Source of the DNA: Deltaproteobacteria bacterium
GTDB taxonomy: Bacteria; Desulfobacterota; Desulfobaccia; Desulfobaccales; 0-14-0-80-60-11
Assembly: GCA_021813445.1 (NCBI GenBank)
Contig: JAKAKP010000097.1
Coordinates: 1-32,868, forward strand
DNA length: 32,868 bases
Reading direction: 5' to 3'
The position numbers and the translations under genes are program-made. The first letter of the stretch is position 1. Each line of letters begins with the position of its first letter. Of the stretch, positions 1 to 32,868 are shown piece after piece. Under the pieces are notes generated by a model. That model was not told the origin of the DNA and did not search any database. It saw only the letters and a program-made list of their open reading frames with translations.

Positions 1-127
1 AATTTCCCCTTGCGGCGCCGCGGCTCTAATCCCATGCCCAAAATCGACCTCCAAATGATGATTAAAATAGTTAAGTGAACAGTATTGGATTTAGGGGGAT
101 TTCGAGGCGCTGATAAAATCCCCCCTT

Positions 128-148
128 CCCCCCTTTAAGAAAGGGGGG
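128..148. repeat. Perfect C-run/G-run hairpin
   Basis: Six C and three T, a three-base spacer AAG, then three A and six G form a perfect 9-bp stem. It lies in the non-coding stretch before ileS. It has no T-run, so it is a poor Rho-independent terminator. It may be a dispersed intergenic repeat. No gene is visible between position 1 and the ileS start. Confidence 0.6.
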
Positions 149-252
149 TAAAAGATATGCTTTTCCGGCGCCAGGCTAATTTTGAAATGCACATCTGGCA
201 ATTTGCCCTATTTCCCACCCTCTTCATATTATCGTTTCCGAACATATAAAAA

Positions 253-304
253 ATCTTATTATCGGCAACCCCCCTTAATCGATAATAAGATCAAAGGGGT
301 TTGC
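253..304. promoter_or_regulatory. Twelve-base inverted repeat with an overlapping alternative hairpin
   Basis: Arms at 253-264 and 280-291 are perfectly complementary over 12 bases around a 15-base loop. The loop sequence (GCAA followed by a C-run, 265-276) can instead pair imperfectly with 293-304 (AAAGGGGTTTGC), so the two hairpins exclude each other. No T-run follows. T-box hallmarks were looked for and not found. It lies upstream of the predicted ileS promoter, so it may be an operator or the end of an upstream transcript. Its role is unknown. Confidence 0.45.
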
Positions 305-351
305 GACTGATTTGGCATTATCTATTCATGAACACCTTTCTCTCCAATTTG

Positions 352-379
352 TTGATTTTTCGGGCCGATGGGATATGCT
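352..379 (+). promoter_or_regulatory. Possible sigma-70-type promoter for ileS
   Basis: A -35-like TTGATT and a -10-like TATGCT are separated by 16 bases. The predicted start lies about 29 bases before the ileS ATG. This is pattern matching only. Confidence 0.35.
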
Positions 380-414
380 AACTAGGTTGGAGATCAATCA
401 AAGGCTTGAACCGC

Positions 415-3189
415 ATGGATTATAAAGAGACCCTGAACCTGCCCCGCACTGCGTTTCCCATGAAAGCCGACCTGCCCCGCCGGGAGCCGGAGCTCCTGAA
501 GCGCTGGGCGGAGATGGACCTGTACGCCCTGATCCGGGCCCAGAGCCAGGGCCGACCCCGCTTCATCCTCCATGACGGGCCGCCCTACGCCAACGGCCAT
601 ATTCACCTGGGACACGCCCTGAATAAAATCTTGAAGGACATCATCATCAAGTCCCGGCAGATGTCGGGGTTTGACTGCCCTTACGTGCCGGGCTGGGACT
701 GCCACGGCCTGCCCATCGAACACCAGATGGACAAGGGCCTGAAGGCCAAGGGCCTGAAGCTGAGCCAGGTGGAGGTACGGCAGCGCTGCCGGGCTTACGC
801 CCAGGAGTTCGTCGGCATCCAGCGGGGCGAGTTCCAGCGCCTGGGGGTGTTGGGGGATTGGATGAACCCCTACCTGACCATGAACTACCCCTATGTGGCC
901 GCCATCCTGGAGGAATACGGCAAGTTCTTTCTGAGCGGTGCCATTTACCGGAGCAAGAAACCGGTGCATTGGTGCGCCACCTGCCACACCGCGCTGGCGG
1001 AGGCGGAGGTGGAGTACGAGGAGCATAAAACTCCGTCCATTTATGTGAAATTTCCCCTGGTTAAACCCTGGCCGGGGATGGCGGCGGATAAGCCCGCGTC
1101 CCTGGTGATCTGGACCACCACCCCCTGGACGCTGCCCGCCAACCTGGCCGTGGCCGTGCATCCGGACCTGGAGTATGCCTTGGTGGACGTGGGCGATGAG
1201 GCACTGGTGGTGGCCGCGGATTTGGCCGCGGGCTTACTGGCCCATTGGGGTCTGAAAGGCGAGATCATTTCCCAATATGCGGGCCGCGCCCTGGAGGGCG
1301 CCGTGGCTCGCCACCCCTGGCTGACGCGGGACTCTCAGGTGATCCTGGCCGATTACGTGACCCTGACCGCGGGCACGGGCCTAGTGCACATCGCCCCGGG
1401 GCACGGCCAGGAGGACTACGACAGCGGCCGCAAGTACGGGCTTAAACCCTATTCGCCGGTGGACGACAACGGCCGCTTTACCCAGGAAGTGCCGGAGTTC
1501 GCCGGCCAAAAGGTCTGGGAGGCCAACGCCGGGATCATCGAACTGCTGCGCCAGCAGGGGAAATTGCTGGGCGTGGAGGAACTGACCCACAGCTATCCCC
1601 ACTGCTGGCGGTGCAAGCGGCCCATTATCTTTAGGGCCACGGAGCAGTGGTTCATCTCCATGGAGAAAAACGGCCTGCGGCACAAGGCCCTGGAGGCCAT
1701 CGACAAGGTCACCTGGATCCCCCGCTGGGGCCGGGAGCGCATCCACCTGATGGTGGAGAACCGCCCCGACTGGTGCATCTCCCGGCAACGGGCCTGGGGC
1801 GTGCCCATCGTCGCGTTCCGCTGCCGGGGCTGCGGCGAGCTCGTCCTCACCCGGGAAATCCTGGATGGCATCATCGACAGGGCGCGGCGGGAAGGCGCGG
1901 ATTTCTATTTCGCCGAAGACGCGGCCGCGCTTCTGCCCCCGGGGACCCGCTGCCCCCGGTGCGGCCAGGGGGATTTTGACAAGGAAACGGATATTCTGGA
2001 CGTCTGGTTCGATTCCGGCGTGAGCTTCGCGGCGGTGCTGGAGGCCCGGGACGGGCTGCGCCAGCCCGCGGACCTGTACCTCGAAGGCTCCGACCAGCAC
2101 CGGGGCTGGTTTCACAGCAGCTTGCTCGCTGCGGTGGGCACCCGGGGCCAGGCCCCGTATCACGGGGTGCTGACCCACGGCTTCGTGGTGGACGGGGAAG
2201 GCCGGAAGATGTCCAAGTCCGTGGGCAACATCATCGCCCCCCAGGAGGTCATCAATAAATACGGCGCGGAGATTTTGCGCCTGTGGGTGTCCGGGGAGGA
2301 CTACCGGGACGACATCCGCCTTTCGGACGCCATTTTGAAGCAACTGGCGGAGGCCTACCGCCGCTTCCGCAATACCGCCCGCTTTATGCTGGGGAATCTC
2401 GCCGACTTCGACCCGCAGCAGCATTGGGTCCGGTATGAAGACCGGGAGGAACTGGACCGCCTCGCCCTTTCCTGGCTGGCCCAGCTGACCGAAAGGGTGA
2501 AAAAGGCCTATCTGGATTACGAGTTCCACCTGGCCTTTCACCGGCTGCACCAGTTTTGCGCGGTGGAGATGTCGTCGCTCTACCTGGACATCCTCAAAGA
2601 CCGGCTCTATGTGTCCGGCGCCGGCTCCGTGGCCCGGCGCAGCGCCCAGAGCACCCTGTGGGAGCTGCTGCGGTCGCTGACCCTGCTCATGGCCCCTATC
2701 CTGTCGTTTACCGCGGAGGAGGTCTGGGGCTTTCTGCCGGGGGAGAAAGCCGCGGCGAGCGTGCATCTGGCGGCTTTTCCCGAGGCGCCCCCGGGCTTTC
2801 CGGACGGGGAGTTGCTGAAAAAATACGAGTTTTTGCTGCAGGTGCGGGGTGAGATCAACCGGGGTCTGGAAGAGGCCAGGAAGGCCAAGACCATTGCCAC
2901 CGCCCAGGAGGCCCAGGTGGTTCTGGGGGCCAAGACAGAGGAGTTGCATGCGGCTCTAGCCGCTCAGACCGAGGCCTTGCGGGTCCTGGCCCAGGTGGCG
3001 GAATTAAGCCTGGCGGCCCCGGCCGCGCTCCCGGCCCCCCAGGCCCTGGAGGCCCAGGGCCTCTGGGTACAAGTGGATAAGGCCCCTGGCGCAAAATGCG
3101 TGCGCTGCTGGTTCCATTATCCCGGAGTGGGGGATAATCCCAAACATCCCCAACTCTGCTCCCGCTGCTCCCAGGTTTTGGAGGGGTAA
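415..3189 (+). CDS. ileS: Isoleucine--tRNA ligase
   Basis: Cytoplasmic class I aminoacyl-tRNA synthetase that charges tRNA-Ile and edits mischarged valine. The 924-residue length is usual for the bacterial enzyme. The HIGH-type motif HLGH is at residues 64-67, following the conserved HDGPPYANG. The KMSKS loop is intact at 598-602. A C-terminal zinc-binding module is formed by C895/C898 and C915/C918, as in the zinc-bearing bacterial type. I chose the ATG at 415 because the family typically begins MDYK-(D/E)-TLNLP. An in-frame TTG nine bases upstream is possible but less likely. The gene heads a cluster with lspA five bases downstream, an ileS-lspA order common in bacteria. Confidence 0.97.
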
Positions 3190-3194
3190 GGTTT

Positions 3195-3698
3195 ATGTCC
3201 CGGAAATGGCTCATTCTGCTGCCGGTGGTGATTTTAGGCGTGGTTTTGGACCAGATGACCAAGCAGCTGGTGCTGCAGCACCTGCAGCTGGGGGCCTCGG
3301 TGCCGGTGATCAAGGGCTTCTTCAACCTGGTGCACGTCCATAACCGGGGTTCGGCCTTCGGCTTGTTTAGCGGCCTCTCCCTGGACTTTGTCCGGGTGTT
3401 TTTCGCCATCACCACCTGTATTGTGCTGGCGGTGGTGGGGTATCTCTGGTGGCGCCTGCCTGAGAACCAGACCATGGCGGCCCTGGGGTACAGCCTGATC
3501 ATCGCCGGGGCCTTGGGGAATCTGGTGGACCGGCTCTTTCGGAAGGGAGAGGTGGTGGACTTCCTGGATTTTTGCTGGGGCCGCTACCATTGGCCGGCCT
3601 TCAATGTGGCGGACACCCTGATCTGCTTGGGCGCAGGATTTTTGGTGCTGGTAATTTTACGGGAAGAAAAGAGAGTCGATGCATCCAGTACTGTTTAA
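3195..3698 (+). CDS. lspA: Lipoprotein signal peptidase (signal peptidase II)
   Basis: Inner-membrane aspartyl protease that removes the signal peptide from prolipoproteins after Lgt has lipidated the conserved cysteine. The 167-residue length is normal for the family. Four hydrophobic segments are visible. The two catalytic aspartates are D112 in GNLVDR and D140 in AFNVADT. The conserved N-R-G-(S/A)-A-F-G block lies at residues 50-56. The start ATG follows the ileS stop by five bases, and a GAGGGGTAAGG sequence acts as ribosome-binding site. Its 3' end overlaps lgt by 20 bases, so the two successive lipoprotein-processing enzymes are probably translated from one message. Confidence 0.97.
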   Translation: MSRKWLILLPVVILGVVLDQMTKQLVLQHLQLGASVPVIKGFFNLVHVHNRGSAFGLFSGLSLDFVRVFFAITTCIVLAVVGYLWWRLPENQTMAALGYSLIIAGALGNLVDRLFRKGEVVDFLDFCWGRYHWPAFNVADTLICLGAGFLVLVILREEKRVDASSTV

Positions 3699-4458
3699 GA
3701 TCGGACCGATTCATATTTACACCTACGGCTTTTTCCTGGCCCTGGCCTTTTTGAGCGCCATTTACCTGTCGGCCCGGGAAGCCGAGCGTCAGGGCCTGTC
3801 CAAGGCCCGTTTTTACGACCTCTGTTTCTACGCGGTCCTGGGGGCCTTGGCGGGTTCCCGCCTGGTTTATGTCCTGTCGGATCTGCCGACGTTCGAGGCC
3901 CATCCCCTGAAGATCTTCGCGTTGTGGGAAGGGGGGCTGATCTTCCACGGCGGTCTGGCGGGCGCCACCGCGGTGGTCATTTATTACATGCGCCGGCACG
4001 CCATCCCCTGGCGGCAGGCCTTCGACTCCCTGGCCATAGGCATGCCCGTGGGCCAGGCCCTGGGCCGGGTGGGGTGCTTCATGGCCGGTTGCTGCTGGGG
4101 AGCGCCATCGAACCTGCCTTGGGCCGTGGTTTTTTCTAACCCGGAGACCCTTTGTCCCCTGCGGGTGCCCCTCCATCCCTCCCAGCTTTATGAGTCGGTG
4201 CTGCTGGTGGGTGTCTTTGGTATTCTTTATTGGCTGCGCACCCGTAAACGCTTCCAGGGGCAGTTGATGCTCACTTATTTTACCCTGGCGGGCGCGGTGC
4301 GCTTTGGGACGGAATTTTTCCGGAGCCCCCTGGATTACCGGGGCCCCGTCATTATCTTCGACTGGCCCCTGACCCAGGTAGTGGCTCTGGCAATCACCGC
4401 GGTCAGCGGCATTTTGCTCTGGTGGTTCTGGAGTCGGGCCGAAAAGCCGAGTAGATAA
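3679..4458 (+). CDS. lgt: Prolipoprotein diacylglyceryl transferase
   Basis: Inner-membrane enzyme that transfers diacylglycerol from phosphatidylglycerol to the lipobox cysteine, the step before LspA cleavage. The 259 residues are hydrophobic, with about seven membrane segments. Recognisable family blocks are GGLIFHGG (H90), GRVGCFMAGCCWG (R130), HPSQLYES (H166) and RFGTEFFR (R208). The signature block differs from the GR-(I/V)-GNF-(I/L)-N version of Escherichia coli. The N is replaced by C, and a CC pair follows. The start overlaps the end of lspA. The gene lacks an acyltransferase lnt neighbour in this window. Confidence 0.95.
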   Translation: MHPVLFKIGPIHIYTYGFFLALAFLSAIYLSAREAERQGLSKARFYDLCFYAVLGALAGSRLVYVLSDLPTFEAHPLKIFALWEGGLIFHGGLAGATAVVIYYMRRHAIPWRQAFDSLAIGMPVGQALGRVGCFMAGCCWGAPSNLPWAVVFSNPETLCPLRVPLHPSQLYESVLLVGVFGILYWLRTRKRFQGQLMLTYFTLAGAVRFGTEFFRSPLDYRGPVIIFDWPLTQVVALAITAVSGILLWWFWSRAEKPSR

Positions 4459-4489
4459 TTTGATGAAGTGTGGTTCATGAGGAGTAACC

Positions 4490-5338
4490 ATGCATAGCCG
4501 CCGCTGGCTCACCGCGCTGATCCTGTTGCCGTTGCTGTTGCTGGTCCTCCTCAAGGGGGGGCGCATCGGCCTGGTGTTGGTGATCCTGGCGGTCAATGCC
4601 CTGGCCCAATGGGAATTCCTGGGGATGTTCTTCCCCGCCGACCCCTGGCCGGAGCGGCTGAAATCCATCTTTCTGGGCTCGCTGCTGGTTCTCAGCTTTT
4701 GTACGGCCTCCCCTCCTGGCGATTTATGCTATCCCGGCGGCGTTATCCCTTGTAATCCCACCATGGTAGTCTTCGTCCTGGTCTGGTGCCTATTTTTCCT
4801 GCTGCTCTTTTACCTGATCAGCTACGGGCATATTGAGAAGCTCATCCAACATCTTTCGGTAAATATTTTGGGAATGCTGTACCTGCCGTTTCTGTTGGGA
4901 CATTTCATCTGGCTGCGCTATCTGCCCCAGGGGGAGCTCTGGATCTTGTGGCTGCTGCTGGTAATCTTCGCCGGGGATACCGGGGCTTTTTATGTGGGCC
5001 GGGCCCTGGGGAAAACGAAGCTGTATCCCCAGGTGAGTCCCGGCAAGACCTGGGCCGGAGTGGTGGGGGGCGTGATCCTCAGCCTGCTGGTGGGAATCAT
5101 CCTGGGAAAGTGGCTCCTCCTGGAGGCGAGTCTGTGGCGGCTGGGCTCCCTGGCCCTGGTTTTGGCCCTGATGGGCATTTTGGGCGACCTGTTCGAGTCG
5201 ATGCTGAAGCGGCAAGCGGAGGTAAAAGACGCCAGCCAGTTGCTGCCGGGCCACGGCGGCATGCTGGACCGCCTGGACAGCCTGATCTTTGCCGCACCGG
5301 TGGTGGTCTACGCCCGGATTTTTCTGCTGGGGGGATAA
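4490..5338 (+). CDS. cdsA: Phosphatidate cytidylyltransferase (CDP-diacylglycerol synthase)
   Basis: Integral membrane enzyme that makes CDP-diacylglycerol from phosphatidate and CTP, the precursor of phosphatidylglycerol and hence of the lipid donor used by Lgt. The 282-residue protein has about eight hydrophobic segments. The CDP-alcohol synthase signature spans residues 237-263: S-x-x-KR, K246-D247, PGHGG around H255, then D260-R261-x-D263. The ATG follows a GAGGAG ribosome-binding site, and the gap to lgt is 31 bases, so co-transcription is likely. In many bacteria cdsA sits with uppS and dxr, so grouping it with lspA and lgt is less usual. No terminator is obvious directly after it. Confidence 0.93.
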   Translation: MHSRRWLTALILLPLLLLVLLKGGRIGLVLVILAVNALAQWEFLGMFFPADPWPERLKSIFLGSLLVLSFCTASPPGDLCYPGGVIPCNPTMVVFVLVWCLFFLLLFYLISYGHIEKLIQHLSVNILGMLYLPFLLGHFIWLRYLPQGELWILWLLLVIFAGDTGAFYVGRALGKTKLYPQVSPGKTWAGVVGGVILSLLVGIILGKWLLLEASLWRLGSLALVLALMGILGDLFESMLKRQAEVKDASQLLPGHGGMLDRLDSLIFAAPVVVYARIFLLGG

Positions 5339-5367
5339 CCAAGTTTGCGGCTGCAGTCCAGGAACTG

Positions 5368-5393
5368 AAGCGGGCGGGGACGCCCGCCACTAC
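5368..5393 (-). repeat. REP hairpin with CTAC/GTAG foot
   Basis: GCGGGCG, loop GGGA, CGCCCGC, then CACTAC. Read on the minus strand this gives GTAG followed by a GC-rich hairpin. It is almost identical to the second REP of the pair downstream of the RAYT gene at 22550-23020. Confidence 0.7.
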
Positions 5394-5502
5394 AAATACA
5401 ATATGATGGTCACGGAGGAGGAAAGTTGCAGTTGGCGGTCCTTGTCGTTCCTCCGAGCCGGTAGATGCTTTTTTTAAAGGCTACTTTAAAGGGATATTTT
5501 TC

Positions 5503-5562
5503 GTAGGGGCGAACCTTGTGTTCGCCCCGATGCGTTTGGGCGAACACCAGGTTCGCCCCTAC
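5503..5562. repeat. Inverted REP pair (REPIN)
   Basis: Two 25-base arms, 5503-5527 and 5538-5562, are inverted copies with one mismatch. They begin GTAGGGGCGAAC and end GTTCGCCCCTAC. Each arm can fold on itself (GGGGCGAAC/GTTCGCCCC), so this is a pair of inverted REP hairpins with GTAG feet facing outward. The rest of the 384-base gap between cdsA and tolC holds one further REP and the tolC terminator, and no gene. Confidence 0.8.
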
Positions 5563-5620
5563 AAGTCAACAGTCAATCCCGCGGGTCCCGCCGTCTCTTC
5601 AATCCCTTCTTCGACCTGCA

Positions 5621-5666
5621 TAAAAAAGGCCGGAAAAGCGGGCCCGGGGCCCGGTTTTCCGGCCTT
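5621..5666 (-). terminator. Rho-independent terminator of the tolC-like gene
   Basis: Outer arms 5626-5637 and 5655-5666 pair perfectly over 12 bases and enclose a small GC-rich inner stem. On the minus strand the stem is followed by a run of T (5622-5627 read in complement). It begins about 57 bases after the stop codon of the minus-strand gene. Confidence 0.8.
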
Positions 5667-5722
5667 AAAATTTTGAGAGAGAGGGAAGAACCAGAAGCCC
5701 TGGTCCCCTCCCTCGGATCATG

Positions 5723-7192
5723 CTACTTGGCTTTGGCCGGGGCTGGCGCGGGAGCCGGGGCCGATGCGGCTGCTTTGGCCGGCACCGGCGTCGCCGCGGC
5801 GGAGGCCAGGGTGCGGCGGTACTCGCCGGTGGCCTTACTCAGTTGGGCCACGGCCACGTTGTACTGATACAGGGCCAGCAGGTAATCCCCCCGGAAGTTC
5901 CCGTATCTCTCGAAGGCCTGGAAGATGTCATCCATCTTCCCCAGACCCATATCGAAATTGCTGAACGCGGTGATGAGCCAGCGGCGGGCGTTGACGTAGG
6001 CCTTTTCCATGCCCACCGAGGCCTTGTAGTTCTCCTGGACCTTGCCGTACGCCTGGGCTACTTCCACGGGGATACCCATCAGCGCGGCCTTTTCGAATTG
6101 CTTCGTCTGCTCCAGTTCCGCCTGGGCCTGTTTAACCTTGGCCTTCAAGATGCCGAAGTCGAAATGCCACTTCACCCCCAACACCGGCATGCCGCCAGCC
6201 TGGTTGAAATAGTCGTTAATATAGGGATCACGAGAGCCTTGCCGGCCAGGAGCTCCGGCCAGGGCCGCAATAACCGCGGCAAAAAAGGAGGGATACTGAT
6301 CGGCCTTGGCCGCGTCCACCAGCAGTTGCCGGGCCGCCAGGCCTTCTTTTAACTGGGTGAACTCGGGCCGGAGTTCCAGGGCCGTGCGGATTTGCTGATC
6401 CAACGTTCCCGGGGCCGCAGCCGGATTAGGCAGTTCCTCAGGCACCCGGAAGTCCTGGGCCGGGCCATAGCCGATCAGGCCTTTCAGGGCCGTGTAGGCC
6501 ACCTTGGAGCCTTCATCCGCTTGGGCCGCGAATTTTTCCACTCCGCCTTCATACATGGCCAGCCGGTAGCGGTCGGATTCCTTGACGTTGGGGGAATTGA
6601 TGGCCAGCAGCCGATTAATGCGTTCCCGGGTATCGGACAGGTAGGTGCGGGCTTCTTTCACCGCGTCCTTGCCTTGCTGAGCCAGCACCAGGCCATAGTA
6701 GGCCTGGGCCACCTGCTCCATAACCTCCCCTTTCTTGAGGTCAACCCCGGCTTCCTTGATCCTGACATTCCTGGCCGCGGCTCGTTCCCGATAAGCGATT
6801 TTACCAAAGGTATATAGGGGTTGAAATACGTTTATATCCAGGTGCCCGAAGACGTTGACCCCGTGAAGGGTGTTGCTGGGGGTGGGATAAACGATGGCGG
6901 CTTTATTGTTGGGACCATAGACATCCACGTAAGGCCTTTTGGCGTTCGGGACCAAGCCGCCGACGCCGACGGCATCCAGCTGTGGATAATAGTAGCCTTT
7001 AACTTCCGCCTCCTGCGCTTTGGCAAATCTAGCTTCACTCTTGCTAGCCTTAACCACCGGGCTGAATTTCAAGGCCATGGCGGTCAGCTGCTGCAGGGTG
7101 AGCACCGGAGCCTCCGCCGCCCCGAGGCCCCAAGGCGACAATAGGATGATCAGGGTCAGAAACAAGCCCCCGAAACGGACCCGATAAGACAT
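5723..7192 (-). CDS. TolC-family outer-membrane efflux protein
   Basis: Probable outer-membrane channel of a type I secretion or efflux system, related to TolC/OEP proteins. The 489 residues open with a signal peptide: basic MSYRVRF, a hydrophobic stretch, and a likely cut near LGA-AEA. Two long alternating helical halves follow, as expected for the duplicated OEP domain. The last 25 or so residues are an Ala/Pro/Lys tail. I chose the internal ATG because it follows an AAGGAGG ribosome-binding site and exposes the signal peptide; a start nine codons upstream would bury it. No membrane-fusion or inner-membrane pump gene is adjacent, so its partner is unknown. Confidence 0.85.
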   Translation of the reverse strand: MSYRVRFGGLFLTLIILLSPWGLGAAEAPVLTLQQLTAMALKFSPVVKASKSEARFAKAQEAEVKGYYYPQLDAVGVGGLVPNAKRPYVDVYGPNNKAAIVYPTPSNTLHGVNVFGHLDINVFQPLYTFGKIAYRERAAARNVRIKEAGVDLKKGEVMEQVAQAYYGLVLAQQGKDAVKEARTYLSDTRERINRLLAINSPNVKESDRYRLAMYEGGVEKFAAQADEGSKVAYTALKGLIGYGPAQDFRVPEELPNPAAAPGTLDQQIRTALELRPEFTQLKEGLAARQLLVDAAKADQYPSFFAAVIAALAGAPGRQGSRDPYINDYFNQAGGMPVLGVKWHFDFGILKAKVKQAQAELEQTKQFEKAALMGIPVEVAQAYGKVQENYKASVGMEKAYVNARRWLITAFSNFDMGLGKMDDIFQAFERYGNFRGDYLLALYQYNVAVAQLSKATGEYRRTLASAAATPVPAKAAASAPAPAPAPAKAK

Positions 7193-7442
7193 AATCCCCC
7201 TCCTTTCCAGAAGCTGCATACGAAAACCGATTTGGGGCCGAAAGTTTATGACCTTAGGAAATAAGCTTTACTCACGCGACGATGCGGCGCTGGCAAAGAA
7301 ATTCGGCCCCTTGACAGAATTGCCCATACTTCCCCCAAGTTTATCGCTACCATTTTAGCAAGGCCCTAGGGGATGTCCATTAATTTTTGTATAAATTTTC
7401 AGAATAGGTATTTTTACCTAAGTTAATGAGCATTTAGAAAAT

Positions 7443-7472
7443 TTGCCAGGAACTTCTTGTATTCGGTATGAT
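7443..7472 (+). promoter_or_regulatory. Possible promoter of the epimerase gene
   Basis: TTGCCA and TATGAT are separated by 18 bases, preceded by an A/T-rich stretch. The predicted start is about 50 bases before the ATG. The rest of the 338-base divergent region between the tolC-like gene and the epimerase shows no gene. Confidence 0.45.
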
Positions 7473-7530
7473 GTGCTATTAACGTAAGTAAACTTTAAAC
7501 AATTGCAATCCCTGAAGGAGGTTTGGGGGC

Positions 7531-8451
7531 ATGTCTAGGATCTTGATCACCGGGGGAGCGGGATTTATCGGTTCCCACGTGGCCGACGCCTTGGTGGCGA
7601 AAGGCCATGAAGTGGCGGTGGTGGACAACCTGCGCACCGGCAGGCGGGAGTTCGTCCCCTCGGAGGCCCAGTTTTTTCGTTACGATATCAAAAGCAGCCA
7701 TGCCTACGAACTCATTTTGGACTGGCGCCCCCAGGTCATCATCCATCATGCCGCGCAAATGAGCGTCCAGGTGTCGGTGACCAACCCCGTCCTGGACGCC
7801 CAGGACAATATTTTGGGGTCGTTGAACATCCTGCAGGCCGCGGCCCGGGTGCAGGTCCGCAAGTTCATCTTTGCCTCCACTGGCGGCGCCATGTATGGGA
7901 ATGAGGCCCCCATTCCCGCCCGGGAGAAAGACACCCCCCAACCGGAGAGCCCCTACGGCATCGCCAAGCTGGCAGTGGAGCACTACCTCCATTTTTATCA
8001 CCGGCAACACGGCCTAGTCCCGGTGTCCTTGCGCTACGCCAACGTCTACGGCCCCCGGCAAAACGGCCTGGGGGAAGCCGGGGTGGTGGCCATTTTCATC
8101 GAGAAATTCCTGGCCGGGCAGCAGCCGGTGATCAACGGCGACGGCCTCCAGACCCGGGACTTTACTTATGTGGAGGACATCGCCGCGGCCAACCTGCTGG
8201 CCCTGGCCTACCCCAAAGCCGGGACTTTTAATATCGGCACCGGCCGGGAAACCGATATTCTCACCATATATCAACATCTGCAAAGATTGACCGGCTCGCC
8301 CCTGGGGCCGCAGCACGGGCCGGCCAAGCCGGGGGAACAGCGCCGCAGCTCTCTGAATGCCGATCTTGCCAGAAAAAAGCTGGGCTGGGAACCCCGGGTG
8401 AGCCTGGAAGAAGGCCTGGCCCGCACCGTGGCCGCGTTTCAGCAGCAGTAG
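7531..8451 (+). CDS. NAD-dependent sugar-nucleotide epimerase/dehydratase (GalE-like)
   Basis: Short-chain dehydrogenase-type enzyme of the extended SDR family, probably acting on a UDP- or dTDP-sugar for cell-surface polysaccharide synthesis. The Rossmann motif GGAGFIG is at residues 8-14. The catalytic S116/T117 and Y142-x-x-x-K146 (PYGIAK) are intact. The 306-residue length fits the UDP-glucose 4-epimerase-like group. The substrate cannot be decided from sequence alone. The start follows a strong AAGGAGG site. It stands alone with its own predicted promoter. Its stop codon TAG is part of the GTAG foot of a REP hairpin that begins there. Confidence 0.88.
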   Translation: MSRILITGGAGFIGSHVADALVAKGHEVAVVDNLRTGRREFVPSEAQFFRYDIKSSHAYELILDWRPQVIIHHAAQMSVQVSVTNPVLDAQDNILGSLNILQAAARVQVRKFIFASTGGAMYGNEAPIPAREKDTPQPESPYGIAKLAVEHYLHFYHRQHGLVPVSLRYANVYGPRQNGLGEAGVVAIFIEKFLAGQQPVINGDGLQTRDFTYVEDIAAANLLALAYPKAGTFNIGTGRETDILTIYQHLQRLTGSPLGPQHGPAKPGEQRRSSLNADLARKKLGWEPRVSLEEGLARTVAAFQQQ

Positions 8452-8503
8452 CACAGGCTTTCCAGCCTGTGCGGAATACCTGGTGGGCGGGACGTCCGCC
8501 TAT
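8448..8503. repeat. Inverted REP pair overlapping the epimerase stop codon
   Basis: GTAG at 8448-8451 contains the TAG stop. It is followed by GCACAGGCT, loop TTCC, AGCCTGTGC (8451-8472). A second, inverted hairpin GGCGG-gacgt-CCGCC (8486-8500) ends in TAT, that is, an ATAG foot on the other strand. The first hairpin is the same sequence class as the one at 25329-25350. Confidence 0.65.
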
Positions 8504-8531
8504 ATCCCCGGCGGACGATGGAACCTGTTTC

Positions 8532-8801
8532 TTATTCAACCAGTATCTTTAGAAATGCGGCGGGAGTTACAATCCTGATTCCCTGGTAATCTTCAAGCCC
8601 TATAAGATCCCGGTCCCCGGAGACGATAAAATCGGCCTTACCCTCTACGGCGCAGGAAAGCACCTGGTCATCGCCCGGGTCTGGAGAAACACCGGCGACG
8701 GTCTCCGCCCCGGGGGTGATCAGCGCGATCAAGGTTACTATGTCAAGCCAAGCTTGGCCAAAAGAAAAGTGTCCAAGCCGCTTCTTCTGCGAACCTCCCA
8801 A
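8532..8801 (-). pseudogene. 5'-truncated PIN-domain toxin remnant
   Basis: Roughly the last 70 of 89 codons read as the C-terminal half of a PIN-domain ribonuclease of the COG1569 type. They contain the block DPGDDQVL (acidic pair D44-D45), then ADFIVSGDRDLI with D63, then a typical TPAAFLKIL ending. The N-terminal half with the first catalytic aspartate (a LDTNV-type motif) is absent. The first 20 codons do not look like the family. Only 90 bases separate this frame from the ABC gene, so no complete gene fits. No partner antitoxin gene is seen. It is probably non-functional. Confidence 0.65.
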
Positions 8802-8809
8802 CTTGCCCC

Positions 8810-8837
8810 TTGCCAGAGCGGGAAGAGGAGTTAAAAT
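8810..8837 (+). promoter_or_regulatory. Possible promoter of the ABC-surE cluster
   Basis: TTGCCA and TAAAAT lie 16 bases apart, followed by a strongly A/T-rich stretch before the ATPase start. This is pattern matching only. Confidence 0.35.
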
Positions 8838-8891
8838 AAAAAGTTAAAATTAAAAATTGGACTAACAAAAAGCGGGTAAGCGTAATCGAAC

Positions 8892-9842
8892 ATGGATATG
8901 ATGATCGAAGTCCAAGACCTGACCAAATACTACGGGCTCACTCTGGCCATCAGCCGCCTCAATTTTGAGGTGGCCGCAGGCGAGATCGTGGGCTTTCTGG
9001 GGCCCAACGGCGCAGGCAAAACCACCACCTTGAAGATCCTTTCCGGTTTCCTGTCACCCTCCGGGGGGTCCGCCCGCATCAACGGCAAGGATTGTTTGAC
9101 CCAGTCTCTGGAGGTGCGGCAATCCCTGGGGTACCTGCCGGAGACGGTGCCCTTGTACACGGATTTGACCGTGACCCAATTCCTGCGCTTTGCGGCCCAG
9201 GCCAAAGGGGTGGAGGCCAAGGCTGAGACCGGGGAGGTGGAGCGGGTGGTGGCCGCCTGCGACCTGGACGGAGTGCGGCACAAGCTGATCGCCGCGCTCT
9301 CCAAAGGTTACCGCCAGAGGGTGGGTCTGGCCCAGGCCCTGCTCAACAACCCGCCGCTTCTCATCCTGGATGAACCCACCATCGGCCTGGACCCTTCCCA
9401 GATCGTGGAAATCCGCCAGTTGATCAAGGAACTGGCCGGAGCCCACACGGTCATCCTGAGCAGCCACATCCTGCCGGAAGTGAGCCAGCTGTGCCAACGG
9501 GTGATCATCATTAACCGGGGCCAGATCGTGGCCAGCGACACCACGGAGAACCTCTCCCGGCAGTTGGGGCACGGCTCCCGGGTCCGCCTGCAAGTGCAGG
9601 GGCCGGAGGTAGAGGTGGCCGCGGCCTTGCAGAAAATCCCCGAGGTCCAGGAGGTGGCCGGCGAGGGCGGAGGCCGCTATCTGGTGGTGGCCGCCAATGA
9701 TCACGATGTGCGCCCCCAATTGGCCCGGCTGGTGGTGGAACGGGGCTGGGACCTGCTGGAGCTGAAATCCCAGGAGTTCACCCTGGAGGAGGTATTCCTC
9801 AATCTGGTGACCGAAGAAGAGACGGCGGAAGAGGAGTCATGA
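8892..9842 (+). CDS. ABC transporter ATP-binding protein (GldA-like)
   Basis: Cytoplasmic ATPase of an ABC-2-type exporter. Walker A GPNGAGKTT is at residues 37-45, the signature LSKGYRQR at 136-143, Walker B LLILDE at 156-161, and the switch histidine H192 lies in SSHIL. A roughly 100-residue C-terminal domain follows the ATPase core, as in GldA and other drug/lipid-type ABC-2 ATPases. Three in-frame ATGs lie within the first four codons. MIEVQDLTKYYG would be the most usual beginning, so the start may be nine bases later. The stop overlaps the permease start by four bases (ATGA). The substrate is unknown. Confidence 0.93.
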   Translation: MDMMIEVQDLTKYYGLTLAISRLNFEVAAGEIVGFLGPNGAGKTTTLKILSGFLSPSGGSARINGKDCLTQSLEVRQSLGYLPETVPLYTDLTVTQFLRFAAQAKGVEAKAETGEVERVVAACDLDGVRHKLIAALSKGYRQRVGLAQALLNNPPLLILDEPTIGLDPSQIVEIRQLIKELAGAHTVILSSHILPEVSQLCQRVIIINRGQIVASDTTENLSRQLGHGSRVRLQVQGPEVEVAAALQKIPEVQEVAGEGGGRYLVVAANDHDVRPQLARLVVERGWDLLELKSQEFTLEEVFLNLVTEEETAEEES

Positions 9843-10618
9843 AGAATTCGGGCAGTTTTCTGGCGGTACTCCGGAAGGAGTTGGCGATCTATTTCGCCAC
9901 TCCCATTTTTTATATCACCGGGTTTTTCTTTCTGTTGCTGGGGGGCTATTTCTTTTACGCCAACACCCTGTATTACAGCCTCGTCAGCTTCCAGGCGGCC
10001 CAGAATATCCAGTTGGCCACCCACCTGAACCCCCAGCAGATGGTGTTCCGGCCCCTGTTCGCCACCCTGGCGATAGTGCTGCTGCTCCTGGTGCCCCTGC
10101 TGACTATGCGCCTCCTGGCTGAGGAAAAGCGGGCCGGCACCGCGGAACTCCTGTTCACCTACCCCCTCACCGACTGGGCCATCATCCTGGGGAAATTTGC
10201 GGCGGCGCTGCTGATTTACGCCATCTTTTTGGGTTTCACCGTGATTTACGCCCTGGTCTTCAGCACCGTGGGGGTGCTGGATTGGGGAGCCCTGGCCACC
10301 GGCTACCTGGGCCTGCTCCTGTTGGGAGGCGCGTGCCTGGCCCTGGGGCTGTTCGCGTCCAGCCTCACGGAAAACCAGATCATCGCCGCGGTGAGCGGCT
10401 TTGCCCTCCTCCTGCTTTTCTGGGTCATCGGCTGGCAGCAGGATATCGGCTCCCCCGGCTGGGGCGGTTTTTTCGGGAGCCTGTCCATGATGGACCACTA
10501 TGACAGCTTTATCCGGGGAGTGATCGATACCCGGGACCTGGTATATTATCTGAGTTTTATCTACTTCTTCCTGTTTTTGACCAAAAGACAGTTAGAATCT
10601 CGACGTTGGAGAGCCTAA
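9839..10618 (+). CDS. ABC-2-type permease (GldF-like)
   Basis: Inner-membrane subunit paired with the preceding ATPase. The 259 residues contain six hydrophobic segments, near 23-41, 72-92, 114-141, 151-174, 181-199 and 233-248. A conserved cytoplasmic block, MRLLAEEKRAGTAELL, sits at about 90-105 between segments 2 and 3, as in the GldF/NosY-type permeases. Translation is coupled to the ATPase by an ATGA overlap, and the next gene begins one base after the stop. In Bacteroidota, GldF works in gliding, but homologues outside that phylum are of unknown substrate, so the name indicates family only. Confidence 0.9.
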   Translation: MKNSGSFLAVLRKELAIYFATPIFYITGFFFLLLGGYFFYANTLYYSLVSFQAAQNIQLATHLNPQQMVFRPLFATLAIVLLLLVPLLTMRLLAEEKRAGTAELLFTYPLTDWAIILGKFAAALLIYAIFLGFTVIYALVFSTVGVLDWGALATGYLGLLLLGGACLALGLFASSLTENQIIAAVSGFALLLLFWVIGWQQDIGSPGWGGFFGSLSMMDHYDSFIRGVIDTRDLVYYLSFIYFFLFLTKRQLESRRWRA

Positions 10619-10619
10619 G

Positions 10620-12056
10620 GTGAGTTGGCGGGATTTATTTAAGAAACGCTCCTTCGTTTACGGCGGCAGTTCGGCCGCGGCAGTGCTCCTGGTTCTGGGC
10701 ATCCTGATGGTGGTGGCCTTGATGGCGAACCGTTTTTCCTACCGCTGGGACCTTACCAAAGACAAGAGCCAGTCCCTCACGGCCATGACCCGGGCCGTGC
10801 TCACGGAAGTGAAAAGCCCCCTGACCTTGACCGCTTTTTTCCCGGAGGGGCAGGCCGAACGGCAGCGGGCCAAAGAATTCCTGGAGATGTACGCTTACGC
10901 CAACCCCAAGATCAAATTCCGGTTGGTGGACCCGGAGCGGGACCCCCTGAAAGCCAAGGAAGCGGGCTACCGTTATCCCGGCAATGTGTTGCTGGAGTAT
11001 CAGGGGCGGCGGCAAATGGCGGACAAAACGGATGAAGACGCCATCACCAACGCCATCCGCAAGCTGCTGAACCCGGAAGTGAAGAAGGTCTTTTTCCTTA
11101 CCGGCCACGGAGAGCGCGGGCTCAAGGAGATGGACCGCAAGGGGTTAAACGCAGCCAAGCGGGCCCTGGAAAACGAAGGCTTTCAGGCAGACGACCTCAA
11201 TCTCCTGACCAAGGCGGAAATTCCCAAGGATGCGGCCGCGGTGGTAGTGGCCGGGCCCAACAAGCCCTTGTTCCCCAATGAAGTGGCGGCCTTGAAAGCC
11301 TACTTGGACCGGGGCGGCCGGGTGCTGGTGCTGCTGGAGCCCTTCGATGACGCCGGTCTGAAAGACTTTCTAGCCGGCTACGGGGTGGAGCTGGATAACG
11401 GCATCATCCTGGATATGAACCAGGTGACCCAGGCCATCGGCGCCAGCCCCATCATGCCCCTGGCCCTGCAATACGGCCCCCACCGCATTACCCGGGATTT
11501 CACCAACGTGGTCACCATTTACCCTCTGGCCCGGCCCCTGACCCTGAAGCAAGGTGTCAAAGATGTGAGCCTGATCCCCCTGGTCACCACCACCAACACC
11601 AGTTGGGAAAAATTCGGCCAGGAGTGGATGAAGAGCGGAAAGGCGACTTACAACCCCCAGACCGATAAGAAAGGCCCCTTCACCCTGGCGGCCCTGGCGG
11701 ACATCAAGCTGCCCCCGCCCCCCGGGAAAGGAGAAAAAGGCAAGACGCCCTCCAAACCGGCCCCGAAAAAGGGGAAAGAGAAACAGGGTTACCTGGTGGT
11801 CTTCGGGAACGTGGACTTCGCCACCAACGCCTACTTCAATCTTTCGGGCAATGGGGACCTCTTCCTGAACACCCTAAATTTCTTGGGGTCGGAAGAAAAC
11901 CAGATCCTGGTGCACCGGGACACAGGCAAAGCCCAGCCCCTGATCATGAAGAGTTGGCAGGCCTGGTTCCTGATGCTGACCAGCCTGGTGGTCTTGCCCC
12001 TGATCATGTTAGGGGCCGGAGTGCGGGCCTATCTCCGCCGCCGGGGGCGTAAATGA
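10620..12056 (+). CDS. GldG-family ABC-transporter auxiliary protein
   Basis: Membrane-anchored extracytoplasmic subunit of the ABC-2 system, with an auxiliary domain of the GldG type. One hydrophobic anchor lies near residues 13-37 and a second near 446-468 before a basic RRRGRK tail, so the bulk is probably outside the cytoplasm. The block FLTGHGE (GHGE at 162-165) is typical of the family. A Pro/Lys-rich low-complexity insertion lies at about 361-390, likely a flexible linker. The start is GTG, one base after the permease stop. The last four bases overlap the DUF4340 gene. Confidence 0.85.
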   Translation: MSWRDLFKKRSFVYGGSSAAAVLLVLGILMVVALMANRFSYRWDLTKDKSQSLTAMTRAVLTEVKSPLTLTAFFPEGQAERQRAKEFLEMYAYANPKIKFRLVDPERDPLKAKEAGYRYPGNVLLEYQGRRQMADKTDEDAITNAIRKLLNPEVKKVFFLTGHGERGLKEMDRKGLNAAKRALENEGFQADDLNLLTKAEIPKDAAAVVVAGPNKPLFPNEVAALKAYLDRGGRVLVLLEPFDDAGLKDFLAGYGVELDNGIILDMNQVTQAIGASPIMPLALQYGPHRITRDFTNVVTIYPLARPLTLKQGVKDVSLIPLVTTTNTSWEKFGQEWMKSGKATYNPQTDKKGPFTLAALADIKLPPPPGKGEKGKTPSKPAPKKGKEKQGYLVVFGNVDFATNAYFNLSGNGDLFLNTLNFLGSEENQILVHRDTGKAQPLIMKSWQAWFLMLTSLVVLPLIMLGAGVRAYLRRRGRK

Positions 12057-13399
12057 TTCCCCGCCGCCTGCTCCCTTATCTGGCCCTGTTTCTGGTGCTG
12101 CTGGGGGTCTATTGGGGCCTGAGCTGGCGCCAGACCCGCCAGGAGGCCGCCAAAACCGAGGCCAAAAAGATCTTCCATATACAAGAAAAGAATATCAACG
12201 AACTGGTCCTGAAGCGGGGCAAGGAAGAAGTGCGTCTGGCCAAGAAAGATGATGAGTGGTGGATCACCAAGCCCTTGAAGATGCGGGCCGACCTCGCCAT
12301 GGTGGATGCCATGCTATCCACCCTGGCCTCGATGCAAAAGGAACGGGACCTGGGCACGGGTGACCTGAAGACCTTTGGCCTGGATAAGCCGCCCCTGGTG
12401 GTGGAATTCGCAGCCCCAGGCAAGGGCGGACGGCTGGTGATCGGCAACGCCACCCCGGGGAATTTGGGTTATTACGCTTATCGGGACCAGGACACCCGCC
12501 ATCTGCTTACCATCAATCCGGGCAATAAGTCCTCTCTGGACCGGCCCTTGGCGGACCTCCGGGACAAGACCATCTTTGCCTATATCCCTACCAAAGCGAA
12601 ATCTCTGCAGATCAAGATCGGCGCCGCGGCGCCCGTGCTGTTGGAAAAAACGGCTCCCGGCTCCTGGAGCTGGAAGGGCCGGGAGAAATTTCCGGTGCGG
12701 GGGGACCGGGTGGAGGGACTGTTGCGCTTCTTGCAAACCTCCAGGGTCAAGGAGTTTATCAGCGACGCCCCGAAGAATTTGTCCACTTACGGCCTGGCCC
12801 CGGCCATGGCGGTGGTGGAGGTAGTCCAGGATAAGAAGCCGGAGAAGCTGCTCCTGGGAGCCAAGGTCAAAGGGGGCGACTATGCCCGCAAGGCTCCTGA
12901 CGGCCCGGTGGTGGTGACCGATAAAGACCTGCTGGCCCAGATCGCCAAGACCCTGACCACCCTGGAAGACCGCCGCGTGTGGCGGGGAGAGGCCGCCGCG
13001 GTGCAAAAAGTGGTGTGGGGGCCTCCAGGCAAAACCTGGACTGCGGTCAAAGACAAGGACTTTTGGAAAATCACCGGGCCTGAAAAGCAGGAGTTCAAGC
13101 AGCCCGCGGTCCGCCTGGAAGTGGCCCTGTGGAAGCTGCAGGCCCTGGAGCTGGCCCCCCCCGCTGCGGCCAAGACACCCCCGGCCAAACCCGCCTACGG
13201 GCTGGAGTTGCTGGATGGGGCCGGCAAATCTCTGTTCCGCCTCGATGAGCTGGGCCAGGGAAAGGGCAAGGAAGTGCGGGTGCGGGTGAAGACAGGGGAC
13301 AAGACGGATACGGGCCTGCTGCCGCCGGCAGCCTTTCAGGAGTGGCAGAAGGAAATGGCCCGGCTGGCCAGTCCGCCCCCGGGACCAGAAGGCAAATAG
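12053..13399 (+). CDS. DUF4340-containing membrane-anchored protein
   Basis: The 448-residue protein has one N-terminal hydrophobic anchor (about residues 7-23) followed by a long soluble region with repeating beta-rich blocks such as DEWWITKPLKMRADLAMVD, as found in DUF4340. The domain commonly follows GldG-type genes. Its molecular role is not established. The start overlaps the GldG-like gene by four bases (ATGA), so ATPase, permease, GldG-like and DUF4340 proteins are probably one complex. A second, degenerate copy of the W-(W/K)-(I/V)-T/K motif (DKDFWKITGPEKQEF) occurs in the C-terminal third, suggesting an internal duplication. Confidence 0.82.
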   Translation: MIPRRLLPYLALFLVLLGVYWGLSWRQTRQEAAKTEAKKIFHIQEKNINELVLKRGKEEVRLAKKDDEWWITKPLKMRADLAMVDAMLSTLASMQKERDLGTGDLKTFGLDKPPLVVEFAAPGKGGRLVIGNATPGNLGYYAYRDQDTRHLLTINPGNKSSLDRPLADLRDKTIFAYIPTKAKSLQIKIGAAAPVLLEKTAPGSWSWKGREKFPVRGDRVEGLLRFLQTSRVKEFISDAPKNLSTYGLAPAMAVVEVVQDKKPEKLLLGAKVKGGDYARKAPDGPVVVTDKDLLAQIAKTLTTLEDRRVWRGEAAAVQKVVWGPPGKTWTAVKDKDFWKITGPEKQEFKQPAVRLEVALWKLQALELAPPAAAKTPPAKPAYGLELLDGAGKSLFRLDELGQGKGKEVRVRVKTGDKTDTGLLPPAAFQEWQKEMARLASPPPGPEGK

Positions 13400-13415
13400 T
13401 ATTAGGACTTAAGAT

Positions 13416-14171
13416 TTGCAGATTTTACTCACCAACGACGACGGCATCCACGCTCCGGGACTGGCGGCCCTGTATCAAGAGCTGCGACGGTTGGGAGAGG
13501 TGGCGGTAGTGGCCCCGGAGAGCGAACAGAGCGCGGTGGGGCACGCCATCAGCCTGAGCACACCCTTGCGGGTGAAAAAGGCTTCCCTGGGCGGGGGCGT
13601 TTGGGGCTGGGCGGTGAGCGGCACCCCGGCCGACTGCGTCAAGATCGCCCTGGCGGAGTTGCTGCCGGAAATGCCGGAGCTGGTGGTCTCGGGGATCAAT
13701 CTCGGCCCTAATGTGGGGATCAATGTGTTGTATTCCGGCACGGTCTCCGCAGCCACCGAAGCGGCCATCCTGGGGGTGAAAAAGGCCGTGGCCCTGTCCC
13801 TGAACACCTATAAAGACCCGGATTTCGCCACCGCGGCCCGGGTGGCGGGGAAGCTGCTGTCCCGCCTGCAGGGCCCGCTCCTGCCGGAGCCCCTCTGCCT
13901 GAACATCAACCTGCCGGCCCTGCCCGAGGAGGAGATCAAAGGCGTGCGCCTCAGCCGCCAGGACACCGGCCCCTTGGTGGAGCGCTTCGATCGCCGGGTG
14001 GACCCCCGGGAGCATTTATATTATTGGCTGGCGGGGATCAATAACCGCCGGGACCTGGCCCCGGACACGGATTACGGGGCGCTTAACGCCGGCTACATCG
14101 CCATTACCCCCCTGCACCACGACCTCACCCATTATCCCAGCCTCAAGAGCCTGCGCGTTTTGGAAAAATAG
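13416..14171 (+). CDS. surE: 5'-nucleotidase SurE
   Basis: Metal-dependent nucleoside 5'-monophosphate phosphatase of the survival protein SurE family, cytoplasmic, 251 residues as usual. The metal and active-site residues are in place: D8 and D9 in TNDDG, S39 in ESEQSAVGH, and N95 in SGIN. The start is TTG, chosen because SurE proteins begin immediately with M-x-I-L-x-TNDDG. An AGGA lies about nine bases upstream. The gap to the DUF4340 gene is only 16 bases, so it probably shares that transcript. No link in function to the transporter is known. Confidence 0.95.
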   Translation: MQILLTNDDGIHAPGLAALYQELRRLGEVAVVAPESEQSAVGHAISLSTPLRVKKASLGGGVWGWAVSGTPADCVKIALAELLPEMPELVVSGINLGPNVGINVLYSGTVSAATEAAILGVKKAVALSLNTYKDPDFATAARVAGKLLSRLQGPLLPEPLCLNINLPALPEEEIKGVRLSRQDTGPLVERFDRRVDPREHLYYWLAGINNRRDLAPDTDYGALNAGYIAITPLHHDLTHYPSLKSLRVLEK

Positions 14172-14199
14172 GTACCCCGGGGCAGAGAAAAGAAGTGCA

Positions 14200-14373
14200 C
14201 CCATAAATCCCATGGCCCAGGCTGGCATGAGGGAAAAAGAGCAGGTCCACCACCGATTCGAAGATCCAATAAAGGATAATAATGACGGCAGTCATCACCG
14301 CCATTTGTTTGCCGCTTTTGAGCCTGTTAATAAAAGGGTGCACCGATAATCTCTCCTCCAGCCGCTTATCCCC
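14200..14373 (-). pseudogene. Possible remnant of a membrane sensor protein N-terminus
   Basis: On the minus strand, the frame reads GDKRLEERLSVHPFINRL, then a clear hydrophobic segment MAVMTAVIIILYWIFES, then VVDLLFFPHASL. This basic-helix, membrane-segment, acidic-aromatic pattern resembles the beginnings of PAS-domain histidine kinases in desulfobacteria, from memory only. The frame runs into unrelated sequence at the end of surE, so any such gene is cut off. The rest of the 431-base gap from surE to the PilZ gene shows no other gene. Confidence 0.35.
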
Positions 14374-14602
14374 CTTGCTAATGATAAAACCCGTGAAATT
14401 GGACAAATCGGCGCGAAATCCCCATAATTTTGCTGGAAAGGAGCAGCTGGCGCTCGGGTCTATCCGGCATCTGGAGATTTCTGGGAACGGGAAAGAACCG
14501 GCGGAAATGCCACCGCCTGCCCCTGGTGCAGGCAAAAGATGGGGCGCGGGTGTCACGGGAAGGTCCGGACCTGACCTCCTCATGGCTCCATTATTCCAGG
14601 CC

Positions 14603-14947
14603 TCAAACTAAACGATAGCGGAATTGGGCCAAAACTTTGGTCGTGTCCCCAAAAGGAGCGAAAAAACTGAGGCCGATGCGGTAACGCTTGGGGTGCGGCA
14701 CAGTCTCCTTGACCCAAACCACCCGGCCGGCAAAATGATAGGCCCCCTTCTCTTCAGGGGCTCCCGCCATCTGGGGAAGGTCAAATTCCACCGCCTCGCC
14801 GATGGCTAAAGATCGCCCTGTTTCCAATTGGGCGCCTATGGAAGAGATATCCACCAGGTAGGCGTCGGGGCAAGTATGCCCGTTAATTTCACCTACCCCC
14901 AGCACACACAGGACCCTTGCTTCCCGGCGACGCTCCAGGAATCCCAT
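14603..14947 (-). CDS. PilZ-domain protein
   Basis: Small single-domain protein of 114 residues, predicted to bind cyclic di-GMP. The RxxxR-type element (ERRREARV, residues 5-12) precedes the second motif D-I-S-S-x-G in LVDISSIGAQLE, and a short beta-barrel follows. No effector domain is attached, so it would act through a protein partner. It is transcribed opposite to surE and has a 165-base gap to the end of bamD, so it may be the last gene of the trxA-trxB-bamD run or stand alone. With flagellar-type genes elsewhere in the window, a motility role is possible but not shown. Confidence 0.85.
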   Translation of the reverse strand: MGFLERRREARVLCVLGVGEINGHTCPDAYLVDISSIGAQLETGRSLAIGEAVEFDLPQMAGAPEEKGAYHFAGRVVWVKETVPHPKRYRIGLSFFAPFGDTTKVLAQFRYRLV

Positions 14948-15071
14948 GGCACTAACCCTCAGAGGTTATTTTGTGCTTTTGTTATCGGCAATATCCGGGA
15001 AAATCTTGAACCGGGAAATTGCCTTTATTGCCATCCGCGTTAGAGAAGCCGAAGGGGGTAGGATTATCTTC

Positions 15072-15106
15072 CCTCCAGGGAGCCGGGTAGGCCCGGCCCC
15101 TGGAGG
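15072..15106 (-). terminator. GC-rich stem-loop after bamD
   Basis: A 15-bp stem with one bulged A and a TAGG loop lies seven bases after the bamD stop. No T-run follows on the minus strand. It may be a transcript-end stabilising hairpin or a weak terminator. Confidence 0.5.
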
Positions 15107-15112
15107 CGGTGA

Positions 15113-15847
15113 TTACCATTGTGCGTCGAAAAGGTGGGAAACAGTATACATGAAACCGCTCTTGGGCGCGGTCTCAGCTTCTGCCAGCTTTTTTTGGCAA
15201 TTGTCGATATATTCCTTTACTTCGCCCTGCTTGTCGTACTCGGGATATTCCTGGGCTACCGTCTGGAAACGGTCCAGCGCGGCCTTATATTTCTTGGTTT
15301 TGAAATAAAACTTGCCCACATAGAATTCGTGTTCCGCCAGGTCGCGGCGGCAGTGGCTCATGTATAATTCTGCTTTAGGGACGTATTCGCATTGGGGAAA
15401 TTTCTGCTTCAGGCGGCGAAATTCCTGCAGGGCTTTAAAGCAATAGGTTTGGTCCCGATCGATGGTGGAGCGCTGGCGGTAGTAACATAACCCCTGGCGG
15501 AAGATGGCGTAAGGGACGGCCTTGTTGGTGGGATGGAGTTTTTCGAATTCCTTGTAAGCCTGATGGGCCTCGTCGTATTTCTTCTTATAGAAAAAGGCGT
15601 CCGCCAGCTTAATCTGGGCAAGCATCGCCTGGTCGCTGTAGGGATAACGGTCCCGCATCCTTTCGAAGGTCTCGATGGCATCGTCATAGTCTTTCTTTTT
15701 CAACTGCTTGATGCCTTCTTGAGCCATTTGATCCGGGGGTTGATCCTTTGGCTTGGATTTGAACCAACCTTTGACAGTCGAGCAGCCGCCGAATGCAGCG
15801 ACCAGAGATAGGACCAACAAAATTTGGCTGATTTTTTTGCCGGACAT
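15113..15847 (-). CDS. bamD: Outer-membrane assembly lipoprotein BamD
   Basis: Lipoprotein subunit of the BAM complex that inserts beta-barrel proteins such as the TolC-like protein in this window. The 244 residues begin with a lipoprotein signal ending in AAFGGC, giving a lipidated C22. The lipobox has F at -3, which is unusual. Tetratricopeptide-like helical repeats fill the rest, with the block MLAQIKLADAFFYKKKYDEA typical of the family. I chose this start because it follows GAGGTAAGG and exposes the signal. A longer frame upstream has no signal peptide and overlaps trxB. The gap to trxB is five bases. Confidence 0.88.
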   Translation of the reverse strand: MSGKKISQILLVLSLVAAFGGCSTVKGWFKSKPKDQPPDQMAQEGIKQLKKKDYDDAIETFERMRDRYPYSDQAMLAQIKLADAFFYKKKYDEAHQAYKEFEKLHPTNKAVPYAIFRQGLCYYRQRSTIDRDQTYCFKALQEFRRLKQKFPQCEYVPKAELYMSHCRRDLAEHEFYVGKFYFKTKKYKAALDRFQTVAQEYPEYDKQGEVKEYIDNCQKKLAEAETAPKSGFMYTVSHLFDAQW

Positions 15848-15852
15848 AAGCC

Positions 15853-16785
15853 TTACCTCGAATGACGTTGGGCCAGATAATGTTCCGCGGCATACGCAGC
15901 GATGGCGCCATCCCCCACCGCGGTGGAGATTTGCCGCAGAAGTTTGCTGCGCACATCCCCGGCGGCAAAGATGCCCGGGATGGAGGTGGCCATTTCCGCG
16001 TCGGTGGAAATGAACCCCCATTCATCCAACTCGACGCGACCCTTAAGCCAGACGGTATTGGGAGTGATGCCCACAAAAATGAACACCCCGGCCACCGGCA
16101 GCCGGGTCGTCTCCCCGGTCTTCACGTTCCGCAGGGCCAAAGCCTCCACTGCGTGCTGCCCCTGGACTTCATCCACCACCGTGTCCCAATGAATCTGCAC
16201 CTTCTCCAGGGCCTTAACCTGTTCCTGGAGGATCTTTTCCCCCCGGAAGGCATCGCGGCGATGGATCAGGTGCACCTTCTCCGCGAAGCGGCAGAGAAAC
16301 AGGGTGTCGGTGAGAGCGGTATCCCCGCCCCCCACCACGGCAATGGTTTCACCCCGGTACAGGGCCCCGTCGCAGGTGGCGCAATAGCTGACCCCTTTGC
16401 CGGTCAAGGCCTCTTCCCCGGGGACTCCCAGGCTGCGGTGCCGGACCCCGCTGGCGATAATGGTCGCGCCCGCTTTCAGCTCTTCCCCTTCCAGACGCAG
16501 GAGCTGATGGTCATTTCCGGGTTCCAGGCTCAGGACTTCCCCGCTGCGAAACTCCAGGCCGAAACGCTCGGCTTGCTGGCGCATCCGGTCACTCAACTCG
16601 AAGCCGGAGATACCCTCGGGAAACCCGGGATAATTCTCCACCAAATCGGTGGTCATCACCTGGCCGCCGTGGATGAGTTTTTCCAAAAGCAGGGTTTTCA
16701 ACCGGGCCCGGCCTGCGTAAAGACCAGCGGTGAGGCCGGCGGGGCCGGCCCCAACGATGATTATATCATAGTCCCATGCAGACAT
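15853..16785 (-). CDS. trxB: Thioredoxin-disulfide reductase
   Basis: Cytoplasmic flavoprotein that reduces thioredoxin with NADPH. The FAD-binding GAGPAG is at residues 12-17, the redox-active C135-x-x-C138 in YCATCDG, and the pyridine-nucleotide motif GGGDTA at 152-157. A C-terminal GDVR motif contacts FAD. The 310-residue length is normal. NADPH versus ferredoxin or F420 as donor cannot be settled from sequence alone, but the HRRD-containing block favours a pyridine nucleotide. trxA lies 14 bases upstream and bamD five bases downstream, so the three genes probably form one transcript. Confidence 0.96.
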   Translation of the reverse strand: MSAWDYDIIIVGAGPAGLTAGLYAGRARLKTLLLEKLIHGGQVMTTDLVENYPGFPEGISGFELSDRMRQQAERFGLEFRSGEVLSLEPGNDHQLLRLEGEELKAGATIIASGVRHRSLGVPGEEALTGKGVSYCATCDGALYRGETIAVVGGGDTALTDTLFLCRFAEKVHLIHRRDAFRGEKILQEQVKALEKVQIHWDTVVDEVQGQHAVEALALRNVKTGETTRLPVAGVFIFVGITPNTVWLKGRVELDEWGFISTDAEMATSIPGIFAAGDVRSKLLRQISTAVGDGAIAAYAAEHYLAQRHSR

Positions 16786-16799
16786 GCCGGTTAAGCGAG

Positions 16800-17129
16800 T
16801 TACAAGGCTTTCTTCAGGGCATTCTCAATCAGGGAACGGGAAACGGCGCCAGTGATCTGCTCCAACACCTGGCCGCCTTTGAAGATGATCAGGGTGGGAA
16901 TGGCCCTTATCCCATATTTGGCGGGAGTTTTGGCATTTTCATCCACATTCATTTTGGCCACTTTCACCTTGCCCTGATAATCCCGGGCCAATTCTTCCAC
17001 CACCGGGGCGATAGCCCGGCAGGGGCCGCACCAGGCCGCCCAAAAATCTACCATCGCGGGAATATCGGACTTGAGAATTTCTTCGTCAAAAGTGGCGTCA
17101 CTAACCTGGAGAGGTTCGGGACCGGACAT
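16800..17129 (-). CDS. trxA: Thioredoxin
   Basis: Small cytoplasmic disulfide reductant of 109 residues with the canonical WCGPC active site (C34 and C37) and the conserved cis-proline in the RAIPTLIIF block. Its partner reductase gene trxB follows directly. The start ATG has a GAGGGAACG-type site upstream. A good sigma-70-like promoter precedes it, so it heads the trxA-trxB-bamD run. Confidence 0.97.
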   Translation of the reverse strand: MSGPEPLQVSDATFDEEILKSDIPAMVDFWAAWCGPCRAIAPVVEELARDYQGKVKVAKMNVDENAKTPAKYGIRAIPTLIIFKGGQVLEQITGAVSRSLIENALKKAL

Positions 17130-17169
17130 CGTTCCCTCCTAAGTTTAGATGGGCGCTACGGATTAATAT

Positions 17170-17198
17170 TTTCTAACCATTTCTCCGATTCTTGTCAA
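17170..17198 (-). promoter_or_regulatory. Probable promoter of trxA
   Basis: On the minus strand a consensus TTGACA (17193-17198) and TAGAAA (17170-17175) are separated by 17 bases, about 40 bases before the trxA ATG. Confidence 0.5.
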
Positions 17199-17220
17199 TC
17201 TCTTTTCCTCTTCGGATGCA

Positions 17221-17273
17221 GGGTGGGCACTCCCACCGTACTCCTTTCTGATGGTAGGCCATGCCCACCCTAC
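17221..17273. repeat. Inverted REP pair (REPIN)
   Basis: GGTGGG-cact-CCCACC at 17222-17237 is followed after a short spacer by an inverted hairpin ending CCCTAC (CTAC 17270-17273). The sequence class GTAGGGTGGGCATGG matches the single element at 17627-17647. Confidence 0.65.
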
Positions 17274-17378
17274 ATTTATTTGGCCACCGCCCAACCCGCT
17301 GCCTCAATAGGGGAACTGTAGGCGGGAAAGTGCAACGTATCCCGGCAGCGGTAATTGAGATATACCCGGCCTGCTAAA

Positions 17379-17408
17379 GGCGGGATGCGCTTCGCTTTCC
17401 CGCCCTAC
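17379..17408 (-). repeat. REP hairpin with GTAG foot
   Basis: GGCGGGA and TCCCGCC form the outer stem, an inner GCG/CGC pair follows, and CTAC ends the element (GTAG on the minus strand). Confidence 0.6.
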
Positions 17409-17538
17409 GATCATTTTCATGATTTACGGGTGGGCCTTAGCCCCATGAACAACTGCGGTGAAAAAATTACTACCGCAGACGCGCAGAGAAAATTGTAACT
17501 ACAATTTGTAATTCTGCCCAGGCTCCAAAGGGCAGAAT

Positions 17539-17559
17539 GGCGCGTGAGACGCGCCCTAC
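17539..17559 (-). repeat. REP hairpin with GTAG foot
   Basis: GGCGCGT, loop GAG, ACGCGCC, then CTAC. Read on the minus strand it is GTAG plus a 7-bp hairpin. The whole 525-base gap between trxA and fhs holds only REPs, the trxA promoter and the fhs terminator. Confidence 0.65.
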
Positions 17560-17572
17560 AACTGCGTCCCCA

Positions 17573-17613
17573 TAAAAAACCGGCTTCCGGGAGTATATCT
17601 CGGAAGCCGGTTT
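17573..17613 (-). terminator. Rho-independent terminator of fhs
   Basis: Arms 17577-17589 and 17601-17613 are perfectly complementary over 13 bases with an 11-base loop. On the minus strand the stem runs straight into a T-run (complement of 17574-17579). Confidence 0.88.
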
Positions 17614-17626
17614 GGCTTTCACAAAA

Positions 17627-17647
17627 GGTGGGCCATGCCCACCCTAC
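17627..17647 (-). repeat. REP hairpin between fhs and its terminator
   Basis: GGTGGGC, loop CAT, GCCCACC, then CTAC. It lies inside the fhs transcript, between the stop codon and the terminator stem. Confidence 0.65.
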
Positions 17648-17654
17648 ATGGCAC

Positions 17655-19439
17655 TTAGAACAGGCCGGTTACTTTACCGGTCTTGACATCCACGTCCACC
17701 CGCCGGTAGGCCGGGTCGGAGCTGGTGCCGGGCATCAGCGAGATCGTGCCGCACACCGGGCAGATGAACTTGGCGCCGCTGTAAATGAGGAAGTCCCGGA
17801 CGGGCAGAGTCCAGCCCTTGGGGGTGCCTTTGACCGTGGGATCCGCGGTCAGGGACAGGTGGGTCTTCACCATCATGGTGGCGAATTCGTTGTACTTGGG
17901 ATCCTTCTCGAAGCGCTCCGCCTTGGCATTGGCTTCGGGGAGGAAAGTGACGCCGTCGGCGCCGTAGACTTCCTTGGCGATCAGTTCGACGCGTTTGCGC
18001 AGAGGCAGCTCGTTGGGATAGAGGAACTTGAACTTCGGTTTCTCTTTGCAGGCATCGATGACCGCGTCGGCGAATTCCAGGGCGCCTTCGCCGCCGAACT
18101 GCCAATGCTTGGACACGGCCACCCGGGCGCCTGCCGCTTCGCATTCACGGCGAATAAGGTCGTGCTCTTCCTTACTATCAAAATGGAAGGCGTTAATGCA
18201 CACAACCGGGTTGATCCCGGCCTTCTTGATGGTTTTGACATGATGCACCGCGTTCTTCACGCCGTCTTCCAGCCACTTGAAGTTCTCTTTGGTGGCCTCG
18301 AAGTACTGCTTGGGCACGGGTTTGCCCGGAGGGCACGGCAGGGCGCCGGCGTTGACCCCGTGGTGCTTCAGGCCGCGCACGGTGGCGGTGAGCACGGAGA
18401 CGTGGGGGATGAGGCCGCTGAACCGGCATTTGACGTTCCAAAACTTCTCAAAGCCGATGTCGGCGCCGAAACCGGACTCGGTGACATGATAGTCAAAGAG
18501 TTTCAGGCCGACCTGGTCGGCGACGATGGAGCTTTGTCCCACCGCGATGTTGGCGAAGGGGCCGGCGTGCACGAACACGGGCTGCTTTTCCACGCTCTGC
18601 ATCAGGGTGGGGTTGATGGAGGGCACCATCCAGGCGGTCATGGCGTTGCCCACTTCCAGGTCGCCGGCGGTGATGGGGTTGCCCTTCTTGTCGTAGCAGA
18701 CCGTAATGTCGTTCAGCCGTTTCCTGAGGTCCGCCAGGCCGTTAAAGATGGAGAGGATGGCCATGACTTCCGAGGACACGGCGATGCCGAACCGGGAATC
18801 CATCAGGAAGCCGTCCATCTTGCCGCCCCGGCCGATGGTGATATTGCGCAGGGCCTGGGCGCAGAAGTCCATGATCCAGCCCATTTCGAAGTTTTTGGGA
18901 TCGATGTTCAGGCGCTTCAGGTTCCGTTTGGCCAACTGCTCGTCATTATAGTTGAACTCGTGCTGCAACCTGGAGGTGGCGGCCACCATGGCCAGGTTGT
19001 GGGCGTTCATGATATTGTTGATGTCGCCGGTGAGGCCCAGGGAGAATTCGGTCATGGGGATCAGCAAGGAGATGCCGCCGCCGGCCGCAGTGCCCTTGAT
19101 GTTCATGGTGGGGCCGCCGGAAGGCTGACGCAGAGCGCCGCCCACGTTCATGCCCCGGGCGCCCAGGCCTTCGATCAGGCCCAGGGAGGTGGTGGATTTG
19201 CCTTCCCCCAGGGGAGTGGGGGTGATGGCGGTGACTTCGATGTACTTGCCGTCAGGTTTGCTCTTCAGGCGTTCCAGGCACTTCAGGTAGTCGACGCGGC
19301 CGATCTTCTGGCCGTGGGGGATGCGCTCATCTTTGGGGATTTCCAGCTTGTCGCACATCGCATCAAAAGGAATCATTTCCGCTTCGGCGATTTCAGCAAT
19401 CTGCCAGTCTTTCTGTTTAACCGGATCATACTTCGCCAT
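17655..19439 (-). CDS. fhs: Formate--tetrahydrofolate ligase
   Basis: ATP-dependent enzyme that joins formate to tetrahydrofolate, giving 10-formyl-THF. It is the entry step of the methyl branch of the Wood-Ljungdahl pathway and can run backwards to make ATP. The 594-residue length is slightly above the usual 555-560. The nucleotide-binding [12 protein letters not shown] block lies near residues 73-84. The conserved [11 protein letters not shown]-type, [15 protein letters not shown] and [15 protein letters not shown] blocks are clear. The C-terminus carries C560-P-V-C563 followed by [17 protein letters not shown], in place of the more usual G-(E/D)-(I/M)-xxMPGLPxxPA. The start follows AAGGAGG. 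It diverges from metV, and both promoters lie in the 458-base gap between them. Confidence 0.95.
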
Positions 19440-19519
19440 AAACCAAGGCCTCCTTAACTTAGTGTAATTACTAGTTAATTCCCGGCATGCCGCGCCGACC
19501 GGGTTTGTCGCAAAGTTGA

Positions 19520-19558
19520 CCCTTGCGAGGCTTCCTTCTGAAAGGGCCTCCGCCAGGG
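19520..19558 (-). promoter_or_regulatory. Structured 5' leader of fhs
   Basis: On the minus strand the leader folds into a nested hairpin. CCCT, GCG and AGGC segments pair with GCCT, CGC and AGGG, with one mismatch and one bulge, and an inner CCTT-TCAG-AAGG hairpin caps it. It lies 80 to 120 bases before the fhs ATG, downstream of the predicted fhs promoter. It does not match a known riboswitch that I can recognise. Confidence 0.4.
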
Positions 19559-19584
19559 CTCATACTTTTTTTCACATAGTCCCC

Positions 19585-19614
19585 CTTTTAACCAAGCGCG
19601 CCAGGGTTTGTCAA
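19585..19614 (-). promoter_or_regulatory. Probable promoter of fhs
   Basis: On the minus strand a consensus TTGACA (19609-19614) and TAAAAG (19585-19590) are 18 bases apart. The predicted transcript has a leader of about 139 bases. Confidence 0.45.
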
Positions 19615-19668
19615 CAAATATTTTTGCCTAAGAGCGCCAGCAGCCAAATTTTTCTGCAGGATTTTTAT

Positions 19669-19697
19669 TTGACATCAATTTCTTTTAGAAGTAAATT
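19669..19697 (+). promoter_or_regulatory. Probable promoter of metV-metF
   Basis: A consensus TTGACA (19669-19674) and TAAATT (19692-19697) are 17 bases apart. The predicted start near 19704 gives a leader of roughly 197 bases before metV, long enough to contain a small upstream frame. Confidence 0.5.
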
Positions 19698-19901
19698 GTG
19701 AATAGAAGTACAATATCTTACCGGAAGGATCGGTTTTTCCTGGCCTTTCGGGAGATAATTGATCATATCCCCAGCCTTCCCACCTGTGAGCTTTTCGTGC
19801 CGGCAGCAGGAACTTCCTGCGGCACTGAAGCGCAAAAACTGCGGCGGGCCCTGAGCAATCTGTCATCTGCTCTGGATTTCTGGGATGAGGAGGAGCCTTA
19901 A
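19698..19901 (+). CDS. Possible small protein or upstream frame before metV
   Basis: An open frame of up to 67 codons ends exactly at the metV start, with TAATG shared between stop and start. It ends in an acidic DFWDEEEP, and the GAGGAGGAG that encodes this end also serves as the metV ribosome-binding site. The first GTG would lie before the predicted transcript start, so if it is translated the true start must be a later, non-ATG codon. The sequence has two cysteines and matches no family I recognise. It may be a coupling leader frame or chance. Weakly supported. Confidence 0.3.
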   Translation: MNRSTISYRKDRFFLAFREIIDHIPSLPTCELFVPAAGTSCGTEAQKLRRALSNLSSALDFWDEEEP

Positions 19902-20572
19902 TGGTCATCGGGGAAGCAAAACCCGTAGCGGAAATCCTGGAGAAAATCAAGGATTTCAAAAAAATAGTGGTGGCCGGCTGCAAAGGCTGCGTCACCGTCT
20001 GCAACGCGGGGGGTGAAAAGGAAGTGGCCATCCTGGCCTCGGAACTGCGCATCGCCCGCAAGGCCGCCGGCAACGAGCTGGAAACCCTGGAATACACCTG
20101 CGAGCGGCAGTGCGACCCGGAATATATTGAGCCTCTGGACGACCTGGTGAAGGACGCCGAGGCCATAGTCTCCATCGCCTGCAGCGTCGGCCCCCAATAC
20201 TGCACGGCCCGTTACCCTTACGTGCCGGTCTTCCCGGGGTTGAACACCATGTCCATCGGCGGCGCCGCGGAACATGGGGTCTGGAAGGAATACTGCCAGG
20301 CCTGCGGCAACTGCATCATCGGTGATTTCGGCGGCCTGTGCCCCATTACCCGCTGCGCCAAGCAATTGCTGAATGGTCCCTGCGGCGGCTCTTCCCAGGG
20401 GATTTGTGAAGTGGGCAAAGGCTCCATCCCCTGCATCTGGCAGCTCATCTACGACCGCCTGAAAAATCTTAACCAGCTTCATAACATGCAAGAGATCAAG
20501 CTTTATAAAAACTGGTCCACCTCTAGAGACGGCGGGCTACGTACAACTATACGGGAGGAGTTGAAACAATGA
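19901..20572 (+). CDS. metV: MetV-type zinc/iron-sulfur partner of methylenetetrahydrofolate reductase
   Basis: Partner subunit of the MetV-MetF methylene-THF reductase of acetogens and related bacteria, related to the methylene-tetrahydrofolate reductase C-terminal domain family. The 223 residues contain 15 cysteines. An N-terminal set lies at C27, C30 and C34. A later cluster lies at C132, C135, C138, C147, C152, C161 and C169, within QACGNCIIGDFGGLCPITRC. Together they suggest metal or iron-sulfur binding that passes electrons to the MetF flavin. The gene overlaps metF by four bases (ATGA), so the two are translationally coupled. The start overlaps the upstream small frame's stop. Confidence 0.88.
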   Translation: MVIGEAKPVAEILEKIKDFKKIVVAGCKGCVTVCNAGGEKEVAILASELRIARKAAGNELETLEYTCERQCDPEYIEPLDDLVKDAEAIVSIACSVGPQYCTARYPYVPVFPGLNTMSIGGAAEHGVWKEYCQACGNCIIGDFGGLCPITRCAKQLLNGPCGGSSQGICEVGKGSIPCIWQLIYDRLKNLNQLHNMQEIKLYKNWSTSRDGGLRTTIREELKQ

Positions 20573-21507
20573 CCGCCGAATATTCCGCGGGAAGCAGACT
20601 GGAAAAAATCTTTAAGAGCGGCCAAAAGGCGGTTACCGGCGAATGCGGCCCGCCCCGGGGCTGCGACGTGGAGCATTTCAAGCACAAGGCCAACTTTTTG
20701 AAAGGCAACGTCGACGCGGTCAACGTCACCGACAACCAGACCGCGGTGGTGCGCTTCTGTTCCATGGCCGCATCCAAGATTCTCTTGGAGATGGGCATGG
20801 AGCCGGTGATGCAGATGGTTACCCGGGACATGAACCGCATCGGCCTGCAGAGCAACATCCTGGGCGCGGCCGCCTTGGGGATTAAGAACCTGCTGTGCCT
20901 AACCGGCGACCACCAGTCCTTCGGCGACCATCCCCAGGCCAAAAACGTCCACGACATGGACTCCGTCATGCTCGCACATACGGTGAAGACCATGCGGGAC
21001 GAAGGCAAGATGGTGAGCGGCACCGAACTGCAGGGACGGCCCCGGATGTTCATCGGCGCCGCGGCCAACCCCTTCGCCGACCCCCAGGAATTCCGGGTCA
21101 TCCGCATGGGCAAAAAGATCGCCGCGGGCGCCCAGTTCATCCAGACCCAGTGTATTTACAACATGGAGCGCTTCCGGAAATTCATGGAGATGGCCAATGA
21201 CATGGGCCTTACGGAGAAGTGCTATATCATGGCCGGCATCACCCCGCTGAAATCCGTGGGTATGGCCAACTACATGAAGAAGTTCGTGCCCGGTTTGGAC
21301 GTCCCCGACCACTACATCACCCGCCTCAAAGGGGTGCCTAAGGAGAAGGTGGCGGCGGAGGGCATCAAGATCGCGGTGGAGCAGATCCAGGAATGCCTGG
21401 CCATGAAAGGCATCGCCGGCATCCACCTGATGGCCATCGAATGGGAAGACCACGTCCCGGAGATCGTCCAGGCCGCGGGCCTGCTGCCCCGCCCCGTGGT
21501 GGATTAA
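20569..21507 (+). CDS. metF: Methylenetetrahydrofolate reductase, catalytic subunit
   Basis: Flavoprotein that interconverts methylene-THF and methyl-THF, the last folate step of the methyl branch. The 312-residue protein is a TIM-barrel MetF. The catalytic glutamate is in GECGPPRG (E25). The LTGDH block with D at the flavin/folate site is conserved, as is QTQCIYN near residue 190. It lacks a long N-terminal extension, as in the short MetF that works with MetV. Whether it uses NADH, ferredoxin or another donor in this organism cannot be decided here. It is followed by a strong terminator. Confidence 0.93.
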   Translation: MTAEYSAGSRLEKIFKSGQKAVTGECGPPRGCDVEHFKHKANFLKGNVDAVNVTDNQTAVVRFCSMAASKILLEMGMEPVMQMVTRDMNRIGLQSNILGAAALGIKNLLCLTGDHQSFGDHPQAKNVHDMDSVMLAHTVKTMRDEGKMVSGTELQGRPRMFIGAAANPFADPQEFRVIRMGKKIAAGAQFIQTQCIYNMERFRKFMEMANDMGLTEKCYIMAGITPLKSVGMANYMKKFVPGLDVPDHYITRLKGVPKEKVAAEGIKIAVEQIQECLAMKGIAGIHLMAIEWEDHVPEIVQAAGLLPRPVVD

Positions 21508-21567
21508 CCTGCAATAGCAGCGGGTGCGCCCCACGCACGCATTCGGAAATTTTCCAGGAAAAACCCC

Positions 21568-21596
21568 AGCCCGGTCCCCAGGGACCGGGCTTTTTG
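21568..21596 (+). terminator. Terminator of metV-metF
   Basis: GCCCGGTCCC (21569-21578) pairs with GGGACCGGGC (21581-21590) and is followed by five T. Nearly the same 30 bases recur after the toxin gene at 22372-22401. Confidence 0.9.
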
Positions 21597-21618
21597 TTGT
21601 CACATATTAGGACTGGGA

Positions 21619-21646
21619 TTGACAAAACTAAAAGAATTATTAGCAT
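21619..21646 (+). promoter_or_regulatory. Possible promoter of the toxin-antitoxin pair
   Basis: TTGACA and TAGCAT are 16 bases apart, about 46 bases before the antitoxin start. An 8-base palindrome ACCATGGT sits just downstream and could be an autoregulatory operator. Confidence 0.35.
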
Positions 21647-21691
21647 TTAACCATGGTAATTTGACTATGGATTAAAAAAATAGCTAGACAC

Positions 21692-21916
21692 ATGCAATCA
21701 TTATCGGTTTCCAAATTCAAAGCCACCTGTCTGGCGGTGGTGGAGGGAGTGGCCAAGTCCAAGAAGCCGGTGATCATTACCAAACGGGGCAAGCCCATCG
21801 CCGAGTTGATTCCCTATGAAGAGGCGTACGAGCAGGTGCCGCTCAAAGACACGGTGGCTTTTATGGGGGATATTATTTCGCCGGTGACTGCGGAGGACTG
21901 GGAGACTCTCCTGTGA
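21692..21916 (+). CDS. Phd/YefM-family antitoxin
   Basis: Antitoxin of 74 residues. The N-terminal DNA-binding region has the family pattern V-S-K-F-K-A-x-x-L-x-x-x-E-x-V with the following KKPVIITKRGKPIAELIPYE. The C-terminal acidic part (VTAEDWETLL) would wrap the toxin. The stop overlaps the toxin GTG start by four bases, the usual arrangement that keeps antitoxin ahead of toxin. The pair is probably autoregulated. It lies between two nearly identical terminators. Confidence 0.9.
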   Translation: MQSLSVSKFKATCLAVVEGVAKSKKPVIITKRGKPIAELIPYEEAYEQVPLKDTVAFMGDIISPVTAEDWETLL

Positions 21917-22305
21917 AGCCCATCCTATTGGATACCCATGTCTGGATTTGGCTGAGCATCGGCGATTTATCGCCCCTTTCCGGCAAGGCCCGGAAGTCAA
22001 TCACCAGAGGGGCGCCAAAATGGATTTCGGCCATTTCCTGTTGGGAATTGGCCAGATTAGTGGAGAGGGGGCGGCTAGCATTCACTATTCCCACGCTGAC
22101 CTGGATGCGCCGCTCCTTAAACGAAAATAATATCCGCATCGCCGACCTGACCCCCGAAATCACCGTGGAGAGCACCGACCTCAAGGGATTTCACCGGTAC
22201 CCCGCGGACCAGATCATTGTCGCCACCTCCCGGATCTTGGGAATGCCACTGGTGACCGCGGACCAAAGAATCATCAGATACGGCGGCGTGGAGGCCATTT
22301 TCTAG
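21913..22305 (+). CDS. vapC: PIN-domain toxin (VapC-type ribonuclease)
   Basis: Predicted Mg-dependent RNase that cuts tRNA or rRNA when freed from the antitoxin. Its 130 residues keep the four acidic PIN positions: D7 in LLDTHVW, E45 in SCWELAR, D99 in RYPADQIIVATS and D117 in VTADQRI. LDTHVWIW is typical of the VapC group paired with Phd/YefM antitoxins. The start is GTG overlapping the antitoxin stop. It is followed by a terminator. The gene symbol reflects the family, not a tested target. Confidence 0.9.
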   Translation: MKPILLDTHVWIWLSIGDLSPLSGKARKSITRGAPKWISAISCWELARLVERGRLAFTIPTLTWMRRSLNENNIRIADLTPEITVESTDLKGFHRYPADQIIVATSRILGMPLVTADQRIIRYGGVEAIF

Positions 22306-22371
22306 CGGCGTCGGTTGACACCTGTAAGCCGCCGCATGGTGGAAAATCGATCCAACCTGTGAACCGCTTCC

Positions 22372-22401
22372 AGCCCAGTCCCCAGGGACCGGGCTTTTTT
22401 T
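22372..22401 (+). terminator. Terminator of the toxin-antitoxin pair
   Basis: GCCCAGTCCC (22373-22382) pairs with GGGACCGGGC (22385-22394) with one mismatch, followed by seven T. Confidence 0.85.
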
Positions 22402-22470
22402 ATGGATAAAGTTGTAGTATGGTGGGACAGGCAAAATTTCGTCCTCCACCTGATTCATACAACGCAGGTC

Positions 22471-22537
22471 GTAGGGGCGGGCGTCCTCGCCCGCCCTGTG
22501 CAGGGTTGTGCATGGCAGGCGAGACGCCTGCCACTAC
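22471..22537. repeat. Inverted REP pair upstream of the RAYT gene
   Basis: GTAG (22471-22474) plus GGGCGGGCG-tcct-CGCCCGCCC is followed by the inverted GGCAGGCG-aga-CGCCTGCC-ACTAC (CTAC 22534-22537). The second element ends 12 bases before the transposase start. Confidence 0.85.
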
Positions 22538-22549
22538 GAGAATGAGACC

Positions 22550-23020
22550 ATGACCAAGCCGCCCTCAGAAGAGCTGGTCATCTACCAAAGAAGGATGTCC
22601 CATTGGCGGTTATCTGGCTCAGTGTATTTTGTCACCTGGCGCTTGGAGTTTTCTCAATCTGAACTGACCCCGGACGAACGCGCCGTGATTATGTCGGCCC
22701 TCAAGCACTTTAATAATCAACGATACGAACTTTTTGCCGGTGTGGTTATGCATAATCACGTGCATGTCCTGGTCAAGTCTTTGGGAGATTATCGTCTGCA
22801 AGACCTCGTCCAGTCCTGGAAATCTTTCACTGCCCATAAGCTTAACCAGGATTACCACCGAAAAGTCCCCATCTGGCAAAAGGAGTATTTTGACCGCATT
22901 GTCAGGGATGAGAGGGAATTTTTAGATAAGGCCCAGTACATCATCAACAACCCCCTGAAACAATGGCCAGAGATGGAAGATTATCCCTGGGTTTGGATTA
23001 AGGAGGACCTAAGACCATAA
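22550..23020 (+). CDS. REP-associated tyrosine transposase (RAYT, Y1/HUH family)
   Basis: Single-strand DNA endonuclease related to IS200/IS605 transposases, predicted to cut and mobilise REP hairpins. Its 156 residues carry the HUH motif in MHNHVHVL (H70-x-H72) and the likely catalytic Y130 in KAQYIINNPLK, the usual Y-I-x-x-N-P context. I chose the ATG at 22550. A frame running 14 codons further upstream would translate the REP itself. The coding sequence is visibly less GC-rich than its neighbours, suggesting acquisition. It sits alone between two inverted REP pairs, with no TnpB. RAYTs are usually single-copy and long-lived in genomes. Confidence 0.92.
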   Translation: MTKPPSEELVIYQRRMSHWRLSGSVYFVTWRLEFSQSELTPDERAVIMSALKHFNNQRYELFAGVVMHNHVHVLVKSLGDYRLQDLVQSWKSFTAHKLNQDYHRKVPIWQKEYFDRIVRDEREFLDKAQYIINNPLKQWPEMEDYPWVWIKEDLRP

Positions 23021-23042
23021 CCCGGGACCAAAACGACGACAC

Positions 23043-23113
23043 GTAGGTGCGGGCGTCTCGCCCGCCCTGGTGAAAAACTTAAAAGCGAGGCGGGCGGGGA
23101 CGCCCGCCCCTAC
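23043..23113. repeat. Inverted REP pair between the RAYT gene and cooS
   Basis: GTAG (23043-23046) with hairpin GCGGGCG-tct-CGCCCGC is followed by the inverted GGCGGGCG-ggga-CGCCCGCC ending CTAC (23110-23113). It occupies most of the non-coding space before cooS. Confidence 0.85.
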
Positions 23114-23163
23114 GAGATATATGGGATTTTGATCGGTGACGATTTATGAAAGGAGATTTTGAG

Positions 23164-25050
23164 ATGGCTCCCCAAGATACTCAACAACAAAGCATCTCCA
23201 TTCAACCCGACACCCTGGCTTTAAAAGAAAAGGCCCGCCAGGAAGGCCTGGAGACCATCTGGGACCGCTTTCAAGCGCAGCAGCCCCAGTGCGGCTTTTG
23301 TGATCTGGGGCTCTCCTGCCGCATCTGCGTCATGGGGCCCTGCCGCCTCGATCCCTTTGGCGACGGTCCCCAGCGGGGGGTGTGCGGCGCGGACGCGGAC
23401 ATCATGGTGGCCCGCAATCTGGCCCGCATGGTGGCCGCGGGCGCGGCTTCCCACTCCGACCATGGCCGGGACCTGGTGGAGACGCTGTACGCCGTGGCTG
23501 AAGGCAAAGCCCCGGGCTACCGGATCACCGACCCGGAGAAGCTCGCCCGGCTGGCCGCAGAATTCGGCGTCGCCGCGGACCTGCCCCCGGCCGCCCAGGC
23601 CAAGGAACTGGCGTTGGCCTTGATGGAGGAATACGGCATCAAAAAGGGCTTTCTCCAATTCACCAAGCGCCTGCCCGCGGCCCGGCTGGAGAAATGGGCC
23701 AAACTGGGCCTCGCGCCCCGGGGCATCGATTGGGAAATCTCGGAGATGCTGCACCGCACCCACATGGGCGTGGACAACGACGCGGTGAATATTCTCCTCC
23801 AGGCCTTGCGTTCGGCCCTGGCCGACGGCTGGGGGGGCTCCATGATCGCCACCGAGGTCTCCGACATCCTCTTCGGCACGCCCCAGCCCGTGGCCTCCCA
23901 GGTCAATATGGGGGTGCTGAAAAAAGACCAGGTGAACATCATCCTCCACGGCCACAGCCCCCTGGTCTCGGAGATGGTGGCCCAGGCCGCGCAGGACCCG
24001 GCCCTGCTGCAACGGGCCAGGGATCTGGGGGCCCAGGGCATCAACCTGGCGGGGCTCTGCTGCACGGGCAACGAAGTCCTGATGCGCAAAGGCATCCCCA
24101 TGGCCGGCAACCACCTGCTCCAGGAACTGGCTATCGTCACCGGCGCGGTGGAGGCCATGGTGGTGGATTACCAGTGCATCATGCCTTCCGTGCCGGAGAT
24201 GGCTTCCTGCTACCACACCCTCTTTTTCACCACCTATGACAAGGCCAAGTTCCCCAAGGCGAAGCACCTCTCCTTTTCTCCGGAGAACGGCGCGGCCCTG
24301 GGCCGGGAGTTGGTCGCCCAGGCCGTGGAGAATTTTGCCCGCCGGGACCCGCAGCGGGTGTCCATCCCGGGCGTGGCCCAGGCCCAGGTTTCGGGCTTTT
24401 CCATTGAGGCCATCGTCGCGGCGCTGGGGGGCACGCCCGGCCCCTTGCTGGACGCGGTCAAGGCCGGACAGATCCGGGGTGCGGTGGGGGTGGTGGGCTG
24501 CAATAATCCCAAGATCACCCAGGATTACGGCCATGTCAATTTGACCAAGGCCCTCATTGCCGCGGACATCCTGGTCCTGGACACCGGCTGCGCCGCGGTG
24601 GCCCACGCCAAGGCGGGCTTCAAGACGCCCGGGGCCGCGGACCTGGCCGGACCGGGTCTCAAAGCCGTGTGCCGGGCTCTGGGGATTCCGCCGGTGCTGC
24701 ATATGGGCTCCTGCGTGGACAACACCCGCATCATCAACCTCTGCGCCGCCCTGGCCGGAGCCCTGGGGGTGGACCTGGATATGTTGCCGGTGGCTGCGGC
24801 CGCGCCGGAATGGTATTCGGAGAAGGCCGCAACCATTGCCTGCTACGCGGTGGCCAGCGGCGTCTTCACCGTTTTGGGAGTGGCGCCCCCGGTCCTGGGG
24901 AGTGCGGCGGTGACGGATTTGCTCTTGAATGGCCTGGAAGGACATCTGGGGGCCAAATTCGCGGTGGAGCCGGACCCGGCCAAGGCCGCGGCCCTGATCT
25001 TCAGCCACATTGAGGGCAAAAGGCGGGCGTTGGGGTTGGACGCCCGTTAA
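23164..25050 (+). CDS. cooS: Anaerobic carbon monoxide dehydrogenase, catalytic subunit
   Basis: Ni-Fe-S enzyme that interconverts CO and CO2, cytoplasmic or membrane-associated depending on partners. The 628 residues keep all C-cluster ligands: H262 (HGHSP), C300 (GLCCTGNE), C338 (YQCIMPS), C446 (VGCNNPK), C476 (DTGCAAVAHA) and C517 (GSCVDN). The active-site lysine K554 (YSEKA) and H97 (SHSDHGR) are also present. B-cluster cysteines C52, C55, C60 and C74 are intact. The D-cluster is C43-x2-C46, the short type reported to hold a [2Fe-2S] cluster in the Desulfovibrio vulgaris enzyme. I chose this ATG because GGAG lies at good spacing; an in-frame ATG lies six codons upstream. No cooC, cooF, acsB or other ACS genes are in the window. 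Confidence 0.96.
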   Translation: MAPQDTQQQSISIQPDTLALKEKARQEGLETIWDRFQAQQPQCGFCDLGLSCRICVMGPCRLDPFGDGPQRGVCGADADIMVARNLARMVAAGAASHSDHGRDLVETLYAVAEGKAPGYRITDPEKLARLAAEFGVAADLPPAAQAKELALALMEEYGIKKGFLQFTKRLPAARLEKWAKLGLAPRGIDWEISEMLHRTHMGVDNDAVNILLQALRSALADGWGGSMIATEVSDILFGTPQPVASQVNMGVLKKDQVNIILHGHSPLVSEMVAQAAQDPALLQRARDLGAQGINLAGLCCTGNEVLMRKGIPMAGNHLLQELAIVTGAVEAMVVDYQCIMPSVPEMASCYHTLFFTTYDKAKFPKAKHLSFSPENGAALGRELVAQAVENFARRDPQRVSIPGVAQAQVSGFSIEAIVAALGGTPGPLLDAVKAGQIRGAVGVVGCNNPKITQDYGHVNLTKALIAADILVLDTGCAAVAHAKAGFKTPGAADLAGPGLKAVCRALGIPPVLHMGSCVDNTRIINLCAALAGALGVDLDMLPVAAAAPEWYSEKAATIACYAVASGVFTVLGVAPPVLGSAAVTDLLLNGLEGHLGAKFAVEPDPAKAAALIFSHIEGKRRALGLDAR

Positions 25051-25065
25051 AGCGGGACAAATTAA

Positions 25066-25299
25066 GTGACCAAGGGCATGGATCAGCTAGGCCCCAAAGA
25101 TTTTATCACCGGCTGCCTGGTGCTTCTGGTAGCCGTCTTTGCAGTGCCTTTGCTGGTGCTGATCTTTAAGATCAGCATTTATCTGGCCATCGGCATTGGC
25201 GTGCTGGTGGCCGTCTTTTTGGGGATAGCCCTATTGGGCCGGTTAATCAGGGTGATCTTTTTTCCCAGCCGGACCCACGACCGGGGGAAAGTAAAGTAG
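25066..25299 (+). CDS. Small two-segment membrane protein
   Basis: Unrecognised 77-residue protein with two hydrophobic segments at about 14-34 and 36-56, and a basic C-terminal tail (FFPSRTHDRGKVK). The start is probably GTG at 25066, or ATG at 25078. It lies 15 bases after cooS in the same direction, so it may be co-transcribed and could anchor or assist the CO dehydrogenase, but that is only inferred from position. Its stop TAG lies in the GTAG foot of the REP that follows. Confidence 0.6.
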   Translation: MTKGMDQLGPKDFITGCLVLLVAVFAVPLLVLIFKISIYLAIGIGVLVAVFLGIALLGRLIRVIFFPSRTHDRGKVK

Positions 25300-25351
25300 G
25301 GACGGGCTTCCTCGCCCGCCTCGTAATGGCGCAGGCTGGAAAGCCTGCGCC
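25296..25351. repeat. REP pair overlapping the stop codon of the small membrane protein
   Basis: GTAG (25296-25299) includes the TAG stop and is followed by GGACGGGC-ttcct-CGCCCGCC. A second hairpin GCGCAGGCT-ggaa-AGCCTGCGC (25329-25350) is the same class as the one at 8451-8472, in opposite orientation and without a clear foot. Confidence 0.65.
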
Positions 25352-25427
25352 CGATAGCCTGGCATAGATTATTCTCAAACAATTGGACCTGGTGAACCCT
25401 TAATCAACTGTGCCCCAGCCGAAAAAG

Positions 25428-25447
25428 GTGCGTGAGACTCACCACTA
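25428..25447 (-). repeat. Degenerate REP-like hairpin with CTAC foot
   Basis: GTGCGTGAG-act-CACCAC then CTAC, a short and imperfect stem. The remainder of the 384-base gap before nfnA holds only the regulatory sites below. Confidence 0.4.
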
Positions 25448-25541
25448 CGATTTTTCCGGCAACCCTTTTCTAGGTCCAGCGGCCTGTCCCCTCCCCGCTA
25501 TATTTGCTGAATAACCTGAAAACCAAAAACTGAAAAATGAT

Positions 25542-25559
25542 TTGTGATATTTATCACTT
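25542..25559 (+). promoter_or_regulatory. CRP/FNR-family operator upstream of nfnA
   Basis: TTGTGA-N6-TCACTT is a near-palindrome of the TGTGA-N6-TCACA type bound by CRP/FNR-family regulators. The desulfobacterial HcpR site is described as TTGTGA-N6-TCACAA. The left half is a full match and the right half differs at two of six bases. Its centre is about 41.5 bases upstream of the predicted transcript start, the classic activator position. Confidence 0.5.
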
Positions 25560-25585
25560 GATTCTTGCCCTGGAGCCGTGATAAT
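25558..25585 (+). promoter_or_regulatory. Probable promoter of nfnA-nfnB
   Basis: TTGATT (25558-25563) and GATAAT (25580-25585) are 16 bases apart. The -35 element abuts the CRP/FNR-like palindrome. The predicted leader is about 92 bases. Confidence 0.45.
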
Positions 25586-25683
25586 TATTGACGGTTATAG
25601 AGGAGAAAAAGGCTGGCGCCAGGCCGGCCGTCAAGAGATGTCCTGAGAAATCAAATAATTATACGAATCGAGGAGAGGCGCGT

Positions 25684-26541
25684 ATGTTTGAAATAGTGGA
25701 ACGCCAGGAATTGGCCCAGGGGACGATCATCAGCAACTGGATTAAGGCCCCCAAGATTGCCGCCAAGGCCAAGCCGGGGCAGTTCGTCATCCTGCGGGCC
25801 AATGAGACGGGGGAGCGCATTCCCCTGACCATGGCGGATACCGATCCGGCCAAGGGCCTGATCAACATCATTTACATGGTGGTGGGCAAGAGCACGGCCC
25901 TGTTTAAAACCTTGAAGGTCGGCCAGGGTTACCTGGACGTCATCGGCCCCCTGGGGCAACCCACCCACCTGGAGAAAGTGGGGAAGGTCATCTGCGTCGG
26001 CGGCGGCACCGGGGTGGCGGTGCTGCACCCCATCACCCGGGGCCTGAAGCAGGTGGGCAATTACGTCTATGGGGTCATCGGCGCCCGCAGCAAAGACCTG
26101 CTCATCATGGAAGACCGGATGAAGGCCGCGTCCAATGAGCTGATGATCTGCACCGATGACGGCACCTATGGTCACAAAGGCTTCGTCACCGACAAGCTCA
26201 GGGAAACCCTGCAAAAGGATAAGGACATTAAACTGGCCGTGTGCATCGGCCCGGTGCCCATGATGAAGTTCTGCTGCAAAGTGACCGAGGAGTTCGGGGT
26301 CAAAACGCTGGTGAGCCTCAACCCCATCATGGTGGACGGCACCGGCATGTGCGGCTGCTGCCGGGTGAAGGTGGCGGACAAGATGCAGTTCGCCTGCGTG
26401 GACGGCCCCGAGTTCGACGGCCATCAGGTGGACTGGGATGAGCTGAATCTGCGCCTGCGCTCTTATATGGTGGAAGAAAAGGTTTCCTACGACCAGTTCA
26501 AGGAATGCCACGGCGGCGGGAAATGCTCCTGCTGCAGCTAA
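25684..26541 (+). CDS. nfnA: NfnA-type ferredoxin-NADP reductase, small subunit of the NfnAB transhydrogenase
   Basis: FAD- and [2Fe-2S]-containing subunit of the NADH-dependent reduced-ferredoxin:NADP oxidoreductase, which bifurcates electrons between ferredoxin, NAD and NADP. The 285 residues have a ferredoxin-reductase fold. The NAD-binding CVGGGTGVAVLHP block is near 104-116, and the late C223-x2-C226 with C238 (and nearby D218) fits the one-Asp, three-Cys cluster known in NfnA. The C-terminus ends in a cysteine-rich GGGKCSCCS that I do not recall from characterised NfnA. I chose the internal ATG with GAGGAGAGG before it. A frame extending 32 codons further upstream is implausible because it lacks family similarity. 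Confidence 0.9.
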   Translation: MFEIVERQELAQGTIISNWIKAPKIAAKAKPGQFVILRANETGERIPLTMADTDPAKGLINIIYMVVGKSTALFKTLKVGQGYLDVIGPLGQPTHLEKVGKVICVGGGTGVAVLHPITRGLKQVGNYVYGVIGARSKDLLIMEDRMKAASNELMICTDDGTYGHKGFVTDKLRETLQKDKDIKLAVCIGPVPMMKFCCKVTEEFGVKTLVSLNPIMVDGTGMCGCCRVKVADKMQFACVDGPEFDGHQVDWDELNLRLRSYMVEEKVSYDQFKECHGGGKCSCCS

Positions 26542-26583
26542 GAATTCACCCGTGAAGGCACACCAGCCAGAAGGAGAAGGATA

Positions 26584-28002
26584 ATGACGGAAGAAGTCAA
26601 GGCCCCTAAAAAAGAAAAGATCCCCAGGCAGAAGATGCCGGAGCAGCCCGCCACCGAGCGGCGCCGCAACTTTCAGGAAGTGCCCTACGGCTACACCCCG
26701 GAGCTGGCTATGCATGAAGCGGAGCGCTGCATTCAGTGCAAAGACCCCCGCTGCCGCCAGGGCTGCCCGGTAGAAATCGAAATTCCTGCCTTTATCAAGT
26801 GCCTCAAGGAAGGCGACTTTGAAGGCGCCATCCGCAAGATCTGGGAGAAAAACTCCCTGCCCGCAGTGTGCGGCCGGGTCTGTCCCCAGGAAGTGCAGTG
26901 CGAAGGCATGTGCATCCTCGGCAAAAAAGACGCGCCCGTGGCCATCGGCAACCTGGAGCGCTTCGCGGCCGACTATCAGCGGGAGAAAGGCAAGCAGATC
27001 CTGCCCCCCAAGGCTCCTGCCACCGGCAAAAAGGTGGCGGTGGTGGGCGCGGGCCCCTCAGGCCTGACCGTGGCCGGCGACCTGCTCCTCAAGGGCCATG
27101 AGGTCCACATTTTCGAGGCCCTGCACGGCCCCGGCGGCGTTTTGCTCTACGGCATCCCGGAATTCCGCCTGCCCAAGGCCATCGTCGCCCAGGAGTGCAA
27201 CTTCCTGGAGCGCATGGGCGCCAAAATCGAGGTTAATTCGGTCATCGGCCGCTCGGAGACCGTGGATGAATTGCTGGAGAAGTTCGACGCCATCTTCCTG
27301 GGCGTGGGCGCGGGCCTGCCGGTGTTTCTGAAGATTCCCGGGGAGCACTTCATCGGGGTTTATTCCGCCAACGAGTACCTGACCCGCTCCAACCTGATGA
27401 AGGCCTATAGCTTCCCCGAATACGACACCCCCATCGTCAAAGGCAAGAACGTGGCCACCTTCGGGGGCGGCAACGTGGCCATGGACTGCGCCCGCACCGC
27501 GCTGCGCCTGGGCGCGGACCATTCCTACATCATCTACCGGCGCTCCATGGCGGAACTGCCGGCCCGGACCGCGGAAGTCCACCACGCCGAGGAAGAGGGC
27601 GTGGAATTCCTGCTGCTCAACAACCCGGTGCGTTTCCTGGGCGATGAGGCCACCGGGCGGCTCACCGGCGTCGAGGTCTTGAAGATGGAACTGGGCGAAC
27701 CTGACGCGTCCGGGCGGCGGCGGCCGGTGCCCATCGCCGGCTCCGAATACACCGTGGACATCGACACCGCGGTCATCGCCATCGGCTCCGGCTCGAACCC
27801 CTTGCTCACCAAGAGCACCCCGGGCCTGGCCCTGAACAAGTGGGGCTATATCGTGGCCGACCCCAAGACCGGCAAGACCATGAAACCCCGGGTCTGGGCC
27901 GGCGGCGACATCGTCACCGGTTCGGCCACCGTCATTTTGGCCATGGGCGCGGGCCGCATGGCGTCGAACTCCATCCATGATTATCTGACCATGGGGTGGT
28001 AA
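26584..28002 (+). CDS. nfnB: NfnB-type large subunit of the NfnAB transhydrogenase (glutamate-synthase beta-like)
   Basis: FAD and [4Fe-4S] subunit that carries the bifurcating flavin and binds NADP(H). The 472 residues begin with the two cysteine sets for [4Fe-4S] clusters: C49, C52, C57, C61 and C96, C100, C106, C110. The FAD motif GAGPSG is at 155-160, and a second dinucleotide motif GGGNVAMD is at about 300. Lone GltB-like beta proteins (glutamate synthase small subunit) look similar, but the adjacent nfnA gene decides the call. The gap is 42 bases with a GAAGGAGAAGG site. It ends at a terminator shared with the converging cluster. Confidence 0.92.
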   Translation: MTEEVKAPKKEKIPRQKMPEQPATERRRNFQEVPYGYTPELAMHEAERCIQCKDPRCRQGCPVEIEIPAFIKCLKEGDFEGAIRKIWEKNSLPAVCGRVCPQEVQCEGMCILGKKDAPVAIGNLERFAADYQREKGKQILPPKAPATGKKVAVVGAGPSGLTVAGDLLLKGHEVHIFEALHGPGGVLLYGIPEFRLPKAIVAQECNFLERMGAKIEVNSVIGRSETVDELLEKFDAIFLGVGAGLPVFLKIPGEHFIGVYSANEYLTRSNLMKAYSFPEYDTPIVKGKNVATFGGGNVAMDCARTALRLGADHSYIIYRRSMAELPARTAEVHHAEEEGVEFLLLNNPVRFLGDEATGRLTGVEVLKMELGEPDASGRRRPVPIAGSEYTVDIDTAVIAIGSGSNPLLTKSTPGLALNKWGYIVADPKTGKTMKPRVWAGGDIVTGSATVILAMGAGRMASNSIHDYLTMGW

Positions 28003-28050
28003 GGAAAGACTGCACCACAGAGGCACCAAGGACACAGAGAAACACAGAGA

Positions 28051-28085
28051 AAAAAAGGGCGGAGCCTGAAGGCTCCGCCTTTTTA
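28051..28085. terminator. Bidirectional terminator between nfnB and the FliT-like gene
   Basis: GGCGGAGCC-tgaa-GGCTCCGCC has an A-run before it and a T-run after it, so it can end transcription from both sides. Just before it lies a short tandem ACACAGAGAA-type repeat. Confidence 0.85.
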
Positions 28086-28103
28086 TTATGCATGCCTATT
28101 GGC

Positions 28104-28460
28104 TTATTTATGCAGGTTGACGAAGCGGGCTTCGGTGGTGGGCGGTGCGTATTTCTGGCGCAGGTAATGGCCGAGGTTGAGGGTTTGCAGGCGTTCCTCC
28201 AGGGCGTCCCGCCAGGAGCGGCAGAAGGACATGAGGGCCTGGTCCAGCTCCACGAGTTTCTCCAGGCTGTCGCCCAGGTCGTCCGCGGGTTCGGACCAGT
28301 CCAGGTGCGTTAGGACCGCCTGGCGTTGCTCCAGGAGGTTGAAAGCCCGATTGATATCATCCTGGAGCACCGCGGCGGTGATGGCCCGGGTTAGGTCTTG
28401 CAGCAGGGCCACCCGGCTCCGGGTTAACGGTGTGAGAGGAGTGAGAGTATTTTTTGCCAT
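28104..28460 (-). CDS. FliT/FlgN-like flagellar chaperone candidate
   Basis: Predicted helical 118-residue protein. The layout is similar to FliT-type chaperones: an L-x-x-L-T-R-A-I start, a repeated heptad-rich middle (LLEQRQAVLTHLD), and a short end reading YLRQKYAPPTTEARFVNL, close to the A-R-F-(L/I/V)-D/N ending of FliT-like proteins. Such chaperones bind the filament cap or flagellin export substrates. The similarity is by pattern only, and no other flagellar structural gene is in the window. It is the last gene of a minus-strand cluster, overlapping the gene before it by 37 bases. Confidence 0.5.
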   Translation of the reverse strand: MAKNTLTPLTPLTRSRVALLQDLTRAITAAVLQDDINRAFNLLEQRQAVLTHLDWSEPADDLGDSLEKLVELDQALMSFCRSWRDALEERLQTLNLGHYLRQKYAPPTTEARFVNLHK

Positions 28461-29032
28461 TCTTGCACCATGGGTAAGAGTTCGTATTCCATCAAGTCGG
28501 CCAGCAAAATGTAGTCTTCTTCCTGGTAAACCTGGAGCATCTCATCCAGCAGGTCTTGAAAGCGTTTGAGGAATTCGGAGACATCCCCGATCTGGGGGGA
28601 GCTGGCTTCAGCCATGTCCACATTCAGGACCTGGCAGGCACCTTCGCCGGTCTGGAGCAGCCAGCGCAGGGCGTCCAACACCTGGGCGAAATAGTAGTTG
28701 GCCTCATCTTCCGCAGCCAGGCGGAAGAGGGCGGCGCCCTTTTCCAGGGCTTGAACCAAAGTCAGCACCTTGAGTGCGGCGTCACCGAGGATGCCCCGGG
28801 CCAGGTCCGCGTCGGTCACCGTTTTAAGGTCCAGGGTGGAAACCTCTCCCAGGGTGATGTATCGGGACTCCCGGGGGTATCGCTCCGTAAAAAATTGGCC
28901 GTTGATCTGCACCTGAAAGAGTTGCTCCCCTGAAGGAATAAATTTTTCGTTGAGCTCCACCAGGGCTTCTTCCAGGTTGCGCAGGTGGGAGAGATCCACC
29001 GGCAAGGATTGATCATTTAGGGTTACTTGCAT
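28424..29032 (-). CDS. Helical protein of unknown function in a glycosyltransferase cluster
   Basis: The 202-residue protein is not recognised. The first 60 residues look beta-rich. The rest is predicted helical, with acidic segments such as EFLKRFQDLLDEML and a final LADLMEYELLPMVQEWQ. No signal peptide or membrane segment is visible. Its start overlaps the end of the GT9 gene by 10 bases and its end overlaps the FliT-like gene by 37 bases, so it is tightly coupled to both, suggesting a role in flagellar assembly or its glycosylation. Confidence 0.7.
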   Translation of the reverse strand: MQVTLNDQSLPVDLSHLRNLEEALVELNEKFIPSGEQLFQVQINGQFFTERYPRESRYITLGEVSTLDLKTVTDADLARGILGDAALKVLTLVQALEKGAALFRLAAEDEANYYFAQVLDALRWLLQTGEGACQVLNVDMAEASSPQIGDVSEFLKRFQDLLDEMLQVYQEEDYILLADLMEYELLPMVQEWQKILSLLSHR

Positions 29033-30792
29033 GGCGCCACCTCAGTGAGTTGGTAGGTGTCCGGTTTTTTTGATGGTTGTTGCACAAGTTGTGCCATAAC
29101 GGACAAGCTGCTGATATATTGAGACATTCCTGGTAAACCGGCAGTAATCTCCTGTAATACCTCCAGGCAGATTTTACCGGCCTGATGCAGGTTTTGGTAA
29201 CATTCCGCTAATTGACGCGCCAAAATATTGACATACATTTCCTCGTTGCCGCGCTGCTCCTGGAAATAAAACTCAATAAACGCCGCGATCTCGGGGTAAC
29301 CCACCAGCAGACGGTGCAATTTGGGGTCAAGACTGCGGATGGCCTCCGCCTGCTGCCAGAGAAACGAGGGAGTGCGGCGCTGCTGGGGGATGTCAATAAG
29401 TTGCCGGGCCAGCCCTTCCCCCTGGGTGGTGAGCTCCAACAGCTCAGTTAGAGCGCGGCTGTTCCCTTTCAGTCCCAGGTCGTCTTTGGGAGGCAGGAAA
29501 TGGCTGGTCATCACTTCCCCGAGCCAGCGTTCCAGAGCATTCCCCCTTGCTCCCGCCTTATCCAGGAAGCGGGGCCAGACGGCCCGGTGCACCAGGGTCC
29601 AGAAGTGTTTCCGGTCCAGGGGACGGCGGATCAGGGGCAGATGGGCATGATGGCCCGTGGGGTCCCAGGTGGAGCGGTAGACCTGGAGGGTCCGCCAGCA
29701 AGCGTCGTCGGGAATGGGGGCGCAGGGTTTCTGCTCCAGGAGGCGCAGAGCCCAGGTGGCTACCGCGTCCGGAGAAAACGCCTCATGACATTTGAACAGG
29801 GAGCAGGAGTCCGGGTAGTGGCACGGGTGGCAGTCGATCCGGGGTTCCAGGGCCAGGTGGCCTTCCCCCACCGGGCCGGTGTCCTGCACCCGGGCCCCCG
29901 CCAGGAAGAAAGCCAGGACCGGGGTGTTGACCGCCGCGGCCAGGTGCATGGGGCCGGTGTCGTTGGTGATCAGGAGCTGGAGCCGGGAGAGCAAGGCCGC
30001 CAGGAAGGCGACGGAGGTCCCCCCGGCGCACAGGGTCGCGGTGCCGGGCGGCAGGAGCGCGGCAATTTTCTCCCCCTGGGGTCGCTCCTTCTGGGTGCCG
30101 AAGAGAAAGAAGTGGCAGGGCCGGGCGTTGAGGAGCCTGAGGGCCACCTGGGCATATTTTTCCGCGGGCCACTGGCGTTGGGGCTGGGACGCGCCGGGGA
30201 CCACCCCCACCAGCGAGGTTCCCGGCGCCAGGTGCAACCCCTCCAGGAAGCTCTCGGCCTGGCTCTGGGCCTCGGCGGGAATCTGCAAGGACAGGCCCGC
30301 GCCCTCCGGCTCCAGGCCTGCGGACTTGAGGAAAAGGTCCACCAAATTAAAGGGATTGGCCCGCCGGGCCCGGGAAATGATCATCAGATAACTCATCCAG
30401 GCAGGCTGCGTAAAAAAGGAGCGGCTCGGGTTGATGGTCAAGCCCCGCACCTGCCGGCCCCGGCTTAGGTAGGCGAGCAGGGCCCCCACAAAGTCGGGAG
30501 TCAGGTTGACCACCAGGTCCGGGGGAGAAGCGATATGGGTCCGCAGCCAAGCCTCCAGCACCTCATAGGCCTGGGACCAGTCCCCACCCTGATCCAGCAG
30601 GGGCGCCAGTTGCAGGGCGGGGAAAACCAGCAGCCGATCCGCATGAGGGATCAACCTGGCGGTTTCCTGGAAGACATCTTGGACCACCAGGGTGATTTGG
30701 GCTTCCGGGTAGCGGGAGCGCAGAGTCCCGAGCACGGGAGAACACTGGACCAAATCCCCCAGACGCATGAGATTGATGACCAGGATGCGCAT
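29023..30792 (-). CDS. GT9-family glycosyltransferase with a long C-terminal extension
   Basis: Cytoplasmic glycosyltransferase of the heptosyltransferase (GT9) family. The N-terminal MRILVINLMRLGDLV is the usual entry block. The ITNDTGPMHLAAA donor-binding motif lies at about residue 275-287, and a C-x-x-C-H-Y-P cluster with further cysteines follows at about 320-335. The 589-residue length is 200 or more residues longer than a simple GT9. The extra C-terminal region is helical and unrecognised. The start shares its first base with the preceding stop (TGATG). Its position beside a CgeB-type transferase and a FliT-like gene favours flagellin or surface-polymer glycosylation, not LPS core synthesis. 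Confidence 0.82.
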   Translation of the reverse strand: MRILVINLMRLGDLVQCSPVLGTLRSRYPEAQITLVVQDVFQETARLIPHADRLLVFPALQLAPLLDQGGDWSQAYEVLEAWLRTHIASPPDLVVNLTPDFVGALLAYLSRGRQVRGLTINPSRSFFTQPAWMSYLMIISRARRANPFNLVDLFLKSAGLEPEGAGLSLQIPAEAQSQAESFLEGLHLAPGTSLVGVVPGASQPQRQWPAEKYAQVALRLLNARPCHFFLFGTQKERPQGEKIAALLPPGTATLCAGGTSVAFLAALLSRLQLLITNDTGPMHLAAAVNTPVLAFFLAGARVQDTGPVGEGHLALEPRIDCHPCHYPDSCSLFKCHEAFSPDAVATWALRLLEQKPCAPIPDDACWRTLQVYRSTWDPTGHHAHLPLIRRPLDRKHFWTLVHRAVWPRFLDKAGARGNALERWLGEVMTSHFLPPKDDLGLKGNSRALTELLELTTQGEGLARQLIDIPQQRRTPSFLWQQAEAIRSLDPKLHRLLVGYPEIAAFIEFYFQEQRGNEEMYVNILARQLAECYQNLHQAGKICLEVLQEITAGLPGMSQYISSLSVMAQLVQQPSKKPDTYQLTEVAPCK

Positions 30793-32576
30793 CAGCCCCT
30801 CCCATTAGCACCGGGGCGATGGACCATGCGCCGGAATTCATGGAGAAGCCAGAGAATGGCTTCGGGTTCGGTCAAGGGGTCAGGGCTCACCTTAATCTGG
30901 TTCACCAGCCCCGCCAGATCGGGGGCCGCCTCCTCCGGCAGGCGGTCCAACAGGGCCTGGACCGGGTGATCCGCCGGGAAGGTGACCGGGGCCGGAGCCG
31001 GCTCCTGGGCCTGGCGGCAGGGGAGGATCCCGGGGTGGAAGTCCTGGATCATCTCCAGGGCCATGGCCAGTCGGCGGGCATAGGTGTGATCCCGGAGGAC
31101 CCGCTCCCGGCCGGCCGCGGCCAGTTGCCGCCGCTCGTCTTCGTGGGCCAGGAAATAGCCGATCTTCTCCCGGGCCTCGGCCAGGGAGGTGAAGGTGGCC
31201 AGCTCTTGGCCGGGGATAAAGAATTCGGGCAGCTGGGCCCGCCAATCCACCAGCTGGAACGCGCCGCAGGCGGCCAGGTCAAAGACCCGGGGGTTGAGGT
31301 AATCCCCCTGGGGATTGACCCCCGCATGGAAGGGTGAGGAATGGAGGTTGAGATTGATGCGGCTGGCATTGAAAATCTTGGCCGAATCCTCCTCGGACAC
31401 CCTGGCGGCCTGATCCTGGATGTGCCGGCCCAGGGGGGAGTTCAGTTCCCATTCTGCCCCCCAGATCTTGAAGTCGAAGTCGGTGAGGCCCTGGAAAAAC
31501 TGGCGGCGGTTGTAATAGCCCGCGCCCAAAAAGGACAGGGCGGAGCCGAAACGACGTTTATCTTCCGGGCTCAAGTCCAGGGGATGGTAAGCCTCCAGGT
31601 CCGCGGCCAGGGGCAGACAGGCGTAATTCTTGACTCCACGGCGCTTCAATTCGGAGAAGAAAGGCTCCTTTTGCAGGGTAAAAAAGACATCCACTTCCGG
31701 GGCCAGGTCCTGCCAGTAGGTGAGGACCTGGAAGTCCTCCACGAACCAGTAGGCCACCAGGGGCACTTCCGCTTTCAGGGCCTGGAACAGGGGCGGGGCC
31801 ACCGGGGCCTGGGCCAGGACAAAGACCAGGTCCGGCTTGAAATCCCGCACCCGGGCCAGGAGAGTTTCCCCTAAAAAGCGAAGCAATTCCTGGTTTAACT
31901 TATGGACGGCCCGCTGATCCTTGCTGACCCGGCTCAGGACCTGATAACCGGCATAAAAGGGGGCAAAATCCATAAACTCCGTCTCATGCCCCAGTTGCTG
32001 GAAGCCCCGGGCCGTGTAACGGGCGATGGGATGGGAGCCTCCGTACAGGGGACCGGCCACCAGGATGCGCAACTGCCCCAGCTCCCCGTCCTCGCCAGCC
32101 AGAAAGCGGGTCAGCCGGCGGTAGGGGCCGGGGTGGAGGCGGCGGGTGGGAGGATGATCCGCCAGGCGGGCGTTTTGGGGGATGCCCCGGTAATCGGCGC
32201 CCAGGCGCAGGCTATCCCGGGCCAGCAGCGGCGTCAGGTCCTGGTGTTCCAGGGCCAGGCGGGCCACCGCGGCCGAGGGCTCCACCACCCACAGGGGCCT
32301 CTCCGGGGACATCAGGGGCAGCAGATGATACCCCAGCCCCAGGCCGAAGACTACCAGGGGCGAGGCGTCTCCCTCCAGGGTCCGGGCCCACTCCTGGCCT
32401 TCCTTCACCGGGTCATAGGAGGAGGTCAGGCGCTGCTTGCCCACCTGCAGATACGGGGGGCCGAGCCGGGAGGGATGGACCTGGTGATCGTCGGGAACGA
32501 CGGTCGCGGCCAGGGTGGCGGCCAGATCCGGGGCCACTTGCTGCAAAACTGCCAGATTCTTTGCCCAGAGACTCAT
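30792..32576 (-). CDS. CgeB-type glycosyltransferase with a Maf/DUF115-like N-terminus
   Basis: The 594-residue protein appears to fuse two parts. Residues 50-120 contain SPLVVFGLGLGYHLLPLM and WVVEPSAAV, resembling the MAF/DUF115 proteins of flagellin glycosylation. From about 168 (LRILVAGPLYGGSHPI) to about 500, the CgeB/GT1-like core is clear, with a DYLNPRVFDLAACGAF block and the RERVLRDHTYA ending typical of CgeB. The remaining 80 residues are proline-rich and then helical. This is a common pattern in flagellar glycosylation clusters, but the acceptor here is not known. No membrane segment is visible. Confidence 0.8.
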   Translation of the reverse strand: MSLWAKNLAVLQQVAPDLAATLAATVVPDDHQVHPSRLGPPYLQVGKQRLTSSYDPVKEGQEWARTLEGDASPLVVFGLGLGYHLLPLMSPERPLWVVEPSAAVARLALEHQDLTPLLARDSLRLGADYRGIPQNARLADHPPTRRLHPGPYRRLTRFLAGEDGELGQLRILVAGPLYGGSHPIARYTARGFQQLGHETEFMDFAPFYAGYQVLSRVSKDQRAVHKLNQELLRFLGETLLARVRDFKPDLVFVLAQAPVAPPLFQALKAEVPLVAYWFVEDFQVLTYWQDLAPEVDVFFTLQKEPFFSELKRRGVKNYACLPLAADLEAYHPLDLSPEDKRRFGSALSFLGAGYYNRRQFFQGLTDFDFKIWGAEWELNSPLGRHIQDQAARVSEEDSAKIFNASRINLNLHSSPFHAGVNPQGDYLNPRVFDLAACGAFQLVDWRAQLPEFFIPGQELATFTSLAEAREKIGYFLAHEDERRQLAAAGRERVLRDHTYARRLAMALEMIQDFHPGILPCRQAQEPAPAPVTFPADHPVQALLDRLPEEAAPDLAGLVNQIKVSPDPLTEPEAILWLLHEFRRMVHRPGANGRG

Positions 32577-32582
32577 CTATCT

Positions 32583-32798
32583 TTACCTCGTTTGATTTAG
32601 CCAGCTTTCCAACTGGGCGGTGAAAACGGTCTTGGCGCCAATAAACAAGGCGTCTTGGCCCTGACGCTGCATTTCCTTCTGGAAAGCCAGGAGGGGCTTT
32701 AAGGCCGCGGCCACCTCCGGCAGGTCCGGCGGGGCCTGTGTCCCTTGATGCAAAGCGGCCAAAAGCGCCTCCAATGCCTGCAAATCCCCTTCGGCCAA
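32583..32798 (-). CDS. Small helical protein, start uncertain
   Basis: Unrecognised 71-residue protein, mostly helical (LQALEALLAALHQ and LKPLLAFQKEMQ), with no membrane segment. The start is TTG with GGGAGAGAG just upstream; no in-frame ATG is available. It lies six bases before the CgeB-type gene and is first in the visible part of the minus-strand cluster. It could be an accessory to the glycosyltransferases. Confidence 0.55.
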   Translation of the reverse strand: MAEGDLQALEALLAALHQGTQAPPDLPEVAAALKPLLAFQKEMQRQGQDALFIGAKTVFTAQLESWLNQTR

Positions 32799-32868
32799 TT
32801 TATCTCTCTCCCCATATGGGGTTGGGAGAGGGGGTTTGGGGGAGAGGGCAGGGGCCCACGGCCCCTGG
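32799..32868. repeat. Low-complexity purine/pyrimidine repeat with a 12-base palindrome
   Basis: CCCCATATGGGG (32810-32821) is a perfect palindrome flanked by CTCTC and GGGAGAG blocks, followed by GGGGGAGAGGG and GGGGCCCACGGCCCC, another hairpin. This looks like a dispersed intergenic repeat. The window ends inside it. Confidence 0.5.

Follow-up and report, generated by a model that had tools for sequence, protein, structure and literature searches.

Rex is a repressor that senses NADH, and its operator in Staphylococcus aureus is given as TTGTGAAW4TTCACAA (PMC2883068). In D. vulgaris, Rex represses sat under the control of NADH, as the title of a paper cited by PMC11451228 states, and nfn of C. 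kluyveri is reported to be under Rex control (PMC6405883). A very similar site, TGTGA-N6-TCACA, is described for HcpR1 in a report that also finds Rex binding sites to be identical to those of HcpR1, and that bases its proposed HcpR regulons on a CRP-like signature of R, E and R at helix positions 1, 2 and 6 (PMC5701242). As for the enzymes involved, Stn and Nfn are reported to be almost mutually exclusive in acetogens (PMC7483475).

Here we examined the nfnAB locus in a window of 32,868 nucleotides, the whole stretch of DNA analysed, from a genome of 4.18 Mb in 166 contigs, and compared it with Desulfobacca-type metagenome-assembled genomes. NfnA and NfnB are homologous to solved NfnAB over almost their full length, and with close solved relatives for both subunits we saw no notable difference from the known electron-bifurcating transhydrogenase. 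The sequence TTGTGATATTTATCACTT, made up of TTGTGA (25542-25547), TATTTA and TCACTT (25554-25559) with its centre at 25550.5, was found 125 bp 5' of the nfnA start codon (Table 1). Ten of the 12 arm positions fit a perfect palindrome and the remaining two deviate, the right arm being TCACTT; CACTT ends were also present at rex and dsr sites. Like the Rex operator of S. aureus, this is an 18-bp TTGTGA-N6-TCAC palindrome with an A/T-only centre that overlaps a promoter, with redox genes downstream and rex encoded in the genome, but its right end is TT instead of AA and it overlaps a sigma-70-like -35 element at a fixed spacing. The core half-sites are also those of the HcpR1/CRP site (PMC5701242), whereas the genome encodes no regulator with a matching helix and the hcp promoter of the family uses another palindrome.

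Table 1. Features of the nfnAB and metV-metF regions, in window coordinates.
Feature	Position	Strand	Basis
Putative Rex-type operator TTGTGATATTTATCACTT 5' of nfnAB	25542..25559	+	Sequence; 25/25 family promoters; top hit of rex/dsr matrix
-35 element TTGATT, first two bases common to operator right end	25558..25563	+	TTG 25/25, last T 24/25
Probable extended -10 (TG-A-TAATTA)	25579..25587	+	T25579, G25580, T25582, A25583 25/25; A25586 22/25
Inferred transcription start region	25592..25594	+	Predicted from -10 position only
nfnA ribosome-binding site AGGAGAGG	25671..25678	+	Sequence
nfnA, NADH/FAD subunit of bifurcating transhydrogenase	25684..26541	+	PDB 5jca_S E 5e-89, 4ylf_A E 8e-88
nfnB, NADPH subunit	26584..28002	+	PDB 4ylf_B E 2e-167, 5jca_L E 1e-156
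Second Rex-like site TTGTGAATAGAAGTACAA 5' of metV-metF	19696..19713	+	Third-best matrix hit in window, 16.7 bits

The conserved operator-promoter block of nfnAB

The pattern TTGTGA-N6-TCAC was present as a single copy in the window, while at least one copy arose in 6 of 100 shuffles; genome-wide there were two copies and none of the reversed pattern. A strong match to nfnA was found in 18 of the 22 family genomes. Our promoter comparison covered 21 nfnAB promoters (the window, L018-L034, L054, L055 and L058) together with four promoters of the replacement operons described below; contigs L041-L053, L056 and L057 were excluded as repeats of the window or of other contig loci. Over these 25 promoters, which were chosen with a pattern fixing most palindrome positions (all 25 supplied loci matched and none was dropped), the mean pairwise identity of the 18-bp operator was 96.7%, and that of the flanks of the block was 29% in the 40 bp on the 5' side and 39% in the bases past 25592. 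In the 21 nfnAB promoters the palindrome and a CNTGNTA extended -10 were nearly invariant at constant spacing, and the central six bases of the operator were more conserved than at rex or dsr sites. Outside this alignment stood six nfnA relatives that lack the site: scans of 400 bp 5' of the gene revealed no Rex-like site in Desulfobacca sp. 4484_104 (L035, nfnA 78% identical) and no comparable site in the outgroups L036-L040. The conserved operator block at nfnAB is not a product of chance, its spacing being fixed in all 25 family promoters. The palindrome next to a TTGATT-N16-GATAAT promoter, with which the original prediction began, is thus present and is conserved throughout the family promoters compared.

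The promoter itself required adjustment. GATAAT does lie at 25580-25585, 16 bases from TTGATT, but it was poorly kept, its second base being G in 14 and T in one of the 25 promoters. The bases C25577, T25579, G25580, T25582 and A25583 were invariant and suit an extended -10, TGnTAnnAN, better than GATAAT, making this the probable -10 element judging from the alignment. It would move the predicted start to about 25594 and the centre of the palindrome to about -43.5, instead of the -41.5 given by GATAAT, both values being counted from predicted starts. The original prediction had read this as the position of a class II activator. The 'class II' position means that the operator overlaps the -35 element, so that a repressor can act there equally; the position alone would suit an activator too, and geometry does not decide between repression and activation. 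No leader terminator was detected in 25300-25700, and a structured RNA at the site was rejected, since an Rfam search with E values up to 1 gave just two matches, both to lncRNA families and both falling well short of the gathering score. Further upstream, an IS200/Y1-type transposase gene (22508-23020) lies just 5' of cooS (23146-25050), and in several relatives cooS is 5-8 kb from nfnA; the transposase-cooS-nfnA arrangement of the window may be a local rearrangement.

Rex and CRP/FNR regulators and their sites

The genome encodes a canonical Rex (G000:C61, L117) with a DNA-binding N-terminus and an NADH-binding Rossmann fold. It scored 301.6 bits with the NCBIfam equivalog NF003993 (cut-off 217), aligned to solved Rex proteins (PDB 5zz5, E 2e-53) and had the QIRKDL-YFGEFG segment in common with its best solved match. 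The Rex family model gave a hit in 21 of 22 family genomes, the exception being G003, which is 72% complete. Upstream of rex, a G-rich hairpin followed by a TTGTG-N8-CAC type site was found by pattern in 16 of 21 loci, and the other five had variants of the site recognized by eye. A TTGTGA-N6-TCACAA-like site, deviating at no more than 3 of 12 positions, was present 5' of the RsbRD gene, which itself precedes dsrM, in all 19 loci scanned, and its sequence differed between genera. The scan did not include L177, which is short, or L187, which is the second half of a match that had been split. In L174-L176, from G002, G004 and G003 of one genus, a longer inverted repeat, TGTGAATGTTTTAACATTCACTA, overlaps the dsr-upstream site.

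A Rex matrix was trained on 21 distinct sites upstream of rex and dsr, with the nfn sites excluded. Its consensus, TTGTGAAAATTTTCACAA, is the textbook Rex operator, partly by construction since the training sites were selected by their resemblance to TTGTG-N8-CAC. With this matrix the site at 25542 ranked first in the window with 19.8 bits (training sites 17.2-24.7), and only 1 in 3,000,000 Markov words scored as high. A dsr-only matrix again placed it first, and a rex-only matrix second (15.8 bits), behind 7387 (17.7 bits). That hit, TTGTATAAATTTTCAGAA at 7387-7404, is flanked by genes for an outer-membrane efflux protein (-) and for an NAD-dependent epimerase (+), and there is a resemblance to the hcp motif described below in TTTACCTAAGTTAA at 7413. 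Across the genome, TTGTGAW6TCACWW with up to two mismatches gave 67 strand-matches, in which palindromic places count twice, versus 12 for the reversed pattern. Rex-like sites were found 5' of sat, dsrM, nuoA and a Na/sulfate symporter gene, and ATGTGAAAATTTTCACAT, directly 5' of sat (L255 1474-1491; G000:C133), had the best score among the listed places of this genome, 26.5 bits. The matrix is not specific, several of its hits in the genome lying inside or near genes without a redox role. Adjoining sat (L255 1588-2439, -) is a gene for a protein in which a rubrerythrin domain is joined to an adenylate/guanylate cyclase domain. The site 5' of metV-metF is located near the -10 of a TTGACA-type promoter, suggesting that Wood-Ljungdahl genes belong to the same regulon as nfnAB.

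The original prediction had assigned the palindrome to the CRP/FNR family and named HcpR as the regulator. Three complete proteins with a cNMP-binding and a Crp-type HTH domain are encoded in the genome; their recognition helices read SETLSR (L001) and HETFYR (L005, L007), and R-E-x3-R is absent from all three. This largely amounts to the lack of a CRP-type regulator with such specificity, which the original prediction had named as a refutation. Of the 22 family genomes, 21 had a gene whose helix could be read as the SETLSR type, and in eight of them it shared a contig with hcp at a distance of 4-5 kb. Among the best matches, which were the ones surveyed, HETFYR helices were confined to G000, G003, G013 and G018; L235 and L239-L241 gave no readable helix. 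CooA, which has a TGTC-type site, was considered because of the upstream cooS and set aside; the NCBIfam models hit by the three CRP/FNR proteins did not include one for CooA.

The hcp promoters of the family carry a conserved palindrome of their own, TTGnCTTAAGnCAA, which is unlike the nfn site. A TAAGTCAA core was present at -101 to -153 in all 19 hcp promoters examined (L189-L207), and the exact TTGnCTTAAGTCAA in 16 of the 19. TTGA-type palindromes fit an FNR-like helix, and TTGnCTTAAGTCAA is probably the true HcpR/FNR-like site of the family. A model built from the hcp promoters gave a best score of -0.4 around the nfn site versus 18.8-25.5 at the motif's own sites. The best Rex-matrix score in the 300 bp 5' of hcp in the genome of the window was 11.8, the highest of the 19 hcp loci reached 14.2, and in 19 of 19 the best score was below that of every training site; no TTGTGA-N6-TCAC site was present in the own hcp promoter.

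Because the site is conserved and matches the rex and dsr sites of the family, Rex is present and a CRP-like helix is absent, we consider the palindrome to be a putative operator for the NADH-sensing repressor Rex, which would repress nfnAB by covering the -35 element and would be relieved by NADH (probability about 0.8). We infer Rex binding, repression and the NADH signal at nfnAB from what is established for Rex in general. At low NADH, a Rex dimer would occupy the palindrome and cover the -35 element, RNA polymerase would be excluded and nfnAB would be off; as NADH/NAD+ goes up, NADH-bound Rex would release and NfnAB would be produced. The output of NfnAB would balance NADH, NADPH and ferredoxin, alongside the other predicted Rex targets sat, dsr, nuo and rex. 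Some observations run counter to Rex: CRP/FNR genes of the SETLSR type occur in as many genomes as rex does (21/22 each), the class-II-like position, which also fits an activator, is fixed in 25 of 25 promoters, and L035 has nfnA but no such site. The two deviating bases of the right arm, the second rank with the rex-only matrix and the unspecific hits of the matrix weigh on the same side.

These observations bear on the reading that HcpR or another CRP/FNR protein activates nfnAB from the class II position upon NO or redox stress. TTGTGA-N6-TCAC does look like a site of CRP or of HcpR1, the -35 overlap at about -41.5 to -43.5 is constant, and HETFYR retains the E and R of the CRP helix, in which H could replace R. 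However, HETFYR was read, among the best matches, in four genomes only whereas the site is widespread, the widespread SETLSR type is FNR-like, and the helices of the three complete proteins and the TTGnCTTAAGnCAA palindrome at hcp both speak against such a regulator at the nfn site, as does the score of the hcp motif there. On the helices and the hcp promoters we rejected HcpR and class II activation, and regard it as improbable that a CRP/FNR activator works here. Membership of the CRP/FNR family and control of nfnAB by nitrosative stress are not supported, whereas its control by redox state, the other part of the same proposal, is supported. Competition of Rex with a CRP/FNR protein at the nfn palindrome, as suggested for Desulfovibrio HcpR1/Rex sites, is just as improbable as a CRP/FNR activator. 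The identity of Rex and HcpR1 sites (PMC5701242) and the high conservation of the central six bases at nfn favour such dual control, but the genome lacks a CRP-like helix among its three complete proteins and no further conserved half-site pattern was seen. Finally, with its -35 TTG and CNTGNTA invariant, the block might be a strong core promoter only, the palindrome having no dedicated regulator. The left arm TTGTGA, 5' of the -35 element, is also conserved, for which a plain core promoter has no need, and the same pattern was found again at rex, dsr and sat, making this explanation the least credible of those weighed here. A Rex site at Desulfobacca nfnAB was not found as already published in the open-licence literature searched. 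In sulfate reducers, sites of Rex are easily confused with those of HcpR/CRP; in this family the regulator helices and the hcp promoter allow the two to be separated.

A different enzyme behind the promoter in four genomes

We found that nfnA was absent from 4 of the 22 genomes, G003, G004, G005 and G018. In the replacement loci of these genomes (L146, L144, L145 and L242, respectively), the operator and -10 precede a two-gene operon. Its first gene encodes a StnB/HydB-like NuoF protein (8oh5_B, E 2e-227) that is NuoF-like with two extra C-terminal [4Fe-4S] sites, and its second an 842-aa protein made up of [2Fe-2S], GltD/NfnB-like and NuoE-like parts. The 842-aa protein had a full-length match in exactly these four genomes and in none of the other 18, the other three proteins being 82-86% identical to the G003 query. 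Compared with Stn as described (PMC7483475, PMC10482914), the StnB/HydB-like protein and the StnC-like [2Fe-2S] plus GltD part are the same, but there are two genes instead of three and the StnC-like part carries the StnA/NuoE-like part as a C-terminal fusion; StnC has a C-terminal FdhF/NuoG-like domain, which the replacement fusion lacks, and StnA is separate. Because the FdhF-like domain is absent and the NuoE-like part is fused, we named the replacement operon 'Stn-like', not Stn.

Remnants of nfnA were detected at two of the loci. The G018 locus has some 80 bp of decayed sequence from the 5' end of nfnA between the promoter and the new operon (alignment score 69; best of 2,000 shuffles 30), and G003 has kept roughly the first 25 bp of the gene (score 25, best shuffle 23), together with a collinear leader. 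The G004 and G005 loci lie about 5-6.5 kb away from cooS, much like nfnA in several relatives. The four genomes fall in three genera, each of which also has nfnAB genomes, so that an ancestral nfnAB would imply three or more replacements. The G004 fusion protein was 91.7% identical to that of G018, from another genus, and 85.8% to that of G003, from its own genus, whereas Hcp of G004 showed the opposite trend (80.6% to G018, 91.3% to G003). Since the fusion identities run opposite to those of Hcp, these sequences suggest that the fusion gene, at least, has spread laterally; the StnB-like protein of G004 tracks Hcp (90.2% to G018, 95.4% to G003). The alternative is an ancestor with both enzymes, followed by repeated loss.

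We lean, by a modest degree, towards the view that the Rex promoter is a fixed socket, behind which NfnAB or a two-gene Stn-like complex that spread between genera has been exchanged at least three times in the family, selection having kept the NADH-responsive control. The open-licence literature searched yielded no report of transhydrogenases exchanged in place behind a single operator. A Rex operator at nfnAB is ordinary in kind, and the enzyme swap adds interest, the exchange of NfnAB and the Stn-like complex being a natural test of whether the enzyme or its control is under selection. In Desulfobacca relatives, the prediction is that NADH/NAD+ would coordinate sulfate reduction, complex I and electron bifurcation.
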